A DNA stretch of 64,000 bases from Albibacterium bauzanense. Its GTDB lineage: Bacteria; Bacteroidota; Bacteroidia; Sphingobacteriales; Sphingobacteriaceae. Made by a program: the position numbers and the translations under genes. A model generated the notes under the pieces. That model ran no database searches, was not told where the DNA came from, and saw only the letters and a list, made by a program, of their open reading frames with translations. Of the stretch, positions 1 through 64,000 are shown piece by piece (position 1 is the stretch's first letter; every line of letters begins with the position of its first letter). The stretch covers positions 558,001 to 622,000 of the forward strand of contig NZ_SMGO01000002.1 of NCBI RefSeq assembly GCF_004339765.1. Direction: 5' to 3'.

Positions 1-530
1 TAGTAAGCTATAAGGAAGAAAAAGCCGACGATAAGGAATGGGAAAAGGTTTATGAAGTTTTTTTATTAGCTGTTCAGGAGTTTCAACAATTTAGGATGGA
101 TGAAGGTGCAGTTCTGAAAACAGACTTAGCCATGCGTTCTAATAAATTATTAGGATTACTTAGTCAGGTAGAAGCAAAAGAAACAAGCCGTATTCCTTTG
201 ATTCGCGAAAAGATTAATCATTACCTGGAAGAAGCAGTAGGCAAAGAGAATGTTGATAAAAATCGCTTTGAACAAGAGCTGATCTATTACATTGATAAAC
301 TGGATATCACAGAAGAGAAGGTTAGACTAAGGAGCCATTGCAATTATTTCATTAAAGCTTTAGAAAGCGAAGATGCAAATGGAAAGAAACTAGGGTTTAT
401 ATCACAAGAAATGGGACGTGAAATTAATACCTTAGGGTCAAAAGCAAACAATGCCGAGATTCAGCAAACAGTTGTGCAAATGAAGGAGGAGTTGGAGAAG
501 ATCAAAGAACAACTATTGAATGTTTTGTAA
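1..530 (+). CDS. yicC: YicC family endoribonuclease, C-terminal part (5' end outside window)
   Basis: The reading frame is open from position 3, before the first internal ATG at 96, so the gene starts upstream of the window and about 175 C-terminal residues are visible. These contain the DUF1732 end of the YicC family, with its hallmark stretch EMGREINTLGSKANN followed by a helical tail ending in KIKEQLLNVL. YicC proteins are conserved RNases/stress-related proteins. The gene is followed at once by gmk and nadD in the same direction, so the three probably share a transcript. Family assignment is secure. The cellular role in this organism is not shown by the sequence. Confidence 0.9.
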   Translation, partial: VSYKEEKADDKEWEKVYEVFLLAVQEFQQFRMDEGAVLKTDLAMRSNKLLGLLSQVEAKETSRIPLIREKINHYLEEAVGKENVDKNRFEQELIYYIDKLDITEEKVRLRSHCNYFIKALESEDANGKKLGFISQEMGREINTLGSKANNAEIQQTVVQMKEELEKIKEQLLNVL

Positions 531-531
531 T

Positions 532-1119
532 ATGGAAGGTAAACTTATTATATTTTCGGCTCCTTCAGGAGCAGGGAAAACTACCATTGTTAAACATTTG
601 CTTAGTAAATTCCCAGATAAATTAGCTTTCTCGATTTCAGCCAGTACCCGCCAGCCACGGACTAATGAAGTAGATGGAAAAGACTATTACTTTATCTCCA
701 AAGAAGCATTTCTACATAAAATTGCGCATAAAGAATTTGTCGAATTCGAAGAGGTATATTCAGGAACCTTTTATGGAACCCTGCGCTCTGAAATAGATAG
801 AATTTGGGCAAGTGGAAAAATCGTTATATTTGATATTGATGTAATTGGTGGGTTGCATTTAAAAAAGAAATTTGGCAAACAGGCTTTAGCCATCTTTGTT
901 CAACCGCCATCATTAGACATATTAATACATCGTTTACGTTCTCGGGGAACTGATAGCGAAGATAAATTAAAAGAACGTATTGCGAAAGCAGATAAAGAGT
1001 TGAAATTTTCTAGCGAATTCGATATCATTCTCGAAAATGATAACCTGGAGGATGCATGCATTCAGGCAGAAAAGCTTGTAGAGAGTTTTTATACGAACAA
1101 TTTGGTGGTCAATGAGTAA
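532..1119 (+). CDS. gmk: Guanylate kinase
   Basis: Phosphorylates GMP to GDP with ATP in the cytoplasm, an essential step in purine nucleotide synthesis. The N-terminus reads MEGKLIIFSAPSGAGKTT, with the P-loop SAPSGAGKTT right at the start, followed by the GMP-binding stretch around STRQPRTNEVDGKDYYF. Length 195 residues is normal for the family. An ATG at 520 would add four residues (MFCN) and overlap yicC by 11 bases; I prefer 532 because family members begin directly with M-x-GKLIIFSAPSGAGK. The 3' end overlaps nadD by 8 bases, which points to translational coupling. Confidence 0.96.
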   Translation: MEGKLIIFSAPSGAGKTTIVKHLLSKFPDKLAFSISASTRQPRTNEVDGKDYYFISKEAFLHKIAHKEFVEFEEVYSGTFYGTLRSEIDRIWASGKIVIFDIDVIGGLHLKKKFGKQALAIFVQPPSLDILIHRLRSRGTDSEDKLKERIAKADKELKFSSEFDIILENDNLEDACIQAEKLVESFYTNNLVVNE

Positions 1120-1687
1120 AATAGGTTTGTTCTTCGGATCGTTTAACCCCATTCATATCGGACATCTGATAATTGCCAATTATATGGCTAATCATACAGA
1201 CCTATCCGAAGTATGGTTGGTGGTATCCCCACACAATCCTTTAAAGAAGAAAGATAACCTGGCTAATATGTACGACCGTTTGGAGATGGTTAATTTAGCA
1301 CTTGCTGATGCTGAAAATATAAAGAGTAGTGATTTCGAGTTCCGACTTAAACAGCCTTCCTATACCATTGATACATTAACCCATCTTAAAGAGCGCTATC
1401 CTCAAAAGGAATTTGTTCTGATCATGGGTTCAGATAATTTGGTTAGTTTGAAGAAATGGAAGAATTATGAGATCATCCTTCGTGATTATCAGATCTACGT
1501 TTATCCGCGTCCGGATTATTATGATGAGGAAATGGCAAAGCATTCATCCATCACCATTACTACAACACCTTTAATGGAATTCTCTTCCACCTTTATCCGA
1601 AAATCAGTTGCAGCTAATAAGAACATCAAGTACTTTCTGCCTGATGCTGTGATAGATTTTATTGATAAGAAAGGTTTATATCGTTAG
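1112..1687 (+). CDS. nadD: Nicotinate-nucleotide adenylyltransferase
   Basis: Transfers AMP from ATP to nicotinic acid mononucleotide to give deamido-NAD, a late step of NAD synthesis. The nucleotidyltransferase signature is clear: GLFFGSFNPIHIGHL near the N-terminus (the HIGH-type motif) and SSTFIRKSV near the C-terminus (the ISSTxxR-type motif). The length of 191 residues fits. The start overlaps the end of gmk by 8 bases. Its stop overlaps by 4 bases the stop of the convergent flavoprotein gene. Confidence 0.95.
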   Translation: MSKIGLFFGSFNPIHIGHLIIANYMANHTDLSEVWLVVSPHNPLKKKDNLANMYDRLEMVNLALADAENIKSSDFEFRLKQPSYTIDTLTHLKERYPQKEFVLIMGSDNLVSLKKWKNYEIILRDYQIYVYPRPDYYDEEMAKHSSITITTTPLMEFSSTFIRKSVAANKNIKYFLPDAVIDFIDKKGLYR

Positions 1688-3234
1688 AATTTCCATTTCA
1701 TTACCTCAATCATATAGGTATCAATCAGGTTGGCATTAACAACATCGTGTATATAGGCAATATACATATCTGGACGTACTAAGATCATTTTATTTTGCTC
1801 CTGATTTATCTCAAAAGCGTCAAAGACGGCTTGATTCTTAGATGAATAAGGCAGGTAAAACAGATGCATATAGCTGGTATATTTTTGCTTCATCCATTGA
1901 GCTAAAATAAAAAGAGAGTTGTTGCTCAGGTTTCCCAATACCAATAAAACAAAGCCCGGGCGCTTACACCATTGAAACAGATCGGTTTCCTCCTGCTTCT
2001 TTTCATCATAAATATTAATAAAAGGAAGTCTGTCTCCTGCCTTAATCTTCCTTCCTCGAGAATGATGAACCGATAGATTGCTCTTCTGATAATTAGAATC
2101 AACATCATACCAATCACTCTTCTCGAGAATCTTTTTTATAGAATATTTACGTGTGTTATAAGGTAAAATTAACGAGCCTTTAAATAGCTTAAATAGCCAG
2201 CTGATTTTCTTAAAACGAGCATCGTTTATGCCCTTCCGTTCTTCCTGATAGGAATTTAACAACGATTCTTCTTGTTTGCCCAGGCAAATGTTTGCAAGCT
2301 TCCACCCGATATTGTAGGCATCTTGCATGCCGCTATTAATCTCATTTCCCATAAATCCGGATTGCCGAAAAACAGCATTTCCAATTAGTAGACAGCGTTG
2401 TTTATAACATTCATTGGCTAAATACGATTGTAAAACAGTTGTTTTATGCCACTCCTCGGATTCAACAGGGATAGAAAAGCCTAAAGCTTTATCCAAATGT
2501 TGCTTAATATCGTTAAAGTCTATTTCTAATGAGGTTCCTTTTGGTAAAGACCCCACAAAATCATAGCTCCCAGAATCGTTAATGGGTGTGGCAAATGCAA
2601 AACCATTTCCTTTTAAAAATAAGTGTTGGTTTCGGTTATGTAATTCGTCTGTTCGAAGAACCAATTGATAAATAGAGCGATTAGTTGACCAGTGATTATA
2701 AGAAATATTGAGGTTCTCCTTTATATTAAATTGTTCTTTCTCGGCAACTACTAACCATTTAAAGATCCTGGTGCCAACATGGCCATCTTTGTTTAATTCA
2801 ATACGAACGGTGCTGGAGTTTTGGTTAAAACTTATTAATTCCGAATTCCAATAGATCGGACAAGCTTTAACCGTCAGGTAGTTTATCAGTACTTCCTCAA
2901 TTTTTCGCTGCTCAATATTTAATAGAGAAGAGAATCCTGACTCTGAAACCCATTGAGCATAGCTAATGTAATTAATAACCTCACTTTCTATCTGTATCGC
3001 AAGTCCATCACATTCTAAACCTGCATGCAATAGTTCGTTAACCAGATCCAATTGATTGAATATTTCAAATGTTCTTGGTTGAAGGAGGATAGAAGGTGAT
3101 ATTTTTGAAGACGAAGATTTGTGATCAATAACAACAGGATGTATACCAAACCTTAATAATTGGGCTGCCAGGAGTAGGCCTGCAGGGTTAGCACCAATAA
3201 TTAAAACTGTATCTGTTTGATCACCAGTATTCAT
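1684..3234 (-). CDS. FAD-dependent monooxygenase-like protein with altered FAD motifs
   Basis: The 516-residue protein has the overall layout of the PheA/TfdB (aromatic ring hydroxylase) flavoprotein family: an N-terminal Rossmann segment (VLIIGANPAGLLLAAQLLR), a central sheet domain, the segment LIGNAVFRQSGFMGNEINSG, and a thioredoxin-like C-terminal region. The key FAD-binding residues are changed. GxGxxG reads GANPAG, the GD motif reads GN, and no DG motif is seen where family members have one (here WLVVAEKEQF). It may bind FAD weakly or be non-catalytic. It follows the RsmI-like gene with no spacing, so the two are likely cotranscribed. Substrate unknown. Confidence 0.75.
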   Translation of the reverse strand: MNTGDQTDTVLIIGANPAGLLLAAQLLRFGIHPVVIDHKSSSSKISPSILLQPRTFEIFNQLDLVNELLHAGLECDGLAIQIESEVINYISYAQWVSESGFSSLLNIEQRKIEEVLINYLTVKACPIYWNSELISFNQNSSTVRIELNKDGHVGTRIFKWLVVAEKEQFNIKENLNISYNHWSTNRSIYQLVLRTDELHNRNQHLFLKGNGFAFATPINDSGSYDFVGSLPKGTSLEIDFNDIKQHLDKALGFSIPVESEEWHKTTVLQSYLANECYKQRCLLIGNAVFRQSGFMGNEINSGMQDAYNIGWKLANICLGKQEESLLNSYQEERKGINDARFKKISWLFKLFKGSLILPYNTRKYSIKKILEKSDWYDVDSNYQKSNLSVHHSRGRKIKAGDRLPFINIYDEKKQEETDLFQWCKRPGFVLLVLGNLSNNSLFILAQWMKQKYTSYMHLFYLPYSSKNQAVFDAFEINQEQNKMILVRPDMYIAYIHDVVNANLIDTYMIEVMKWKF

Positions 3235-3942
3235 TTAGAATAGTAAAAAGATAGCGGGTATTTTATGAAGGTCGATCTTTCTTTTCTTCCAATCTTTTAT
3301 TGATTCGCTGATAATAACTTCATCCACACCTGTTAAATTACAGGCAATGCATAGCATCCTTTGATCACTGCAGGTATTCAGGATGGTTTCTAACATTCGA
3401 TTGTTTCTGAACGGTGTTTCTATAAAGATCTGGGTTTGTTGTTTTTTCGAAGCGTCCTGTTCTAATTGTGCTAATCTTTTTGCACGAGGCTCCTTATCTA
3501 TGGGTAAATAACCGTGAAAGGCAAAACTTTGTCCGTTAAAGCCAGATGCCATTAAGCCCAACATAATAGAGCTGGGGCCTACTAATGGAGAAACCTTTAT
3601 GCCTAATTTATGAGCATGCGCAATAATGTCTGCACCCGGATCTGCAATACCCGGGCAACCCGCCTCACTCATTAAGCCAACATCTTTGCCTGCTAATAAA
3701 CCTTTAAAGAAAACGTTGATAGAAGCCCGTTCTCTTTTATGCTTTCCATAATCATGAATTGTAAGATTGCTTTGCGGAGTTTTGAGACCAGCTTCTTTTA
3801 AGAATTTGCGTGCAGTCTTTTCATTTTCAACAATATATTCATCAATGTGATTAATTGTATCACTCAAATAAGGAGTAAAGGAAGCAGCACCTGCTAAAGG
3901 AGCTAATGGAACAGGGATTAGAAAGAGACAGCCTTTTTTCAT
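3235..3942 (-). CDS. SAM-dependent methyltransferase, RsmI/tetrapyrrole-methylase fold
   Basis: The 235-residue protein matches the short RsmI-like paralogue found in many Bacteroidota. The family signature is seen as DVGLMSEAGCPGIADPGADI and VSPLVGPSSIMLGLMASGFN, corresponding to the SDAGTPGISDPG and GPSA segments of RsmI (16S rRNA C1402 2'-O-methyltransferase). It is shorter than true RsmI (about 280 residues), lacking the C-terminal extension, so I do not give it that symbol; its target could be rRNA or something else. Its stop abuts the flavoprotein gene start. Confidence 0.82.
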   Translation of the reverse strand: MKKGCLFLIPVPLAPLAGAASFTPYLSDTINHIDEYIVENEKTARKFLKEAGLKTPQSNLTIHDYGKHKRERASINVFFKGLLAGKDVGLMSEAGCPGIADPGADIIAHAHKLGIKVSPLVGPSSIMLGLMASGFNGQSFAFHGYLPIDKEPRAKRLAQLEQDASKKQQTQIFIETPFRNNRMLETILNTCSDQRMLCIACNLTGVDEVIISESIKDWKKRKIDLHKIPAIFLLF

Positions 3943-4091
3943 CAGAATAAATTGTTTTTAGTTGTGATGAAGCTATCATGAGTGTTTATTTTATCTCGAT
4001 TTGTGCAGTTTGCAAACTCATGATGGTTTCATTTACAAATATGATGTTTTATCAGATAAGCGGGCTATTAAACGATGATAAATTGAAAAAG

Positions 4092-4122
4092 AAAAAGGGA
4101 GATCGCTATAATCTCCCTTTTT
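4092..4122. terminator. Bidirectional terminator hairpin
   Basis: Perfect 12-bp stem AAAAAGGGAGAT / ATCTCCCTTTTT around a 7-nt loop, with A-run on one side and T-run on the other, so it can work on either strand. It lies upstream of, not after, the RsmI-like gene. It could back up the terminator at 4301-4339 for the minus-strand thioredoxin operon or end an unidentified plus-strand transcript. Confidence 0.7.
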
Positions 4123-4300
4123 CTAAAAAAATCAACATAAAAAATCAACAATTAAAAATTTTTTGTTTTTCTTAAAGCTTAACCTTGTAATACTTGACTG
4201 AAACAGATAGATGGCTTTCTAAAATAGGCTTTAAGTACGTTCCCTTAACTAGTGTTAAATTTAACAAAAAATTCGAAGCGGATCCAATTAAGTTTTCAAC

Positions 4301-4339
4301 AGAAAATGGGTTATCAACATAAGATTGTTAATAACCCAT
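4301..4339 (-). terminator. Terminator of the peroxiredoxin-thioredoxin-DUF6952 operon
   Basis: On the minus strand, 20 bases past the last stop codon, ATGGGTTAT pairs with ATAACCCAT, the stem continuing past one mismatch (AACA/TGTT), followed by TTTTC. Confidence 0.65.
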
Positions 4340-4360
4340 CATCACTTATAATCTAAAAAG

Positions 4361-4621
4361 CTATTTATCGATAGATCCCAGAACGCGTTTCATAAAGCTA
4401 TTTAATGCTTCCTTTTTGTCCATTCCTTCGTTTTTAATAAGTTTGTCAACTTCCAATGCACCATACATATTTGAAAGTAATTCACCTATCACATCTAATT
4501 CTTCATCTTTTAAACCTGGCGCATCAATGATAGACTCTAATGTTTCAATAGTTTCGATTACAAAGTCTTCGTCATTATCCTCAATAAATTGAGTCAAATG
4601 CTTAATTACTGGTAATTTCAT
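4361..4621 (-). CDS. Small acidic protein, DUF6952-like
   Basis: An 86-residue soluble, largely helical and acidic protein (begins MKLPVIKHLTQFIEDNDEDF). I recognise it as the small protein (DUF6952, by recall) that habitually follows a thioredoxin-like gene in Bacteroidota peroxide-defence operons. No catalytic motif and no cysteine is visible. Its start overlaps the thioredoxin gene by 20 bases, so it is translated from the same message. The function is unknown; the constant neighbourhood suggests a role with the thioredoxin/peroxiredoxin pair. Confidence 0.8.
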   Translation of the reverse strand: MKLPVIKHLTQFIEDNDEDFVIETIETLESIIDAPGLKDEELDVIGELLSNMYGALEVDKLIKNEGMDKKEALNSFMKRVLGSIDK

Positions 4622-4916
4622 TTATCAATTGTGCTAAGGGCTCTAACTTATTTGTTTGTACTTGATTCAATAATTTACCACCCTTAAAAGTGGCAAAAGT
4701 TGGCAAGTTATTTACATTCGCTAATTTTCTTGATTCAGGAAAATTCTCCGCATCAGCAATAACAAATTTATAACTCTCATTCTCTGAAGCCGCTTTCTTA
4801 AACTTTGGCTTCATAATTTTGCAGTTTCCGCACCATGAAGCAGAATATTGTACAACGACAATGTCGTTATCATTTACTATTTCTGCTAAATTGTCTTTAT
4901 CTAATTCTAATATCAT
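4602..4916 (-). CDS. Thioredoxin family protein
   Basis: A 104-residue single-domain cytoplasmic thioredoxin fold with the active site ASWCGNCKIMKP. The dithiol motif is CGNC instead of the CGPC of classical thioredoxin, and the cis-proline segment is NLPTFATFKGGK. No signal peptide. It lies 11 bases after the peroxiredoxin gene and overlaps the next small gene, so it is probably the reductant or partner of that peroxiredoxin. Family secure; electron donor unknown. Confidence 0.92.
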   Translation of the reverse strand: MILELDKDNLAEIVNDNDIVVVQYSASWCGNCKIMKPKFKKAASENESYKFVIADAENFPESRKLANVNNLPTFATFKGGKLLNQVQTNKLEPLAQLINEITSN

Positions 4917-4927
4917 CTTCTTTTATT

Positions 4928-5566
4928 TTAGTGAGCTGCTAAATAACTTGCAACTCCATCGCGATTCGCATTCATTGCATCTTTTCCTTCTTCCCAGTTA
5001 GCCGGACAAACTTCTCCGAATTTCTGAACATGAGCATAAGCATCAATTAAGCGAATATATTCTTTTACATTTCTACCCAAAGGCATATCATTCACACTTT
5101 CATGAAAGACTTTGCCGGTTTCATCTATTAAGTATGTGGCTCTATAAGAAACATTAGATCCTTCAATGATCATTGTATCCAATTCCTCATCATATTCAGC
5201 TTTTTGAACGTCTAATATTCCTAATACATTGGATAGATTACGAGTAGTATCTGCAATAATAGGATAGGTAACTCCTTCGATACCACCATTGTCTTTAGCT
5301 GTATTTAACCATGCAAAGTGAACTTCATTTGTATCACAAGATGCTCCGATTACAATCGTATTACGTTTTTCAAATTCAGGAAGAGCTTCTTGAAAGGCAT
5401 GTAGTTCTGTTGGACAAACAAAAGTAAAATCTTTTGGGTACCAGAATAATAAAACTTTTTTACCTTTTGAACTGGCTTCCTGAAAAATATTAATTTTTAA
5501 ATCGTCGCCCATATAATCCATCGCATCCACTGTAATGTTTGGGAATTTCTTTCCTACTAAACTCAT
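4928..5566 (-). CDS. 2-Cys peroxiredoxin (AhpC/Prx1 type)
   Basis: Thiol peroxidase that reduces hydrogen peroxide and organic hydroperoxides. The peroxidatic cysteine sits in DFTFVCPTELHAF and the resolving cysteine in GEVCPANW, so this is a typical 2-Cys enzyme of 212 residues. The open frame continues upstream to 5737, but I place the start at 5566 (MSLVGKKFPNITVDAM): this is the family N-terminus, and a TAnnTTTG promoter element lies at 5603-5610, inside the longer frame. It heads an operon with thioredoxin and a DUF6952-like protein, forming a peroxide detoxification unit. Confidence 0.94.
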   Translation of the reverse strand: MSLVGKKFPNITVDAMDYMGDDLKINIFQEASSKGKKVLLFWYPKDFTFVCPTELHAFQEALPEFEKRNTIVIGASCDTNEVHFAWLNTAKDNGGIEGVTYPIIADTTRNLSNVLGILDVQKAEYDEELDTMIIEGSNVSYRATYLIDETGKVFHESVNDMPLGRNVKEYIRLIDAYAHVQKFGEVCPANWEEGKDAMNANRDGVASYLAAH

Positions 5567-5602
5567 AATTTTATTTTCTTTTATTGTTGTTTTTTGATGG
5601 TG

Positions 5603-5610
5603 CAAATATA
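5603..5610 (-). promoter_or_regulatory. -7 promoter element of the peroxiredoxin operon
   Basis: Minus strand reads TATATTTG, an exact match to the Bacteroidota -7 consensus TAnnTTTG, 37 bases before the chosen start codon. No clear -33 TTG was seen. Confidence 0.6.
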
Positions 5611-5765
5611 CATAATACATCCCTTTTAAGGTATCTTTTATATTGATATCATATAGTCTAAATCTATAGTGACAATAGTATGATATTGCTAAAAACAATA
5701 CTTGTCTGTACTTAAACAATTCTACAATTATTTCCAAATAAGCGTGAAAATATTATTCGAAATCG

Positions 5766-5773
5766 TATTTTTG
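5766..5773 (+). promoter_or_regulatory. -7 promoter element of tRNA-Arg
   Basis: TATTTTTG matches TAnnTTTG and ends 8 bases before the first base of the tRNA, the expected spacing for a stable-RNA promoter. Confidence 0.65.
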
Positions 5774-5781
5774 CGGACTAT

Positions 5782-5853
5782 GGCCTCGTAGTTCAACGGA
5801 TAGAATAGAAGTTTCCTAAACTTTAGATATGAGTTCGATTCTCGTCGAGGCCA
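5782..5853 (+). tRNA. tRNA-Arg (anticodon CCT)
   Basis: Cloverleaf folds completely in 72 nt. The acceptor stem GGCCTCG/CGAGGCC is perfect. The D-arm is GTTC/GAAT, the anticodon stem GAAGT/ACTTT with loop TTCCTAA giving anticodon CCT, and the T-arm ATGAG/CTCGT with loop TTCGATT. The discriminator base is A. CCA is not encoded. It reads AGG codons. Confidence 0.95.
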
Positions 5854-5861
5854 CAAAAATA

Positions 5862-5896
5862 AAAACCTACTTAGCCAAAATTAAGTAGGTTTTTTG
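5862..5896 (+). terminator. Terminator of tRNA-Arg
   Basis: Perfect stem AACCTACTTA / TAAGTAGGTT around an 8-nt loop, followed by a run of T, 9 bases after the tRNA. Confidence 0.88.
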
Positions 5897-5961
5897 TTTT
5901 ATCATAAATCAGACAAATCTTCAATAGAATATTGACACGAATTTTAATTTATTGAATCAAT

Positions 5962-6003
5962 AATATCACGCCATGAAATATTTGTAATTTCATGGGTGAT
6001 ATT
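5962..6003 (+). promoter_or_regulatory. Large inverted repeat upstream of the ECF sigma gene
   Basis: Left arm AATATCAC-g-CCATGAAAT (5962-5979) and right arm ATTTCATGGGTGATATT (5987-6003) pair over 17 bp around a 7-nt loop, with one bulged G at 5970. It ends 44 bases before the sigma-factor start. It is not followed by a T-run, and tRNA-Arg already has its own terminator, so an operator or leader hairpin for the sigma gene is more likely than a terminator. Confidence 0.6.
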
Positions 6004-6047
6004 TTGTTCATATAATACACTTAATAATAAACACTCAATATATAATA

Positions 6048-6581
6048 ATGGATAACGACAGATTATCAACGGTTGAACTGCGTGAAACTTTTTTTATGGC
6101 GCTTTACAAAAAGGCTTTTTTCCCTGTTAGCCGTTATGTAGCGCGGATGGGAGGCAGCTTTGAAGAAGCTCAAGATATTTTTCAGGATGCGCTAGTTATA
6201 TACTATGAAAAAGTAATGTCTGCGCAGGACGAAATCATTTTAAATGAGAAAACGTATGTGTTAGGTATTGCTAAAAGATTATGGCTTCAGCGTTATAAAA
6301 CCAGTGGTAAGAATCAGCCTTTAAATGATTATGATATTGAAGCTGTACCTGATGAACAACTGGCTACCGCCAAAATACTGTATTATCTTGAATCTGCTGG
6401 TAAGAAATGCATGGAATTGCTAAAAGCTTATTATTATGATCATTTATCAGTCGGAAATATTGCAACGTTGTTTGGTTACTCAAGTACGCATTCAGCTACG
6501 GTAGCAAAATATAAATGCCTGGAAAAAGTTAGAGAAACTGTTAAAGAAAAATCATTGAATTATGCGGACTTCATTGAATAA
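6048..6581 (+). CDS. ECF-type RNA polymerase sigma factor
   Basis: A 177-residue sigma-70 family protein. Region 2 is visible at about residues 10-75 (FEEAQDIFQDALVIYYEKV, the helix contacting core and -10 DNA) and region 4 as a helix-turn-helix near residues 120-165 (SVGNIATLFGYSSTHSATVA). It should direct RNA polymerase to a small set of stress or surface-function promoters. It overlaps the next gene by 20 bases. The large inverted repeat at 5962-6003 lies in its leader or promoter region. The regulon cannot be read from this window. Confidence 0.88.
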   Translation: MDNDRLSTVELRETFFMALYKKAFFPVSRYVARMGGSFEEAQDIFQDALVIYYEKVMSAQDEIILNEKTYVLGIAKRLWLQRYKTSGKNQPLNDYDIEAVPDEQLATAKILYYLESAGKKCMELLKAYYYDHLSVGNIATLFGYSSTHSATVAKYKCLEKVRETVKEKSLNYADFIE

Positions 6582-6834
6582 TATCAAAACTATTGACGAC
6601 TATGTTTCAGGTCGAATGGCCCCTGATGATGCGCTTTTGTTTGAGGCCAACATGTTATTGAACGATGATCTGAGAAACGAAATAAATGATCAGCAAAAAA
6701 CGTATGCAATTATCAGGAAATATAGCCGGAAAAAGGTAAAGGGTGAGATCATTGCTGTGCAAAAAATATTTACTACTGCACCACAATATCAGGGCTTTAT
6801 GCAGCGCATTGCCAACCTATTTAAAAAGCAATGA
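6562..6834 (+). CDS. Small anti-sigma-like partner of the ECF sigma factor
   Basis: A 90-residue protein starting inside the end of the sigma gene (20-base overlap). Its N-terminal half (IDDYVSGRMAPDDALLFEAN, then a charged helical stretch) resembles the cytoplasmic N-terminal part of Bacteroidota anti-sigma factors. It lacks the membrane segment and periplasmic domain that usually follow, and has no zinc-binding HxxxCxxC. I infer a soluble regulator of the sigma factor from overlap and this weak resemblance; it could also be a truncated anti-sigma. Basic C-terminus (NLFKKQ). Confidence 0.6.
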   Translation: MRTSLNNIKTIDDYVSGRMAPDDALLFEANMLLNDDLRNEINDQQKTYAIIRKYSRKKVKGEIIAVQKIFTTAPQYQGFMQRIANLFKKQ

Positions 6835-6928
6835 AACAAGGACAAGCTATCCTTAATCTAGACCATACAGTAGGGAATACAGACTAAATCTGTTTATATA
6901 ATTAGAGTTAAAAAATAAATGTAATATC

Positions 6929-7294
6929 ATGAATGAAGAGAGAATACTTAAAAATCAAGAGCTAATTAAAGATGCTTATGCTGCTTTTAACGCCAGAAAT
7001 ATTGATGCAATATTGCAGGTTATGCACCCGGAGGTAAAATGGTCAAAAGCATGGGAAGGAGATTATGCAAATGGACATGATGAAGTTAAAGCTTACTGGC
7101 AAAGACAATGGAAAGAGATTGATCCGAACGTTATTCCGGTTGGTTTTCGTGAAAGAGAAAACGGAACTTTAGAAGTTGAAGTTCAACAACTGGTGAAAGA
7201 TTTCGATGGCAATATTTTATTTGATGGAAAAGTAATGCATGTATATGTAATTAGTGATGGTTTACTGCAACAGATGGATATTGAAATGAGCTGA
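6929..7294 (+). CDS. SnoaL-like / NTF2-fold protein
   Basis: A 121-residue protein with the cone-shaped NTF2-like pattern: an N-terminal helix (ELIKDAYAAFNARNIDAILQ), MHPEVKWSK, then beta strands ending in KVMHVYVISDGLLQQMDIE. This matches the SnoaL-like polyketide cyclase / nuclear transport factor 2 family group, whose members range from isomerases to non-enzymatic ligand binders. No signal peptide. It sits alone between the sigma pair and a convergent Nudix-type regulator. Ligand or substrate unknown. Confidence 0.8.
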   Translation: MNEERILKNQELIKDAYAAFNARNIDAILQVMHPEVKWSKAWEGDYANGHDEVKAYWQRQWKEIDPNVIPVGFRERENGTLEVEVQQLVKDFDGNILFDGKVMHVYVISDGLLQQMDIEMS

Positions 7295-7303
7295 TATAAT
7301 GTC

Positions 7304-8077
7304 TTAGAACGCTAATGCAGCCCCATTTTCTAATCCCTCATTGTATTTCTCTTTATCAAATCTATAAAGAAAAGGAGATCGATGCGCACCGATTCGCTTG
7401 GTTTCATTTAATTTTACAATAATTCCGGTTGCCATTAAACGTTTGGCGAAGTTTCTATCGTCTAAAGGCTTTCCTAAAATGGTTTCATATAGGCTATGGA
7501 TTTCTGGTAATGTGAATTTTTCAGATAGAAGTTCATAGCCAATCGGATAGTGAGCAATATGCAATCTTAAGGCCTTTAGAGCTTCAGAAATAATATGCTC
7601 ATGATCGAACATGAGTGCCGGCAAGTCATCTATAGGCCACCATTGGCATTCTGCCTCATAGACCCCTTTCTCTATTTTAACCATCGAAAATTCTGTCAGC
7701 GTATAAAATCCAACTGATACGAAATAATCGAAGATCCACAAATCATCAGGCACCTCAATTCCTGATAGTTTGGTGAAGTTTTTTGCATTCTTGGAACCGT
7801 CTATTGATCGGGTAGGATTTCCAAAAGCACGAAATTGCTGAAAGAACAGATTTTTTAACCCAGTCCTTGAATAAGCAATTCTATTAGCAGCTTCTTCAAT
7901 TGATTCTGTTTTTTTGATATAACCACCAGTAACCGTCCATTTATCTAAAGCAATAGGTTGCTGCAGCAATACCTTAAGCTCTTTATTATGGTAACCAAAG
8001 ATGACATTATCTACAAGAACATTTCGGAGGTATTGATCCGGATTTATAAGTATATCGTCAATGTCTGATTGCTTCAT
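7304..8077 (-). CDS. Nudix-domain transcriptional regulator (NrtR/AraR-like)
   Basis: A 257-residue protein with an N-terminal Nudix fold (about residues 15-150) and a C-terminal winged-helix region (FTLPEIHSLYETILGKPLDD, then RIGAHRSPFLYRFD), the layout of the NrtR-like repressors. The Nudix box is degenerate: GGYIKKTESIEEAANRIAY lacks the REVxEE glutamates needed for metal-dependent hydrolysis, as expected for a sensor rather than an enzyme. A palindrome and half-sites lie in the 217-base region before its start, shared with the divergent secreted-protein gene at 8295. A paralogue lies at 15986-16717. The effector is unknown. Confidence 0.85.
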   Translation of the reverse strand: MKQSDIDDILINPDQYLRNVLVDNVIFGYHNKELKVLLQQPIALDKWTVTGGYIKKTESIEEAANRIAYSRTGLKNLFFQQFRAFGNPTRSIDGSKNAKNFTKLSGIEVPDDLWIFDYFVSVGFYTLTEFSMVKIEKGVYEAECQWWPIDDLPALMFDHEHIISEALKALRLHIAHYPIGYELLSEKFTLPEIHSLYETILGKPLDDRNFAKRLMATGIIVKLNETKRIGAHRSPFLYRFDKEKYNEGLENGAALAF

Positions 8078-8160
8078 ATTAAATTAGGATGCTGATTGAA
8101 CAGACTCAATGTGTGCTTATTGAGCTCTCAAAACTACAAAAAATATCATTACGTAAAAAA

Positions 8161-8226
8161 TACGGATTAAAAGTTTGGAAGTATGGATTTAGTATTATAC
8201 TTTTATTCCGTTAAATATACGGAATA
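8161..8226. promoter_or_regulatory. Candidate operator of the Nudix regulator
   Basis: Between divergent genes. A perfect inverted repeat TATTCCGT-N7-ACGGAATA lies at 8204-8226; related single half-sites TACGGATT (8161-8168) and GTATGGATT (8181-8189) occur just upstream. Such clusters are typical of autoregulated repressor sites. Binding is inferred, not shown. Confidence 0.55.
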
Positions 8227-8294
8227 GTAGCTAAAGCAGTCATGTTTAACTACTTGACCCGGAAGGATCAATTTAAATTATAAAAACTATTATT

Positions 8295-8678
8295 ATGAAA
8301 AAGCTAAGCTTACTATTCGCGATTGTTATGGGGTTATTTATGACTTTGGATACCAATGCGCAAACTACTGAAGGTACTTTTGAAGGTAAATGGAATGTAA
8401 CTATTTTCGATACGCCTAATGGCGATGCTCAAATGACCTTCGTATTTGAAAACAAAGACGGAAAATTAAACGGCGTGGTTTTAGATACGAATGGTGGGGA
8501 AATGTCTAAGGTTACAGGAATTACTATGAGCCAAAATGATAAAAGACTTTATGGCGATTTTACTGCCGAAGGTTATGATATTAATATCATGCTAAATCTT
8601 GTAGATAATGATCATGTTAAGGGAAATGTAATGGATATGTTTGATGCCAGTGGTGTTCGTATAAAAGAGAATCAATAA
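8295..8678 (+). CDS. Secreted lipocalin-like hypothetical protein
   Basis: A 127-residue protein with a clear signal peptide (MKKLSLLFAIVMGLFMTLDT, cleaved after NAQ). The mature part is a predicted all-beta small barrel starting with FEGKWNVTIFDTPNGDAQMT, like many exported Bacteroidota proteins without assigned function. It is divergent from the Nudix regulator and shares the intergenic palindrome, so it may be a target of it. A strong terminator follows. Confidence 0.75.
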   Translation: MKKLSLLFAIVMGLFMTLDTNAQTTEGTFEGKWNVTIFDTPNGDAQMTFVFENKDGKLNGVVLDTNGGEMSKVTGITMSQNDKRLYGDFTAEGYDINIMLNLVDNDHVKGNVMDMFDASGVRIKENQ

Positions 8679-8713
8679 TCAACTTTACCTCAATATATTA
8701 AAAACCATCTATT

Positions 8714-8748
8714 AAAAAAGGGAAGATGCATTGCATCTTCCCTTTTTT
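8714..8748. terminator. Bidirectional terminator
   Basis: A near-perfect palindrome: AAAAAAGGGAAGATGCA (8714-8730) pairs with its complement at 8732-8748. A- and T-runs on the two sides serve both convergent genes, the secreted protein (+) and the cytochrome (-). Confidence 0.88.
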
Positions 8749-8791
8749 AATAAGTAATTATATCTTTAAAAGCTTTCCTAAATTTCTATCC

Positions 8792-9217
8792 TTATAAGGA
8801 GAGTGAAAGTGTTTCTGGCTTTTCTTTTCCGTTATGGCAGGTCTGACAAGAAATATTGAGCATTGATCCATCCATCCCTGGGTCATGGAAATACTTCTTG
8901 TTTATTTGAGCTGTCATCTTCATCATCTTCCTTGCCATTAGTTTCTCTGGTTTTTCATCACTGGCAAAATCAAGTTTTTTCGGATCAGCAGCTTGTGAAG
9001 CATGGCAAAAGCCACATTTAACACCTAAAGCAGCTTTAAATCCATCCATTACATCATCAAGTTCGTCCTTTGTAATATTCTTCGGAAGGACTTTTAGATT
9101 TTTAGCTTTAAATGCTGGTTCTGGTTGTTGAGGTTCAGGCTGTTGAGGCATAAATGCGCTTAACATAAAGCCAACAGCTACAACGAATAGTAGGATAATT
9201 GAGGTTCTATATTTCAT
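8792..9217 (-). CDS. Exported c-type cytochrome (CytoC_RC-like)
   Basis: A 141-residue protein with an N-terminal signal/anchor (MKYRTSIILLFVVAVGFMLS), a short proline-rich spacer (QQPEPQQPEP), and two haem-attachment motifs, CGFCH and CQTCH. The stretch KNLKVLPKNITKDELDDVM leading to the first CxxCH is typical of the CytoC_RC family (relatives of the photosynthetic reaction-centre cytochrome subunit, common in non-photosynthetic Bacteroidota). Probably a periplasmic electron carrier; its partner is not in this window. Convergent with the gene at 8295. Confidence 0.85.
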   Translation of the reverse strand: MKYRTSIILLFVVAVGFMLSAFMPQQPEPQQPEPAFKAKNLKVLPKNITKDELDDVMDGFKAALGVKCGFCHASQAADPKKLDFASDEKPEKLMARKMMKMTAQINKKYFHDPGMDGSMLNISCQTCHNGKEKPETLSLSL

Positions 9218-9370
9218 GGTCAGTCATAATTAAGTAATCTTAACACTAATGTATATATAATTTAGCATTAAAATGACAATTTGATTTGTAATTTTTATGT
9301 GCTATAATTCCAGGATTTAGATTATAGTTAGAGCGCTTAATCGTATAATTCTGCTGTCCTTGAATAATAT

Positions 9371-9456
9371 CAAACAAGGACCAAACAGGGTTTAAACAGG
9401 GACCAAACAGGGGCAAAACAGTCATTTTTTCCCTGTTTGATCCTTGTTTGGTCCTT
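9371..9456. repeat. Clustered CAAACAGGG / CAAACAAGG direct and inverted repeats
   Basis: Within the 300-base gap 9218-9517. Several copies of a 9- to 11-base unit (ACCAAACAGGG, TTAAACAGGG, ACCAAACAGGG) are followed by inverted copies (CCCTGTTTGATCC, TTGTTTGGTCC). The arms GGACCAAACAGGG (9400-9412) and CCCTGTTTGATCC (9431-9443) pair with one mismatch. It sits after the end of the efflux operon, so it may act as its terminator; it may also be a dispersed intergenic repeat. The rest of the gap shows nothing. Confidence 0.7.
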
Positions 9457-9517
9457 ATTACATTCCTTTTATATAATACTCATGTCTTTTTAAATAGGTT
9501 GATGGGTTGTTTTCTAT

Positions 9518-10738
9518 TTATTCATATCGTAATGCTTCTATCGGATCTAATCCGGAAGCTTTTAATGCCGGATAATAGCCGAAAAAGATTCCGGTTACAG
9601 CGCAGACAAAAAAGGAAACAATGATCGAGGTGTCAGAAATTGAAGCAGGCCAGTTTAATAATGACGAGATGATTAATGATGCTGAAACTCCGAGAGCTAC
9701 ACCTATAACTCCTCCTGTAATGCTGATCATGATTGCTTCGATTAAAAATTGAAGAAGGATATCAATTCCTCTGGCTCCAATAGACATTCTTAATCCGATT
9801 TCACGGGTTCTTTCGGTTACCGAAACATACATGATATTCATAATCCCGATACCTCCTATGACAAGAGAGATGCCGGCAACAGCAGTTAATAGAGTTGTTA
9901 ACATGCTGCTTATTGAATTTAAGGTCGACATTAGCTCTTCTTGCGTTCTTACCTGAAAATCATCTTCCTGGTCGGCTCTTAAACGGTGGGTTCCGCGAAG
10001 TGCATTTGTAACATCTTCTACCGCAGCAATGGAAGCACTTTCGCTGATTGCAGAAGCGTAAATACTGTTAAAGTAAATGGAAGACAACAATCTTTTCTGT
10101 ACGGTGGTGTATGGGGCCAGTATAATATCATCCTGATCTTGTCCGAAATTACTTTGTCCTTTAGGAACAAGAGTACCGATTACCTGCATTGGGATTTTAT
10201 TAAAGCGAATGATCTTTCCGATAGGATCTTCTCCATTTGGGAATAAATTATCTACTACGGTCTGACCTAATAAACACACCTTGGCTGAAGACTTTACATC
10301 TTCTTCTGAAAAAGGAATACCGTCCTTTATTTCAAGTTTTCGGATATCCAGATATTCCGGGCTTACACCTTGTATACTGGTAGGCCAATTGGAAGCACCG
10401 TTAATAGCCTGACCGCTTGACGATGCTAATGGTGATATTTTATCAATATTAGGTGCATCTTTTTCCAAGGCTTCAACGTCTACGATCGTTAAATTCTTAA
10501 GATTGCTTCCCATCATTGTGGCACCTCCTGGTTCGTTGCTATAAGGAGTAATGGTGATCATATTAGAGCCCATACTGGATAAAGATTCATTGATGCTAAG
10601 TTTGGAACCTTCTCCAATAGACATCATTGTTATTACAGCTGCTACGCCGATAATGATACCTAACATAGTTAGTAATGCGCGCAGTTTATTGCGTTGTAAT
10701 GCTCTGATAGCGAGTCTGATGAGGTTTGTTATTTTCAT
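9518..10738 (-). CDS. ABC transporter permease, MacB/FtsX type
   Basis: A 406-residue inner-membrane protein of the MacB family without the ATPase domain. It has an N-terminal membrane helix (LRALLTMLGIIIGVAAVITM), a periplasmic MacB_PCD-like domain (about residues 50-240), and three C-terminal helices of the FtsX fold (LTAVAGISLVIGGIGIMNIM with the following TERTREIGLRMSIGAR loop). It is the last gene of a four-gene operon with TolC, HlyD-type adaptor and ATPase. Such MacAB-TolC-like mechanotransmission pumps move peptides, lipids or macrolides from the periplasm outward. Substrate unknown. Confidence 0.93.
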   Translation of the reverse strand: MKITNLIRLAIRALQRNKLRALLTMLGIIIGVAAVITMMSIGEGSKLSINESLSSMGSNMITITPYSNEPGGATMMGSNLKNLTIVDVEALEKDAPNIDKISPLASSSGQAINGASNWPTSIQGVSPEYLDIRKLEIKDGIPFSEEDVKSSAKVCLLGQTVVDNLFPNGEDPIGKIIRFNKIPMQVIGTLVPKGQSNFGQDQDDIILAPYTTVQKRLLSSIYFNSIYASAISESASIAAVEDVTNALRGTHRLRADQEDDFQVRTQEELMSTLNSISSMLTTLLTAVAGISLVIGGIGIMNIMYVSVTERTREIGLRMSIGARGIDILLQFLIEAIMISITGGVIGVALGVSASLIISSLLNWPASISDTSIIVSFFVCAVTGIFFGYYPALKASGLDPIEALRYE

Positions 10739-10749
10739 GATAATAATAA

Positions 10750-11496
10750 TTAATAGTCGTCGCTTACAGGAAGGGAAATTAAAGCTTCTCTTGCCGAACG
10801 GCTGTTCATATTTTGAGTATCTTTTTGTACTTTACCATCTTTCAGCATTACTGTTCTGCTGCTAAAAGCGGCTATATCAGGCTCATGAGTAACAAATACA
10901 ATTGTTTTTCCTTGCTGGTTTAATTCTTGCATCAAAGACATGATTTCATAGGAAGTACGCGTATCTAAGTTACCCGTTGCTTCATCAGCAAGAATCATGA
11001 CCGGCTCATTGACCAGCGCGCGGGCAATGGCTACCCGCTGTTGCTGGCCACCCGACAGTTGATTGGGCGTATGGTCTAACCGATCACCTAACTTTACAGC
11101 TTCCAGGGAAGCAATGGCCCTTTCCCTTCTTTCTTTGGTGCTGATTGAAGGATTATAGAGCAAGGGCAATTCAACGTTTTCAAGTGCGGATGTTCTGGGT
11201 AATAGATTATACGCTTGAAAAACAAAACCAATTTTTGTGTTTCTTAGTTTGGCAAGTGCATCTCTTGATAGCTCCTTTATATTTACATTGTCTAACATAT
11301 AGATTCCGTTAGAAGGTTTATCCAGACAACCTAATATATTCAAAAGCGTTGTTTTGCCTGAACCACTGCTTCCCATAATGGTGACAAATTCTCCTGCATT
11401 TACATCAAAAGAAACACCTTTTAAAGCTCTTACAGTTTCACTTCCCATGGTAAACTCTCGTTTTACATCATGGATTTCTAAGATTTTCTTGCTCAT
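10750..11496 (-). CDS. ABC transporter ATP-binding protein, MacB/LolD type
   Basis: A 248-residue ATPase with Walker A (GSSGSGKTT), signature LSGGQQQR, Walker B ([13 protein letters not shown]) and the switch histidine in FVTHEPD. It resembles the LolD/MacB ATPase branch. Its start codon overlaps the stop of the adaptor gene by one base (TAATG), and the permease follows after 11 bases, so the two parts that are fused in E. coli MacB are separate, coupled genes here. Confidence 0.94.
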
Positions 11497-12674
11497 TATC
11501 TTGCGGGTCTTTTAGGTAAGAATGGACTTGAAGCAGCTCCTTGAACAGCTACTGCCTGGCTTTGTGTTCCGGTAGCAATTACATCATTGGGTGTTAAACC
11601 ACTTAGAACCTCTATATGGGTATTGTTATTCAAACCGGTTTTCACTCTTTTTTGAACAATTTTATTGCCTTCAACTACCCAAACGCTACCTTCACCTACT
11701 GCTGAAGGATTGGTTTCTGCATCTGCCAGCGGGATAATTTGATATTGACTTACAAGAGCTGCATCTGGTTGATAGTTTAATGCCTTGGCAGAAATTAATG
11801 TAGCACCTTCTAGCTCTTTTGTATAGATAATAATGCTGGCTGTCATACCGGGTTTAAGTTTCTTATCGTCATTGGGTGCATCTATTAAGGTAGAATAGGT
11901 AACAACGTTAGAAGAAATTGATGGTTGTAAGCGGATGTCTTTTACCGTACCATTAAAGGTGTCATCAATAAAAGCATCAACAGTAAAGGTAGATCGTTGT
12001 CCTTTTGCAACAGAGCCTATATCAGCCTCATCGACTTTTGCAACAACCTGCATTTTTGTAATATCTTTTGCGATTGTAAAAATGGTTGGTGTGTTGAAAC
12101 TGGCTGCAACAGTTTGTCCGATGTTTACACTTCTACCTAAAACTACTCCATCAATTGGCGAGTAAATGCTGGTAAAAGAAAGGTTTCTTTGGCTTGATCT
12201 TAACTGTGCTTCAGCATTGGTTACACTGGTTTTTGCTACCTGGTAATTGTTAAGTGCCAATTCATATTCAGCTTTGCTGATAGATCCTGAATCATACAGT
12301 TTCTGCTGACGGGCAAAGGTTGTCGATTGGTAATTTTCATTACTTTTCGCTTGGGCTAAGCTTGCTTTGGCTTTATCTACATCTGCTTGAATCAGTGTTT
12401 TATCTAGCTCAGCTAAGAGTTGGCCTTTGGTAACAGTTGAGTTAAAATCGGCATATAAGGCTGATATTGTGCCTGATACCTGTGTTCCTACACTTACGGT
12501 ATCTACCGGTTGTATAGTTCCGGTTGCAGTTACACTGGTAGAGATTTTTCCTATTGTTGGTTTTTCCGTAGTAAGTACAAGCGGTTGCTCTGTAGTTCTA
12601 AGAAAGAAGTACCAGATTAGTCCAATTAAGACGATAATCGAGATAAGGATGGTGATGGTTTTTTTTGATTTCAT
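11496..12674 (-). CDS. Periplasmic adaptor subunit of the efflux pump (MacA/HlyD family)
   Basis: A 392-residue membrane-fusion protein. An N-terminal membrane anchor (TITILISIIVLIGLIWYFFL) is followed by the biotinyl-lipoyl hairpin (GTQVSGTISALYADFN and SIYSPIDGVVLGRSVNIGQT) with a coiled-coil between (about residues 105-165), then beta-barrel and membrane-proximal domains. It links the inner-membrane ABC permease with the TolC protein. It starts 3 bases after the TolC gene stop and overlaps the ATPase gene by one base. Confidence 0.93.
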   Translation of the reverse strand: MKSKKTITILISIIVLIGLIWYFFLRTTEQPLVLTTEKPTIGKISTSVTATGTIQPVDTVSVGTQVSGTISALYADFNSTVTKGQLLAELDKTLIQADVDKAKASLAQAKSNENYQSTTFARQQKLYDSGSISKAEYELALNNYQVAKTSVTNAEAQLRSSQRNLSFTSIYSPIDGVVLGRSVNIGQTVAASFNTPTIFTIAKDITKMQVVAKVDEADIGSVAKGQRSTFTVDAFIDDTFNGTVKDIRLQPSISSNVVTYSTLIDAPNDDKKLKPGMTASIIIYTKELEGATLISAKALNYQPDAALVSQYQIIPLADAETNPSAVGEGSVWVVEGNKIVQKRVKTGLNNNTHIEVLSGLTPNDVIATGTQSQAVAVQGAASSPFLPKRPAR

Positions 12675-12677
12675 GAT

Positions 12678-14009
12678 TTATAGATTAATAGGTACTCCAA
12701 TATAAAATTCATAGATTTTGGCAGCTAATACAGCATTGTATTTGGCTTGAATGTTTGATTGTAAGGCTTGTACGTATAGGTTTCTTTGTTGATAGAAGTC
12801 GACGATATCAACCTCGCCTATTTCTAATTCTTCATTTGCTATACGATAAGCTTCTTCGTTATATTTTAACTGTTCAGAAGCTGCTGCGAGTTGATTTCTT
12901 GAATTCTGAGCATTGATAAAAGCATTTTCGGTTGCAAGCGAAAGGGTTGTTTTGGTATCCTCATAAGCTAATTGGGCTTTTTCGGTTGCTATATTCGCGA
13001 GTGCAACATTAGTTTGATTCCTCTTTTTAGTAAAAATTGGAATGGATAAGTTGATGTTAGCCTGCTGATGAAAATTATTATCGAATTGCTGTAGGGCATT
13101 GTAAGTAGGGTCGTTGGCATAGCTGGTTCCGATTCCTGTACTCAAAGTAATGGTAGGAAGATAGCCTGCTTTTGCTTTTCCAAGACCCAGGTCAGCAATT
13201 TGTATTTGTAGAGCTGCATTTTTTACTTCCGGACGGTTGGCTAAAGCATATTCTTGTACGGCTGAAAGTTCAGGAATAATTTGATCGGTTACTATGGTAT
13301 CCGGCTTTACGATATCGAAATTCTCTAGCTCCGGTAATTGCAGTAGCTGTTTTAGTGTGATCTTATCTTGGCGTTCTGCATTTTCAGAAGCGGTTAGATT
13401 GTATTGATCGCTTGCAAGCTGTGCTTCTAATTGAACTAGGTTTTTACGGGCAGTTGCACCAGCATCATACAGTCTTTGTGCTTGTTCAAGTTGGGCGATG
13501 GAAGTAGCAACCAGATCCCTGTTATAAATAATGCTCTCTTTATCTAAGAGAATACTTAAGTATGCTTGTGTAATTTGTAACGTAATGTCGTTTTCTGTCT
13601 GAAGGATATTATAGTTAGCAGACTGAACGGCCAGGTCCTTTTGCTGGATGTCCATTTTTAAATAGCCAGCCTGGTATAATGTCCAGGTTGAATTTAAACC
13701 ATAAGAGCCCGATGCATTGATAGATGATGAGTTACCTGAGTTTAAATTGTAGTGGTTGAATGATTGAGAAGCTGAACCGCTTAAATCAGGAAATACGGCA
13801 GCTTTAGCAAGTATTTGATTCTGCTCAGCACTTTGCTTGTCTAGTTTTAAACTCTGCACCTGAATGTTATTGTCTTTAGCATATTGTAGGCAAGCTGCCA
13901 GATCCCATATTTCAGGTAATGTTTTTGTGGCCGGGGCTTGGCTAAATCCTTCTAACCAGAAGAATCCCAAGAGAGGAATGAGGAGGTATTTAATTTTGAA
14001 ATGTGACAT
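12678..14009 (-). CDS. TolC family outer membrane efflux protein
   Basis: A 443-residue protein with a signal peptide (begins MSHFKIKYLLIPLLGFFWLE) and two outer-membrane efflux protein repeats rich in long amphipathic helices, e.g. WDLAACLQYAKDNNIQVQ at the N-terminus and the YNEEAYRIANEELEIGEVDI segment near the end. It forms the exit duct of the tripartite pump. First gene of the operon; its start faces the sensor kinase gene at 14197 across 187 bases, so the two-component system probably controls the pump. Confidence 0.93.
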   Translation of the reverse strand: MSHFKIKYLLIPLLGFFWLEGFSQAPATKTLPEIWDLAACLQYAKDNNIQVQSLKLDKQSAEQNQILAKAAVFPDLSGSASQSFNHYNLNSGNSSSINASGSYGLNSTWTLYQAGYLKMDIQQKDLAVQSANYNILQTENDITLQITQAYLSILLDKESIIYNRDLVATSIAQLEQAQRLYDAGATARKNLVQLEAQLASDQYNLTASENAERQDKITLKQLLQLPELENFDIVKPDTIVTDQIIPELSAVQEYALANRPEVKNAALQIQIADLGLGKAKAGYLPTITLSTGIGTSYANDPTYNALQQFDNNFHQQANINLSIPIFTKKRNQTNVALANIATEKAQLAYEDTKTTLSLATENAFINAQNSRNQLAAASEQLKYNEEAYRIANEELEIGEVDIVDFYQQRNLYVQALQSNIQAKYNAVLAAKIYEFYIGVPINL

Positions 14010-14196
14010 AAAATGTTGTTTAATTTCTGTTTATCTTCACCAAATCAACGCTTCTTAAATCAAACCTGAAAACGTAATAGACGAGCGTCAGAATCATGTA
14101 GACCAACGGCAGATTGTAATCGATGAAAATATTTGGACAAGTCTTATAAGGTTGATTACCTTGGTGAACCGTTAAACGTATTTAACTTTACAAGAA

Positions 14197-15273
14197 ATGA
14201 ATCCATTAAAAAGGCGCTCTTATATCACTGTTCTATTGCATGTATTGCTGTGGACGCTGTTTGCCGTTACTCCATTTTTTATTCTCCCTTTAACATGGAA
14301 TGTTAGCCTTCCCTATCAGTTTTGGATTAAACAAGCCGGGGTTATTTTTATGTTAATTGGCATATTCTATTTTAACAGCGATATACTGGTACCCCGCCTT
14401 CTTTTAAAGAACAGGATCTTCTTATTTATAATATCAGTTCTTATTCTGTCTTTATTGGTGGGGCCTTTGGCTAAATTATTAGATGATGTATTGCAGTTGC
14501 AGAGTGCAATGAATGAAACATTTCAAAATTTAGGGATGAGGCCAATGAGGGGAATTGAAACGGAAATATTTAATTCAGTTCTAACCTTAATGGCCCTTTT
14601 TATTGTTACGATTAGTACAAGCGTTTCATTAATGCAGAAGTGGCAGGCAGATAAACTTCTTCGGGAATCGTTGGAGAAAGAAAAGATAGGATCAGAACTA
14701 TCTTTCTTAAAAGCACAGATTAATCCTCATTTTTTCTTCAATACATTGAATAATATTTATGCATTAACCTATGTAGACGTAGAGACTTCGCGCAGTGCTT
14801 TACATAAACTATCTCGCATGATGCGTTATCTATTATATGATACTCAGGCAGGTAATACACCATTAAGCCAGGAGCTGTCTTTTGTGAAAGACTATATTGA
14901 ATTGATGAAACTGCGGTTAAATGATACCACTAAGGTTATATTTAAAGAACCGGACTTGAAAGAGGATATACAGATTCCGCCGATGCTCTTCTTACCTTAT
15001 ATTGAAAATGCGTTTAAATATGGAGTGAGTACTGCGGTATCTTCTGAAATATCAATTGAGTTTAAATTAGAAGACAATAAATTGGATATGATTGTTAAAA
15101 ACTCAGTATTTAACGAGCATATAGCAGCGGTAGATGAATATAGCGGTATTGGTTTGACCAATACTAAAAGACGTTTGGATTTGTTGTACCCGGGTAAACA
15201 TGTGTTTACTGCTCGTAAAACAGATGACGATGAGTTTATTGTTCACTTAACATTAATACTCAATGATGCTTAA
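14197..15273 (+). CDS. Sensor histidine kinase, LytS/YehU type
   Basis: A 358-residue protein with about four N-terminal membrane helices (residues ~10-145) and a cytoplasmic His_kinase domain of the LytS group. The phospho-acceptor is His178 in NPHFFFNTLNN; the ATP-binding part includes YIENAFKYG and GIGLTNTKRRLDLLYPG. There is no extracellular sensor domain, so the signal is probably sensed in or at the membrane. It overlaps the response-regulator gene by 11 bases and is divergent from the efflux operon. Confidence 0.93.
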   Translation: MNPLKRRSYITVLLHVLLWTLFAVTPFFILPLTWNVSLPYQFWIKQAGVIFMLIGIFYFNSDILVPRLLLKNRIFLFIISVLILSLLVGPLAKLLDDVLQLQSAMNETFQNLGMRPMRGIETEIFNSVLTLMALFIVTISTSVSLMQKWQADKLLRESLEKEKIGSELSFLKAQINPHFFFNTLNNIYALTYVDVETSRSALHKLSRMMRYLLYDTQAGNTPLSQELSFVKDYIELMKLRLNDTTKVIFKEPDLKEDIQIPPMLFLPYIENAFKYGVSTAVSSEISIEFKLEDNKLDMIVKNSVFNEHIAAVDEYSGIGLTNTKRRLDLLYPGKHVFTARKTDDDEFIVHLTLILNDA

Positions 15274-15991
15274 TTGTATAGTTGTAGATGATGAGCCTTT
15301 TGCTCTTGGTTTGGTTTGCAGTTTTATTGAAAAGACTCCCTTTTTAAAGTTAGCCGGTAGTTTCTCTAATGGAATAAAGGCGTTGGAGATGTTGCATGAT
15401 CAAGCAATTGATTTGATTTTTCTGGATATTCAGATGCCAGATATAACTGGAATTCAATTAGCCCGATTATTGGAGAGGCAGCCGGGAGGTGCTGGTCCAC
15501 GGATAATTTTTACTACTGCTTTTAATAATTTTGCATTGGAAGGATATAAAGTAGATGCCCTGGATTATTTGCTCAAGCCTTTTGATTATGAAGATTTCTT
15601 AAGAGCTGCAAATAAGGCAAGAGCCTATGCTGAGATGTTAAAACCGGAATCGGAGGTACCTATCAGTTCTGAAGAGTATATTTTCCTGAAAGTTGAGTAT
15701 AATCTAATTCGTGTTGCGATTAAGGATATTGTTTATATAAAAGGCTTGAAGGACTATGTGATGGTTTATCTGGAAAATACGGATAGGCCTATACTTACTT
15801 TAATGAGCTTGAAATCACTTGAACAGAAGCTTTCTTCAAAAAAGTTTATGCGCGTACATCGTTCTTATATTATTGCGCTTGAAAAGGTAAACTCCATAAC
15901 AAAGAATGCCGTTAATATTGGAGATGTGAATATAGTTATTGGCGATCAGTATAAAGATGCCTTTAATGAATACTTAAGCAGATGGCTATAA
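15263..15991 (+). CDS. LytTR-family response regulator
   Basis: A 242-residue regulator with a receiver domain (phospho-acceptor Asp55 in IDLIFLDIQMPD, switch Thr in FTTAF, Lys in YLLKPF) and a C-terminal LytTR DNA-binding domain (about residues 140-240; IVYIKGLKDYVMVYL and FMRVHRSYII). It is the cognate partner of the overlapping LytS-like kinase and probably acts on the adjacent efflux operon. Its stop overlaps by 6 bases the stop of the convergent Nudix regulator. Confidence 0.94.
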   Translation: MMLNCIVVDDEPFALGLVCSFIEKTPFLKLAGSFSNGIKALEMLHDQAIDLIFLDIQMPDITGIQLARLLERQPGGAGPRIIFTTAFNNFALEGYKVDALDYLLKPFDYEDFLRAANKARAYAEMLKPESEVPISSEEYIFLKVEYNLIRVAIKDIVYIKGLKDYVMVYLENTDRPILTLMSLKSLEQKLSSKKFMRVHRSYIIALEKVNSITKNAVNIGDVNIVIGDQYKDAFNEYLSRWL

Positions 15992-16717
15992 AGTTTCGTT
16001 TTTTATAAAGCGATATAGATAAGGTGCCTTATGCGCTCCTCCTGTCATTCTTTTAGCTACACGTTCCAATATTGCTAAGCTTAACATTTTTCGTTGAAAG
16101 GCGGTGCGTTGTAATTTCTTATTTAAAATAGTTTCATAAACAGATTGTAGTTCTGCCATGGTAAAGGTTTCGGCTAATAGGTTAAAGCCGATAAGTTTGC
16201 TATCAAGGTTGGTTTGCAGTGTTTCTAAGGCTTTTTTTATAATGAGATTATGATCGAGCATGATATTGGGCAAATCAGAGAGATCATACCATTGACAATT
16301 ATTTGAAATCTGATCAGGTTGAGGTATAACCTTTTTGAAATCTACGAGTGCAAAGTAGCCCACACTGATAAATCTATCTAGCAGCCAATGGTCAGGTTGT
16401 GTTGAAGCTCCTTCAGCAGAGAGGATTTTTTTTATAGGTTTGGTATCATGGCGACTGGTATCTCCGAAAACATAAAATTGTTCTATAAAGATATCTTTTA
16501 AGCTTGTTCGTTCACTTACCACGCGCCTGGCAGCATCGTTTAGATTTTCATTTTTAAGGATATACCCAGCTGGCAGACCAAGTAAACCGGTACTTTTATA
16601 CTCAAGCAATAAAACTTTTAATTGATTTTCATTAAATCCAAAAATTACAATGTCGATGGCAATGCCTTTTAAATATTCTTCTCCTTTTACGGAAGTTACA
16701 TTGTGATTATTGCTCAT
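15986..16717 (-). CDS. Nudix-domain transcriptional regulator (second paralogue)
   Basis: A 243-residue protein with the same layout as the gene at 7304-8077: an N-terminal Nudix fold and a C-terminal winged helix (FTMAELQSVYETILNKKLQR and GGAHKAPYLYRF). The Nudix box is again degenerate (GYILKNENLNDAARRVVSER), lacking the catalytic glutamate pattern, so it is a ligand sensor and DNA-binding protein rather than a hydrolase. It is divergent from a carboxylesterase gene with a perfect palindrome between them, which suggests it represses that esterase and itself. Ligand unknown. Confidence 0.85.
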   Translation of the reverse strand: MSNNHNVTSVKGEEYLKGIAIDIVIFGFNENQLKVLLLEYKSTGLLGLPAGYILKNENLNDAARRVVSERTSLKDIFIEQFYVFGDTSRHDTKPIKKILSAEGASTQPDHWLLDRFISVGYFALVDFKKVIPQPDQISNNCQWYDLSDLPNIMLDHNLIIKKALETLQTNLDSKLIGFNLLAETFTMAELQSVYETILNKKLQRTAFQRKMLSLAILERVAKRMTGGAHKAPYLYRFIKNETL

Positions 16718-16776
16718 TAAGTTTTGTTTTATATGAATGTAAAAATAGGTTTTAAAAAGTATATTTTAATATTGTA

Positions 16777-16795
16777 ACATATTGAGACAATATGT
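16777..16795. promoter_or_regulatory. Perfect palindromic operator between Nudix regulator and esterase
   Basis: ACATATTG-AGA-CAATATGT is a 19-bp inverted repeat with 8-bp arms, midway between the divergent starts at 16717 and 16853. A third copy of the half-site (ATATTGT, 16769-16775) lies just to the left. Best explained as the binding site of the adjacent regulator; inferred. Confidence 0.65.
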
Positions 16796-16852
16796 ATCTT
16801 ACATTATAATTCAATGGCTCTAAAATATAAATTAACCAATAAACATGTAAAA

Positions 16853-18481
16853 ATGAAACTATTTAATCTAATTATTGCAATACAATTTGTAAGTCTGATG
16901 GCCTTTTCACAAACTAATTCAAACCTTCAGGTGAAGGTTTCTAACGGGACTCTTGAAGGTGTCCTTGAATCTTCTGGTATCCGCAGTTTTAAAGGAATAC
17001 CCTTTGCTCAAGCTCCTGTGGGAGATCTTAGGTGGAAGGACCCTCAGCCTGCTAAAGACTGGACGGGTGTAAAAAAGGCTGATAAGTTCGGACCTAATGC
17101 GATGCAGACAAAAGTTTTTGGAGATATGAATTTTCGTTCTGCTGGTATGAGTGAAGATTGTCTTTATTTAAATGTGTGGACTCCAGCGAAATCACCTAAT
17201 GAGAAATTACCGGTTTTGGTGTATTTCTATGGTGGTGGATTTATGGCAGGTGATGGATCTGAAGCTCGTTATGATGGTGAAAAAATGGCTGAAGAGGGTA
17301 TTGTTGCTCTTACAGTAAATTATAGACTTGGTGTATTTGGTTTCCTTGCACATCCGGAACTGACGAAAGAGTCTCCTCATAATTCATCAGGAAATTATGC
17401 TTTAATGGATCAAAATGCGGCTTTAAAATGGGTACAGGAAAATATAGCTGCTTTTGGCGGAGACCCTTCACGTGTAACCATCGCCGGTGAATCAGCGGGT
17501 TCAATTGCGGTATCTGCACAAATGGCGTCTCCGTTATCAAAAGACCTGATTGCTGGTGCGATCGGTGAAAGTGGTGCTATGATCTTCCCAACGCTTGCTC
17601 CTGTTACGATGGAACAAGGCGAGAAAAATGGTCTTGCTTTCGCTGAAAGAGTTAAAGCAGGTTCTTTAGCTGCATTGCGTGCAATGCCAGCCCAAGATTT
17701 GCTTCAAGCAGCTTCAATGCCTGGGGCATTTAGTGCATCTTCAACTATTGATGGTTATTTTTTGCCTAAGCAACCTTCTGCAATTTTTGCAGCTGGAGAG
17801 CAAGCTAAAGTTCCTTTGTTAGCAGGGTGGAATTCAGCAGAGATACCTTATCAGGCATTTATGGGGGCTGATTCACCTACTCCTGAGAACTATGCAAAAA
17901 AGGTTAAACAGGAATATCCTGATCAGGCGGATTTGGTTTTGAAATTATACCCTGGAAATACTCAGCAAGAAGTAGTTCAATCGGCTACAGATTTGGCGAG
18001 CGATCGGTTTATTGTTTATAGTACATGGAAGTGGATTGATTTACAAGCAAAAACTAGCGGAAAGCCCGTTTATCGTTATTTGTTTTCGAAATCAAAACCA
18101 CCAATGACTTCTGAGTTCTCAAATTCAACTCCTGGTTTGGCTGGCGGGATAACACAAGGCGGACAAGCAGCAACGGCACCTAAAGCCCCGGTTTCAGAAG
18201 GTGCTCCACATGCATTTGAAATAGAATATGCGATGGGAAATTTAAGTACAAACCCTGTGTATGCATGGACTCCTGATGATTATAAGGTATCAGCAACTAT
18301 GTTTAAATATTTCGCCAATTTTATAAAGACAGGAAATCCGAATGGTTCGGGACTACCCCAATGGTCGCCTACCACAAATGCAGACAATGCTCCATTTATA
18401 AATATAGATATTACTACCAAAGAGGAAAAGGCAACTGATCGTGGCCGATATCTCTTCTTAGATGGAATATATACTAAATAA
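16853..18481 (+). CDS. Secreted type-B carboxylesterase/lipase
   Basis: A serine esterase of the alpha/beta-hydrolase carboxylesterase family, 542 residues. The nucleophile elbow is GESAGS after FGGDPSRVTIA, the oxyanion segment is YFYGGGFMAGDG, and a catalytic-His candidate is in PHAFEIEYAM. I start at 16853 because MKLFNLIIAIQFVSLMAFSQ is a clean signal peptide; the ATG at 16814 would add 13 polar residues ahead of it. It stands alone behind an operator-like palindrome and a divergent Nudix regulator. A related esterase is at 57639-59198. Natural substrate unknown. Confidence 0.9.
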   Translation: MKLFNLIIAIQFVSLMAFSQTNSNLQVKVSNGTLEGVLESSGIRSFKGIPFAQAPVGDLRWKDPQPAKDWTGVKKADKFGPNAMQTKVFGDMNFRSAGMSEDCLYLNVWTPAKSPNEKLPVLVYFYGGGFMAGDGSEARYDGEKMAEEGIVALTVNYRLGVFGFLAHPELTKESPHNSSGNYALMDQNAALKWVQENIAAFGGDPSRVTIAGESAGSIAVSAQMASPLSKDLIAGAIGESGAMIFPTLAPVTMEQGEKNGLAFAERVKAGSLAALRAMPAQDLLQAASMPGAFSASSTIDGYFLPKQPSAIFAAGEQAKVPLLAGWNSAEIPYQAFMGADSPTPENYAKKVKQEYPDQADLVLKLYPGNTQQEVVQSATDLASDRFIVYSTWKWIDLQAKTSGKPVYRYLFSKSKPPMTSEFSNSTPGLAGGITQGGQAATAPKAPVSEGAPHAFEIEYAMGNLSTNPVYAWTPDDYKVSATMFKYFANFIKTGNPNGSGLPQWSPTTNADNAPFINIDITTKEEKATDRGRYLFLDGIYTK

Positions 18482-18595
18482 AAGCAGCTTTTTGTTGGAT
18501 GGGACAGGATAGAGGTGGATGGTACAGGATAGTTGTTTAGAATATAAAAGTTAGTTTCGTAATGATTAATTATTATGATGGTTTATTTAAATGGT

Positions 18596-18649
18596 AGTAC
18601 ATATTTGTAAGGGTGGTGTTTAATAAAACTTCACCCCTGCATATGTACT
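18596..18649. other. Nested (hourglass) inverted repeat
   Basis: Outer arms AGTACATAT (18596-18604) and ATATGTACT (18641-18649) pair perfectly. Inside them GGGTG (18611-18615) pairs with CACCC (18632-18636). The two stems are separated by an unpaired 6/4-nt internal loop, a shape expected for structured RNA. Confidence 0.5.
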
Positions 18650-18839
18650 TTCAATAATCATTTGGTAATTATGACGAGGTACGAGAGATCCTTGCTACGA
18701 TTTATTATTGGACAGAATAAAAATATTTAATATCTGCATTGATTTTATAATTCCTTAACAGGACGTAAAAATATAATGCAATTGAGAAATTCCTTTTGTT
18801 AAGACTGGAATAGAGTGGTTTATTGATCGGTTTATTGTA

Positions 18840-18897
18840 AGCATGTTTATTGTACGAAGATCTTCTGATCATGGTACAATAACATGCTTTTTTTATT
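18840..18897 (+). terminator. T-tailed stem-loop
   Basis: AGCATGTTTATTGTAC pairs with GTACAATAACATGCT (one bulged A) and is followed by seven T. The loop contains a nested palindrome GAAGATCTTC. It lies 358 bases after the nearest upstream gene. Confidence 0.65.
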
Positions 18898-19030
18898 AAA
18901 ATGCAGTAAATTGGTCTAAAGAATAGAAGATCTCGTTCAGGTTTTTACTGTATACGTTTTTCTCATTATTATATAAAGATTACTTTTTTGATTTTTTTAT
19001 TGTAAATTTCAAATATTAACTCCAATTATT

Positions 19031-20062
19031 ATGAAGCTAATGCCTTTTTTTGAGCATGTTACGATTGATGAACATTCAATAACTCCAAAATATATACAAC
19101 TTACAAACTCAGTATTAAAGGCAATTGAAATGGGTAAGTTGAGAAAGGATGAAATTCTTCCTTCTATCAATGAGCTCAGTTATATTCTTGAAATATCAAG
19201 AGATACAGCTGAGAAGGGGTATAAACATTTGAAAAAGATGGGAGCCTTAGGGTCTGTGCCGGGAAAAGGATATTATATATTAAATACACATTTAAAACAA
19301 AAGCTGCATGTAGTTCTCTTTTTTAATAAATTAAGTGCGCATAAGAAGTTAATATACGATGCTTTTATTTCAACCATCGGAGAAGATGTTTCTGTTGATT
19401 TTTATATCTATAACAATGATTTAACCTACTTCAAGAAGCTTCTATTAAATCCTAAGCGTGAATATACTCACTATGTAATCATCCCTCATTTTGTTGATGG
19501 TAGAGATAAAGCAGTAGAAATAATTAATTCAATACCGAAGGAGAAGCTGGTACTGGTAGATAAGGAGATTCCGGGTGTTGATGGTAATTATGCAGCGGTA
19601 TATGAAAGTTTTTCAAACGACATCTATAATGCGCTTGAACAAGCTAGAGAGAGGTTAAGTAAATATGACACTTTGAAGTTGATATTTCCTGATAGAAGCT
19701 ATTACCCGAAAGATATTATAAAGGGTTTTTATAGATTCTGTCAGCAGTATGCATTTACTCATTTATTAGTAAGCGATATATCTAAAGAACCAATTAAAGC
19801 CGGGGAAGTTTATATTAATTTGATGGAAGATGATCTCGTAAAATTACTGGATAGAATTATGTTGTTAAAGTTGGAAGTGGGAAAAGATGTGGGTGTGATT
19901 TCGTATAATGAAACACCGCTGAAAAAGTTTATTATGAATGGGATTACAACTGTATCGACAGATTTTAGCCACATGGGGGTCACTGCAGCGAAGTTAATTC
20001 TTGAGAATTCGACTCGTCATGAGGAGGTGCCTTTTTATTTAACTATTCGTTCATCACTTTAA
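19031..20062 (+). CDS. GntR-family transcriptional regulator with sugar-binding domain
   Basis: A 343-residue regulator. The N-terminal winged helix is of GntR type (about residues 15-80; LRKDEILPSINELSYILEIS then GYKHLKKMGALGSVPGKGYY). The C-terminal 260 residues resemble the periplasmic-binding-protein fold used by LacI-type sensors. This is the usual layout of sugar-operon regulators in Bacteroidota. It directly precedes the aldolase/kinase/lactate dehydrogenase genes and is presumably their local regulator, likely responding to a deoxyhexose or its catabolite. Confidence 0.87.
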   Translation: MKLMPFFEHVTIDEHSITPKYIQLTNSVLKAIEMGKLRKDEILPSINELSYILEISRDTAEKGYKHLKKMGALGSVPGKGYYILNTHLKQKLHVVLFFNKLSAHKKLIYDAFISTIGEDVSVDFYIYNNDLTYFKKLLLNPKREYTHYVIIPHFVDGRDKAVEIINSIPKEKLVLVDKEIPGVDGNYAAVYESFSNDIYNALEQARERLSKYDTLKLIFPDRSYYPKDIIKGFYRFCQQYAFTHLLVSDISKEPIKAGEVYINLMEDDLVKLLDRIMLLKLEVGKDVGVISYNETPLKKFIMNGITTVSTDFSHMGVTAAKLILENSTRHEEVPFYLTIRSSL

Positions 20063-20118
20063 AAAATGCCTTATGTAGAATGATGATTTAGTGGAGCTAT
20101 TACTTATCTCATAACAGC

Positions 20119-20148
20119 ACATGACAGTTATATAGCTCATGTTTTTTA
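20119..20148 (+). terminator. Weak terminator after the GntR regulator
   Basis: ACATGA pairs with TCATGT, followed by TTTTTT. A wider pairing GAGCTAT (20094-20100) with ATAGCTC encloses it in part. Confidence 0.4.
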
Positions 20149-20275
20149 TCATTGTGACATAGAATAATCAATTAATATTAAACTTTAAATCTTATACATT
20201 GCTTGTTAATCTTCTAAATAAATAGGGGGGTTCATAGAGAATTGATAAAAGAATTGAATTAGATAACGTAACTAT

Positions 20276-22402
20276 ATGACAAACTTAAAATCCAAACTTA
20301 CTTTTAGCCATGTTAGCTATCTCTGGGATGAGGAGACTGCGGCTAAGTTGACAGGTGATGAAGTAGCTTTGCTGCTTTATCGTTCAAATCTGCTTGGTTC
20401 AGATTTGCGTTTAACCAATTACGGTGGGGGTAATACTTCCTGTAAAACTGTTGAGAAAGATCCTCTTTCTAATAAAGCAGTAGAGGTGATGTGGATTAAA
20501 GGATCAGGTGGAGATATTGGAACATTGAAGAGGAGTGGGTTGGCTGCCTTGTACTTAGATAGATTATTGGATCTTAAGAATGTATATAAAGGGATAGATC
20601 ATGAGGATGAGATGGTGAATTTATTCAATCATTGTATTTATGATTTGGATTCTAAAGCTCCTTCAATTGATACGCCTTTGCATGGGTTTTTACCTTTTAA
20701 GCATATTGACCATTTGCATCCGGATGCTGCGATTGCAATTGCAGCTGCAAAAGATGGTGAAAGAATAACTAAAGAGTTATTTAACGGAGAGATTGGTTGG
20801 GTTGGATGGCAAAGACCAGGTTTCGATTTAGGCTTGAAGCTTAAAGAATGCTTAGATAATAATCCAGGTATAAAAGGGATTATGTTGGGCTCGCACGGAT
20901 TGTTTACCTGGGGTGATACAGCTTATGATTGCTACGTTAATACATTAACAGTTGTTGAGAAATGTGCTCAATATATAGAAGATAAAGTAGAGCGAAATGG
21001 TTCCGTTTTTGGAGGACAGCGTATTCAGAGTTTAAATGAAGAAGATCGTAAGGCACAGGCTGCAAAAATTGCACCTATCTTGCGTGGGCTTTGTTCTTCT
21101 GAGCGACATATGATTGGTCATTTTACAGATGATAAGCGTATTCTGGAATTTATTAATTCAAATGATCTTGATCGTTTGGCCCCTATGGGAACCAGCTGTC
21201 CGGATCACTTTTTACGCACGAAGATAAGTCCGCTTGTACTTAATTTAGAGCCTGATGCTGATTTAAGCAATGTGGAGGAAGTTGTTTCAAAACTTCAGCC
21301 TTTATATGAGGATTATCGGAAAATGTATGCTGAGTACTATGAGACTTGTAAGCATCCAAACTCACCTAAGATGAGGGATCCAAATCCGGTAATTATTTTA
21401 TATCCGGGAGTAGGATTGTTTTCTTTCTCAAAAGACAAACAAACTACAAGGGTGGCTGCTGAGTTTTATACCAATGCAATTAATGTAATGCGTGGTGCTG
21501 AAGCTATTTCAGAATACACTTCATTGGATAGACAAGAAGCTTTTAATATTGAATATTGGTTGCTAGAGGAAGCGAAGCTTCAGCGTATGCCAAAACCGAA
21601 ACCATTATCAGGTAAGATTGCTTTGGTAACAGGTAGCTCGGGTGGTATTGGAAAGGCAATAGCCAGAAAGTTTATTGAAGAAGGTGCTGTTGCAGTTTTG
21701 AATGATATGGATCAGGAACGTCTTGCAATTACTGGCAAGAAATTTCTAGAGCAGTATGGCAAGGACAGCTTTATTACAGTGCCTCTGAATGTAACGAAAG
21801 ATGAAGAGATTCAACATGCTTTTGATGCTGCAGCTCTTAGTTTTGGAGGAGTGGATATTGTAGTGAACTGTGCTGGTTTATCGATTTCAAAATCTATTGA
21901 AGATCATACCGAAGCAGACTGGGATCTTTTATATGATGTGCTTGTAAAAGGACAATTTAAAATTACTCAGGCAGCTGCTAAAGTTTTGAAAAAACAAAAG
22001 ATAGGTGGAGATATATTGAACATTGGTAGTAAAAACGGGTTGGTTTCAGGACCTAATAACTCAGGCTATGGTTCAGCAAAAGCAGCTCAGATACATTTGA
22101 GTAGATTAAATGCAGCAGAACTTGGAAAGGATAAGATTCGTGTAAACGTTGTGAATCCGGATGCTGTAATTTCTGATAGTAAGATTTGGGAAGGCGCTTG
22201 GGCAGAAGGTAGGGCAAAAGCTTATGGAATTAAAATTGAAGAGCTTCCTGCTTTCTATGCTAAACGTACTTTATTAAATGAAACTATTTTGCCTGAAGAT
22301 ATTGCAAACGCTTGTTTTGTTTTCGTTGGAGGCTTAATGAATAAGGCTACAGGAAATGTATTAAATGTAGATGGTGGAGTTTCTATGGCTTTTGTGAGAT
22401 AG
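20276..22402 (+). CDS. Bifunctional aldolase / short-chain dehydrogenase (rhamnulose-1-phosphate type)
   Basis: A 708-residue fusion. Residues ~1-430 form a class II aldolase/adducin domain with metal-binding histidines in HGFLPFKHIDHLHPDAA and GSHGLFTWGDTAYDCY. Residues ~440-708 form an SDR dehydrogenase with GSSGGIGKA (NAD site), the Ser in NIGSKNG and the YGSAKAA catalytic motif. In the known RhaEW-type enzymes the first half splits L-rhamnulose-1-phosphate into DHAP and L-lactaldehyde and the second oxidises lactaldehyde to L-lactate. The kinase and lactate dehydrogenase that follow fit this route; L-fuculose-1-phosphate cannot be excluded. Confidence 0.9.
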   Translation: MTNLKSKLTFSHVSYLWDEETAAKLTGDEVALLLYRSNLLGSDLRLTNYGGGNTSCKTVEKDPLSNKAVEVMWIKGSGGDIGTLKRSGLAALYLDRLLDLKNVYKGIDHEDEMVNLFNHCIYDLDSKAPSIDTPLHGFLPFKHIDHLHPDAAIAIAAAKDGERITKELFNGEIGWVGWQRPGFDLGLKLKECLDNNPGIKGIMLGSHGLFTWGDTAYDCYVNTLTVVEKCAQYIEDKVERNGSVFGGQRIQSLNEEDRKAQAAKIAPILRGLCSSERHMIGHFTDDKRILEFINSNDLDRLAPMGTSCPDHFLRTKISPLVLNLEPDADLSNVEEVVSKLQPLYEDYRKMYAEYYETCKHPNSPKMRDPNPVIILYPGVGLFSFSKDKQTTRVAAEFYTNAINVMRGAEAISEYTSLDRQEAFNIEYWLLEEAKLQRMPKPKPLSGKIALVTGSSGGIGKAIARKFIEEGAVAVLNDMDQERLAITGKKFLEQYGKDSFITVPLNVTKDEEIQHAFDAAALSFGGVDIVVNCAGLSISKSIEDHTEADWDLLYDVLVKGQFKITQAAAKVLKKQKIGGDILNIGSKNGLVSGPNNSGYGSAKAAQIHLSRLNAAELGKDKIRVNVVNPDAVISDSKIWEGAWAEGRAKAYGIKIEELPAFYAKRTLLNETILPEDIANACFVFVGGLMNKATGNVLNVDGGVSMAFVR

Positions 22403-22418
22403 GATATAGAAGATCAAT

Positions 22419-23771
22419 ATGAAAAAACCAGTTATAGCTGTATTTGATGTAGGAAAAACGAATAAAAAGCTTTTCCTATTTGATGAGCAGTATAAGATAG
22501 TTTTTGAACGATCGGCTCGTTTCCTTGAGATTACAGATGAAGATGGTTTCCCTTGTGAGAATTTGGAGAGTTTGCGACTTTCGATATTTGATTCTTTGCA
22601 TGAAGTGTTCCGTAAATCTGAATTTGAGATAAAAGCGATTAACTTTTCTACTTATGGGGCTAGTTTGGTTCATGTAGATGAGAATGGACGGCCTTTAACC
22701 CCACTGTATAGTTATCTGAAACCGTATCCTGAAGATATTCAACGAGAATTTTATTCAAAGTATGGCGGAGAAGACCAGTTTACGTTTCAAACAGCTTCTC
22801 CTGTTTTAGGGAGCCTGAATTCGGGAATGCAGCTTTATAGGATAAAGAAAGAAAGACCAGAGTTATTTAAGAAAATAAAATACTCTTTGCATCTTCCGCA
22901 ATACATGAGCTTTCTTATTTCAGGAAAACTATACTCAGATATTACAAGCATTGGCTGCCATACTAACTTATGGGATTTTAGCAAGAATACATACCATGAG
23001 TGGGTTGAGAAAGAGGGAATAAAGGATAAATTAGCACCGATTGTACCTTCCGATAGTGTAGTGCCTGCAACTTTTCCAGGCAACAATTATGGAGTAGGCA
23101 CAGGCCTACACGATAGCTCAGCGGCTTTAATACCTTATTTGGTAAGTTTTCAGGAACCGTTTATCCTTATTTCAACCGGAACCTGGTGTATAAGTTTTAA
23201 TCCTTTTACATCCAGTCCTTTAACGAAGGAAGAGCTTCAATCTGACTGTCTTTCATACATACAGTATCAAGGTACACCAGTAAAAGCTTCGCGGCTTTTT
23301 GCAGGTCATGAACATGAAGTAGAAGTCAAAAGGATAGCAGAGCATTTCAATCAGGCTACTTCCAAATATAAGAGTATAGCTTTTGAAAGTAAATATTTTG
23401 AAATAGTGAATGATAAGAGAAATACTCAAGCTTTCTCAAGCCTTGACTTATCTTCATTTTCATCAGATATTGAAGCATATCATTATTTGATGATGAACAT
23501 TGTTACGCAACAAAAGCGATCGACAGAATTGATTATTAATAACTCCGGAGTTAATCGAATTTTCGTAGATGGAGGTTTTAGTAAGAATTCAATATATATG
23601 AACCTTCTATCACGAGTATTTCCTGAAATGGAAGTTTTCGCTGCTTCAATGGCTCAAGCTACTGCAATGGGAACTGCCCTGGCAATCCATAAGTCATGGA
23701 ATACTCAGCCATTGCCCAATGATTTAATTGAGTTGAAATTTTACGCTGCTTCTAAGCAGACGAAGATATAA
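22419..23771 (+). CDS. FGGY-family sugar kinase (rhamnulokinase-like)
   Basis: A 450-residue kinase of the FGGY group. The N-terminal phosphate-binding loop reads VFDVGKTNKKLFLFD, and further family landmarks are GLHDSSAALIPYL and ISTGTWCISFNP, followed by VDGGFSKNSIYMNLLS. It would phosphorylate a ketose (by context L-rhamnulose or L-fuculose) with ATP. It lies 16 bases after the aldolase/SDR gene and 13 bases before the lactate dehydrogenase gene, so all three are one operon. The exact sugar is inferred from neighbours. Confidence 0.88.
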   Translation: MKKPVIAVFDVGKTNKKLFLFDEQYKIVFERSARFLEITDEDGFPCENLESLRLSIFDSLHEVFRKSEFEIKAINFSTYGASLVHVDENGRPLTPLYSYLKPYPEDIQREFYSKYGGEDQFTFQTASPVLGSLNSGMQLYRIKKERPELFKKIKYSLHLPQYMSFLISGKLYSDITSIGCHTNLWDFSKNTYHEWVEKEGIKDKLAPIVPSDSVVPATFPGNNYGVGTGLHDSSAALIPYLVSFQEPFILISTGTWCISFNPFTSSPLTKEELQSDCLSYIQYQGTPVKASRLFAGHEHEVEVKRIAEHFNQATSKYKSIAFESKYFEIVNDKRNTQAFSSLDLSSFSSDIEAYHYLMMNIVTQQKRSTELIINNSGVNRIFVDGGFSKNSIYMNLLSRVFPEMEVFAASMAQATAMGTALAIHKSWNTQPLPNDLIELKFYAASKQTKI

Positions 23772-23784
23772 TTTAACATACGTA

Positions 23785-24960
23785 ATGGAAAAGATGAACG
23801 GAAATGATAGTTTATTGAAGTACAATCCTCAATATCCATCTATCTCTGATTTGAAAAGAAAAGCCAAACAGAGAATGCCGAAATTTGCCTTTGATTATCT
23901 TGAAGGCGGTTGTAATGATGAAGTTAATTTATCACGCAACGAAACAGATTTTCACAAAATTACCTTAATGCCCCATTATCTTAGAAAGCTTAAAGGAATG
24001 GACATGAGTGTTGATCTGTTTGGTCATCGTTATGCTGCTCCTATTGGGATTTCTCCCATTGGGTTGCAAGGTTTAATGTGGCCTAATGCTCCTGAAATAT
24101 TAGCAAAGGCTGCTTTAAGACAGAATATCCCTTATATTCTAAGTACTGTTTCAACTAGTAGTATTGAAAGAATTGCAGAGGTTTCAGAAGGTCAGGCTTG
24201 GTTTCAATTATATCATCCAACTGAAAATAGTTTGCGTGATGATATTTTAAGAAGGCTGGATGCCGTTCAATGCCCGGTTTTAGTTGTGCTTGTTGATGTT
24301 CCCTCTTTTGGCTTGCGTTACAGGGAAATAAAGAGCGGTTTATCTATGCCTCCGAGAATGACTATTAATAATTTTCTGCAAGCCGCTATTCGTCCAACCT
24401 GGGGTATTGAAACACTTCGGGTAGGTATACCTGAATTCGCTACCTTAAAACCTTATATGTCTAAAGACTTAAATTTAAGTCAGCTAGGTAAATTTATGAA
24501 TTCTACTTTCACTGGTAGAGTTGATATGGATAAGATTGCTGCTATTCGTGATATTTGGAAAGGAAAGCTGGTAATTAAAGGGGTCGTAAATGAAGAGGAC
24601 GCAGAGAAGGTAACAGCTATTGGTGCAGATGGAATTATTGTATCGAATCATGGTGGCCGGCAGATTGATGCTGGAGAATCGACCATTAAACCGTTGAAAG
24701 GTTTGGTGGATAAATTTGGCGATAAATTAAAAGTAATGATTGATAGTGGCTTAAGATCCGGACCAGATATTGGACGGGCATTAGCTTGTGGTGCTGATTT
24801 TACTTTTATGGGCAGACCGTTTATGTATGGAGTAGGCGCATTGGGTAAAAAGGGAGGTGATCATACCATTGCTATTTTAAAGCTGCAATTGAAGCAGGTT
24901 ATGGAGCAATTAGGTTGCGAAACACTAGAAGATTTCAAAGAGTGTTTGATTCAAGAATAA
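23785..24960 (+). CDS. lldD: FMN-dependent L-lactate dehydrogenase / alpha-hydroxy-acid oxidase
   Basis: A 391-residue member of the FMN-dependent alpha-hydroxy-acid dehydrogenase family. The catalytic His and Arg lie in IVSNHGGRQID, with the FMN-binding lysine in KLVIKGVV and the phosphate site in SGLRSGPDIGRALACGA. It would convert the L-lactate made by the upstream aldolase/dehydrogenase into pyruvate, passing electrons to the respiratory chain. Last gene of the sugar operon. The family is certain; L-lactate as substrate rests on family and operon context. Confidence 0.9.
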   Translation: MEKMNGNDSLLKYNPQYPSISDLKRKAKQRMPKFAFDYLEGGCNDEVNLSRNETDFHKITLMPHYLRKLKGMDMSVDLFGHRYAAPIGISPIGLQGLMWPNAPEILAKAALRQNIPYILSTVSTSSIERIAEVSEGQAWFQLYHPTENSLRDDILRRLDAVQCPVLVVLVDVPSFGLRYREIKSGLSMPPRMTINNFLQAAIRPTWGIETLRVGIPEFATLKPYMSKDLNLSQLGKFMNSTFTGRVDMDKIAAIRDIWKGKLVIKGVVNEEDAEKVTAIGADGIIVSNHGGRQIDAGESTIKPLKGLVDKFGDKLKVMIDSGLRSGPDIGRALACGADFTFMGRPFMYGVGALGKKGGDHTIAILKLQLKQVMEQLGCETLEDFKECLIQE

Positions 24961-24986
24961 TGAATCAGGTTACTGGGAAAATGTAA

Positions 24987-26252
24987 TTAAAACGCTTCTC
25001 CTAAACTTATTGAGACTCCGGAATAGCCTTTACTTAAACCATAATCGATCGCAATATTCGTATTAGAACCTTTATTGAATTTTACACGTAACCCTGCACC
25101 TGCGGCAGGGTTAATGTGTTTAAACCTTTTGCTATCAGGCTCTGTTACAGAGTTGATGCTGGCAAATACTACAAATCCAAATAAACCATTATTAGTGATA
25201 TCCCTGCGGTACTCGCTTTCAAGATAAATCAGGCTTTTCCCCCGATAACGGCTCTGTTCTATCCCTCTACCCGATTTATATTGAGGTTCCATCCCAATAC
25301 TTGGTAAGTTCAGGTAAGGTGCATGGTTATCTAAGATTGTCCAGAAATAAGACCATACGGCTAATACATTTTGTTGACCAGGTTTCTTAGCTAAAGGAAT
25401 ATATTTTCGGGCATCGAAATAGATTGATCGCCAGGTAGTTTTAGTTCCTAAAAAGGTTGGATTTATTCGATATATTAAGTTGGCATAAACACCAGGTATA
25501 GGATTGATTGAATTATTACGAGTATCGTATAATAAGTTTAAAGTAATGCCCGATGAGAAAGAATTAGAACTTTCTTTAGTTCCATAATCATAGCTCGTAA
25601 ACCCTGCTAAACCTGTTGGATAATCTGTATGGATATTGTGAAAGTAGTCCAGATTGTATCCAATACCTGCATAAAAATAGGGCTTAATTCGTTTCAGGGC
25701 ACTTTGGTAGAACCGAATATAATTATAATTAATCAGGAGCTTATCTTCATAAGGCTGCCCTCCTCCTAGTCCCCAGGTATATTGCGGATAAACCATAAAA
25801 TGCGTATCGCCTTTAATATTCCAGGTATTATTAGCAAGCCAGAGGTTGCTTCTGAATGGAATACCAAAACGACTTTTAAAATTCCAGTAAGGAGTAAAAA
25901 CTACAGAAGATAAATATGTGCTGTCTCGATTTCCTAAATAAAAGCCGGCTGTTGTAGAGGTTATTAAAATATTGCCACCGCCAGGTAAGGCTCCTGAGGT
26001 TGGTAATATTGAAAAATAAGCTTTCTTGTTTTTCTCCTCTTCCAGAGTTTTGGGTTTTATCTTTAATATTGATTTGCCAATATCAAGTAAATCTTTTTGT
26101 TTAGAAGTATCGCTGGCTATGTTGTTTTCAGCTATTGCATTACTAGCATTCTGAGAATAAGTAAAAAGTGGGATTATTGCTAATAAAAGGCAAAGGTGGA
26201 TCAAGCGCAATAATCTATGCATACTTATACATGGTATATTTTTTAACTTCAA
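24987..26252 (-). CDS. Omp85-like outer-membrane barrel protein (BamA/TamA family)
   Basis: A 421-residue protein with an N-terminal signal peptide (LCLLLAIIPLFTYSQ) and a barrel region resembling the bacterial surface antigen domain, ending in the aromatic C-terminal residue F (SGVSISLGEAF) used for barrel assembly. No POTRA repeats are seen; the segment between signal and barrel is only about 50 residues. The true start could be the Met at residue 11 (MHRLLRLIHL). It stands alone, convergent with the sugar operon. Members of this barrel-only group have no settled function. Confidence 0.78.
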   Translation of the reverse strand: MKLKNIPCISMHRLLRLIHLCLLLAIIPLFTYSQNASNAIAENNIASDTSKQKDLLDIGKSILKIKPKTLEEEKNKKAYFSILPTSGALPGGGNILITSTTAGFYLGNRDSTYLSSVVFTPYWNFKSRFGIPFRSNLWLANNTWNIKGDTHFMVYPQYTWGLGGGQPYEDKLLINYNYIRFYQSALKRIKPYFYAGIGYNLDYFHNIHTDYPTGLAGFTSYDYGTKESSNSFSSGITLNLLYDTRNNSINPIPGVYANLIYRINPTFLGTKTTWRSIYFDARKYIPLAKKPGQQNVLAVWSYFWTILDNHAPYLNLPSIGMEPQYKSGRGIEQSRYRGKSLIYLESEYRRDITNNGLFGFVVFASINSVTEPDSKRFKHINPAAGAGLRVKFNKGSNTNIAIDYGLSKGYSGVSISLGEAF

Positions 26253-26385
26253 GAGATGGTTTCAGCATTTTTATGATTCAAAATGTTTCAGATCCTATTA
26301 ATTGATGAACATAGGTACTAGTTCTTTTGTTTCGTACATTTAATAATTAGGGATTGTGTAAAATATTAATGACTTTAGTGATTAA

Positions 26386-26429
26386 TTGATATAGGTCAAG
26401 ATTTCTTAAGTAAAGGTAGTGTACCTTTG
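26386..26429 (+). promoter_or_regulatory. yceI promoter with inverted repeat and an FNR-like box
   Basis: TACCTTTG (26422-26429) matches the TAnnTTTG -7 element. It is the right arm of a perfect repeat AAAGGTA-GTG-TACCTTT (26412-26428). Further upstream TTGAT-ATAG-GTCAA (26386-26399) differs by one base from the FNR/CRP-type TTGAT-N4-ATCAA. The -7 assignment is reasonable; the regulator sites are suggestions. Confidence 0.45.
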
Positions 26430-26480
26430 AAGCAATAAAAGGAAAATTAATTAATATTAAAAGAATACAATTAGATTATC

Positions 26481-27053
26481 ATGAGAAAAATCACTTTATT
26501 TTTAGCCTTGCTATTTGTTTCAGCTGGAGTATTTGCACAAACTACGTGGGTAGCAGATCCAAATCATTCGAAACTAGGATTTACTGTAACACATTTGGGT
26601 ATTGCAGATGTTCCTGGACATTTTGATAAATTCGATGTAAATATTACTTCTTCTAAAGAAGACTTTAGTGATGCTGCAATTGAATTGACGGTTCCAACTA
26701 ACACAATTAATACGCGTGTGGAACAAAGAAATACTCATTTAAAGAGCCCTGACTTTTTTGATGTTGAAAAATTCCCTACAATGACATTTAAAAGCACTTC
26801 AATTGAAAAAGTAGGTGATGCTAAATATAATGTAAAAGGAAATCTTACTTTATTAGGCGTGACTAAACCTATAACTGTAACGATGAATCACCGTGGAACT
26901 ATTGTAAATGCTCAAGGAGCATCTGTTGCGGGAATCCAGATTTTAGGTGCGTTTAAACGTTCAGATTTCGGACTTGGACCTAAATTTCCTGCACCAATGA
27001 TAAGCGATGAAGTAATTGTTAAAGCAGACGGTGAGTTTCAGCATAAGAAATAA
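26481..27053 (+). CDS. YceI family periplasmic protein
   Basis: A 190-residue exported protein with signal peptide (MRKITLFLALLFVSAGVFAQ) and the YceI lipocalin-like barrel that binds isoprenoid or other long amphiphiles. The family hallmarks are WVADPNHSKLGFTVTHLG near the start, VEQRNTHLKSPDFFD in the middle and ILGAFKRSDFGLG near the end. It is transcribed alone, with its own promoter region and terminator. The ligand is unknown. Confidence 0.93.
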   Translation: MRKITLFLALLFVSAGVFAQTTWVADPNHSKLGFTVTHLGIADVPGHFDKFDVNITSSKEDFSDAAIELTVPTNTINTRVEQRNTHLKSPDFFDVEKFPTMTFKSTSIEKVGDAKYNVKGNLTLLGVTKPITVTMNHRGTIVNAQGASVAGIQILGAFKRSDFGLGPKFPAPMISDEVIVKADGEFQHKK

Positions 27054-27074
27054 GATCACATAAATAGAATTTGG

Positions 27075-27104
27075 AAAGCGGATTATTAATAATCCGCTTT
27101 TTTT
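27075..27104 (+). terminator. Terminator of yceI
   Basis: AAAGCGGATTATT and its exact complement form a 26-bp palindrome, followed by more T, 21 bases after the stop codon. Confidence 0.88.
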
Positions 27105-27155
27105 GTGCATTAATTTGTTATTTTACAATTTGAATAAATCTATTAGATTATTGGG

Positions 27156-28379
27156 ATGAAAATTCTTCATACAGCAGATTGGCACCTTGGAAAACGTCTT
27201 GAAAAATTCTCGCGTATAGATGAACAGCGCGAGGTTTTGGAAGAGATTATACAAATTGCAGAAGATAATGATGTAGATGCAGTATTGATAGCCGGAGATT
27301 TGTTTGATAATTTCAATCCTTCTACTGAGGCTGTGGAATTGTTTTATAGAAGCCTTAAAAGACTTTCAAATAATGGAAAGAGGGTGGTTGTTGCTATTGC
27401 AGGTAACCATGATTCTCCAGATCGGATTGAAGCTCCGGATTCTTTAGCACGAGAGTGTGGTATTTTATTTGCCGGATACCCGGATTCTACCATAGCTGTC
27501 GGAGAATTGGAATGTGGTATTTCTATCCTTCAAAGTGAACCGGGTTTTCTTGAATTAAAATTACCTGAACATGAGGCGGCGCTTCGTATAATCATTACTC
27601 CATACGCCAATGAATATCGTTTAAAAACGTTTTTAGGAATAGAGGAGACAGATCGTGAATTGCGGAATGTTTTAGAAACCAGGTGGAAGGAACTAGCAGA
27701 TAGATATTGTGATAATAAGGGTGTCAATATATTATTGACGCATTTGTTTATGATGAAGAAAGGTTCTACACCCCCTGAAGAACCAGAAGATGAGAAGCCG
27801 ATTTTACATGTTGGAGGCGCGCAGGCTATATATTCTGAAAATGTACCTCAACAGATTCAATATGTGGCATTGGGGCATCTACATAGATATCAGGTAATAG
27901 ACAACAAACCTTGTCCTTTGGTTTATTGCAGCAGCCCTTTAAGTTATAGCTTTGCTGAGGCCGAACAGCAGAAATTTGTTGTGATATTAGATATAGAGCC
28001 GGCAAAAGAGGTTCAGTATTCAAAGATCCCTTTAACAAAAGGTAAAAAGCTACAACGTAAGCGCTTTGAAGATATCGATGTGGCCGTTAACTGGCTGCAA
28101 GAGAATGCAGATTCGCTTGTAGAACTTACTATGGTTACAGATCAATATATGCGATCTGACGATCGGAAACGGCTGCTACAAGCACATAGTGGAATAGTTA
28201 CCCTTATCCCGGAGCTGGTCAATTTAGGAGCATTAGAATCTCATGCTCAATCGCTTGATCTTAATCAGAGTATTGAGGATTTGTTTAAGCAATATTTTCA
28301 ACATAGACATGGCGTAGAAGTGAATGATGAATTATTCGATTTATTTAAAGAGATTAAAGCTGAGCAGAACGAAGAATGA
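27156..28379 (+). CDS. sbcD: Exonuclease subunit SbcD
   Basis: The nuclease subunit of the SbcCD (Mre11-Rad50-like) complex that cleaves DNA hairpins and processes double-strand ends. The metallophosphoesterase motifs are in order: HTADWHLGKRL, AGDLFDNF, AGNHDSPD, LLTHLF and ALGHLHRYQ. The 407-residue length is normal. It overlaps sbcC by 4 bases (ATGA), so the two subunits are coupled. Confidence 0.96.
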   Translation: MKILHTADWHLGKRLEKFSRIDEQREVLEEIIQIAEDNDVDAVLIAGDLFDNFNPSTEAVELFYRSLKRLSNNGKRVVVAIAGNHDSPDRIEAPDSLARECGILFAGYPDSTIAVGELECGISILQSEPGFLELKLPEHEAALRIIITPYANEYRLKTFLGIEETDRELRNVLETRWKELADRYCDNKGVNILLTHLFMMKKGSTPPEEPEDEKPILHVGGAQAIYSENVPQQIQYVALGHLHRYQVIDNKPCPLVYCSSPLSYSFAEAEQQKFVVILDIEPAKEVQYSKIPLTKGKKLQRKRFEDIDVAVNWLQENADSLVELTMVTDQYMRSDDRKRLLQAHSGIVTLIPELVNLGALESHAQSLDLNQSIEDLFKQYFQHRHGVEVNDELFDLFKEIKAEQNEE

Positions 28380-31300
28380 TACCTATATCATTAACTATTA
28401 AAGGATTATACTCCTATCAGGAATCACAGACGATTGAGTTTGATCGGCTGATTGAAGGGCAACTGTTCGGAATATTTGGATCTGTTGGTTCTGGTAAGTC
28501 CTCAATTCTTGAGGCTATCTCTTTTGCACTTTATGGAGAAACCGAAAGGTTGAATCAGCGAGATAATCGTAATTACAATATGATGAATTTGAAATCGGAT
28601 GATCTATTAATCGATTTTAAATTCAGAAATTTTGATGATGAGGAATATCGTTTTATAGTGCGGGGAAAGAGGAATGGAAAAGATTTCACCAAAGTAAATA
28701 CTTTTGATCGCAGCACTTACAAATATGCAAATGGTGAATGGTTACCATTAGAACATACTTCGGCAGAATCGATATTAGGCCTTAGCTATGAGAATTTCAG
28801 AAGAACGATTATTATTCCACAAGGAAAGTTTCAGGAATTTCTGCAATTGGGTGATAAGGCCAGAACGGATATGTTGAAAGAGATATTCAACCTTAATAAG
28901 TATGAGTTTTTCTATCAAACGGCTAGTTTGGAACGCAAGAACAATGAAAATCTTCAGAATTTAATTGGCCAACTTTCTCATTATGATAACCTTATAAAGG
29001 AAGTAATTGACGAGAAGGAAATAGAAGTGCATCAATTAAAAGAAGAATTAGACCTTAAAAAGTTGCATCTACTTGCAGAGGAAAAACTATATCAAGTACA
29101 ATTAAAGCAGAAAAAACTTTATGATGATCGTGCTTCCTATCAACAGCAATTAGACTTGCTTCTAGAATCTGGATTGGATATAGAACAGTTAGATAAAAAG
29201 GTACAAGATTATGAATATTGTCAATTACATTTTAAGAGCAAATTAGAACGCAAAGCGGAGATTGAGGCTTCCATTAAAAAGCAAAGAGATTCTCTGGATG
29301 AATCACTACGTCTTTTCAATGAATGTTCTACAGAGCTTGAATCTTTAACAAAAGAGCAAGAAGGGATAGAATCAGAATATAAGAATCAAGAGAAATATAG
29401 AGAATTAGCGATTGATTATAAGCACATTCTTTCTTTAATTCAAATAAAGGTTGATGAAGAGAAACTTAAAAAGCGGATCGAAGAGGGACAGATTTATGTA
29501 GATAAAGAGGCTAAAGAAAGAGAAGTTGTTGAGAATAAATTAGTTGCATTAAAGACAAAGAATCAAGAGCTAAAGGCATCTTTGCCAGATTTAAATATTC
29601 TTTCAGATTTAAGAGCATGGTTCTTTAAAAAAGAACACCTGGATCAATTGATAAAAAATTACGAGGGTAAATTAACTGACTTAAATGAGAAAGCCAAGGT
29701 TACTGCTTCAACTATTCAACAACAATTAACTCACCCTTTATTGAAAGATGTTGATTCTGGCGTTTCTCCTAATTATCATCGTGAACAAGTTTTGCGATTG
29801 AGGGAGCATTATCGTGGAAAACATCGGGAGGTTCAAGGGGCAATAGATCAATATACCCTGCAGGTAAAATTAGGTGAATTTAGCAGCCAGCTAAATGATG
29901 GAGAGCCTTGTGTTTTATGTGGTTCAATCCATCACCCGGAGCCTTTAAAGGCAGATAATGTGTTAGCGCATTTAGAGAATGCAACTACTCATTTAGAAGA
30001 ACTAAGGGGAATTGATGAATCTTTAGAAAGACTTCTTGCAGACCTGTCGCATCTTTTATATGAAGAGCAGATAATTTTACAGCAGATTGCGAGTATCAAA
30101 CAGCAGTTGGAGCAGGAAAATTTGGCTAAGCTAGAACATGAAAAGGCTTTTATATGGACGGATTATTCTTCACAAAAGCCAGAATTGGTGGATTCGGCAG
30201 TTAAGCAAACTGATAAAATACAAGCGGAAATCAAGGCTATAGAAAAAGAAATTACGGATCATGAGACCTTATTACTACAAAAGAATGCAGATTATGATCG
30301 GTATCGGAATGCAGTTAATGGATTTGAAATTCAGTTGGTTGGAAAGAGCACAGAGTTTTTAACTCTTGAACGGCAACTTAAAAGTCTTTCTTTTGAAGAT
30401 CATCAACAAGTATCGGAAGCTGATTTGAGATTAAAGATTGAAGAGTTGTATGCTAACATCGAGTCTGTCAAAGAACGCTTTGAGGCTTTCGCTGAAAAAC
30501 AAAAGGTTCTTACTAATCAGAAGATTACTTTATCGGAGCGGATTAATTCATCCAAGCGGTTTATATCTGAAAATGATCAGCTACTTCAAAGGCTTGAGAT
30601 TGAATTAACGAATGATTTAGCACAGTCTCCTTATTCTGATTTTGAACAAATCCAGTTGATCTTAAAAGAATCAATTGATCTGGTATCAATTAGAAAAAGG
30701 ATAATAGATCATAAACAGCAAGTGTTTGCAATTCAACAGCGCCTTAGTCAATTACATGATGTATTAGGCGATCGTGTGTTTAATGAGGAAGCATTCTTAT
30801 CGCTCGAAACAGGGCTTAATGAGTTGAAAAATCAACTTGAAAGTATTCATTCCAATTATGTACGGGAGTCGGAATTGCTAAAAAAGAATAAGCAAGATTA
30901 TGATAAGAAAGTCCTTCTTGAGAAGGAATATGAGAAGTTACAACACCGAGCTTTAAATATTAATACACTTAAACAGCTCTTTAAAGGAAGCGGTTTTGTT
31001 AGTTACATATCGACAGTTTATTTGCAGAATCTATGCCATGCCGCAAACAATCGCTTCTATAAGCTCACAAGGCAGCAGCTACGTTTAGAAGTTACCGATA
31101 AGAATGATTTTCAGGTAAGAGATTTTTTAAATAATGGGAAAGTTAGAAATGTAAAGACCTTATCAGGCGGACAAACCTTTCAAGCCTCCCTTTCGTTAGC
31201 ATTAGCTTTGGCTGAGAGTGTACAGCAGCAAAACAAATCGAATCAAAACTTCTTCTTTTTAGATGAAGGTTTCGGCTCCTTAGACAAAGAGTCACTTCAA

Positions 31301-31453
31301 ATTGCTTTCGAGACCCTGAAATCACTTCGCAAAGAAAACCGTATTGTAGGAATCATATCGCATGTAGAAGAACTACAACAAGAGATTGATGTGTTTCTTA
31401 CTATCGTAAACGACCCTTTTACAGGAAGTAAGATTACCGGGAACTGGGAATAA
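28376..31453 (+). CDS. sbcC: Exonuclease subunit SbcC (SMC-like ATPase)
   Basis: A 1025-residue Rad50-like ATPase. Walker A is FGSVGSGKSS at the N-terminus. Two long coiled-coil arms flank the zinc hook Cys512-Val-Leu-Cys515. The C-terminal head has the ABC signature LSGGQTFQASLSLALA, Walker B NFFFLDEGFGSLD and the final switch histidine in GIISHVEEL. With SbcD it forms the hairpin-cleaving nuclease. The 46-bp palindrome at 35009 in this window is the kind of sequence this complex acts on when it extrudes. Confidence 0.96.
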   Translation: MIPISLTIKGLYSYQESQTIEFDRLIEGQLFGIFGSVGSGKSSILEAISFALYGETERLNQRDNRNYNMMNLKSDDLLIDFKFRNFDDEEYRFIVRGKRNGKDFTKVNTFDRSTYKYANGEWLPLEHTSAESILGLSYENFRRTIIIPQGKFQEFLQLGDKARTDMLKEIFNLNKYEFFYQTASLERKNNENLQNLIGQLSHYDNLIKEVIDEKEIEVHQLKEELDLKKLHLLAEEKLYQVQLKQKKLYDDRASYQQQLDLLLESGLDIEQLDKKVQDYEYCQLHFKSKLERKAEIEASIKKQRDSLDESLRLFNECSTELESLTKEQEGIESEYKNQEKYRELAIDYKHILSLIQIKVDEEKLKKRIEEGQIYVDKEAKEREVVENKLVALKTKNQELKASLPDLNILSDLRAWFFKKEHLDQLIKNYEGKLTDLNEKAKVTASTIQQQLTHPLLKDVDSGVSPNYHREQVLRLREHYRGKHREVQGAIDQYTLQVKLGEFSSQLNDGEPCVLCGSIHHPEPLKADNVLAHLENATTHLEELRGIDESLERLLADLSHLLYEEQIILQQIASIKQQLEQENLAKLEHEKAFIWTDYSSQKPELVDSAVKQTDKIQAEIKAIEKEITDHETLLLQKNADYDRYRNAVNGFEIQLVGKSTEFLTLERQLKSLSFEDHQQVSEADLRLKIEELYANIESVKERFEAFAEKQKVLTNQKITLSERINSSKRFISENDQLLQRLEIELTNDLAQSPYSDFEQIQLILKESIDLVSIRKRIIDHKQQVFAIQQRLSQLHDVLGDRVFNEEAFLSLETGLNELKNQLESIHSNYVRESELLKKNKQDYDKKVLLEKEYEKLQHRALNINTLKQLFKGSGFVSYISTVYLQNLCHAANNRFYKLTRQQLRLEVTDKNDFQVRDFLNNGKVRNVKTLSGGQTFQASLSLALALAESVQQQNKSNQNFFFLDEGFGSLDKESLQIAFETLKSLRKENRIVGIISHVEELQQEIDVFLTIVNDPFTGSKITGNWE

Positions 31454-31479
31454 TTACCGAACCTTCCACAGGAAGGAAA

Positions 31480-31511
31480 GAGTTAAAGGAATATTATAAT
31501 TCCTTTAACTC
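31480..31511. terminator. Hairpin between convergent sbcC and pntB
   Basis: GAGTTAAAGGAAT (31480-31492) pairs with ATTCCTTTAACTC (31499-31511). It overlaps the last codons of pntB. On the minus strand it is followed by TTTCC, a weak T-tract. It probably ends both convergent transcripts. Confidence 0.55.
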
Positions 31512-32882
31512 TCCTACTAATTTGGTTATAGTTTGTTTGGCGTCTCCAAAAAGCATTAAGCAATTATCAGCTCCGAATAGCTCGTTTTCGATACCTGCAT
31601 AGCCTTTACCCATACTTCTTTTAGTTACAATTACAGTTTGCGCTTTCTCAACATTAAGGACAGGCATTCCAAAGATCGGACTATCAGGATTTGTTTTTGC
31701 AGCTGGATTAACAACGTCATTTGCACCTACTACAAATACTAAATCTGTGTTTGCAAAGTCATCATTAATTTCATCCATTTCAATTAGTTTATCATAAGAT
31801 ATATTCGCTTCTGCTAGCAAAACGTTCATATGGCCGGGCATTCTTCCTGCAACAGGGTGAATTGCAAAACGAACATTTATATTTCTTTTTTCACACAATT
31901 CACTTAATTCACGAATAGCATGCTGTGCTTGTGCAACAGCCATTCCGTAACCCGGAACAATGATTAGAGAAGATACAGAATCAAAGATTTGAGCAGCTTC
32001 TTCAACACCTACTTCTTTAACAGCAATCTCCGGCCCGTCAGCCTGATTGCCACTTCCAGACGTTTGTCCGAAGCCACCTAATAAAACATTGATCAATGAG
32101 CGATTCATCGCTTTACACATGATTTGAGTAAGAATAATTCCTGACGCACCTACCAAAGCTCCGGCTACGATTAATACATTGTTATTGAGCACGAAACCAG
32201 TAGCACAAGCCGCCATTCCAGAATAAGAATTCAGTAAGGAAATAACTACCGGCATATCAGCTCCCCCAATAGGGATTACAACCAATACTCCTATAACCAA
32301 CGATAAAATTGCCAGGGCAATCATAAAAGTAGGATTTGAGAAATCAGTCAATGCAAATACTGAAACACCAACTGCAGCAATTAATAAGAGAAGGTTAATA
32401 AGGTGTTGACCAGTAAATGTGATGGCCTTTCCTGAAACCTTACCATTAAGTTTTAAATAGGCAATTAAAGAACCAGTGAAAGTAACCCCGCCAATTAAAA
32501 TACTGATCGCAACACTGATACCAGTGATTTGATCAACCTGTAGGCCTTTTTCTTGTGTATTTAGCCAGAAATCTGCTAAAGCTACTGTAAGGGAAGCCAA
32601 GCCTCCAAATCCATTGAATAAGGCAACCATTTCAGGAACCTTGGTCATTTGAACTTTAAAGGCAATAAATAAACCAAGGGCAGAACCAATGATTACACAG
32701 ATTAAAATATCAACCAAGGTTATGGCCTCAACTTGAATGACAGTAGCAAAGATGGCAATGAACATACCTAAAGAAGAAAGGAAATTTCCCTTTCTAGCAG
32801 TACTGGTACGGCCAAGCATTTTAATGCCAATAATAAATAATATAGATGCTGCTAAATAAGCAATTTGTATAAGAATATTCAT
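31494..32882 (-). CDS. pntB: Proton-translocating NAD(P) transhydrogenase, beta subunit
   Basis: A 462-residue integral membrane protein with an N-terminal membrane domain of about eight helices and a C-terminal NADP(H)-binding domain (IIVPGYGMAVAQAQHAIREL and IHPVAGRMPGHMNVLLAEA). With the two alpha subunits encoded just upstream it couples proton entry to NADPH formation from NADH. A hairpin overlaps its 3' end. Confidence 0.95.
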   Translation of the reverse strand: MNILIQIAYLAASILFIIGIKMLGRTSTARKGNFLSSLGMFIAIFATVIQVEAITLVDILICVIIGSALGLFIAFKVQMTKVPEMVALFNGFGGLASLTVALADFWLNTQEKGLQVDQITGISVAISILIGGVTFTGSLIAYLKLNGKVSGKAITFTGQHLINLLLLIAAVGVSVFALTDFSNPTFMIALAILSLVIGVLVVIPIGGADMPVVISLLNSYSGMAACATGFVLNNNVLIVAGALVGASGIILTQIMCKAMNRSLINVLLGGFGQTSGSGNQADGPEIAVKEVGVEEAAQIFDSVSSLIIVPGYGMAVAQAQHAIRELSELCEKRNINVRFAIHPVAGRMPGHMNVLLAEANISYDKLIEMDEINDDFANTDLVFVVGANDVVNPAAKTNPDSPIFGMPVLNVEKAQTVIVTKRSMGKGYAGIENELFGADNCLMLFGDAKQTITKLVGELKEL

Positions 32883-32928
32883 TACAATAGGTTAGTAGAG
32901 TTTGTATAATTCCTCTAAATTGAAGAGT

Positions 32929-33216
32929 TTATTTCTTTTTGAACATTTTAAGCATACGATCGGTAAGAGCGTATCCTCCTACAACATTTATGGTAGCTAA
33001 TATTAATGCAATCATACCTAACCATTTACTAATAGCTCCATAATTTAATACGTTACAGGCAATAATTGCTCCTACAATAGTAATCCCTGAAATGGCATTT
33101 GAGCCAGACATTAAGGGCGTATGGAGTGTAGGCGGTACCTTATTAATTAATTCAAAACCTACATAGCTGGCCAATACCAGGATGTATAATAAAATGATAA
33201 ATGATTCTGCAGTCAT
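32929..33216 (-). CDS. pntAB: NAD(P) transhydrogenase, alpha-2 membrane subunit
   Basis: A 95-residue protein with three or four membrane helices (FIILLYILVLASYVGFELI, TPLMSGSNAISGITIVGAII and a third), corresponding to the C-terminal membrane part of E. coli PntA. In this organism, as in Rhodospirillum rubrum, that part is a separate gene. It lies between pntAA and pntB in the same direction, with gaps of 25 and 46 bases. Confidence 0.93.
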   Translation of the reverse strand: MTAESFIILLYILVLASYVGFELINKVPPTLHTPLMSGSNAISGITIVGAIIACNVLNYGAISKWLGMIALILATINVVGGYALTDRMLKMFKKK

Positions 33217-33241
33217 AAAATATATTTTCTAGATTTTTATT

Positions 33242-34366
33242 TTATTTAGATAGAATAGACTTAGTAAATTCATGCACAAGCTCACCCTGATGGGTTATCA
33301 AAGCTCCTTTTGTAATATCCTCTTCCATTTCCCATTTAAAACCCTCTTTGTTGGCTAAGTGCAGTAAAAGAGTACTTATGTTAGTAGCATAAAGTTGGCT
33401 GGCATTGATAGGAAGAAGCGCGGGTAAATTAGATTCACCGATAATCGTAACCCCATGCTTTACTACTGTTTTATTAAATTCAGATAGCTCACAATTTCCT
33501 CCTGATTCAACAGCCATATCAACAATAACAGATCCTGATTTCATAGATTTAACCATCTCTTCTGTAACCAATAAGGGAGATTTCTTGCCAATAACCAAAG
33601 CTGTAGTTATAACAATATCTGCATCTTTTATTTTATCTTCAACTAGCTTCTTTTGCTTAGCTAAGAATTCAGCAGAAACCTCTTTGGCATAGCCACCTTC
33701 AGTTTTTACTTCATCTGCACCCTCTACAACCAGGAAACGGCCACCTAAAGATTCAACCTGCTCTTTGGTTTCAAGCCTTACATCAGAAACCTCAACCACT
33801 GCGCCCAAACGTTTAGCAGTAGCTATGGCTTGTAATCCTGCAACACCGGCACCAAAAATCAAAACCTTCGCTGGAGTAATAGTTCCTGCTGCAGTCATCA
33901 TCAAAGGAAATATTTTACCCAATGCATCGGCAGCCATGATTACGGATTTATAGCCAGCAAGATTTGCTTGCGAACTTAAAGCATCCATTTTCTGAGCTCT
34001 TGATATACGAGGTACAGCATCCATTGCAAAGGCAGAAATCTGTTTGGTTTTAAATACTTCTAAAAGTTCCTTTTGTGTGTAAGCATATAACAGAGAGATA
34101 CTTATTGCACCATTCTTCATAAGATTTGCTTCCTCTAGAGTGGGAGCATTTACTTTCAGGATAACATCAGTATTGCATATCTCAGATTTGGAAGCGATAC
34201 TAGCTCCTGCAGCTATATAATCGCTATCAGAAAACTTTGATTCATCTCCTGCACCCTGTTCGATAAGGATTTCAAATTCTTTTTTAATAAGCTGTTTCAC
34301 CAATTCAGGAGTAAGAGCTACTCGCTTTTCCTTCTCTTTGGATTCTTTTAGTACGCCTAATTTCAT
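33242..34366 (-). CDS. pntAA: NAD(P) transhydrogenase, alpha-1 NAD-binding subunit
   Basis: A 374-residue soluble subunit (domain I) that binds NAD(H). The N-terminus MKLGVLKESKEKEKRVALTP is the AlaDh/PNT signature, MDALSSQANLAGYKSVIMAA is the mobile-loop/linker region, and VLIFGAGVAGLQAIATAKRL is the NAD-binding Rossmann loop. First gene of the transhydrogenase operon; a TAnnTTTG element lies about 54 bases upstream. Confidence 0.95.
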   Translation of the reverse strand: MKLGVLKESKEKEKRVALTPELVKQLIKKEFEILIEQGAGDESKFSDSDYIAAGASIASKSEICNTDVILKVNAPTLEEANLMKNGAISISLLYAYTQKELLEVFKTKQISAFAMDAVPRISRAQKMDALSSQANLAGYKSVIMAADALGKIFPLMMTAAGTITPAKVLIFGAGVAGLQAIATAKRLGAVVEVSDVRLETKEQVESLGGRFLVVEGADEVKTEGGYAKEVSAEFLAKQKKLVEDKIKDADIVITTALVIGKKSPLLVTEEMVKSMKSGSVIVDMAVESGGNCELSEFNKTVVKHGVTIIGESNLPALLPINASQLYATNISTLLLHLANKEGFKWEMEEDITKGALITHQGELVHEFTKSILSK

Positions 34367-34419
34367 TCGATTTTAAGGTTTTTAATTTTGGTCTTGCTTA
34401 GTGTTAATTGCAATAGATT

Positions 34420-34427
34420 CAAATATA
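34420..34427 (-). promoter_or_regulatory. -7 promoter element of the transhydrogenase operon
   Basis: Minus strand reads TATATTTG (TAnnTTTG), 54 bases before the pntAA start codon. No clear -33 element. Confidence 0.5.
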
Positions 34428-34640
34428 AAGGTTTAATTATTAATTGCTTAATCTATGTGGCAATATTAAAAATTATGGACGATATGACTGTTATGTGCTG
34501 TTATGAGCTATGTGTGTAATGTTTTATGAAGATTGTCAATCTACACATGACGTTTTTCTTTTAAAAAGATAAACGAGCATGTTAGTATCGTTGTAATTCT
34601 ATTCATTGAATAAATTGATTGAAAATATATTTGAGTATTC

Positions 34641-34670
34641 TTTGATTTGTAGTATAAAGGATTATCTTTG
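34641..34670 (+). promoter_or_regulatory. Promoter of tRNA-Glu
   Basis: TTTG at 34641-34644 and TATCTTTG at 34663-34670, separated by 18 bases, match the Bacteroidota -33/-7 pair. The tRNA starts 36 bases past the -7 element. Confidence 0.65.
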
Positions 34671-34705
34671 CAGTCCGAAAATAGGATGTTATTTTCGATT
34701 ACAAT

Positions 34706-34777
34706 GGCCCGTTCGTCTAGGGGTTAGGACGTTAGATTTTCATTCTAGAAACAGGGGTTCGATTCCCCTACGGGCTA
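34706..34777 (+). tRNA. tRNA-Glu (anticodon TTC)
   Basis: A 72-nt cloverleaf. The acceptor is GGCCCGT/ACGGGCT (last pair G-T), the anticodon stem TTAGA/TCTAG with loop TTTTCAT giving anticodon TTC, and the T-arm AGGGG/CCCCT with loop TTCGATT. The discriminator base is A. CCA is not encoded. Confidence 0.95.
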
Positions 34778-34787
34778 CATTAAATTC

Positions 34788-34815
34788 AGCGGATTGCTTT
34801 CAATCCGCTTTTTTT
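34788..34815 (+). terminator. Terminator of tRNA-Glu
   Basis: Perfect stem AGCGGATTG / CAATCCGCT around CTTT, followed by T7. Confidence 0.9.
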
Positions 34816-34886
34816 ATGCTCTAAAACCAGACTTTCATTTCAGCACTACGCAGGTTAAAGCAGTAAAAGGCATATAATTCATGCTC

Positions 34887-34910
34887 TTGTTGTACCCATT
34901 GTTGTACCCA
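34887..34910. repeat. Tandem 12-mer, two perfect copies
   Basis: TTGTTGTACCCA occurs twice head to tail. The sequence lies 110 bases after the tRNA-Glu gene. Confidence 0.85.
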
Positions 34911-35008
34911 ACATTAACTCTATCTTCAACCTAATTCTAGAATTAATGGCAACTACACGAGTAACGAACTCAGTTAAGCAAACGAAAGGAAGACAATACA
35001 AAACTAAG

Positions 35009-35054
35009 TTTGCACGTTTGCAAATCCTTATATAAGGATTTGCAAACGTGCAAA
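35009..35054. repeat. Perfect 46-bp palindrome
   Basis: Both arms of 23 bases are exact reverse complements with no spacer. The left arm starts TTTGCACGTTTGCAAATCC and the centre is TTATATAA. It can form a cruciform or a long RNA hairpin. The following base context (GACCCA) has no T-run, so it is not a standard terminator. Confidence 0.95.
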
Positions 35055-35345
35055 GACCCATAATTATCCTTTCTCAATAATTTCTAATTGATCATAATTC
35101 AATCTATTAGTTTTTTAGGATTCTCTCTTTTTATTAAAGGTCAATAATAAGCTGAATTAGAATGAGGCAAAATTAGAAAGATTCCAAGTTTAAATTAACG
35201 ATTCTAATATTCCAAAGGATAGGAATAAGTAAAATATTAATGGATGATCTGTTAATCAGTAGTTATAAGAGTTAACATAAAATACTCTATATTCGTTAAT
35301 GTGTAAAGTCTTAGTTAATTAGATTAACCACTAAAAATTATTATT

Positions 35346-35390
35346 ATGAATGAACTTGATCTGATAAAAAGAATCAAGAATTGGTTATAG
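35346..35390 (+). CDS. Possible 14-residue peptide
   Basis: ATG behind the AT-rich leader AAAATTATTATT, typical for start sites here, encodes MNELDLIKRIKNWL, an amphipathic helix. It could be a tiny peptide, a leader, or the broken start of a lost gene; chance is also possible at this length. Confidence 0.2.
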   Translation: MNELDLIKRIKNWL

Positions 35391-35432
35391 TAGCATTTAT
35401 ATTTGAATTTTATTAAATCAACTTTTTGAATT

Positions 35433-35996
35433 ATGGCAAATTATGAATTTGTTACTTTAGTATTTTCAGGAATTGTAGCATTATCTACAGTTGTATATTC
35501 TATTTTAACTTGGAAACTTGTAAAAGAAAGCCGTTTAACAAGAGAATTTCAAAACACACCTGATATCAGCATATATTTTAAACGTGCTGAAGCAGATGTA
35601 TCATTCATATATATAGTATTTGAGAACACTGGGTCGGGTTTTGCCAAGAATGTTCGATTCGAAATTATAAAAAATTTCGGATTCTATGACAACAAGCTAT
35701 TTGACTTGGCGTTAAAAGGTATTATTTTAAATGGGAAAGAAAACTTTTATTCTAAACAGAGATTTGAATACTTTTTTACTGATCTATCACAGGAACATCA
35801 GGCGAAGATTAAAGATAACATAACTTTAAAAATTAACTATAGTAATATTTATGGAAAGAGATATGAAAGGAAAATAAATCTTGAGCTAAAAGAATTACTA
35901 GGAGTAAGTATTACTAACCCACCTACTAATTATGCTGGGAGAATTGCATACGAATTAAAAGAAATTAAAAACATTCTTAAAAATAATAAAAACTAA
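35433..35996 (+). CDS. Membrane-anchored hypothetical protein
   Basis: A 187-residue protein with one N-terminal membrane helix (VTLVFSGIVALSTVVYSILT) followed by a short basic stretch and a cytoplasmic beta-rich domain (ISIYFKRAEADVSFIYIVFE, then NTGSGFAKNVRFEI). The pattern resembles scattered single-helix hypotheticals often found in accessory regions. I do not recognise a function. It is very A-rich in codon choice compared with the housekeeping genes here, and has no operon partner, which fits acquisition by transfer; inference only. Confidence 0.7.
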   Translation: MANYEFVTLVFSGIVALSTVVYSILTWKLVKESRLTREFQNTPDISIYFKRAEADVSFIYIVFENTGSGFAKNVRFEIIKNFGFYDNKLFDLALKGIILNGKENFYSKQRFEYFFTDLSQEHQAKIKDNITLKINYSNIYGKRYERKINLELKELLGVSITNPPTNYAGRIAYELKEIKNILKNNKN

Positions 35997-36020
35997 AATT
36001 TGCATCCACACTTAATTTCC

Positions 36021-36128
36021 TTACCTGGCACACGAAAACAAATAATGCAACCCAACCAGCAAGCCAAGAAAAGTTATTCCTCCTCCTGAAATAACCCCAT
36101 CACAAATTTTCTTCGCTTCTAACTCCAA
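36021..36128 (-). CDS. Possible small membrane peptide (35 residues, TTG start)
   Basis: The minus-strand frame encodes a charged start (MELEAKKICDGV) and then a hydrophobic segment (GGGITFLGLLVGLHYLF) ending in SCAR. There is no ATG, and a stop codon lies two codons before the TTG. It may be a small membrane protein or the remnant of a larger gene. Confidence 0.2.
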   Translation of the reverse strand: MELEAKKICDGVISGGGITFLGLLVGLHYLFSCAR

Positions 36129-36354
36129 CTGAGTTTATTAATAATATGACTAATATTCCCAGAAAATACCTCCAGTACAGAGTGTCGATTAAAGACCATC
36201 AATTGAATATGGTTAATTGCAGCACTTGTGGTAGATAAACGTAAATTTTGGGTAGGAACTTAATGCATAGGATAAATTCTGTGTAAAGGCAACAAAAGTT
36301 TTAAAGGATAAAGAATGAGAATGAGCTTCTAAGTTTTATAAAAGTGATCGACAT

Positions 36355-36362
36355 TACGTTTG
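36355..36362 (+). promoter_or_regulatory. Possible -7 element of the SDR gene
   Basis: TACGTTTG matches TAnnTTTG, 84 bases before the SDR start codon. No -33 TTG at the right distance. Confidence 0.35.
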
Positions 36363-36446
36363 TAAGTGACTTGAAGCAAATCAAGCTCTTCACTAAAGCT
36401 TTACCTTCGTTGTAGTTATAGATAAAGTACATTTAAATTATACATT

Positions 36447-37208
36447 ATGAAAAGATTAGAAAATAAAATTGCTTTAATAACTGGAGGTGCTGGTAGTATT
36501 GGTAGACAGACTGCTAAGGTGTTTCTAGAAGAAGGAGCCAAGGTGTTTTTGGTGGATCTAAACGAAGATGATTTAAAAAAGACGGTAAAAGAGTTGGGTG
36601 AAGAAAATGTTCAATATTGCGTTGCTGATGTCTGTAAATCTAGTGATGTTCAGAAATATGTGGATGAAGCAGTAAAGGCTTATGGAAAGATCGACATCTT
36701 CTTTAACAATGCGGGGATAGAAGGTGTAGTGAAACCTATTGAGGATTATCCGGAAGATATGTTTGACAAGGTAATCGCTGTAAACGTAAAAGGAGTTTGG
36801 TTAGGTGCTAAATATGCTTTACCACAAATGAATGATGGTGCAAGCATGATTATAACCTCATCGGTTGCAGGTTTGAATGGTAGTCCAAATGTAAGTGCTT
36901 ATATTACTAGTAAACATGCCGTTGTAGGAATAATGAGGGCAACAGCTGTAGAGGCTGCACCTAGAAAGATACGAGTAAACTCGGTACACCCTTCTCCTGT
37001 TGATAATAGAATGATGCGTTCTTTGGAAGAGGGTTTTGCGCCAGGAGCGGCTGCGGAAGCTAAGAAAGAGCTAGAGAAAACAATTCCTTTAGGTCGCTAT
37101 GCTACGGCGGATGAAATAACGAAAGCAGTTTTGTTTTTGGCGAGCGACGATAGTCAGTTCGTAACTGGAACCACTGTTGTTGTGGATGGAGGATTGAGCG
37201 TTCAATAG
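36447..37208 (+). CDS. SDR family oxidoreductase
   Basis: A 253-residue classical short-chain dehydrogenase. The cofactor motif is TGGAGSIGRQ, with NNAG as FNNAGIEG, the catalytic Ser in TSSVAGLNG, and YxxxK as YITSKHAVVG. VDLNEDD after the second strand suggests NAD preference. The C-terminus VVVDGGLSVQ is typical of the glucose/3-oxoacyl reductase group. It is monocistronic, flanked by a promoter-like element and a terminator. Substrate unknown. Confidence 0.92.
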   Translation: MKRLENKIALITGGAGSIGRQTAKVFLEEGAKVFLVDLNEDDLKKTVKELGEENVQYCVADVCKSSDVQKYVDEAVKAYGKIDIFFNNAGIEGVVKPIEDYPEDMFDKVIAVNVKGVWLGAKYALPQMNDGASMIITSSVAGLNGSPNVSAYITSKHAVVGIMRATAVEAAPRKIRVNSVHPSPVDNRMMRSLEEGFAPGAAAEAKKELEKTIPLGRYATADEITKAVLFLASDDSQFVTGTTVVVDGGLSVQ

Positions 37209-37214
37209 ATAATA

Positions 37215-37234
37215 AGGCTGTAAGCCTCGTTTTT
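37215..37234 (+). terminator. Terminator of the SDR gene
   Basis: AGGCT-GTA-AGCCT followed by CGTTTTT, 7 bases after the stop codon. Confidence 0.55.
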
Positions 37235-37274
37235 AATGGGCTAAAGACAGAAAAGTTAAACTATATATTCATTT

Positions 37275-37314
37275 ATTCAAAGGGGCGGTATTTCATTGGT
37301 TCGCCTCTTTGAAT
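37275..37314. other. Long stem-loop after the SDR gene
   Basis: ATTCAAAGGGGCG (37275-37287) pairs with CGCCTCTTTGAAT (37302-37314) over 13 bp, with one G-T pair. No T-run follows, so its role as a second terminator is uncertain. Confidence 0.5.
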
Positions 37315-37613
37315 TCCCTACTGCTATCGACTTACATCTCAAGTCAAATTGAAATATACATTTCTTTTCGTATGTAAAAAGCGGCCCAATCCAAATAGCG
37401 AAATGCTAATTCTCTTGTTATGGTAAAGTACCAGTGCATTTTGAGATGATTTGGCTGCAGAGTAATATCCACTGGAAAACTGCGTAGATAAAGACTTATC
37501 GACATTTGTTTTAGCACCGGCAAGTCGTATATTGTATTCTTCAAATTAAGAGAAATGAACGGAATGATATAATATTCAGAAGAGATTACTTGTTAAGTGT
37601 AACGAAGAACATA

Positions 37614-40109
37614 ATGAATAAAACTTTCGATTTTCAGGGCTTGTCTAATGAAGAGGTTCTTCTAGCAAGAGAAAAGTTTGGCCAAAACCAATTAGTTTTT
37701 AAAAAAGAAAATAGATTTATTGATGCTATAAAAAGCCTCTTGAAAGAGCCCATGATTGCCTTATTGTTGGTCGCTTCGCTTATTTATTTTATAAGTGGGG
37801 AATACAATGACGCTATTTTTCTTGCAGTAGCTATCATATTGGTTGGTACAATTTCTTTATATCAGGATTCAAGAAGCCGAAATGCCCTGGAGAAACTGAA
37901 AGATATATCTCAACCACATTGTAAAGTCATACGCAACGGCCAGGCCCAAGAAATTAAGAGCGATGAATTGGTCATATGTGATTATTTAATAGTCGAAGAG
38001 GGGACATTAATTTCTGCAGATTGCTCAATCGTATATTCTAATGACTTTTCGGTAAATGAATCCATCCTTACTGGAGAATCGTTACCTGTCATTAAAGATA
38101 AAACAAAAGAAGATAATACTATATATCGCGGAACGAGTGTGGCTACCGGTATGGCTATTGGTAAAATTACTGCCATTGGAAATAATACTAAATTAGGAAA
38201 GATTGGGAAGAGCTTAGAGAATATAAAAGAAGAAAAAACACCGTTAGAACAGCAGATTAGTAGTTTCGTTAAAAAAATGGTTTTCGTAGGTGCCATTGTG
38301 TTTTTGATTGTATGGGGCATAAATTATTTTCGTTCTTTTGATTGGTTAGATAGTTTGTTAAAAGCATTAACGCTTGCCATGAGTATTCTCCCTGAAGAGA
38401 TTCCTGTTGCGTTTACAGTATTTATGGCCTTAGGTGCTTGGCGATTGATGAAAATGGGGGTTGTTGTTAAGCAGATGAAAACGGTTGAAACCCTGGGTAG
38501 TGCAACAGTAATTTGTACCGATAAAACAGGAACCATTACCGAGAATAAAATGAGTCTGGCTAGGATTTTTGCATTGCAATCGACCAAAATATCAACTCTT
38601 GAAAACAATATCAATGAAGATGAAAAACACCTAATTAGTATAGCGATGTGGGCGAGTGAACCCATTCCATTTGATCCTATGGAAATAGCATTGCATGATG
38701 CTTATACCAAAACCATAGAGATAGATGAACGTCTGGATTTTAAAATGATTCATGAGTATCCATTAGGAGGAAAGCCTCCTATGATGACTCACATCTTCGA
38801 AAATAAAGAAGGAAAGAGAATCTTAGCGGCTAAAGGTGCACCCGAAGCCATCATAGCGGTGTCCAGCTTGTCTGTCTCAGAAAAGGAGCAAATAGAAAAT
38901 GCTATTATAACCTTGGCTGAAAGTGGTTTTCGGGTATTGGCTGTGGGTGAAGCCCAATTCGATGGTGATATGTTTTTAATTGAACAACAAGCCTATAATT
39001 TTAAACTCCTAGGCATCGTAGCTTTTTATGATCCTCCCAAAAAAAATATTAGAGAGGTTTTAAAAGGGTTTTATGGAGCAGGAATGGATGTAAAAATTGT
39101 CACTGGAGATAATGCTGCTACCACATCAGCCATTGCTAAACAAATAGATTTCAGAGGTTGTGAAGCTAGTATGAGCGGTGATGAGTTGATGAAACTCAAC
39201 GATATTGAATTACAAGAAAAAGTAATGGATATCCAGATCTTTACTCGAATGTTTCCTGAAGCAAAACTAAGAATAATCAATGCGTTAAAGGCGAATAATC
39301 AAATTGTAGCGATGGTAGGTGATGGTGTAAATGACGGTCCGGCTCTTAAATCAGCACATATTGGTATTGCTATGGGTAAAAAGGGTACTGAAATTGCCAA
39401 ACAGGCAGCGTCTTTAATTCTTTTGGAAGATGATCTTGCCAAGATGGTCGATGCAGTCGGGATGGGAAGAAAAATCTATACCAATCTAAAGAAAGCCATT
39501 CAATATATCATATCCATTCATATTCCGATTATCCTCACGGTTTTTATTCCTTTGGCATTGGGTTGGGTTTATCCCAATATTTTTTCACCTATTCATATTA
39601 TTTTTCTAGAGTTGATTATGGGGCCAACTTGTTCCATAATTTACGAGAACGAACCAATGGAGAAAAATATTATGGAAGCTAAGCCAAGACCCTTTACATC
39701 TACCTTTTTTAATTCTAGTGAGTTGATTACGAGTGTGATACAGGGCTTGATGATTACCGTTGGAATTTTATTTACTTATCAATTAGCAGTTAACCAAGGT
39801 TTTGACGAATCTGTGGTAAGAACCATGGCATTTTCTGTTTTAATTTCTGCCAATATTTTTTTAACGCTTATTAATAGATCGTTCTATTATTCGATACTGA
39901 CCACATCCCTCTATAGGAATAATTTAGTATATATGATTATTGGAATAACTATACTGGCTGTAGGCATCATGATTTATTCGAGTGCAACAGCAAATTTTTT
40001 TGGTTTTGAGTCATTAAACTATAAACAGTTAGGTATTAGTATAAGTATTGGTTTTTTATCTGTTATTTGGTACGAATTAGTGAAGTTGGCGAAGCGCAGA
40101 AGATTTTGA
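37614..40109 (+). CDS. P2-type cation-transporting ATPase (Ca2+-ATPase-like)
   Basis: A P-type ATPase of 831 residues. The cation_ATPase_N segment is FDFQGLSNEEVLLAREKFGQ, the actuator motif is ILTGESLPV, the phosphorylation site [12 protein letters not shown], and the hinge GDGVNDGPALK. There is an intramembrane PEEIPVAF and a C-terminal membrane domain of six helices. It belongs to the P2 group (Ca2+, Na+/K+ or H+/Mg2+ pumps) and lacks the CPC motif of metal pumps. A frame starting with TTG at 37590 would add eight residues; ATG at 37614 is preferred. The ion transported cannot be decided by eye. Confidence 0.92.
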   Translation: MNKTFDFQGLSNEEVLLAREKFGQNQLVFKKENRFIDAIKSLLKEPMIALLLVASLIYFISGEYNDAIFLAVAIILVGTISLYQDSRSRNALEKLKDISQPHCKVIRNGQAQEIKSDELVICDYLIVEEGTLISADCSIVYSNDFSVNESILTGESLPVIKDKTKEDNTIYRGTSVATGMAIGKITAIGNNTKLGKIGKSLENIKEEKTPLEQQISSFVKKMVFVGAIVFLIVWGINYFRSFDWLDSLLKALTLAMSILPEEIPVAFTVFMALGAWRLMKMGVVVKQMKTVETLGSATVICTDKTGTITENKMSLARIFALQSTKISTLENNINEDEKHLISIAMWASEPIPFDPMEIALHDAYTKTIEIDERLDFKMIHEYPLGGKPPMMTHIFENKEGKRILAAKGAPEAIIAVSSLSVSEKEQIENAIITLAESGFRVLAVGEAQFDGDMFLIEQQAYNFKLLGIVAFYDPPKKNIREVLKGFYGAGMDVKIVTGDNAATTSAIAKQIDFRGCEASMSGDELMKLNDIELQEKVMDIQIFTRMFPEAKLRIINALKANNQIVAMVGDGVNDGPALKSAHIGIAMGKKGTEIAKQAASLILLEDDLAKMVDAVGMGRKIYTNLKKAIQYIISIHIPIILTVFIPLALGWVYPNIFSPIHIIFLELIMGPTCSIIYENEPMEKNIMEAKPRPFTSTFFNSSELITSVIQGLMITVGILFTYQLAVNQGFDESVVRTMAFSVLISANIFLTLINRSFYYSILTTSLYRNNLVYMIIGITILAVGIMIYSSATANFFGFESLNYKQLGISISIGFLSVIWYELVKLAKRRRF

Positions 40110-40130
40110 ATGAAGGGCTAGTTCATCGTA

Positions 40131-40736
40131 TCAGAACTTTAATCGAACACCTATCCCAAGCTGAAAAATATCAGATAATGATAGAGACGAAGTATTTTGA
40201 AGATAATTAACAATATAGAAATCGTTGGTATTGAATTCTGTATATAAGCCTATTTTATTAATACCCAAACCATCCCATGATTCTGGTATAGAAAGTTCAA
40301 TTTCGTTGGAAAACGATAGATGCGGTCTTAACGCCGGTGACCAATAATAATAACCTCTCGGGTATTCACTTGAGTGAAATTTGTAAGCCAGGTCTTCTTG
40401 AAAAGTATAACTAAGAAAGAAACCTGGATTAAAAGGATATAGTTTTGCCCAATCGCTCAATTTTATTTCAAACGGTTTATAAGCCAATTTTACTGTTACA
40501 GCATGAAGTTCTCCTCCTTTAAAAGCAGGCACATAACCATAATTGAAGTCTAAATATCCTTTTTTATTCTTGAAGATTTCATACCCGGCACCTACGCTGA
40601 AGTATCCAATACTGCCTGCATGTTGCACTATGCCTGCATCAGGAATTAAGAATTTTAGTTTTTGTGCAAAAGTTTTCGCTGTTCCTAAAAAGAGAAACAG
40701 GATGATAAATGATACTTTAAAAAGAAATTTGTTCAA
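40131..40736 (-). CDS. Exported beta-rich hypothetical protein (probable small outer-membrane barrel)
   Basis: A 201-residue protein with a signal peptide (MNKFLFKVSFIILFLFLGTA, cleaved near FAQ). The mature sequence is full of alternating aromatic/polar strands (GYLDFNYGYVPAF, PGFFLSYTFQEDLAYKFH) and ends in FQLGIGVRLKF, a C-terminal Phe as in outer-membrane barrels. No family recognised. Its start overlaps the upstream lipoprotein phosphoesterase gene by 20 bases, so they form a pair. Confidence 0.72.
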   Translation of the reverse strand: MNKFLFKVSFIILFLFLGTAKTFAQKLKFLIPDAGIVQHAGSIGYFSVGAGYEIFKNKKGYLDFNYGYVPAFKGGELHAVTVKLAYKPFEIKLSDWAKLYPFNPGFFLSYTFQEDLAYKFHSSEYPRGYYYWSPALRPHLSFSNEIELSIPESWDGLGINKIGLYTEFNTNDFYIVNYLQNTSSLSLSDIFQLGIGVRLKF

Positions 40737-41514
40737 AACTTAATTTAGTATTTATAATCTCCGCCAATAAGAACTCACGCTTTCCCATAGCACTTGTAAT
40801 TACATAAGGGATATTGGAGTTATCTAATTTGAACTCTTCGAAATTATGAGTGTGTCCATGAAAGGAAATAAGAAAACCCGGAGTCTCATCAAAAGCAGCT
40901 GCATAGTCTTTTACAAGCTTTTCATCAAAGTCGTCAGAAATAGGAGGCACATGAGAAATTGCTACATAATTACTTATTCCAACTTCAGGCTGCAGCTGTT
41001 TTCTAAGCCACGGTATATTTGGTACATTGCCACTAAACTGATATTCTCTGCTATTTGTATCATGGCAAATAAACTTTACTCCTCCGTAATTAAAAGAATA
41101 ATTGAGCTCACCATACATTCGTTTAAAAACATCTCTTCCTCGCATGGTCAGATCATGATTTCCTATAACAGTTACGTATGGAACCGTTAGATTATTCAGT
41201 TCCCGGGCTAACCATTGCATTTCTTTTAAAGTACCAAACTCGGTAACGTCCCCGGCCACAATAACAAAGTCTACTTCTGGTATGGAGTTAACTTTTCTAT
41301 AAAATTTAATGGTTTCATCGTATGATCTTTGGGTGTCGCCAGTTACAATAAACCGTACAGTATCATCCTGGCTGCCATCACCTAATCTTTCCAAATTACT
41401 TGCATTTATATTTTTATAAGAGTCTTTATCAAGTATTTGACTGGGGCTGTATTCGAGATTTTTACAACTGAAAATGCTTATACAGAAAAACAGTAATAAA
41501 TAAGAAGCTTTCAT
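40717..41514 (-). CDS. Lipoprotein metallophosphoesterase
   Basis: A calcineurin-like phosphoesterase of 265 residues. I start at 41514 (MKASYLLLFFCISIFSCKN), giving a lipoprotein signal with the lipobox Cys in IFSC; the longer frame adds seven residues. The metal-binding motifs are in order: VTGDTQRSY, VAGDVTEFG, VIGNHDL, ISHVPP and FHGHTHNF. The first motif has DTQ where DxH is usual. Anchored to a membrane facing the periplasm or surface. Cotranscribed with the small barrel-like protein. Substrate unknown. Confidence 0.85.
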   Translation of the reverse strand: MKASYLLLFFCISIFSCKNLEYSPSQILDKDSYKNINASNLERLGDGSQDDTVRFIVTGDTQRSYDETIKFYRKVNSIPEVDFVIVAGDVTEFGTLKEMQWLARELNNLTVPYVTVIGNHDLTMRGRDVFKRMYGELNYSFNYGGVKFICHDTNSREYQFSGNVPNIPWLRKQLQPEVGISNYVAISHVPPISDDFDEKLVKDYAAAFDETPGFLISFHGHTHNFEEFKLDNSNIPYVITSAMGKREFLLAEIINTKLSFEQISF

Positions 41515-41687
41515 TATTACAAAAATCGCTATCAATTACCTCTTAAAAAAGGTTGGATCTTCGTCTAAACTGGTCAAATCATCTGATTAAAAATTATTGA
41601 CATAGAGATGATTTTTTATTAACCAATTAAAGCGGCTTATGTACTTTTTCTTGTTTTCAGAAAAAATTATAAAAAATATTTTGCACT

Positions 41688-41703
41688 TACGAATAGTTTC
41701 GTA
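41688..41703 (+). promoter_or_regulatory. Operator 1 of the BlaI-like repressor
   Basis: TACGAA-TAGT-TTCGTA, 6-bp arms around 4 bases, 43 bases before the blaI-like start. Confidence 0.6.
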
Positions 41704-41711
41704 CATTAGTA

Positions 41712-41727
41712 TACGAATTGATTCGTA
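41712..41727 (+). promoter_or_regulatory. Operator 2 of the BlaI-like repressor
   Basis: TACGAAT-TG-ATTCGTA is a perfect palindrome sharing its arms with operator 1, centre-to-centre distance 24 bp. Two equal sites just before a BlaI/MecI-type gene are the classical autoregulation layout. Confidence 0.65.
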
Positions 41728-41746
41728 CATATGAATGACATAAATA

Positions 41747-42121
41747 ATGATTGAGAAAAAACCCACTGAAAGTGAAATGGAGATTCTTCAAATATTATGG
41801 AGGATGGGATCTTGTACTGTTCGGAGTGTACATGAGGAATTGATAAAAAATAAGGAATCTGGATATACTACGACATTAAAGTTAATGCAGATTATGCACG
41901 AAAAAGGCTTAGTAGACCGAGATACTTCCAGTAAATCCCATGTATATAGTGCGATGATCAATCAAGATAAAATAGAAAAGCAATTGGTTGGAAAAATGAT
42001 TGATGATATTTTTAGTGGATCAGCATCTCGCTTGGTAATGCAAGCTTTAGGGAATCAGCAAGCCAGCGAACAAGAGATTGAGGAAATTAAAAGGTATTTA
42101 GATAGTTTAAAATTGAAATAA
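41747..42121 (+). CDS. BlaI/MecI/CopY family transcriptional repressor
   Basis: A 124-residue winged-helix repressor. The N-terminus KPTESEMEILQILWRMGSCT is the family signature, followed by the recognition helix region TTTLKLMQIMHEKGLVDRD and a C-terminal dimerisation helix bundle. In the BlaI/MecI systems the repressor is cleaved after signalling by the membrane protease encoded next door. Two palindromes precede the gene, and the BlaR-like gene follows after one base. Confidence 0.93.
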   Translation: MIEKKPTESEMEILQILWRMGSCTVRSVHEELIKNKESGYTTTLKLMQIMHEKGLVDRDTSSKSHVYSAMINQDKIEKQLVGKMIDDIFSGSASRLVMQALGNQQASEQEIEEIKRYLDSLKLK

Positions 42122-42122
42122 G

Positions 42123-43817
42123 ATGGAAGAGTTTGTTGTAAAATTTAGCTCCGCTCTTGGATGGAGTATATTGCATTCTTTATGGTTTGGCTTTATTATT
42201 TATATATTAATTCTTTGTTTGTTTTATGTTTTTCCAAAAATGAGCGCTTCAGCGAAGAGTCACTTTTCTCTCCTAGGTTCTTTTGCTTTGTTTTTCTTTT
42301 TTATAACAATATTTCTGAAAGGTTTTCTTACAATGAATGCCGAAATAGCGATGCAGCTATTAGAAAACCCTTTACAGTATCCTTCTGCTCTTGTAAACAC
42401 TGTTGAAAGCCATCTTTTCATTGAGCCTTATTTTCCCATTATTGTAAGCGTGTATATCATTGGAATACTGATAGAAGGAATAAAGTTGGTAAGAAGCTAT
42501 TTCAAATTGAACAAAATAAAATCTAAAGGTCTTTCATCTGTTCCACATGCCTGGCAGTTACTATTTGATGATTTAATAATAAAGATGGGAGTAAAAAGGA
42601 AAGTAAATTTTCAAATCTCATCTTTGGTAGAAGTGCCCATGATGATCGGATATTTAAAGCCCTTTGTATTTTTTCCCATTGCCGCGGTCAATAGGTTAGA
42701 TATGCAGCAAGTGGAGGCGATATTGATTCATGAATTGACGCATATTAAGCGCAACGATTATTTACTCAATTTCTTAAAAGTTTTCATTGAAACTATTCTT
42801 TTTTTCAATCCGTTTATTTGGCTTTTGGGAAACTTGATCGAAAAAGGAAGAGAATATGCTTGTGATGATTCCGTTATCAAATTAAATGTTCAACCCAGAA
42901 TATATGCTGAAGCTCTTTTGCACCTCGAACAATTAAGAAAGAAGGGCCATCATCCTTTGGGAATGGCAGCATTTTATACTAAATCTGATTTATTAAATAG
43001 AATTAAACGTATAATAACCATGAAAACAAATTATGTAAACCGCAAACAAAAATTGGTAGCGCTGTCTGTAGGGATTATCGGTATAGCAGCTATTGCTTGG
43101 ACACAACCCACCGCACAGTCTTCCAAAAATCAAATAAAAATAACTGGATCAACGTATTCACCAAACTCTCTTAATACAGTTCTTCATCCTAACGCAAAAC
43201 CTTCTTCTGTCAAAGTTGATTTTATAGCAAAAGTATCCAATATGGATGCGACCAAGAAAATGGAGAAACGAGATACTCTATGGAGCAGTTTACAAGATTC
43301 TACTGCAACATATTTTCAATCACCGGAATGGAAATCTAAAATTGCCGGGATAGAGAAAAATGCTCAAGGCCTATCTGAAACCGCTAAAGAATTGGCCGCT
43401 CAATTTAATTCTGAAGAGTGGCAATCACAAGTAAAAGCGCAAGTTGAAGCAGGGAAATTATTATCAAAAGAGTGGGAAGAGAAGTTACAATCACCTGAGT
43501 GGAAAGCAAAGATAGCCGACATAAACAATGCAGCTAAGATTTCTGAGAAAATGGCTAAAGAGTTCGCTGAAAAATTTAACTCTGAAGAATGGCAATCACA
43601 AATAAAAGTACAAGTTGAAGCGGCTCAATTATTATCAAAAGAATGGGAAGAGAAGTTACAGTCGCCTGAGTGGGAAGCAAAGATAGCCGACATAAAAAAT
43701 GCAGCTGATATGTATGAAAAAATGACCAAAGAATTCGTTGAAAAATTTAACTCTCTAGAATGGCAGGATAAAATAAAAACACCGGTTGAAGAAGGGCAAA
43801 GCAATAAAAGAAATTAA
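42123..43817 (+). CDS. BlaR1-like M56 metallopeptidase with tandem-repeat sensor region
   Basis: A 564-residue membrane protein. The first ~330 residues match the M56 (BlaR1/MecR1) protease: three membrane helices, the zinc motif HELTH (about 203-207), the third ligand region KGREYACDDSVI, and a fourth helix (LVALSVGIIGIAAIAWTQ). Classical BlaR1 then has a penicillin-binding sensor; here it is replaced by about 2.75 copies of a 57-residue charged helical repeat (residues 400-556) beginning SPEWxxKIA and containing SEEWQSQ and SKEWEEKLQ. The signal is therefore not beta-lactam by the usual route. It probably cleaves the upstream repressor. Confidence 0.88.
   Translation: MEEFVVKFSSALGWSILHSLWFGFIIYILILCLFYVFPKMSASAKSHFSLLGSFALFFFFITIFLKGFLTMNAEIAMQLLENPLQYPSALVNTVESHLFIEPYFPIIVSVYIIGILIEGIKLVRSYFKLNKIKSKGLSSVPHAWQLLFDDLIIKMGVKRKVNFQISSLVEVPMMIGYLKPFVFFPIAAVNRLDMQQVEAILIHELTHIKRNDYLLNFLKVFIETILFFNPFIWLLGNLIEKGREYACDDSVIKLNVQPRIYAEALLHLEQLRKKGHHPLGMAAFYTKSDLLNRIKRIITMKTNYVNRKQKLVALSVGIIGIAAIAWTQPTAQSSKNQIKITGSTYSPNSLNTVLHPNAKPSSVKVDFIAKVSNMDATKKMEKRDTLWSSLQDSTATYFQSPEWKSKIAGIEKNAQGLSETAKELAAQFNSEEWQSQVKAQVEAGKLLSKEWEEKLQSPEWKAKIADINNAAKISEKMAKEFAEKFNSEEWQSQIKVQVEAAQLLSKEWEEKLQSPEWEAKIADIKNAADMYEKMTKEFVEKFNSLEWQDKIKTPVEEGQSNKRN
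43320..43790 (+). repeat. 171-bp in-frame tandem repeat inside the BlaR-like gene
   Basis: Copies begin at 43320, 43491 and 43662 (exactly 171 bases apart); the third is incomplete. Each encodes a 57-residue unit starting SPEW and ending SKEWEEKLQ. The second and third copies are more alike than the first. Confidence 0.9.
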
Positions 43818-43901
43818 CAAATAATCTAATATCTGTTCTTATTCAGAATTTATGTTAACTTAATATCAAATTAATAACATGGTTGTAGATTTAACTCAAA
43901 T

Positions 43902-44798
43902 ATGAAACGTATCCTTTTCAATTTGATTGTTATTTTCGGAATGTGGACACAAGGTGTCTATGGTCAAGATATTTTAAAAAGTGGTTACTTGGTTGCCACT
44001 GGCGATGATAAAGTATTTATTATCGATCCCAATAAATCCAATGAGAATCACACTGAAGTAATCTGGCAATGGAATGCCGCGGAGGCTACCGATATACCTG
44101 CAGAATATAAGAACTATCTTAAAAGTCTGGATGAATGTAAACCAGTTTTAAACAATACTAAGATATTAGTTTGCTCATCATCTGGCGCTACGCTATTAAT
44201 CGATATTGCTACTAAGAAAGTCGATTTTTATGCTAAAACACCCATGGCTCATTCAGCAGATCTTCTGCCGGGAAACCGGATTGCTGTTGCCAATTCTACA
44301 CATAAAGAGGGTAATAGTTTAGAACTCTATGAGATCGGCAAATCAGAACATAGATTGTTTTCTGATACGTTATACTCAGGACATGGGGTTGTTTGGGATG
44401 GGGAGCGAGAAAGGCTGTTCGTTTTGGGCTACAAACTCCTAAAGGCATATTCTCTGGAAAACTGGAATAGCAACTCGCCGGGCCTTAAACTTGAAAAATC
44501 ATGGATTATTCCAGATGAGGGAGGGCATGATCTTTCAATGGTCAACGGAAACCATCTATTGGTCAGCACACATCGCAATATCTTCAATTTTGATATCGAA
44601 GAAGAACAATTCACCGAATTTGCACCCTTAAAAGGACGTGAAAATTTAAAATCAGTGAACTATAATCCAGAAAGGGAGAACATTATATATACCATTGCTG
44701 AAGAAAGCTGGTGGACAAAAAATATCTATCAAACCAACCCCAAGAAAACAATCAGTCTTCCAGACGTTCATTTATATAAAGTTCGTGTCGCCAAATAG
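43902..44798 (+). CDS. Secreted DUF6528-like beta-propeller protein
   Basis: A 298-residue protein with a signal peptide (MKRILFNLIVIFGMWTQGVY, cleaved near GQ). The repeated blades contain GYLVATGDDKVFIIDPNK, ILVCSSSGATLLIDIATKK and GHDLSMVNGNHLLVSTH. I match it by recall to the DUF6528 family of putative propellers in Bacteroidota, often near polysaccharide-related genes. It follows the BlaR-like gene by 84 bases, so it could be part of that regulon, but no shared palindrome was seen before it. Function unknown. Confidence 0.72.
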   Translation: MKRILFNLIVIFGMWTQGVYGQDILKSGYLVATGDDKVFIIDPNKSNENHTEVIWQWNAAEATDIPAEYKNYLKSLDECKPVLNNTKILVCSSSGATLLIDIATKKVDFYAKTPMAHSADLLPGNRIAVANSTHKEGNSLELYEIGKSEHRLFSDTLYSGHGVVWDGERERLFVLGYKLLKAYSLENWNSNSPGLKLEKSWIIPDEGGHDLSMVNGNHLLVSTHRNIFNFDIEEEQFTEFAPLKGRENLKSVNYNPERENIIYTIAEESWWTKNIYQTNPKKTISLPDVHLYKVRVAK

Positions 44799-44948
44799 AG
44801 ATAGAATAATCCAATATCTCTAACTTCGCTCACTCTTGTTATAAACCTTTTGTTATATAACGCCCCATACTTGTAGCATTAAACAAACGGTAATCGTATA
44901 TATCTTAATAGCCAATATATCTTTTACCTAATTTCTAAAAATACTACA

Positions 44949-45482
44949 ATGAACAAAAAAATTTGCTTACTTATCTTATTGATCGGATTCTTTTTCACCT
45001 CTTGTAAAAAAAGCGACATTGAATATCAGAATAGTTTCGAAAAAAGTCAACAAGCATGGTTGAATTTCAAAAAGGCAAATAACAATTCTTATCAATATAC
45101 AGTAACAGGGGGAACTTGGATAGGTAGGTCATGGGAAACAAGATTAAGTATTACTAATGGAAAAATTACCCAACGTCATTTTAAGTATACTAATCTTGAT
45201 GAAGAATTCGAGAGTAACATCCCGGAAGATCAATTGGAATGGACTGAAAATGAAGATGAGCTTAATTCACATGAACAGACTCCTGCTGCTGCTAGTCTCA
45301 CGCTTGATGAAGTGTACGAAACCGCCAAGAACGTATGGCTGAAAAAGCAAGAAAATGCCACTACATACTTTAAAGCAGATAACGATGGACTAATTTCTTC
45401 CTGTGGATTTGTAGAAAACAACTGTATGGATGATTGCTTTGTTGGCATCACAATCGCAAAAATAGAACCTTTAAACCAGTAA
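44949..45482 (+). CDS. Lipoprotein of unknown function
   Basis: A 177-residue lipoprotein. The signal sequence MNKKICLLILLIGFFFTSCK has a clear lipobox, with the lipid-modified Cys in TSCKK. The mature domain begins FEKSQQAWLNFKKANNNSYQ and contains a WIGRSWETRLSITNGKI strand pair; this recalls the DUF6174-type secreted domains (weak). Three cysteines near the C-terminus (SCGFVENNCMDDC) may form a disulfide or a metal site. No partner gene identified. Confidence 0.7.
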   Translation: MNKKICLLILLIGFFFTSCKKSDIEYQNSFEKSQQAWLNFKKANNNSYQYTVTGGTWIGRSWETRLSITNGKITQRHFKYTNLDEEFESNIPEDQLEWTENEDELNSHEQTPAAASLTLDEVYETAKNVWLKKQENATTYFKADNDGLISSCGFVENNCMDDCFVGITIAKIEPLNQ

Positions 45483-45561
45483 ATATCATCATCGATATTT
45501 TACTGGCGAGATCACAGACACTCCATGATGGTTGTATAAAATTTGGTTATTATCTTACACT

Positions 45562-46725
45562 ATGCGTTTATTCATCTATCTATTTATTGCTTTTGGGTAT
45601 GTGTTGCCCACCTTTGGTCAGGAAAAAAATGAAGCTTCATTTATAGCTCCCTTGCATTTTACGAAGATGAAGGTTTCTTCGGAAACTTATGAATCTGTGG
45701 GTGTCTTCGATGTGAATGGAGACGGTCATCCCGATCTTATTTCTGGTGCGTTTTGGTATCAAGGACCCAAATTCATCGAACGTCATTTAATTACCGAAGT
45801 GAAACGAGTTGGAGAATATTGGGATGATTTCTTAACCATCCCTCTAGACGTAAATGGAGATGGGAAAATGGACGTTATAACTGGAGGATGGTTTGGAGCT
45901 ACTCTCTATTGGCTCGAGAATCCGGGCACAAACGGAACGTGGAAGCAGCATATCATTGATGAAACAGGGAATATCGAAACAGCGCATGGATGGGATATTG
46001 ATGGGGATGGAATAATGGAAATCTTTCCTAACAACCCAGGTAAGCCGTTAAAATATTACAAATTAAACAAAGATGCTGAAGGAAAGGGAACTGGTCTATT
46101 TACGAAATTTGAAGTTGCTGAAACACAGGGTCACGGATTAGGCTTTGGCGATGTAAATGGTGATAGCCGGAGTGATATTATTGTTAATAATGGTTGGCTG
46201 GAGGCTCCCTCAGACTCGAAAGGGAAATGGTCACTTCACCAAGAATTTGATTTTGGAGATGCTAGTGTTCCCATTTTGGTCGTTGATGTAAACAATGACG
46301 ACTTAAACGACTTAATTGTCGGTCAAGCCCATTCCTATGGATTGGACTGGTATGAACAAAAAGTAGATCAAGAAGGAAAACGGAGCTGGATAAAGCACCC
46401 CATTGATCCTTACAATTCGCAGTTTCATACAATGCAATGGATGGACATTGATGGAGATGGTAAACCGGAGCTTATCACAGGAAAGCGATATCGTGCCCAT
46501 AATGGTAAAGACCCTGGAGCGAACGATCCTTTCGGACTATATTATTTTAAATGGAATGGAGAATCGTTTACCAAAAACATTATCAGTTACGGCTCGGTAG
46601 ATCAAGGAAAAGGGGCTGGTATTTACTTTTCGATTGCTGACCTGAGAGGTTCGGGACGAAATGATATTGTTGTAGCAGGCAAGGATGGATTGTACATATT
46701 CTTTAATGAAGGATCTGCTTTGTAA
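45562..46725 (+). CDS. Secreted FG-GAP/VCBS repeat beta-propeller protein
   Basis: A 387-residue protein; I start at MRLFIYLFIAFGYVLPTFGQ (45562), a clean signal peptide, rather than at 45532. It contains seven VCBS/FG-GAP-like repeats with calcium-binding DxDxDG loops, e.g. DVNGDGHPDLISG, DVNGDGKMDVITGGWFG, DIDGDGIMEIFPNN, DVNGDSRSDIIVNNG, DVNNDDLNDLIVG, DIDGDGKPELITGK and ADLRGSGRNDIVVAG. Seven repeats suggest a closed seven-bladed propeller. Such proteins bind or process sugars or other surface ligands; no catalytic domain is visible. Confidence 0.85.
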   Translation: MRLFIYLFIAFGYVLPTFGQEKNEASFIAPLHFTKMKVSSETYESVGVFDVNGDGHPDLISGAFWYQGPKFIERHLITEVKRVGEYWDDFLTIPLDVNGDGKMDVITGGWFGATLYWLENPGTNGTWKQHIIDETGNIETAHGWDIDGDGIMEIFPNNPGKPLKYYKLNKDAEGKGTGLFTKFEVAETQGHGLGFGDVNGDSRSDIIVNNGWLEAPSDSKGKWSLHQEFDFGDASVPILVVDVNNDDLNDLIVGQAHSYGLDWYEQKVDQEGKRSWIKHPIDPYNSQFHTMQWMDIDGDGKPELITGKRYRAHNGKDPGANDPFGLYYFKWNGESFTKNIISYGSVDQGKGAGIYFSIADLRGSGRNDIVVAGKDGLYIFFNEGSAL

Positions 46726-46807
46726 TGGGGATAAAAGCAGCATTAAAAAGCCATAACTCTTACCTTCAATATACATTGCTTTACATGCTTGAGTACTCTT
46801 TGAGTAC

Positions 46808-46863
46808 TTCTTCCGTTGAGTCTGCGTTAAAAGGGCTAAAACAACGCATATACAACGGAAGAA
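46808..46863. other. Nested inverted repeat before the permease gene
   Basis: TTCTTCCGTTG (46808-46818) pairs with CAACGGAAGAA (46853-46863). Inside, TGCGTT (46823-46828) pairs with AACGCA (46843-46848), with a symmetric 4/4 internal loop between the stems. It lies 126 bases before the permease start and could be a leader RNA structure, a terminator-like element for the propeller gene, or a small repeat element. GAGTACT occurs twice just to its left. Confidence 0.6.
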
Positions 46864-46988
46864 CAATTCATAAAGGATTTTAGTAAGCTTACGCAGTTTA
46901 AATACAGGAAACCATAAAGTAGTCAATATATTTCCCATTTTTGCTGAAAATATAGCGATACTTATATTGTACTTGAAAAAACACTGTA

Positions 46989-48443
46989 TTGAAACAAACT
47001 AGCGAGAAGCCTGAAGATCAAAAACTCAAAAGGGGTTTGCAAAACAGGCATATTCAGTTAATTGCTCTCGGCGGAGCTATAGGAACCGGTTTATTTCTAG
47101 GTGTTGGCCCGGCAGCTGTATTAGCTGGTCCGGCTGTAATTTTAGGCTATGCGCTGGCAGGCATTATCGCCTTTTTTATTATGCGTCAGTTAGGTGAGAT
47201 GGTGGTTGAAGAACCTGTTTCGGGTAGCTTTAGTCACTTCGCAAATAAGTACTGGGGATCTTTTGCAGGCTTTGCTTCTGGCTGGAACTATTGGGTGTTA
47301 TACATTCTGGTAAGTATGTCGGAACTGACCGCCATTGGCATATATGTGCATTTCTGGTGGCCTGAAATCCCACTTTGGACATCAAGCCTTTTCTTTTTTA
47401 TCGTTATTAATGCCTTAAATCTTACTTCAGTTAAGGTGTATGGTGAGGTAGAATTCTGGTTTTCTATAATCAAGGTGATAGCCATTATCGCTATGATCAT
47501 TTTCGGAGTCTATTTGCTTATTAGTGGCAACGGAGGTCAACAGGCAAGCATTCAAAACTTATGGAATGATGGGGGATTTTTTCCAAAGGGTTTCTTAAGT
47601 GCTGATGGAAAAGGAGGCTTTCAGGGATTGTTTGCTGCAATTGCATTAATCATGTTCTCATTCGGTGGATTAGAATTAATTGGGATAACGGCTGCAGAGG
47701 CCGAACAGCCTGAAAAAACGATCCCAAAGGCTACCAACCAAGTTATTTACCGGATTCTGATTTTTTATGTAGGTGCGCTTGTGATCCTATTTTCATTATC
47801 TCCATGGAGAAATATTACCACCGATAGCAGTCCTTTTGTAATGGTTTTTGAAAGTTTAAAAGGCTTTCAGTTTAGCTTTTTGGGAAAAACCATTTACTTT
47901 ACGAGTTTGATTGCTAATATGCTGAATGTTATTGTGTTGACAGCGGCCTTATCTGTCTATAATAGTTGTGTTTACAGTAACAGCAGGATGTTATTTGGGC
48001 TGGCGGAACAAGGAAATGCCCCTTCTTTTTTATCGAAATTGAATAAGAATTCAGCACCTATCAATGCGATTCTAATATCGAGCTTATTTGCGGCGATCTG
48101 TATTATAATCAATAAGATAATGCCCGAGAAAGCATTGGAGATTTTGATGTCGTTGGTAGTGTCTTCGCTAATTATCAATTGGCTGATGATCAGCATTACC
48201 CATTTAAAATTTAGAAGAAGTAAAGAGGCGGATCAGATTAAAACCAAGTTCCCGTCTTATATTTACCCCCTATCAAACTATATATGCCTGATATTTTTAG
48301 TAGGTATTTTAGTGATTATGTGGATAACAGGGTTGAAAATATCGGTTGAGTTGATTCCAGGATGGATTTTACTGCTTTACGTTTGTTACCGGTTTATTAT
48401 TAAAGGAAAAAGCAAAAACGAGAGGGAAACTAAAACAAATTAA
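46989..48443 (+). CDS. Amino-acid permease (APC superfamily)
   Basis: A 484-residue transporter with about twelve membrane helices. Helix 1 has the substrate-binding glycine motif LGGAIGTGLFLGVGPAA, and family landmarks are MRQLGEMVVEEPVSGSFSHF and FSFGGLELIGITAAEAEQP. It resembles the GABA/proline/aromatic permease group (AAT family). The frame starts with TTG; no ATG is available before residue 67, and the family N-terminus (LKRGLQNRHIQLIALGG) is intact, so TTG is the likely start. Substrate undetermined. Confidence 0.9.
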   Translation: MKQTSEKPEDQKLKRGLQNRHIQLIALGGAIGTGLFLGVGPAAVLAGPAVILGYALAGIIAFFIMRQLGEMVVEEPVSGSFSHFANKYWGSFAGFASGWNYWVLYILVSMSELTAIGIYVHFWWPEIPLWTSSLFFFIVINALNLTSVKVYGEVEFWFSIIKVIAIIAMIIFGVYLLISGNGGQQASIQNLWNDGGFFPKGFLSADGKGGFQGLFAAIALIMFSFGGLELIGITAAEAEQPEKTIPKATNQVIYRILIFYVGALVILFSLSPWRNITTDSSPFVMVFESLKGFQFSFLGKTIYFTSLIANMLNVIVLTAALSVYNSCVYSNSRMLFGLAEQGNAPSFLSKLNKNSAPINAILISSLFAAICIIINKIMPEKALEILMSLVVSSLIINWLMISITHLKFRRSKEADQIKTKFPSYIYPLSNYICLIFLVGILVIMWITGLKISVELIPGWILLLYVCYRFIIKGKSKNERETKTN

Positions 48444-48508
48444 AGATTTGTAATGATGTAAACTTGATGGTTATCTCTGTTTACAACTTCATTATTACCT
48501 GACGGTAA

Positions 48509-49186
48509 TTATACTTCATGAGGTTCTTCTACTTGTGCAGGAGCCTCTACAGGTTTCTTTTTATTTGTAAACAGCTTGACAATTACCGGTGCTGTTGCAA
48601 GCACAACAATTCCCATGATAACGTATTCGAGATTTCGTTGTACCCAAGGATTCTCACCTACTAAGTAGCCAAGAGTTACTAAAGTTCCCACCCAAATAAT
48701 GGCGCCCACGATATTATAAAGTGCAAATTTCCTGAAATCCATTTCTACTATACCAGCCACGATTGGTGCAAATGTACGTACGATGGGTAGAAACCGGGCT
48801 AAAATAATCGCTCCTCCTCCCCGCTTTTCATAAAACTCTTGAGCTTTGTGGATATATTCTTTCTTGAAAAGCCAGTTATCTTTCATCTTTAGCAAACGAT
48901 GACCAAAGTATTTGCCGCACCAATAGCCCACAAAATTTCCCACAATAGCTGCTATCGAAATCAATATTATCCAATATAAAAGCGTCAGTACGGGATTGGT
49001 GGCGCTAAGCGACATGTTAGCGATAATAACTCCTGAGATGAAGAGAATAGGATCGCCTGGTAAGAAGAATCCTATTAGAATTCCGGTTTCAGCAAAGACG
49101 ATAAACAACAGCAAATAAAGACCGCCATGAGTTACGATCCAGTCTGGATCGGTCAGGTTATTGAAGAACTCTAAAAACACTTCCAC
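48509..49186 (-). CDS. DedA family membrane protein
   Basis: A 225-residue membrane protein of the DedA/VTT family, which includes undecaprenyl-phosphate and phospholipid translocases. Family landmarks are FFLPGDPILFISGVIIA and LARFLPIVRTFAPIVAGIVE, with the conserved arginine. The C-terminus is soluble and rich in Pro and Glu. It is convergent with the permease gene and divergent from the TonB-receptor gene. Specific lipid unknown. Confidence 0.92.
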   Translation of the reverse strand: MEVFLEFFNNLTDPDWIVTHGGLYLLLFIVFAETGILIGFFLPGDPILFISGVIIANMSLSATNPVLTLLYWIILISIAAIVGNFVGYWCGKYFGHRLLKMKDNWLFKKEYIHKAQEFYEKRGGGAIILARFLPIVRTFAPIVAGIVEMDFRKFALYNIVGAIIWVGTLVTLGYLVGENPWVQRNLEYVIMGIVVLATAPVIVKLFTNKKKPVEAPAQVEEPHEV

Positions 49187-49264
49187 AAAATCATTCTAAT
49201 ATTCAGCTGCAAAGGAACGAACAAATACTGGAAACATAATGTAAAAATCCGATTATATATAAAT

Positions 49265-49294
49265 ATTGTGGTACCAAAGGAATCGGTACCTTTG
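49265..49294 (+). promoter_or_regulatory. Promoter of the TonB-receptor gene
   Basis: TTG at 49265-49267 and TACCTTTG at 49287-49294, with a 19-base spacer, fit the Bacteroidota -33/-7 pair very well. GGTACC occurs twice (49270 and 49285), and CAAAGG/CCTTTG arms overlap the -7, a possible regulator site. Confidence 0.7.
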
Positions 49295-49347
49295 CGCCGT
49301 GAAATTATTCCCCCTGCTGTTATCTATAATTTTATTGACACTTAATC

Positions 49348-51531
49348 ATGAAAACATTAATTACGCTGATGGCTATGCTGTTTCTTACAGCTTCTGCCTA
49401 TGCCCAGAATACTTATAAAGCAATCATTAAAGATGCCAATACGCATCAAACATTATCTGGTACAACAGTCAAAATCCAAAATACAACGTTAGGTACAATA
49501 TCAGACGCAAATGGACTAGTTGTCCTGAATAATATTCCATCAGGTAAACAAGTAATTGAATTTAGTTACGTTGGTTATATAAACGAAACCGATACACTAA
49601 CCTTCCCAATCGACAATACTACTCCATTACTTGTGATGTTAGAAATAGCTAGTGAACACGAGGAACTGGAAGAAGTAGTAATTTCGGCTACTAGAAGCAC
49701 CAGAACTATTGATAATATTCCCACCCGTGTAGAAGTTATTGCAGGAGAAGAATTGGATGAAAAGGGCAATATGAAACCTGGAGATATCCGCATGCTGCTT
49801 GCAGAAAGTACAGGTATACAAACTCAACAGACTTCTGCGACCAGTGGAAACTCAAGCATTCGTATACAAGGGCTTGATGGGAAATATACCCAAATTATTC
49901 GTGATGGATTTCCTTTATATTCAGGATTTTCAGGAGGATTGGGGCTGCTTCAGATAGCACCGTTAGATTTGCAACAAGTTGAGGTAATCAAAGGGTCTTC
50001 CTCTACCTTATTTGGAGGGGGCGCTATAGCAGGTTTGGTAAATCTTGTATCTAAAAAGCCCACCGAGGAACGCCAATTTAATATTCTTTTAAATGGAACA
50101 TCAGCTCTAGGTGTTGATGCAAGTGCGTTTTACGCTCAAAAACTTGAAAACATAGGGACAACTATTTATGCTGCTTATAATAAAGGTACAGCTTATGATC
50201 CTTCAGATATTGGATTGTCGGCTATTCCAAAATTTGACCGCTTTACTTTTAACCCCAAATTGTTTCTGGATTTCAATGATGCCACTAAACTTTCCGTAGG
50301 ATTGAACACCACCATAGAAAAACGTATAGGAGGTGATATGGAATATCTAAAAGGAAATGGCAGTGTTACCCATTCTTATTTTGAAGAAAACAGAACACAG
50401 CGATATAGTACACAGCTTGAATTGGAACATATACTAAATGATAAAGCAAAGCTAGTTTTTCGTAATTCTGTAAGTTACTTTGACCGTAGTATTCGTTTGC
50501 CTGATTATTTGTTTTCAGGGTTACAGCTATCTACTTATTCTGAAGCTAATTACAATCGTCATGATGAAAGAACAGACCTCGTAGCAGGGATTAACTTTCT
50601 TACAGATAACTTTAAAGAAGATCAGAACAGTGATTTTGCCTTAAGAAGCTATAATTACAAAACAATTGGCGGTTTTGTCCAAAACACATGGAACGCAACA
50701 GAGAAATTTACAATTGAATCAGGTATTCGTGGAGATTATCACAACGAGTATGGCTTCTTTTTTCTGCCAAGAATTTCAGGTTTATGGAAAGTCAATGACC
50801 ATTTCTCAACTCGTTTAGGTGGCGGCTTGGGCTATAAGGCACCAAGCGTTTTTACTGAAGATGCTGAAAGAGTTCAATTCAGAAATGTTCTGCCAATTGA
50901 GGTTGCTACTACAAAAGCCGAACGTTCATATGGTGCCAACTATGATATCAATTATCGCACAACATTATGGGACGGTGAAGTTGGTTTCAGCATGAATCAA
51001 TTGTTCTTTTATACCAGAATCAATAATCCTATTTTACTAACTGCTTCCACTAGCAACGACTTGGCTTATGTACAACCACAGGGTAATTTAGATACCAAGG
51101 GAATAGAAACTAATGCTAAAATTACTTATCAGGATTTTAAATTATTCGTTGGATATACATTTGCTGATGTAAACCAGCATACAAACAGTAGCAATACTGC
51201 TTATCCACTTGTATCCAAACATCGATTGAATAATGTGTTGATGTATGAGGTAGAAGATCAATGGAAAATTGGTGCAGAAGCTTATTACTTCGGAAAACAA
51301 AAGTTAAATGATGGAACTACAGGGAAAGCGTATTGGACAACAGGGCTAATGGTTGAGAAACTATGGGAACGTTTTTCTATCTTCATTAATTTTGAGAATT
51401 TGACCAATACTCTTCAAACAAAATTTGATTCAATTTATACTGGTAATATAACCAGTCCAGTCTTTAGAGATATTTATGCACCTGTGGATGGTATGGTAAT
51501 TAATGGAGGGATAAAAATAAAATTGTTTTAA
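49348..51531 (+). CDS. TonB-dependent outer-membrane receptor
   Basis: A 727-residue receptor. The signal peptide is MKTLITLMAMLFLTASAYAQ. A carboxypeptidase-regulatory-like beta domain covers residues ~20-105 (GTTVKIQNTTLGTISDANGL). The plug covers ~115-230 (TRVEVIAGEELDEKGNMKPG, QQVEVIKGSSSTLFGGGAIA), and a 22-strand-type barrel ends in INGGIKIKLF. It resembles the short receptors for metals or siderophores, not the SusC group. The copper genes follow in the same direction, so transport of copper or a copper chelate is a reasonable guess. Confidence 0.9.
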   Translation: MKTLITLMAMLFLTASAYAQNTYKAIIKDANTHQTLSGTTVKIQNTTLGTISDANGLVVLNNIPSGKQVIEFSYVGYINETDTLTFPIDNTTPLLVMLEIASEHEELEEVVISATRSTRTIDNIPTRVEVIAGEELDEKGNMKPGDIRMLLAESTGIQTQQTSATSGNSSIRIQGLDGKYTQIIRDGFPLYSGFSGGLGLLQIAPLDLQQVEVIKGSSSTLFGGGAIAGLVNLVSKKPTEERQFNILLNGTSALGVDASAFYAQKLENIGTTIYAAYNKGTAYDPSDIGLSAIPKFDRFTFNPKLFLDFNDATKLSVGLNTTIEKRIGGDMEYLKGNGSVTHSYFEENRTQRYSTQLELEHILNDKAKLVFRNSVSYFDRSIRLPDYLFSGLQLSTYSEANYNRHDERTDLVAGINFLTDNFKEDQNSDFALRSYNYKTIGGFVQNTWNATEKFTIESGIRGDYHNEYGFFFLPRISGLWKVNDHFSTRLGGGLGYKAPSVFTEDAERVQFRNVLPIEVATTKAERSYGANYDINYRTTLWDGEVGFSMNQLFFYTRINNPILLTASTSNDLAYVQPQGNLDTKGIETNAKITYQDFKLFVGYTFADVNQHTNSSNTAYPLVSKHRLNNVLMYEVEDQWKIGAEAYYFGKQKLNDGTTGKAYWTTGLMVEKLWERFSIFINFENLTNTLQTKFDSIYTGNITSPVFRDIYAPVDGMVINGGIKIKLF

Positions 51532-51592
51532 TAATAAGTAAATAGTGCCATAGAAACTAACAATAGTACAATGAGGAGGTTTTTCTTAGTCG

Positions 51593-51600
51593 TATCTTTG
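51593..51600 (+). promoter_or_regulatory. -7 element immediately before the DUF983 gene
   Basis: TATCTTTG matches TAnnTTTG and ends only 7 bases before the ATG at 51608. Transcription would begin at or within a base or two of the start codon, giving a leaderless mRNA. Confidence 0.5.
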
Positions 51601-51607
51601 TATTGCT

Positions 51608-52066
51608 ATGAGACATCAAAATACCGCTGTTAAATATGAGTTAGTTCCTATTGGCAAAGCTCTGTGGAACGCCAAATGTGTTCGTTGTCGTAAAGGGAAT
51701 ATGTTTAAGCCAGGCTTAATGAGTCAGACTATGTATAAAAGATGCCCTTATTGTGATTTGTTTTATGAAAGACATCCGGGCTATTTTTATGTATCCATGT
51801 TCGTTAGTTACGCCATGGCAGTAGCAGAGATAGTTACTTTTGGTGTTGCAACCTCGGTGCTTTCTGGCGGTTCTGAAAATGTATATCTTTATCTAGTAGT
51901 CATATTATCTGCTATTGTATTACTTTCTCCTTTCAATTATAGGTATTCAAGGGTGTTGCACATGTATTTTCTAGATCCTGGATTGAGATACGAGCCTGAA
52001 GTTGCAGAGAAAATCCATCAGGAAATGGTTTTGGCTATGCAAGAGAATATTGCTAATAAATTGTAA
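51608..52066 (+). CDS. DUF983 family zinc-ribbon membrane protein
   Basis: A 152-residue protein with an N-terminal zinc ribbon (CVRCRKGNMF ... CPYCDLFYERHPGYFY) followed by two membrane helices (MAVAEIVTFGVATSVLSGG; LYLVVILSAIVLLSPFNYRY). This is the DUF983 family. In this strain it lies in a copper-resistance neighbourhood: TonB receptor upstream, HMA-AraC regulator 9 bases downstream. Function unknown; the four cysteines might sense or bind metal. Confidence 0.88.
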   Translation: MRHQNTAVKYELVPIGKALWNAKCVRCRKGNMFKPGLMSQTMYKRCPYCDLFYERHPGYFYVSMFVSYAMAVAEIVTFGVATSVLSGGSENVYLYLVVILSAIVLLSPFNYRYSRVLHMYFLDPGLRYEPEVAEKIHQEMVLAMQENIANKL

Positions 52067-52075
52067 ATTGGATAA

Positions 52076-52663
52076 ATGCCAGAACTACATATAAAAAATA
52101 TGGTATGCGATCGATGCATATCAGTTGTTCGCCAAGGATTCAATGAATTAGGAATTCACCCTGAGGAAGTAGGCTTGGGAGTAGTAAAACTTAAGGAAGC
52201 TTTAGATGCTAAGACAAAATTGGTAGTTTCTGAAATGTTGATATCCCTGGGTTTCGAGTTATTGGATAGTGATAAATCACGCTTAATTGAGCGTTTGAAA
52301 AATAGCATTATCGCTAAGATCCATCATACAGATTATGTGGATGTCAAAGTAAACTGGTCAGTGCTTTTGTCAGAAGAATTAAAACAGGACTATAATTCTT
52401 TAAGTTCTTTATTCTCTTCAGTAGAAGGTATTACTCTTGAGCAATATATTATTCGTCAAAAAATTGAATGTGTAAAAGAACTCCTATTTTATGATGAACT
52501 TACTTTAAGTGAGATCTCTTATAAAGTAGGATATAGCAGTGTTCAACACCTCTCCAATCAGTTTAAAAAAATAACAGGCCAAACACCTACCCAGTTCAAA
52601 TCCACAAGAAACCTTGAAAATTCAAGGAAATCCTTAGATTCCATTAATAATAGTCGTTCTTAA
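52076..52663 (+). CDS. AraC-family regulator with N-terminal HMA-like metal domain
   Basis: A 195-residue regulator. Residues ~1-65 resemble the heavy-metal-associated fold, with a CxxC in KNMVCDRCISVVRQ. The C-terminal ~95 residues are a single AraC-type double helix-turn-helix (TLEQYIIRQKIECVKELLFY; LSEISYKVGYSSVQHLSNQF; GQTPTQFK). The combination suggests a regulator that binds Cu(I) or another soft metal through the CxxC and controls the adjacent copA. It starts 9 bases after the DUF983 gene. Confidence 0.87.
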   Translation: MPELHIKNMVCDRCISVVRQGFNELGIHPEEVGLGVVKLKEALDAKTKLVVSEMLISLGFELLDSDKSRLIERLKNSIIAKIHHTDYVDVKVNWSVLLSEELKQDYNSLSSLFSSVEGITLEQYIIRQKIECVKELLFYDELTLSEISYKVGYSSVQHLSNQFKKITGQTPTQFKSTRNLENSRKSLDSINNSRS

Positions 52664-52799
52664 GAGGCTGGTCTTATTGCCGACAGCTATTTTCTTTATG
52701 AAATTATATAAAAGAGAATGGGATTTATGTAAGTAGTCGCACTGCCTTATTGGTGACCTTTGTATAGACAAAATAAAAGGTACACTAAAGCAGTAGATA

Positions 52800-55031
52800 A
52801 TGGAAACAGAAGTTTTAAATAAGCCAATACGTAAAAGTTTTCCTGTTACAGGGATGAGTTGTGCTTCCTGTGCGGTGAGTATTGAGTCTAGCCTTAAATC
52901 CTCATCTGGAGTGATCGATGCAGGTGTTAATTTTGCCAATGAAAGTGCTTGGGCTGAAATAGATGAGGAAGTAACAAACCTTATCGATTTACAGAAAGTG
53001 ATTCAATCCATTGGTTTCGATCTAATAATTGATGCTGAAGATCCTTTACAGCAGCAAGAAGAAATACAACTAAAACATTATGAGCAAGTAAAGCAAAGAA
53101 CCATTTGGGCTTCAATTTTTGCATTCCCAGTATTTTTAATAGGAATGTTTTATATGGATCTGCCTTATGGTAACTGGATATCCATGGTTCTTACAGCGCC
53201 TGTTTTATTCTGGTTTGGAAGAAATTTCTTCATCAATGCATGGAAGCAGGCCAAACATGGAAAGGCAAATATGGATACTTTGGTAGCATTAAGTACCGGT
53301 ATTGCCTTTATCTTTAGTGTTTTTAATACCCTGTATCCTGAATTTTGGGAAAGTCGTGGATTAGAAGCTCATGTCTATTATGAAGCAGCAGCAGTAATCA
53401 TTGCCTTTATATCTTTAGGGAAGTTGCTGGAGGAAAAAGCGAAATCGAATACTTCTACCGCTATTAAAAAATTAATGGGCTTGCAACCTAAAACGGTTCG
53501 GATTGTGGTTGATGATGTAGAAGAGGAAATTCCGGTGTCTCAAGTTATACAAGGGGATGTTATTATCGTCAGACCAGGAGAAAAGATTCCGGTTGACGGA
53601 ACAGTGATTTCCGGATCGTCTTATATTGATGAAAGCATGATCAGTGGAGAACCAATTCCTGTCCTAAAGAAAAATAATGATGAAGTATTTGCAGGTACAG
53701 TAAATCAAAAAGGAAGCTTTCGATTTAAGGCTGAAAAGGTAGGAAGCGATACCTTGCTTTCACATATCATAAAAATGGTGCAAGAAGCCCAGGGAAGTAA
53801 GGCTCCTGTACAAAAACTGGTAGATAAGATTGCTGGAATCTTTGTCCCGATTGTTATTGGTATTGCCTTGCTTACTTTTTTAACCTGGATACTAATTGGC
53901 GGTGATAATGCATTTACCTATGCTTTGTTGACATCGGTTACTGTATTGGTAATTGCCTGTCCTTGCGCATTAGGCTTAGCTACACCAACTGCAATAATGG
54001 TTGGAATTGGAAAAGGTGCTGAGCATAATATTCTGATTAAGAATGCCGAAAGTTTAGAATTAGGATATAAAGTAAATGCCTTGATTTTAGATAAAACGGG
54101 TACAATCACTGAAGGAAAACCAAAGGTTACTGCCATGGAATGGGAAATAAAAGAGGATCTTGAAGTGTATAAACAAGTATTGTACAGTATGGAAATTCAA
54201 TCAGAACATCCCTTAGCTGAGGCAGTAGTGAATGAGTTAAAAGATCAGCAGGTTTCAGGTATAAGTTTTAACTCTTTTGAAAGTATTACAGCAAGAGGAG
54301 TTAAGGCAGAATATAATGGTATGTTTTACTATGTCGGCAATAAAAAGCTCATGGATGAGCATAATATTCAAATCAGTGAGAGTCTACTTGAGAAAACAAA
54401 TGCTTTTCAAAAACTGGCCAATACCGTTATTTATTTCTCTGATTCGAGAAGAGTAATCTCGGTTATTGCCATTGCCGATCAGGTAAAAGAAACTTCTGCT
54501 AAGGCTGTAAATCAATTGCAAAATATGGGAATTGAGGTCTATATGCTTACTGGCGATAATTTGCAGACTGCCGCAGCCGTTGCAGATGAAGTAGGCATAA
54601 AGCATTTTAGGGCGGAAGTTCTTCCTTCTGAAAAAGCAGATTTTGTTAAAGAATTACAAAGTAAAGGGAAGGTTGTAGCAATGGTGGGAGATGGAATTAA
54701 CGATTCGCAAGCTTTAGCCCAAGCAGATGTAAGTATTGCTATGGGAAAAGGGTCAGATATTGCAATGGATGTTGCTAAAATGACACTTATTACATCCGAT
54801 CTTCAATCCATTCCCAAAGCGTTGAACCTATCCAAGAAAACAGTTCGTACGATTCGTCAAAATCTATTCTGGGCTTTTATATACAATATAATAGGAATTC
54901 CTTTAGCAGCAGGTGTATTGTATGCCTATAATGGATTTTTGTTAGATCCTATGATCGCAGGTGCGGCAATGGCGTTGAGTTCTGTTTCTGTGGTTAGTAA
55001 TAGCTTACGATTAAAAACAGCAAAACTTTAA
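52800..55031 (+). CDS. copA: Copper-translocating P1B-type ATPase
   Basis: A 743-residue heavy-metal ATPase. There is one N-terminal HMA domain with [10 protein letters not shown], then eight membrane helices, the actuator motif MISGEPIPV, the intramembrane metal site CPC in [15 protein letters not shown], the phosphorylation site [12 protein letters not shown], the HP motif in [11 protein letters not shown], and [10 protein letters not shown]. The CPC together with a GMxCxxC domain is the Cu(I) exporter pattern. An HMA chaperone gene follows 39 bases later. Regulation by the upstream HMA-AraC protein is inferred. Confidence 0.94.
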
Positions 55032-55070
55032 AAATAAAACAACTGAATTTTTAAATATAATTTATAAAAA

Positions 55071-55277
55071 ATGGAAACATTAAAATTTAAAACAACTCTT
55101 AAATGTAGCGGATGTGTAACTAAGGTAACCTCCGGTTTGAATAAAATAGCAGGTGAAGGAAACTGGGGGGTGGATCTTGAAAATACACCTAAAGTTTTAA
55201 CTGTAACAGCTGCGGTTTCTGATAAGGAAATAAAGGCAGTATTAGAAGAAAACGGTTTTGAGGCAGAAAGGGTTTAA
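55071..55277 (+). CDS. HMA-domain copper chaperone
   Basis: A 68-residue single heavy-metal-associated domain (CopZ/Atx1-like fold). The metal-binding motif is KCSGCVTKVTSG, i.e. CSGC, and the fold ends with KAVLEENGFEAERV. The usual Met before the first Cys (MxCxxC) is replaced by Leu-Lys. It would bind Cu(I) and deliver it to the upstream ATPase. Last gene of the copper cluster, followed by a strong terminator. Confidence 0.9.
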   Translation: METLKFKTTLKCSGCVTKVTSGLNKIAGEGNWGVDLENTPKVLTVTAAVSDKEIKAVLEENGFEAERV

Positions 55278-55328
55278 CAGATTCATCTTAATTAGATTAG
55301 TTGGTTCTGGAATTAATATCCTTTAAAT

Positions 55329-55358
55329 AAAAACCCTTGCTTACACGCAAGGGTTTTT
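55329..55358 (+). terminator. Terminator of the copper cluster
   Basis: AAAAACCCTTGC / GCAAGGGTTTTT around a 6-nt loop. Confidence 0.88.
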
Positions 55359-55382
55359 CATATATTTATTGTTGATAACGAT

Positions 55383-56318
55383 ATGAGTACAATAAATTCC
55401 CATATAGAACAATATATAGAAGGCTTCGATAGTGAGAAGAAAAACATTTTAGAAAAACTATTGCTTATTATCAGAAATGTAGTGCCACCGGAGACTGAAG
55501 AGACCTTCAGCTACCAAATGCCGACATTTCGCTACAATGGTAATTTGATACACTTTGCAGCATTCAAAAACCACATAGGTCTTTATCCCGGGCCTGATGC
55601 TATACAGCATTTTGCCTCAGAGCTACAAACCTATAAAACAAGTAAGGGAGCGATTCAAATTCCTCTTGATAAACCTTTGCCTCAAAAATTGATAGAGAGC
55701 ATTGTATTGTATAATGTAGAAAAGCTAAGAGATAAGAAAGCTCCGAGATGGGATAGCTATCGTGAACAATGGGTTTCGGCCGAAGAAATCATGAATCAAA
55801 TTATTGTACAGACGCCTTTAAAGAAAGAATTTAAGTGGGGTACAGATATTTATACATTCCAGGGGAAAAATATAGTTGGCTGGGGTGGATTCAAATCATT
55901 CTTCTCCATTTGGTTTTACAATGGCGTATTTTTAGAAGACAAAGAAAAAGTGTTGGTTAGTGCATCAGAAGGAAAAACCAAGTCTCTCCGGCAATGGCGT
56001 TTTACTGATGTCAAAAAAATGGACGAGAAGAAAATACTGGCCTATATTCAAGAATCTATTCAAACAATTATTGACGGTAAAATCCTTCAACCACAAAAAA
56101 GTAAGCCCGTAAAACCTGAAGGAGTTTTAAAACTAGCATTACAAAACGACAAGGTATTCCAATCTTCTTTTGAGTCGCTTACAGCGGGAAGAAAAAAGGA
56201 ATATATAGAATATATAAACGAAGCCAAACAAGAAACAACCAAGCAAAAGAGACTGGAAAAAATAATTCCTCTCATTATGCAAGGAAAAGGTTTGCACGAT
56301 CAGTATAAAAACAAATAG
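55383..56318 (+). CDS. Fused YdhG-like and YdeI-like protein (two DUF1801 domains plus OmdA-like tail)
   Basis: A 311-residue cytoplasmic protein with three parts. Residues ~1-115 are a DUF1801 (frataxin-like) domain of the YdhG kind (PPETEETFSYQMPTFRYNGN, FAAFKNHIGLYPGPDAI). Residues ~135-235 are a second, more distant DUF1801 (LKKEFKWGTDIYTFQGKN). Residues ~245-311 are a YdeI/OmdA C-terminal tail (AGRKKEYIEYINEAKQETTK). YdeI-type proteins usually have one DUF1801 plus the tail; the extra N-terminal copy makes this a fusion. OmdA-like proteins have been linked to bacteriocin protection; the function here is open. Confidence 0.85.
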   Translation: MSTINSHIEQYIEGFDSEKKNILEKLLLIIRNVVPPETEETFSYQMPTFRYNGNLIHFAAFKNHIGLYPGPDAIQHFASELQTYKTSKGAIQIPLDKPLPQKLIESIVLYNVEKLRDKKAPRWDSYREQWVSAEEIMNQIIVQTPLKKEFKWGTDIYTFQGKNIVGWGGFKSFFSIWFYNGVFLEDKEKVLVSASEGKTKSLRQWRFTDVKKMDEKKILAYIQESIQTIIDGKILQPQKSKPVKPEGVLKLALQNDKVFQSSFESLTAGRKKEYIEYINEAKQETTKQKRLEKIIPLIMQGKGLHDQYKNK

Positions 56319-56333
56319 CAGATAATCAAGATG

Positions 56334-57614
56334 TTAATTACCTATACTGGCAGTTTCTTTAATGGTATTCATGCTTTGAGCAAGGTTAATTAAAGGATCA
56401 GAAACACTTACTTTCTTTGCGTCCAATGGCGCATATAGTTCCAGACTAGACTTCAGTAAGGAGTCTTTTGCGAGGTAAGCAATTTCGTCCGGGTTCATGG
56501 CCGACCGATAGAATAGCCAGTTTTTATAAGCTACTTTTTTAGGAATGTCTGCTCCTCCAATGTTAATACCAGTAGTTATAAGTCTTTCATCCAACGTTCC
56601 TTGTAGTGTGCTGCCACTGTAAAGCATGGTAACTCCTTTAGCATAATAATGCGTGATAGTAACCTGATGCCACTTATTGTCATTAACTTTTGTAGTTCCG
56701 GCGATGTTGCCCGATTTAGCCGATGAATATACAAGCTGTCCGTTCTCGTTGATGGATATTGTTCCTTTTCCTGCCACATCATTAATCTCTAATAAAGTTC
56801 CCGGATTACTTGCTTTAAAGCTGATAGACGTTGTAAACGGATGAACAATGTTTTCAGGAGTAAATGCTATGTACTTACCCTGCGATTTGTTTTTAGAAAA
56901 CTTAATAGATGATCCTTTTACTTTTTCAGGCATAGGTTTTTTACTTTCCAACGCATCAAATAATGAAGGCACAATTGTATAAGACATCTCTTCATGGCCT
57001 TCATCATTTGGATGTGCAGCATCAGACCAGAACCCATCCATCCAATGGCCAGAAAGATCATCTACTGCACCCAGTAAGTTAATACTTGGAACATCCCATT
57101 GGTGAATTAACAGGTTCATCTTTTTTATAAAACTGTAATCCTTTTCATTGTAATCATTTCTAGTATAGCTATTGGTAATAATGGGAGTATAACCATCGGA
57201 TCTTGCTTTATTGATCAGAATCTTCATGTTCTTCTCAAACTGATCAAACATCGGTTGCCCTTGTTCATGAATACCTTCGTTACCCAAGGCCAATGCAAAA
57301 ATGACGTATTTGCCTTTTTGAGGCAGGAAGTCTTTTTCATATCTATTCAATACCCTTACTGTATTATCCCCTCCGATACTAATGTTGGCTGTTTCCCAAA
57401 CAATTCCACTTGTAGAGACCCGGTTCTTAAGAATATCTGAAAATAGGCTGGTATAACCTTTTAGGTTAGTTGCTCCTTGTCCGTATGGAACAGAAGAACC
57501 AAAATAGACAATCTTTAAGTGATTGCTATTCTGTGGTGTTTGACTTTTTGCACTAAACGAAAGGAGAATTGTTAAAGCGAGAATTAACGCTTTTTTAAAA
57601 TAGCTATATTGCAT
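56334..57614 (-). CDS. Secreted SGNH/GDSL hydrolase with C-terminal LamG-like domain
   Basis: A 426-residue exported protein with signal peptide (ALILALTILLSFSAKSQ). Residues ~30-215 form an SGNH esterase domain: block I IVYFGSSVPYGQGA (nucleophile Ser), block II Gly in GGDNTV, the block III Asn in LGNEG, and the Asp/His pair in DAAHPNDEGH. Residues ~250-390 resemble a laminin-G/concanavalin-like fold (TTSISFKASNPGTLLEINDV, NDNKWHQVTITHYY) likely to bind carbohydrate. It lies 24 bases after the carboxylesterase gene, so the two form an operon. A deacetylase of plant or microbial polysaccharides is plausible. Confidence 0.82.
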   Translation of the reverse strand: MQYSYFKKALILALTILLSFSAKSQTPQNSNHLKIVYFGSSVPYGQGATNLKGYTSLFSDILKNRVSTSGIVWETANISIGGDNTVRVLNRYEKDFLPQKGKYVIFALALGNEGIHEQGQPMFDQFEKNMKILINKARSDGYTPIITNSYTRNDYNEKDYSFIKKMNLLIHQWDVPSINLLGAVDDLSGHWMDGFWSDAAHPNDEGHEEMSYTIVPSLFDALESKKPMPEKVKGSSIKFSKNKSQGKYIAFTPENIVHPFTTSISFKASNPGTLLEINDVAGKGTISINENGQLVYSSAKSGNIAGTTKVNDNKWHQVTITHYYAKGVTMLYSGSTLQGTLDERLITTGINIGGADIPKKVAYKNWLFYRSAMNPDEIAYLAKDSLLKSSLELYAPLDAKKVSVSDPLINLAQSMNTIKETASIGN

Positions 57615-57638
57615 CTGTTGGTATTTTTATTTGTGAAT

Positions 57639-59198
57639 TTAGTCCTTTTCCGTCCTCGACAAAAGGAAGTTCAGGCCACCTTTACCTGGAAGTACCCCAG
57701 CCATCGAATGTTCATTAAAGATCATAACGATACCGTCATTTGGTTTATAAACTGGCCAGAGAGGAAGCCCTTCGCTATTTGGATTACCTGTTTTAGCAAA
57801 GTTTGCCCAATAGGAAGACATTAATTCAGCTAATTCATGATCTGCTGGTTGTAATGGCCGGTTTAAGAACTTAAGAGTATTTAATACATAGGGAACTTCT
57901 GCAGTATGAAAAGCTCCGTATTTTTCAAACTCAGGAGTAGCAGGAACTTTTCTTCCAAAGTAATAAAGATAGATTGGATTCTTAGCTTGAGCGCTTTGCA
58001 CAGCACCCCATTTATAACCTGATAAAGCAAAGGTTTGATCGCGGCTGATTTTAACGTTTGAAGCACCAGCTTCTGCATCTGTATTAGCCGGATAGTGTTT
58101 TAAAAATTCAGCTGCATCAGCACCATATTGATCTTGAGCACGCTTAATAAAATCTTCTTTCTTTTGCACTGCAGATGAGAATGAATCATCTGCGTTCCAC
58201 CCAGTTATAACAGGAACCTGGTTTTGCTTCCCTTCAGCAAATATTTGTGAGACAGGTTGTGACAGCACGTAGCCATCAATAATTACCGAAAAGCGGCCTT
58301 GCAGTTTTTGTACAGCTTCTGCTGGCATCTCGCGTAATTGTTTCAGGGTAAGTGAGTTTGCCTCTGCTAATTTCTGACCTTGTTCTTCAGCACCTTTCAA
58401 TGTAGTTGAATTGCTTAATAAAAAAGATCCGCTTTCTGAGATAGCTTTGGCAAATAAACCCTTCGCTAAAGGTGATGCAACCAAAGCGTTAACACTCATA
58501 GAACCTGCCGATTGGCCAGCAATAGTTACATTATCAGGGTCGCCTCCAAAGGCTTGAATATTTTGTTTTATCCATTTTAAAGCAGCTATTTGATCTAGTA
58601 AACCGTAATTTCCTGAGGCATGATTTGGAGATTCTTTTGTTAAGTCAGGATGAGCCAGAAATCCAAGAATTCCTACACGGTAGTTGATGGAAACAAAGAT
58701 TACATCTTTCTTAGCCATCGCTTCTCCATCGTAGATTGGCACTCCGCTACCGCCGCTTGAGAAGCCACCACCATATATCCAAACCAAAACCGGTCGCTTA
58801 TCCTGCTTGGTTTTTGCGTTAGTCCACACATTCAGGTACAAGCAATCTTCATCTATCGGTGTTTCAGGAATTAAAAATTCCGAAGTATAAACACCAAAAG
58901 GAACTGGTTTGCCCTGTATTGGGCTTGCTCCAAATTTATCTGCTACCCGAACACCTTGCCAGGATTTTGCAGGTTGCGGAGCCTTCCATCGAAGATTACC
59001 AATAGGCGCTGCTGCATAAGGAATTCCCTTAAAAGACAGAACATCTCCGCCTGTATTTTTTACGCCTGAAACTAAACCTGACGTTGTTTGAACGACATTC
59101 AGTCCATCTTGTTTAAATTTTATCAAAGTAAATGCAGAACTGAAAATGATGATACTTAAAACAACAATTTTAAGTCCGATTGTTTTGTGTGGCTTCAT
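57639..59198 (-). CDS. Secreted type-B carboxylesterase (GQSAG variant)
   Basis: A 519-residue carboxylesterase related to the one at 16853. Signal/anchor sequence IGLKIVVLSIIIFSSAFTLI. The nucleophile elbow reads GQSAGS after FGGDPDNVTIA, with Gln instead of the usual Glu or Asp. The oxyanion loop is WIYGGGFSSGGSG, and the catalytic-His candidate is in AFHTAEVPYVL. First gene of an operon with the SGNH hydrolase; a 7-3-7 palindrome lies in the divergent promoter region. Substrate unknown. Confidence 0.9.
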   Translation of the reverse strand: MKPHKTIGLKIVVLSIIIFSSAFTLIKFKQDGLNVVQTTSGLVSGVKNTGGDVLSFKGIPYAAAPIGNLRWKAPQPAKSWQGVRVADKFGASPIQGKPVPFGVYTSEFLIPETPIDEDCLYLNVWTNAKTKQDKRPVLVWIYGGGFSSGGSGVPIYDGEAMAKKDVIFVSINYRVGILGFLAHPDLTKESPNHASGNYGLLDQIAALKWIKQNIQAFGGDPDNVTIAGQSAGSMSVNALVASPLAKGLFAKAISESGSFLLSNSTTLKGAEEQGQKLAEANSLTLKQLREMPAEAVQKLQGRFSVIIDGYVLSQPVSQIFAEGKQNQVPVITGWNADDSFSSAVQKKEDFIKRAQDQYGADAAEFLKHYPANTDAEAGASNVKISRDQTFALSGYKWGAVQSAQAKNPIYLYYFGRKVPATPEFEKYGAFHTAEVPYVLNTLKFLNRPLQPADHELAELMSSYWANFAKTGNPNSEGLPLWPVYKPNDGIVMIFNEHSMAGVLPGKGGLNFLLSRTEKD

Positions 59199-59260
59199 AG
59201 AGATTAATTTGGCAGCTAAAATTACTGATTATTTATGAAACGAATTGCAGGTTAGAGACT

Positions 59261-59277
59261 AAGCTTAACCTAAGCTT
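59261..59277. promoter_or_regulatory. Palindrome between the esterase operon and the LpxH-like gene
   Basis: AAGCTTA-ACC-TAAGCTT, perfect 7-bp arms with a 3-base spacer, 63 bases before the esterase start and 66 before the LpxH-like start. A candidate operator by geometry. Confidence 0.5.
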
Positions 59278-59342
59278 GATAATTATTTAATATATGTGGC
59301 AACTAATCTATCGACCTTTGTATTGTTATTTAGGATACATAC

Positions 59343-60182
59343 ATGCCAAAAAGGGAAATAGATTTAGTTGTAATCTCCGACGTTCACTTGGGTACTTATG
59401 GTTGTCACGCCAAAGAGTTAATTCGCTATCTAAAAAGCATTCGGCCAAAAAAACTTATTCTTAATGGTGACATTATCGATATCTGGCAATTTAGTAAATC
59501 GTATTGGCCCGATTCTCATATGAAGGTTTTACGAAGGATTATGAAGATGGCATCGGATGGTACTGCGGTTTATTATATTACAGGGAATCACGATGAAATG
59601 CTACGCAAATTCGTAGATCTTAAGATGGGTAATTTTCGACTGGTAAACAAACTGATTCTGAACTTGGGAGGTAATAAAGCATGGTTTTTTCATGGAGATA
59701 TTTTCGATGTCACCATGCAGAATTCGAAGTGGCTTGCCAAATTAGGTGCTATAGGTTACGATTCCCTGATTCTGCTTAATAGCTTTGTTAATTGGTGTCT
59801 TACCACCATCGGCAAAGAAAAAATGAGCTTTTCGCAACGTATTAAAAAGCAGTTTAAAAATGCTGTAAAATTTATTAATGATTTTGAAAATACAGCTGCT
59901 GACCTGGCTATCGACAAGGGATATAAGTATGTAGTTTGTGGTCATATTCATCAGCCGGAGATAAGGGAAATTAAATCAGATAATGGCACTGTTCTTTATC
60001 TGAATTCTGGCGACTGGGTAGAAAGCCTTACTGCCCTGGAGTATCATAAAGGACAGTGGGATATTTTCAAATACAAACCTGAAGACTTTATAAATCATTC
60101 TTCTGATAGTGATGATATTTTAGACAACCAGGATCTGAATTCTCTTCTTGATATCAAATCTTTATTGAGCCAAATAAGCTAA
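59343..60182 (+). CDS. UDP-2,3-diacylglucosamine diphosphatase-like metallophosphoesterase
   Basis: A 279-residue metallophosphoesterase of the LpxH-like group used by Bacteroidota. Motifs in order: VVISDVHLGTYGCHAKELI, LNGDIIDIWQF, ITGNHDEMLRKF, WFFHGDIFD and VVCGHIHQPEIR. It would remove UMP from UDP-2,3-diacylglucosamine to give lipid X in lipid A synthesis. The homologues are longer than E. coli LpxH (240 residues), as here. Monocistronic. The reaction is assigned by family resemblance only. Confidence 0.83.
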   Translation: MPKREIDLVVISDVHLGTYGCHAKELIRYLKSIRPKKLILNGDIIDIWQFSKSYWPDSHMKVLRRIMKMASDGTAVYYITGNHDEMLRKFVDLKMGNFRLVNKLILNLGGNKAWFFHGDIFDVTMQNSKWLAKLGAIGYDSLILLNSFVNWCLTTIGKEKMSFSQRIKKQFKNAVKFINDFENTAADLAIDKGYKYVVCGHIHQPEIREIKSDNGTVLYLNSGDWVESLTALEYHKGQWDIFKYKPEDFINHSSDSDDILDNQDLNSLLDIKSLLSQIS

Positions 60183-60197
60183 TTTGATCTTTTAGGA

Positions 60198-60233
60198 TAA
60201 AAAAAGCCGCTCAGGAATGAGCGGCTAAAAAAA
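60198..60233 (-). terminator. Terminator of glyA
   Basis: On the minus strand AGCCGCTCA-TTCC-TGAGCGGCT is followed by TTTTTTT, 40 bases after the glyA stop. On the plus strand the hairpin is followed by A, so it serves glyA rather than the LpxH-like gene. Confidence 0.85.
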
Positions 60234-60265
60234 TTAGTGTATGTTATTTGTATAACCTGAAGTTA

Positions 60266-61537
60266 TTATTTGTATAACGGAAAGCGTTCCATTAAGTCGT
60301 TTACTTCATCGTGGATTTCAGCTAATTTCTCCTCATTTTCAGGATTCATTAAAGCCTGGTCGATTAGGTTAACGATGGTTTGCATTTCTTTTTCTTTCAA
60401 TCCGCGAGTGGTTACTGCAGCAGTACCTACACGAATTCCAGATGTTGTAAATGGTGATTTATCATCGAAAGGAACCATGTTTTTGTTAACTGTAATTCCA
60501 GCTTCTCCAAGAACTCTTTCAGCAACTTTTCCGTTGATGTTTTTATTGCGAAGGTCGATCAGCATTAAGTGATTGTCGGTTCCTCCGGAAATGATGTTAT
60601 ATCCTTTATCAGTAAATGCTTTTGCCATAGCTTGAGCATTGGTTTTAACTTGCAGGATATATTCCATGTATTCGTCGCTTAAAGCTTCTGCGAAGGCAAT
60701 TGCTTTTGCAGCGATGGTATGCTCTAACGGGCCACCTTGTATTCCTGGAAAAACAGCCATGTCTAATAGAGATGACATCATGCGTATTTCTCCTTTTGGA
60801 GTTTTTATTCCGAATGGATTTTCAAAGTCTTTTCCTAATAAAATCAATCCACCTCTTGGTCCGCGAAGGGTTTTATGAGTAGTAGTAGTTACGATATGGC
60901 AATGTGGAAGCGGATCTTTCAATAAACCACGGGCAATCATTCCGGCAGGGTGTGAAATGTCAGCCAATACCAAAGCGCCAATTTTGTCAGCTACTTTACG
61001 GATGAATTCATAATCCCAATCTCTTGAATAAGCTGATGCACCGCAGATAATCAATTTAGGTTTCTCGCGTAATGCAACTTTTTCTAATTCTTCGTATTCG
61101 ATCAGCCCGGTATCTTTATTAACACCGTAGAAATACGGGTCGTATAATTTACCTGATGAGTTTACAGAAGAACCATGGGTTAAGTGCCCCCCGTGTGATA
61201 GGTCGAATCCTAATATTTTATCGCCTGGTTTTAAAACAGCTAAGAAAACAGCTGCATTTGCCTGTGCTCCCGAGTGCGGTTGTACGTTTGCCCATTCTGC
61301 ATTGAATAGTTGCTTAGCACGCTCTATTGCAATGGTTTCAATCTCATCTACAATTTCGCAACCACCATAATAGCGTTTCCCCGGAAGTCCTTCTGCATAT
61401 TTATTCGTCAATACAGAGCCAGCAGCTTCCATAACTTGCTTGCTCACAAAGTTTTCGGAAGCAATAAGTTCTAAGCCTTCCTCTTGGCGGTCTAATTCTT
61501 CCTCAATTAGATCAAATATTAAGGTATCTCTTTTCAT
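60266..61537 (-). CDS. glyA: Serine hydroxymethyltransferase
   Basis: A PLP enzyme of 423 residues that interconverts serine and glycine with tetrahydrofolate, feeding one-carbon metabolism. The PLP lysine lies in [20 protein letters not shown]. Other signatures are [20 protein letters not shown] near the start and [20 protein letters not shown] terminator follows. A TAnnTTTG element precedes it by about 30 bases. Confidence 0.97.
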
Positions 61538-61565
61538 GTTTTTTTAATGTCATTCGGATAAACGG

Positions 61566-61573
61566 CAAAGATA
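61566..61573 (-). promoter_or_regulatory. -7 promoter element of glyA
   Basis: Minus strand TATCTTTG matches TAnnTTTG, 28 bases before the start codon. Confidence 0.55.
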
Positions 61574-61658
61574 TTAAAAATGAATGTTTTAATCAGGATA
61601 ATAATGCACAAATTGTATACATATTATACAAATTGATTACAGATAATATTGTTTACAC

Positions 61659-62411
61659 CTAGGCGGTTGGGGTATATCTTTCAATACGGAAATTGTTATA
61701 GCCGCTAAGAACTTGAATGTTGATGAGCTGTTGCTGCAGCATTTCTAAGATTGCCAGGAAATTATAAACGAACTGCACCTTATCTTTCGAATGTTTCAGG
61801 ATGGTTTGAAAGTCTAGCTGCTCATTCACTTCCAATAAGGAAGCTATTATCTTTCTTTGTTCTTCAATGGTATAAGGGTACTGTTCAATTCGATGTTTAA
61901 CTTCCTGTGTGCGGTTAGTATGATTTTTTATGGCCCGGTCATAAACCTGCATGAGTTTATAAAGGTCAAAAGACTCAAGCTCTTCGTTATATTCATTGCT
62001 TTGTGCAGCCAGATTTAGATCGTATGCAATATTTCTGCGTTTTTCGAGCATGCTACGATCTGCTTCTAGCAAGCGCAAATCTTCACAAACAACTTTGAAC
62101 TGTTTATAAGCAATTAGTTTTTGTATCAGATCTTCTTTTAGGTCTATTTCACTTTCTTCATCATCCAAACGAATACTTGGGAGGAGAGATTTAGCTTTGA
62201 TTCGCATTAATGTGGCCGCAACAAAAATAAACTCGCTTGCTATTTCCATATTCAGTGCTGCCATTTGTTGAATATAGAGCAAGAAATCCTGGGTTATTTT
62301 GGCAATCGGGACATCCATAATATCCAATTCATCTCGTTCAATAAAGAATAGTAGTAAGTCAAAAGGACCTTCAAATTGCGGTAGATTTATTTCGAAATTG
62401 CTAGTACTCAT
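61659..62411 (-). CDS. scpA: Segregation and condensation protein A
   Basis: A 250-residue kleisin that links the SMC heads to ScpB in the chromosome-condensing complex. The N-terminal helix-turn-helix binding the SMC neck is visible (FEINLPQFEGPFDLLLFFIE then DELDIMDVPIAKITQDFL), along with the family stretch EFIFVAATLMRIKAKSLLP. The C-terminal winged helix is at ~190-250. No scpB lies beside it. It is divergent from the dehydrogenase-like gene at 62509. Confidence 0.95.
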   Translation of the reverse strand: MSTSNFEINLPQFEGPFDLLLFFIERDELDIMDVPIAKITQDFLLYIQQMAALNMEIASEFIFVAATLMRIKAKSLLPSIRLDDEESEIDLKEDLIQKLIAYKQFKVVCEDLRLLEADRSMLEKRRNIAYDLNLAAQSNEYNEELESFDLYKLMQVYDRAIKNHTNRTQEVKHRIEQYPYTIEEQRKIIASLLEVNEQLDFQTILKHSKDKVQFVYNFLAILEMLQQQLINIQVLSGYNNFRIERYTPTA

Positions 62412-62508
62412 GAACCCCGGGAGATTGCTTTTTTACAAAAGTATTGAAAACTCTACAAGTTATTTATTAATTTGGAACCTTCGTAATTTAATTATAATCA
62501 TTTGAATC

Positions 62509-64000
62509 ATGTTCAAAATCCAACTTATATTACTTTATGCTTTTTTTACTTTTTTCAGTTTTTGGTTAAATCTGGAACGTCCTAATGTTTCTGATGGGTT
62601 GAAAGTACAAAGCGACGATACCTTAAAAGGTGTTACCTGGCCTGATGAATTTACTCTTACCAAATTTTCAGGGCCTGATCTTACACCTAGTCCTGCTTGT
62701 TTAGCAGTAGCAGCCACCGGAGAGGTGTTTGTTGGTGTCGATAAAATTGGATCATTGGGTAAGACACCAGGGAATGGAAGCATTATTAAGCTTGTTGATA
62801 GTAATAATGATGGAAAGCTAGATACCCATACTGAGTTTGTAAAGGTTAATAATCCGCGTGGTATTATTGCAATGGGCGATCAGGTATTTGTTCTTCATGC
62901 TGTCTTTTCTGAAGAGACGGGAAAGGCTTCCGGTATGGATTTGGTAGTTTTTGAAGATAAGGATCATGATGGAGTGGCTGATGGGCCGTCGAAGCCATTG
63001 ATTCAAAATATCAGTTCTCCTAAGTTTATATCAGACCGAGGTGTTGACCATGCAACGAATGGCATTAGAATGGGTATTGATGGTTGGATTTACATTGCTG
63101 TCGGAGATTTTGGCTTCTATAATGCAGTTGACCAAGCGGGTACTAAATTGACCATGCACGGTGGTGGTATTGTACGTGTCAGGCCTAATGGAACAGAGAT
63201 GGAGATTTACACCCATGGTACGCGTAATATTTATGACGTGGCTATTGACCCCTACATGAATATTTTTACGCGTGATAATACCAACGATGGTGGAGGCTGG
63301 AACATTCGTTTTAGCCATCAGATCCAGTCGGGAGAATACGGCTATCCCCTTTTGTTTAAGAACTTTACAGAAGAGATCATTCCTGCTTTAGTTGACCTGG
63401 GTGGTGGATCAGGAACGGGTTCTTTGTTTATGGATGAACCTACCTGGCCAGCAAAATACAACCATGTGCCGATGATGGCTGATTGGGGAAATAGCAAGCT
63501 TTATATTCATCGGGTTACTCCGGATGGTGCAAGTTTTACACAAGAGGAGGAAGAATTTATAAAGCTTCCGCAAATTACGGATTTGGATGTTGATGGTTCG
63601 GGCCGTTTGTATCTTTCTGCCTGGGATGGTGCTGGTTACTCAGGAAGCCCGGATAAAGGCTATGTTGTGCGTGTGGTACCTAAAAATTGGAAATACAGTG
63701 CTTTTCCTGATATTAAAAAAGCATCGGTAAAGGAGCTGGCAACTTTATTACAATCAACAAGCAGCGTTGCTCGTTTGAGTGCTCAACAAGAATTGCTAAA
63801 ACGTTCGGCTAAAGATGCAATGAAGGTTTCATGGGCTATGGCAGCTGATAAAAAATTGCCATTATATAGTCGTGTGGCTGGTATTTTTACTTATGCACAA
63901 GCGGCAGGCGAGAGTGGAACAAATAATTTGCTTAAACTGGTGTCTGATAGTGATGTAAAAGAATTCGCATTACGCGCTCTTGCTGATCGCAAAACTGCTA
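62509..64000 (+). CDS. PQQ-dehydrogenase-like secreted beta-propeller protein with HEAT-type region, 3' end outside window
   Basis: An open frame of 497 codons from ATG at 62509 runs off the window end. Residues ~1-20 are a signal/anchor (MFKIQLILLYAFFTFFSFWL). Residues ~45-410 look like the six-bladed soluble quinoprotein-glucose-dehydrogenase-like propeller used in the membrane-bound dehydrogenase domain proteins (VWDNTNDGGGWN-like NTNDGGGWNIRF, YTHGTRNIYDVAIDPYMNIF, LDVDGSGRLYLSAWDGAGYS). The final ~80 residues start a helical HEAT-like region. Full-length relatives often end in a c-type cytochrome domain, which would be outside the window. Substrate unknown. Confidence 0.82.
   Translation, partial: MFKIQLILLYAFFTFFSFWLNLERPNVSDGLKVQSDDTLKGVTWPDEFTLTKFSGPDLTPSPACLAVAATGEVFVGVDKIGSLGKTPGNGSIIKLVDSNNDGKLDTHTEFVKVNNPRGIIAMGDQVFVLHAVFSEETGKASGMDLVVFEDKDHDGVADGPSKPLIQNISSPKFISDRGVDHATNGIRMGIDGWIYIAVGDFGFYNAVDQAGTKLTMHGGGIVRVRPNGTEMEIYTHGTRNIYDVAIDPYMNIFTRDNTNDGGGWNIRFSHQIQSGEYGYPLLFKNFTEEIIPALVDLGGGSGTGSLFMDEPTWPAKYNHVPMMADWGNSKLYIHRVTPDGASFTQEEEEFIKLPQITDLDVDGSGRLYLSAWDGAGYSGSPDKGYVVRVVPKNWKYSAFPDIKKASVKELATLLQSTSSVARLSAQQELLKRSAKDAMKVSWAMAADKKLPLYSRVAGIFTYAQAAGESGTNNLLKLVSDSDVKEFALRALADRKTA

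What the first reader, a model, noticed from the sequence alone, without database searches (positions are those of the whole stretch)
42123..43817. BlaR-like protease whose sensor is a 57-residue tandem repeat
Seen: M56 protease with HELTH, a fourth membrane helix, then 171-bp repeats (about 2.75 copies) encoding SPEW/SEEWQSQ/SKEWEEKLQ helices, at the extracytoplasmic position where BlaR1 has its penicillin-binding domain. Known: M56 proteins signal to BlaI repressors by proteolysis. Inference: this is a signalling pair with a different input, perhaps envelope or protein-binding through the Trp-rich helical repeats. The near-exact repeat spacing suggests copy number may vary between strains.
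Basis: partly seen in the sequence, partly recalled or inferred. Interest (0 to 1): 0.55.

Follow-up and report, generated by a model that had tools for sequence, protein, structure and literature searches.

The report
BlaR-like protease with helical-repeat tail
A bacterial membrane protease related to the penicillin sensor BlaR1, paired with its repressor, carries at the place of the penicillin sensor a fast-changing row of repeated helices, and many related bacteria carry the same pair behind the same DNA switch, so it looks like a widespread signalling system whose signal is still unknown.

Summary
ORF 42123-43817 is an M56 (BlaR1-type) protease one base behind a BlaI-type repressor (41747-42121), with in-frame 171-bp repeats after the last membrane helix and no penicillin-binding domain. 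It is not a peculiarity of this genome: 156 of 251 family genomes have a close match, and 112 of 117 relatives read have at least two palindromes TACGAAnnnnTTCGTA, mostly 24-25 bp apart, before the repressor gene. The tail is a re-amplifying helical array: 81 of 117 have tandem repeats, 80 of 81 in frame, mostly units of 20 or 23 residues; the window's 57-residue unit is probably two helices. The tail diverges faster than the protease, and its length differs by whole units between some close species. Reading: a BlaI/BlaR-type circuit with an outer helical array in place of the beta-lactam sensor. Function is inferred. In the window's genome the only operators found outside genes are its own; in one related genus (4 of 4 genomes) a further site precedes dapF, and in two other genomes a class C beta-lactamase-like gene, hinting at the cell envelope. 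The signal is unknown. A new variant of a known kind.

The parts
41677..41683 (+). probable -10 box (TATTTTG; Bacteroidota type TAnnTTTG, consensus recalled) of the blaI-M56 operon
   Evidence: Read; in relatives TTTG starts 8 nt (73) or 9 nt (20) before the first operator, of 116 loci with an operator. Promoter inferred, not measured.
41688..41703 (+). operator 1, TACGAATAGTTTCGTA
   Evidence: two or more such sites in 112 of 117 loci, window included
41712..41727 (+). operator 2, TACGAATTGATTCGTA, 24 bp downstream of operator 1
   Evidence: spacing 24 in 89 and 25 in 18 of 116 neighbouring-site spacings
41747..42121 (+). BlaI/MecI-type repressor (Penicillinase_R), 124 aa
   Evidence: PF03965 E 3.7e-27; phmmer to MecI 1sd6 5.9e-10 and BlaI 1sd4 4.5e-9
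42123..43817 (+). M56 (BlaR1-type) membrane metalloprotease, 564 aa, starting 1 nt after the blaI stop codon
   Evidence: PF05569 3.2e-35; family profile hits BlaR1 8exs 3e-18; the window protein alone finds no PDB chain at E 0.001
42177..42491 (+). membrane helices 1-3 (residues about 19-37, 47-65, 105-123) with the presumed outer loop between 2 and 3
   Evidence: hydropathy; loop 70-103 has no K/R
42729..42743 (+). HELTH zinc motif, residues 203-207
   Evidence: aligned with BlaR1 HExxH
42852..42866 (+). ExxxD motif E244-D248, counterpart of BlaR1 E242xxxD
   Evidence: E244 and D248 invariant in 35 sequences; alignment
43053..43109 (+). last membrane helix, residues about 311-329
43320..43799 (+). 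helical repeat array, residues 400-559: partial unit 43320-43409, full units 43410-43580 and 43581-43751, partial unit 43752-43799

Best explanation
A BlaI/BlaR1-type one-operon signalling circuit in which the outer penicillin-binding sensor is replaced by an array of amphipathic helices. BlaI sits on two operators at the start of its own promoter and holds the operon down. The M56 protein lies in the inner membrane with its zinc site inside and the helical tail in the periplasm. A change in the envelope, felt through the tail (binding of a partner or ligand, or a change in how the tails of a dimer pack), switches the protease so that it removes BlaI and the operon rises. In some relatives further envelope genes appear to have come under the same operator. 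Shown here: the parts, their conservation, the paired operator, the in-frame turnover of the repeat and its heptad pattern. Inferred: membrane side, BlaI binding to the operator, proteolysis of BlaI, the tail as input, an envelope signal.
For: Pair and protease; a BlaI-like ORF ending within 200 nt upstream in 113 of 117. Operator: at least two sites in 112 of 117 loci; at the M56 locus in 17 of 17 family genomes with a strong match (E < 1e-30), of 37 genomes searched. Tail: TRF repeats in 81 of 117, period a multiple of three in 80 of 81; heptad power in the window's five repeat helices 3.8 against a shuffled mean of 1.0, none of 5000 shuffles as high, though the helices are copies of each other; unit identity within a protein above that between genera in 42 of 44. 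The repeat tail was found only at M56 loci: 12 of 14 matches in 60 genomes, the other two carrying in-frame stops. Envelope link: one operator 47-48 nt before the dapF start codon, divergent from a degP-like gene, in 4 of 4 genomes of genus g5; 30 nt before a PF00144 gene in 2 of 29 genomes of g14, one of which (G176) was read and has a 20-residue-unit array (L120).
Against: No second target in the window's own genome: the four other exact 14-base sites and the five further one-mismatch 16-base sites all lie in coding sequence, and the reversed control has more hits (23 against 10). Over 37 family genomes the 15 exact sites away from the M56 locus do not exceed the control (23), so the envelope link rests on a few lineages, and the two g5 proteins read (L018, L019) have no TRF repeat. 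36 of 117 keep a tail without TRF repeat, nearly all with the operator, so the circuit does not need the array. Charge at the last membrane helix does not settle the side (N-flank above C-flank in 66 of 117) and hydropathy shows four, not three, peaks before HExxH in 96 of 117. Models: tail alone pLDDT 64.6 (other four models 50-54), pTM 0.23; full length failed, pLDDT 39.
Confidence: 0.55

Rival explanations
1. The tail is a tether or spacer (to cell wall, outer membrane or a partner) and not the sensor; the signal enters elsewhere, for instance as a cell-wall fragment that binds BlaI in the cytoplasm, as reported for Bacillus licheniformis.
For: The tail diverges much faster than the core (tail identity below core identity in 389 of 400 same-genus pairs sampled) and 36 of 117 lack a TRF repeat, as expected of a spacer. 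A peptidoglycan dipeptide that destabilises BlaI-DNA is described in PMC3305447 (abstract and outline seen). dapF carries the operator in genus g5.
Against: The helix pattern and heptads are kept while the sequence changes, which asks more than a mere spacer needs; no call tests fragment binding by these BlaI proteins.
Confidence: 0.25
2. The protease itself is the output: BlaI only keeps its level steady, and the M56 enzyme cuts other membrane or cytoplasmic proteins.
For: In the window's genome and in most relatives searched the operator outside genes occurs only at the operon itself.
Against: Weaker operators could be missed by a strict pattern; a few lineages have further sites before envelope genes. 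No substrate is known.
Confidence: 0.2
3. A beta-lactam response after all, with a separate penicillin-binding protein as sensor that touches the tail.
For: Two g14 genomes have the operator before a class C beta-lactamase-like gene (PF00144 1.6e-46 and 6.6e-46; one of them scanned with NCBIfam: class C profile 112.8 bits, far below its cut-off of 415). PMC9834060 notes that the M. tuberculosis BlaR1 homologue also lacks the sensor domain (passage). A K[TS]G tripeptide occurs in 18 of 117 tails, by itself meaningless.
Against: No transpeptidase or beta-lactamase domain in 35 proteins scanned; no operator before such a gene in the window's genome; the same protein also matches the AmpH carboxypeptidase profile (99.6 bits, cut-off 266).
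Confidence: 0.08
4. The tail is cytoplasmic.
For: The charge test at the last membrane helix is weak (66 of 117), and an extra hydrophobic peak before HExxH in 96 of 117 leaves the helix count open.
Against: The homologous BlaR1 structure has four membrane helices, a re-entrant loop and the C-terminal domain outside (PMC9834060 passages), and the extra peak may be that loop; loop 70-103 has no K/R and the flank after helix 3 has four; 13 of 117 tails carry proline-rich stretches as in periplasm-spanning proteins (comparison recalled).
Confidence: 0.04

Closest known systems
BlaR1/MecR1 with BlaI/MecI (Staphylococcus, Bacillus; MEROPS M56)
   Same: M56 profile with HExxH, ExxxD, the Asp nine residues on and the Tyr; membrane helices before and after the protease; BlaI-type repressor beside it; paired palindromes before the repressor gene.
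   Different: No class D beta-lactamase-like sensor; helical repeat tail instead; operator TACGAAnnnnTTCGTA; the residues aligned with the BlaI cut Asn101-Phe102 are Gln-Ala in 103 of 113 BlaI proteins (3 not located); no beta-lactamase target found in this genome.
BlaR homologue of Mycobacterium tuberculosis
   Same: M56 protease without an equivalent penicillin sensor (PMC9834060, passage).
   Different: That passage speaks of a missing sensor domain and says nothing of a repeat array; not compared by sequence here.
Two other M56 proteins of the same genome (L002, L003), with TonB-like and plug-like tails (labels by eye)
   Same: M56 domain with a C-terminal tail.
   Different: Weak M56 match only (47 bits each); no SPEW repeats seen.
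CopY/TcrY copper repressors
   Same: BlaI gives a sub-cut-off hit to TIGR02698 (46.5 bits, cut-off 122).
   Different: No CxC in the last 60 residues in any of 113.

Membership tests
Peptidase M56 (BlaR1 peptidase) | Pfam M56 profile above cut-off with HExxH and downstream ExxxD | tested here: met
   122.2 bits against cut-off 31; H203, E204, H207, D212, E244, D248 invariant in 35 sequences
BlaR1/MecR1 beta-lactam sensor | C-terminal penicillin-binding (class D beta-lactamase-like) sensor domain | tested here: not met
   none in the window protein or in 35 proteins scanned; NCBIfam blaR1_generic 105.3 bits against cut-off 400
BlaR1/MecR1 beta-lactam sensor | gene beside a BlaI/MecI repressor, self-regulated operon | tested here: met
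   PF03965 gene ends 1 nt before; paired palindromes before it; binding and regulation themselves not tested
BlaR1/MecR1 beta-lactam sensor | four membrane helices, protease inside, last domain outside | tested here: inconclusive
   loop charges agree, charge at the last helix does not decide, extra hydrophobic peak in 96 of 117; full-length model failed
BlaR1/MecR1 beta-lactam sensor | controls a beta-lactamase or PBP2a gene | tested here: not met
   in the window's genome operator-like sites outside the operon lie only in coding sequence; in 2 of 29 g14 genomes a site precedes a class C-like gene
BlaI/MecI repressor | Penicillinase_R domain | tested here: met
   95.4 bits against cut-off 22.6
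BlaI/MecI repressor | Asn-Phe cleavage site for BlaR1 | tested here: not met
   Gln-Ala at the aligned place in 103 of 113 (alignment of the window's BlaI); site from PMC9834060 passage
BlaI/MecI repressor | binds the operator and is cut by the M56 partner | not testable with these tools
   needs experiment
CopY copper repressor | C-terminal CxC copper motifs (recalled) | tested here: not met
   0 of 113

The most novel reading that the evidence does not exclude
A widespread branch of BlaR-type receptors reads the physical state of the envelope (for instance the gap between membrane and wall, or tension on a tail bound at its far end) through a helical array whose length is tuned by gain and loss of whole helices: a proteolytic 'ruler' in place of a ligand pocket.
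Probability: 0.1. Interest if true: 0.8.

Novelty: new variant of a known kind. Interest (0 to 1): 0.5.

Why it matters
BlaR1 is the model for signalling by direct cleavage of a repressor across a membrane, but its chemistry is tied to beta-lactams. Here many members of one bacterial family keep the protease, the repressor and a near-invariant paired operator and have a re-amplifying helical array in place of the sensor. That makes it testable how M56 proteases are switched without a covalent ligand, and the operon's own promoter is a ready reporter for finding the signal.

Tried and rejected
Rejected: a chance or artefact repeat (84% not 100% identical, in frame, third-position bias, relatives with their own repeats). 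The repeat as a domain of other proteins: a clean SPEW tail (L014) against 60 genomes gave 14 matches in 10 genomes, 12 at M56 loci and 2 in G044 with 6-7 in-frame stops. Pfam at E 0.01 in 35 proteins: M56 in 35, the related M48 in 32, DUF4298 in 6, the others in 1-2 each, which I read as scatter in biased sequence. The PDB hits of the tail part are designed proteins; the window tail alone has one hit at E 0.25. CopY-type copper control (no CxC). An operon with conserved downstream genes: a RecN-like gene follows in 5 of 15 relatives, otherwise neighbours differ (the names RecN, BamD, CoaBC, FabI, FtsZ, DegP are recognised by eye, from no call). TonB-dependent OMP genes as targets: four g14 genomes have a site at such a gene (two of the four proteins scanned with Pfam), but in three the site lies in the coding start and spells a shared TKLFV, so a protein motif may explain it. 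Four of the seven single sites in g17 lie inside an ftsZ-like gene. dapF as a general target: of 30 dapF loci fetched 25 could be read; outside g5 the best site had 1 mismatch in G020 (no match at E 1e-25) and 3-5 in the others. Fold search was not run because the models were too poor; a covariance model of the operator was not built because the motif is nearly invariant.

Limits of the counts: the 117 proteins are L004-L021 and L089-L188, one per genome, 116 from the family and one (L016) from another, picked from the better matches, not at random. L166 was dropped (no intact ORF with the motif found) and L151 (uncertain start) was left out of the pair comparisons. HExxH in 117 of 117 holds by construction. 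In one search W/F at position 4 and a polar residue after it were required by the search pattern. The operator pattern allowed A or T at two inner positions. Pairs are not independent. Seven of the 81 TRF arrays have short periods (18-33 bp). Literature searches that showed nothing on such a tail; of these I saw listings only, several capped (15 of 568, 12 of 53, 15 of 43), and passages of the papers opened. In PMC12724326, PMC7254926 and PMC3035210 the hits for 'blai' were author names or references.

Full report
What is there. ORF 42123-43817 encodes a 564-residue M56 protease (PF05569, E 3.2e-35) one base behind a 124-residue BlaI/MecI-type repressor (41747-42121, PF03965, E 3.7e-27). The zinc motif HELTH (203-207), Asp212, the pair Glu244/Asp248 and Tyr261 match the residues named for BlaR1 (H201ExxH, E242xxxD, Asp210, Tyr261; PMC9834060, passages); all but Tyr261 are invariant, and Tyr261 nearly so, in an alignment of 35 proteins. 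At E 0.01 a profile of that alignment finds in the PDB BlaR1 (8exs, 3e-18; 8exp) and a few designed proteins; its extension into the BlaR1 sensor is weak and I do not count it. The window protein alone finds no PDB chain at E 0.001. No penicillin-binding domain is found in the window protein or in the 35.

The tail. Behind the last membrane helix (about 311-329) the model of the tail alone shows some 40 residues of low confidence, one helix (373-398) and then the repeat array, residues 400-559. The two full units (43410-43580, 43581-43751) are 57 residues each; the repeat finder sees the same period as 43378-43548 / 43549-43719 at 84% identity, TRF gives period 171 with score 553. Between the copies the differences fall 5, 5 and 17 on codon positions 1, 2 and 3 (9 synonymous and 13 changed codons). 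The AF2 model (one sequence, best mean pLDDT 64.6, the other four 50-54, pTM 0.23) has seven helices, six of 25-30 residues, broken by two residues at each SPEW or NS-EW. On that model one 57-residue unit is two helices, 27 + 30 residues. Hydrophobic residues keep a heptad spacing (power 3.8 against 1.0 in shuffles, 0 of 5000 as high, the helices being copies of one another). How the helices pack is not known. The full-length model, made with only one further sequence, failed (pLDDT 39).

Relatives. In 60 related genomes 25 have a match at E 0.001; in 251 genomes of the family 156 have one at E 1e-25. I read one protein from each of 117 genomes. TRF finds a tandem repeat in the tail of 81 of 117, with a period that is a multiple of three in 80 of 81. 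Periods of 60/120/180 bp (31 proteins) and 69/138/207 bp (33 proteins) dominate, i.e. units of 20 or 23 residues; 171 occurs only in the window. In 44 proteins with three or more 23-residue units (243 units) the profile is S-P-E-W-K..I..I...A..I...F-N with hydrophobic positions 4, 8, 11, 15, 18, 22 (position 4 was fixed by the search pattern); units of one protein resemble each other more than units of other genera in 42 of 44. The simplest reading is that arrays are re-amplified within lineages. Tail lengths run from 177 to 388 residues. Among 16 pairs with at least 95% core identity 6 have equal tails and none differs by a multiple of 20 or 23; among 70 pairs at 90-95%, 12 are equal and 14 differ by a multiple of 20. 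Tail identity is below core identity in 389 of 400 same-genus pairs. On the other side, 36 of 117 have no TRF repeat, and those read by eye in g5 and g8 have proline-rich or other helical tails. The array is therefore the common, not the only, form. A clean SPEW tail used as query in 60 genomes finds M56 loci (12 of 14 matches) and two places with in-frame stops.

The switch. Before blaI stand two palindromes, TACGAATAGTTTCGTA (41688-41703) and TACGAATTGATTCGTA (41712-41727). Of 117 loci 112 have at least two such sites, 4 have one and 1 none; of 116 spacings between neighbouring sites 89 are 24 bp, 18 are 25 bp and 9 are 27-31 bp. TTTG, the end of the presumed -10 box, starts 8 or 9 nt before the first site in 93 of 116. 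BlaI bound there would cover the start of transcription (inference). In 37 family genomes searched with the exact pattern, all 17 with a strong match (E < 1e-30) have it at that locus, 33 of 48 sites. The remaining 15 do not exceed the reversed control (23); 9 lie inside genes and 6 do not. In the window's genome the other exact and one-mismatch sites all lie in coding sequence, so there the circuit appears to control only itself, as far as this strict pattern can tell.

Further targets in some lineages. In genus g5 all 4 genomes have exactly one site outside the operon, 47-48 nt before the start codon of dapF (TIGR00652, 192.8 bits, over its cut-off), in the gap to a divergent degP-like gene. 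A divergent degP-like gene was seen at 24 of 25 dapF loci read, but the exact site only in g5. In 29 genomes of g14, 25 have the paired site; 8 exact sites elsewhere were looked at (a ninth, in G301, was not), against 36 in the control. Seven of the 8 lie at or within 80 nt of a gene start and one 250 nt off; among them are a PF00144 beta-lactamase-family gene in two genomes and a putative esterase in one. In 28 genomes of g17, 11 have the paired site; of 7 single sites four are in an ftsZ-like gene. These cases are few and related by descent; they suggest, no more, that the circuit belongs to cell-wall and envelope upkeep. That a cell-wall dipeptide can loosen BlaI from DNA is reported for B. 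licheniformis (PMC3305447, abstract), which would fit dapF, but nothing here tests it.

How it most likely works. By homology the protease faces the cytoplasm and the tail the periplasm. The uncharged loop 70-103 and the basic flank after helix 3 agree; the charges around the last helix do not decide (66 of 117), and 96 of 117 show one hydrophobic peak more before HExxH than the three helices assigned, perhaps the re-entrant loop named for BlaR1. In BlaR1 the sensor sits on the outer face, the receptor is a domain-swapped dimer and the repressor is cut directly (PMC9834060, passages). I propose the same with a helical array as the outer part. One step must differ in detail: the residues aligned with the BlaI cut site Asn-Phe are Gln-Ala in 103 of 113 repressors, so the cut is either at another place or of another specificity.

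Membership. It is an M56 protease with a BlaI-type partner. It is not a BlaR1/MecR1 beta-lactam sensor: the sensor domain and, in this genome, a beta-lactamase target were looked for and not found. It may still work like one.

Novelty. Searches of the open library (listings, some capped) showed no description of this tail or operator; most subscription papers are outside that library. A BlaI-type regulator and an M56 metallopeptidase gene are named in tables on P. gingivalis (PMC10470040, passages). I rate it a new variant of a known kind. The host is a Bacteroidota bacterium, perhaps of the Sphingobacteriales; names are withheld, so this is inference.

Noticed in passing
L207, L086, L194, L205 (genus g5 genomes), dapF-degP gap: A single BlaI-type operator stands 47-48 nt before dapF in 4 of 4 genomes of one genus, though the divergent gene order without the site is common in the family.
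   Followed up: yes
L244:1505-1520 and L245:1493-1508: The operator stands 30 nt before a class C beta-lactamase/AmpH-like gene in two genomes of g14.
   Followed up: partly
L243, L246, L247 (g14): The same palindrome lies in the first codons of genes that look like outer membrane receptor genes, spelling TKLFV; a similar gene (L248) has it 79 nt upstream instead.
   Followed up: partly
L041, L043, L047: In these three relatives the pair sits in a run that looks like BamD, omega-like, CoaBC, DUF4835-like, [BlaI, M56], RecN (names by eye), perhaps an old location; the window has other neighbours.
   Followed up: partly
L047 (G015): Two M56 genes stand in tandem behind one BlaI gene, the first with a 23-residue SPEW array and the second without.
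   Followed up: no
G044 (L260, L266): Weak matches to the repeat tail in a distant genome run through 6-7 in-frame TGA codons.
   Followed up: no
contig ends of several g14 assemblies, e.g. L098, L105, L118: The locus lies about 5 kb from a contig end in several assemblies, as if a long repeat were near.
   Followed up: no
window 9371-9421: Short tandem array of an 11-base unit (CAAACAGGGAC), 4.6 copies.
   Followed up: no
window 43902-44798: A DUF6528 gene follows the M56 gene after 84 nt; no similar gene was seen near the M56 genes of the 15 relatives compared.
   Followed up: partly
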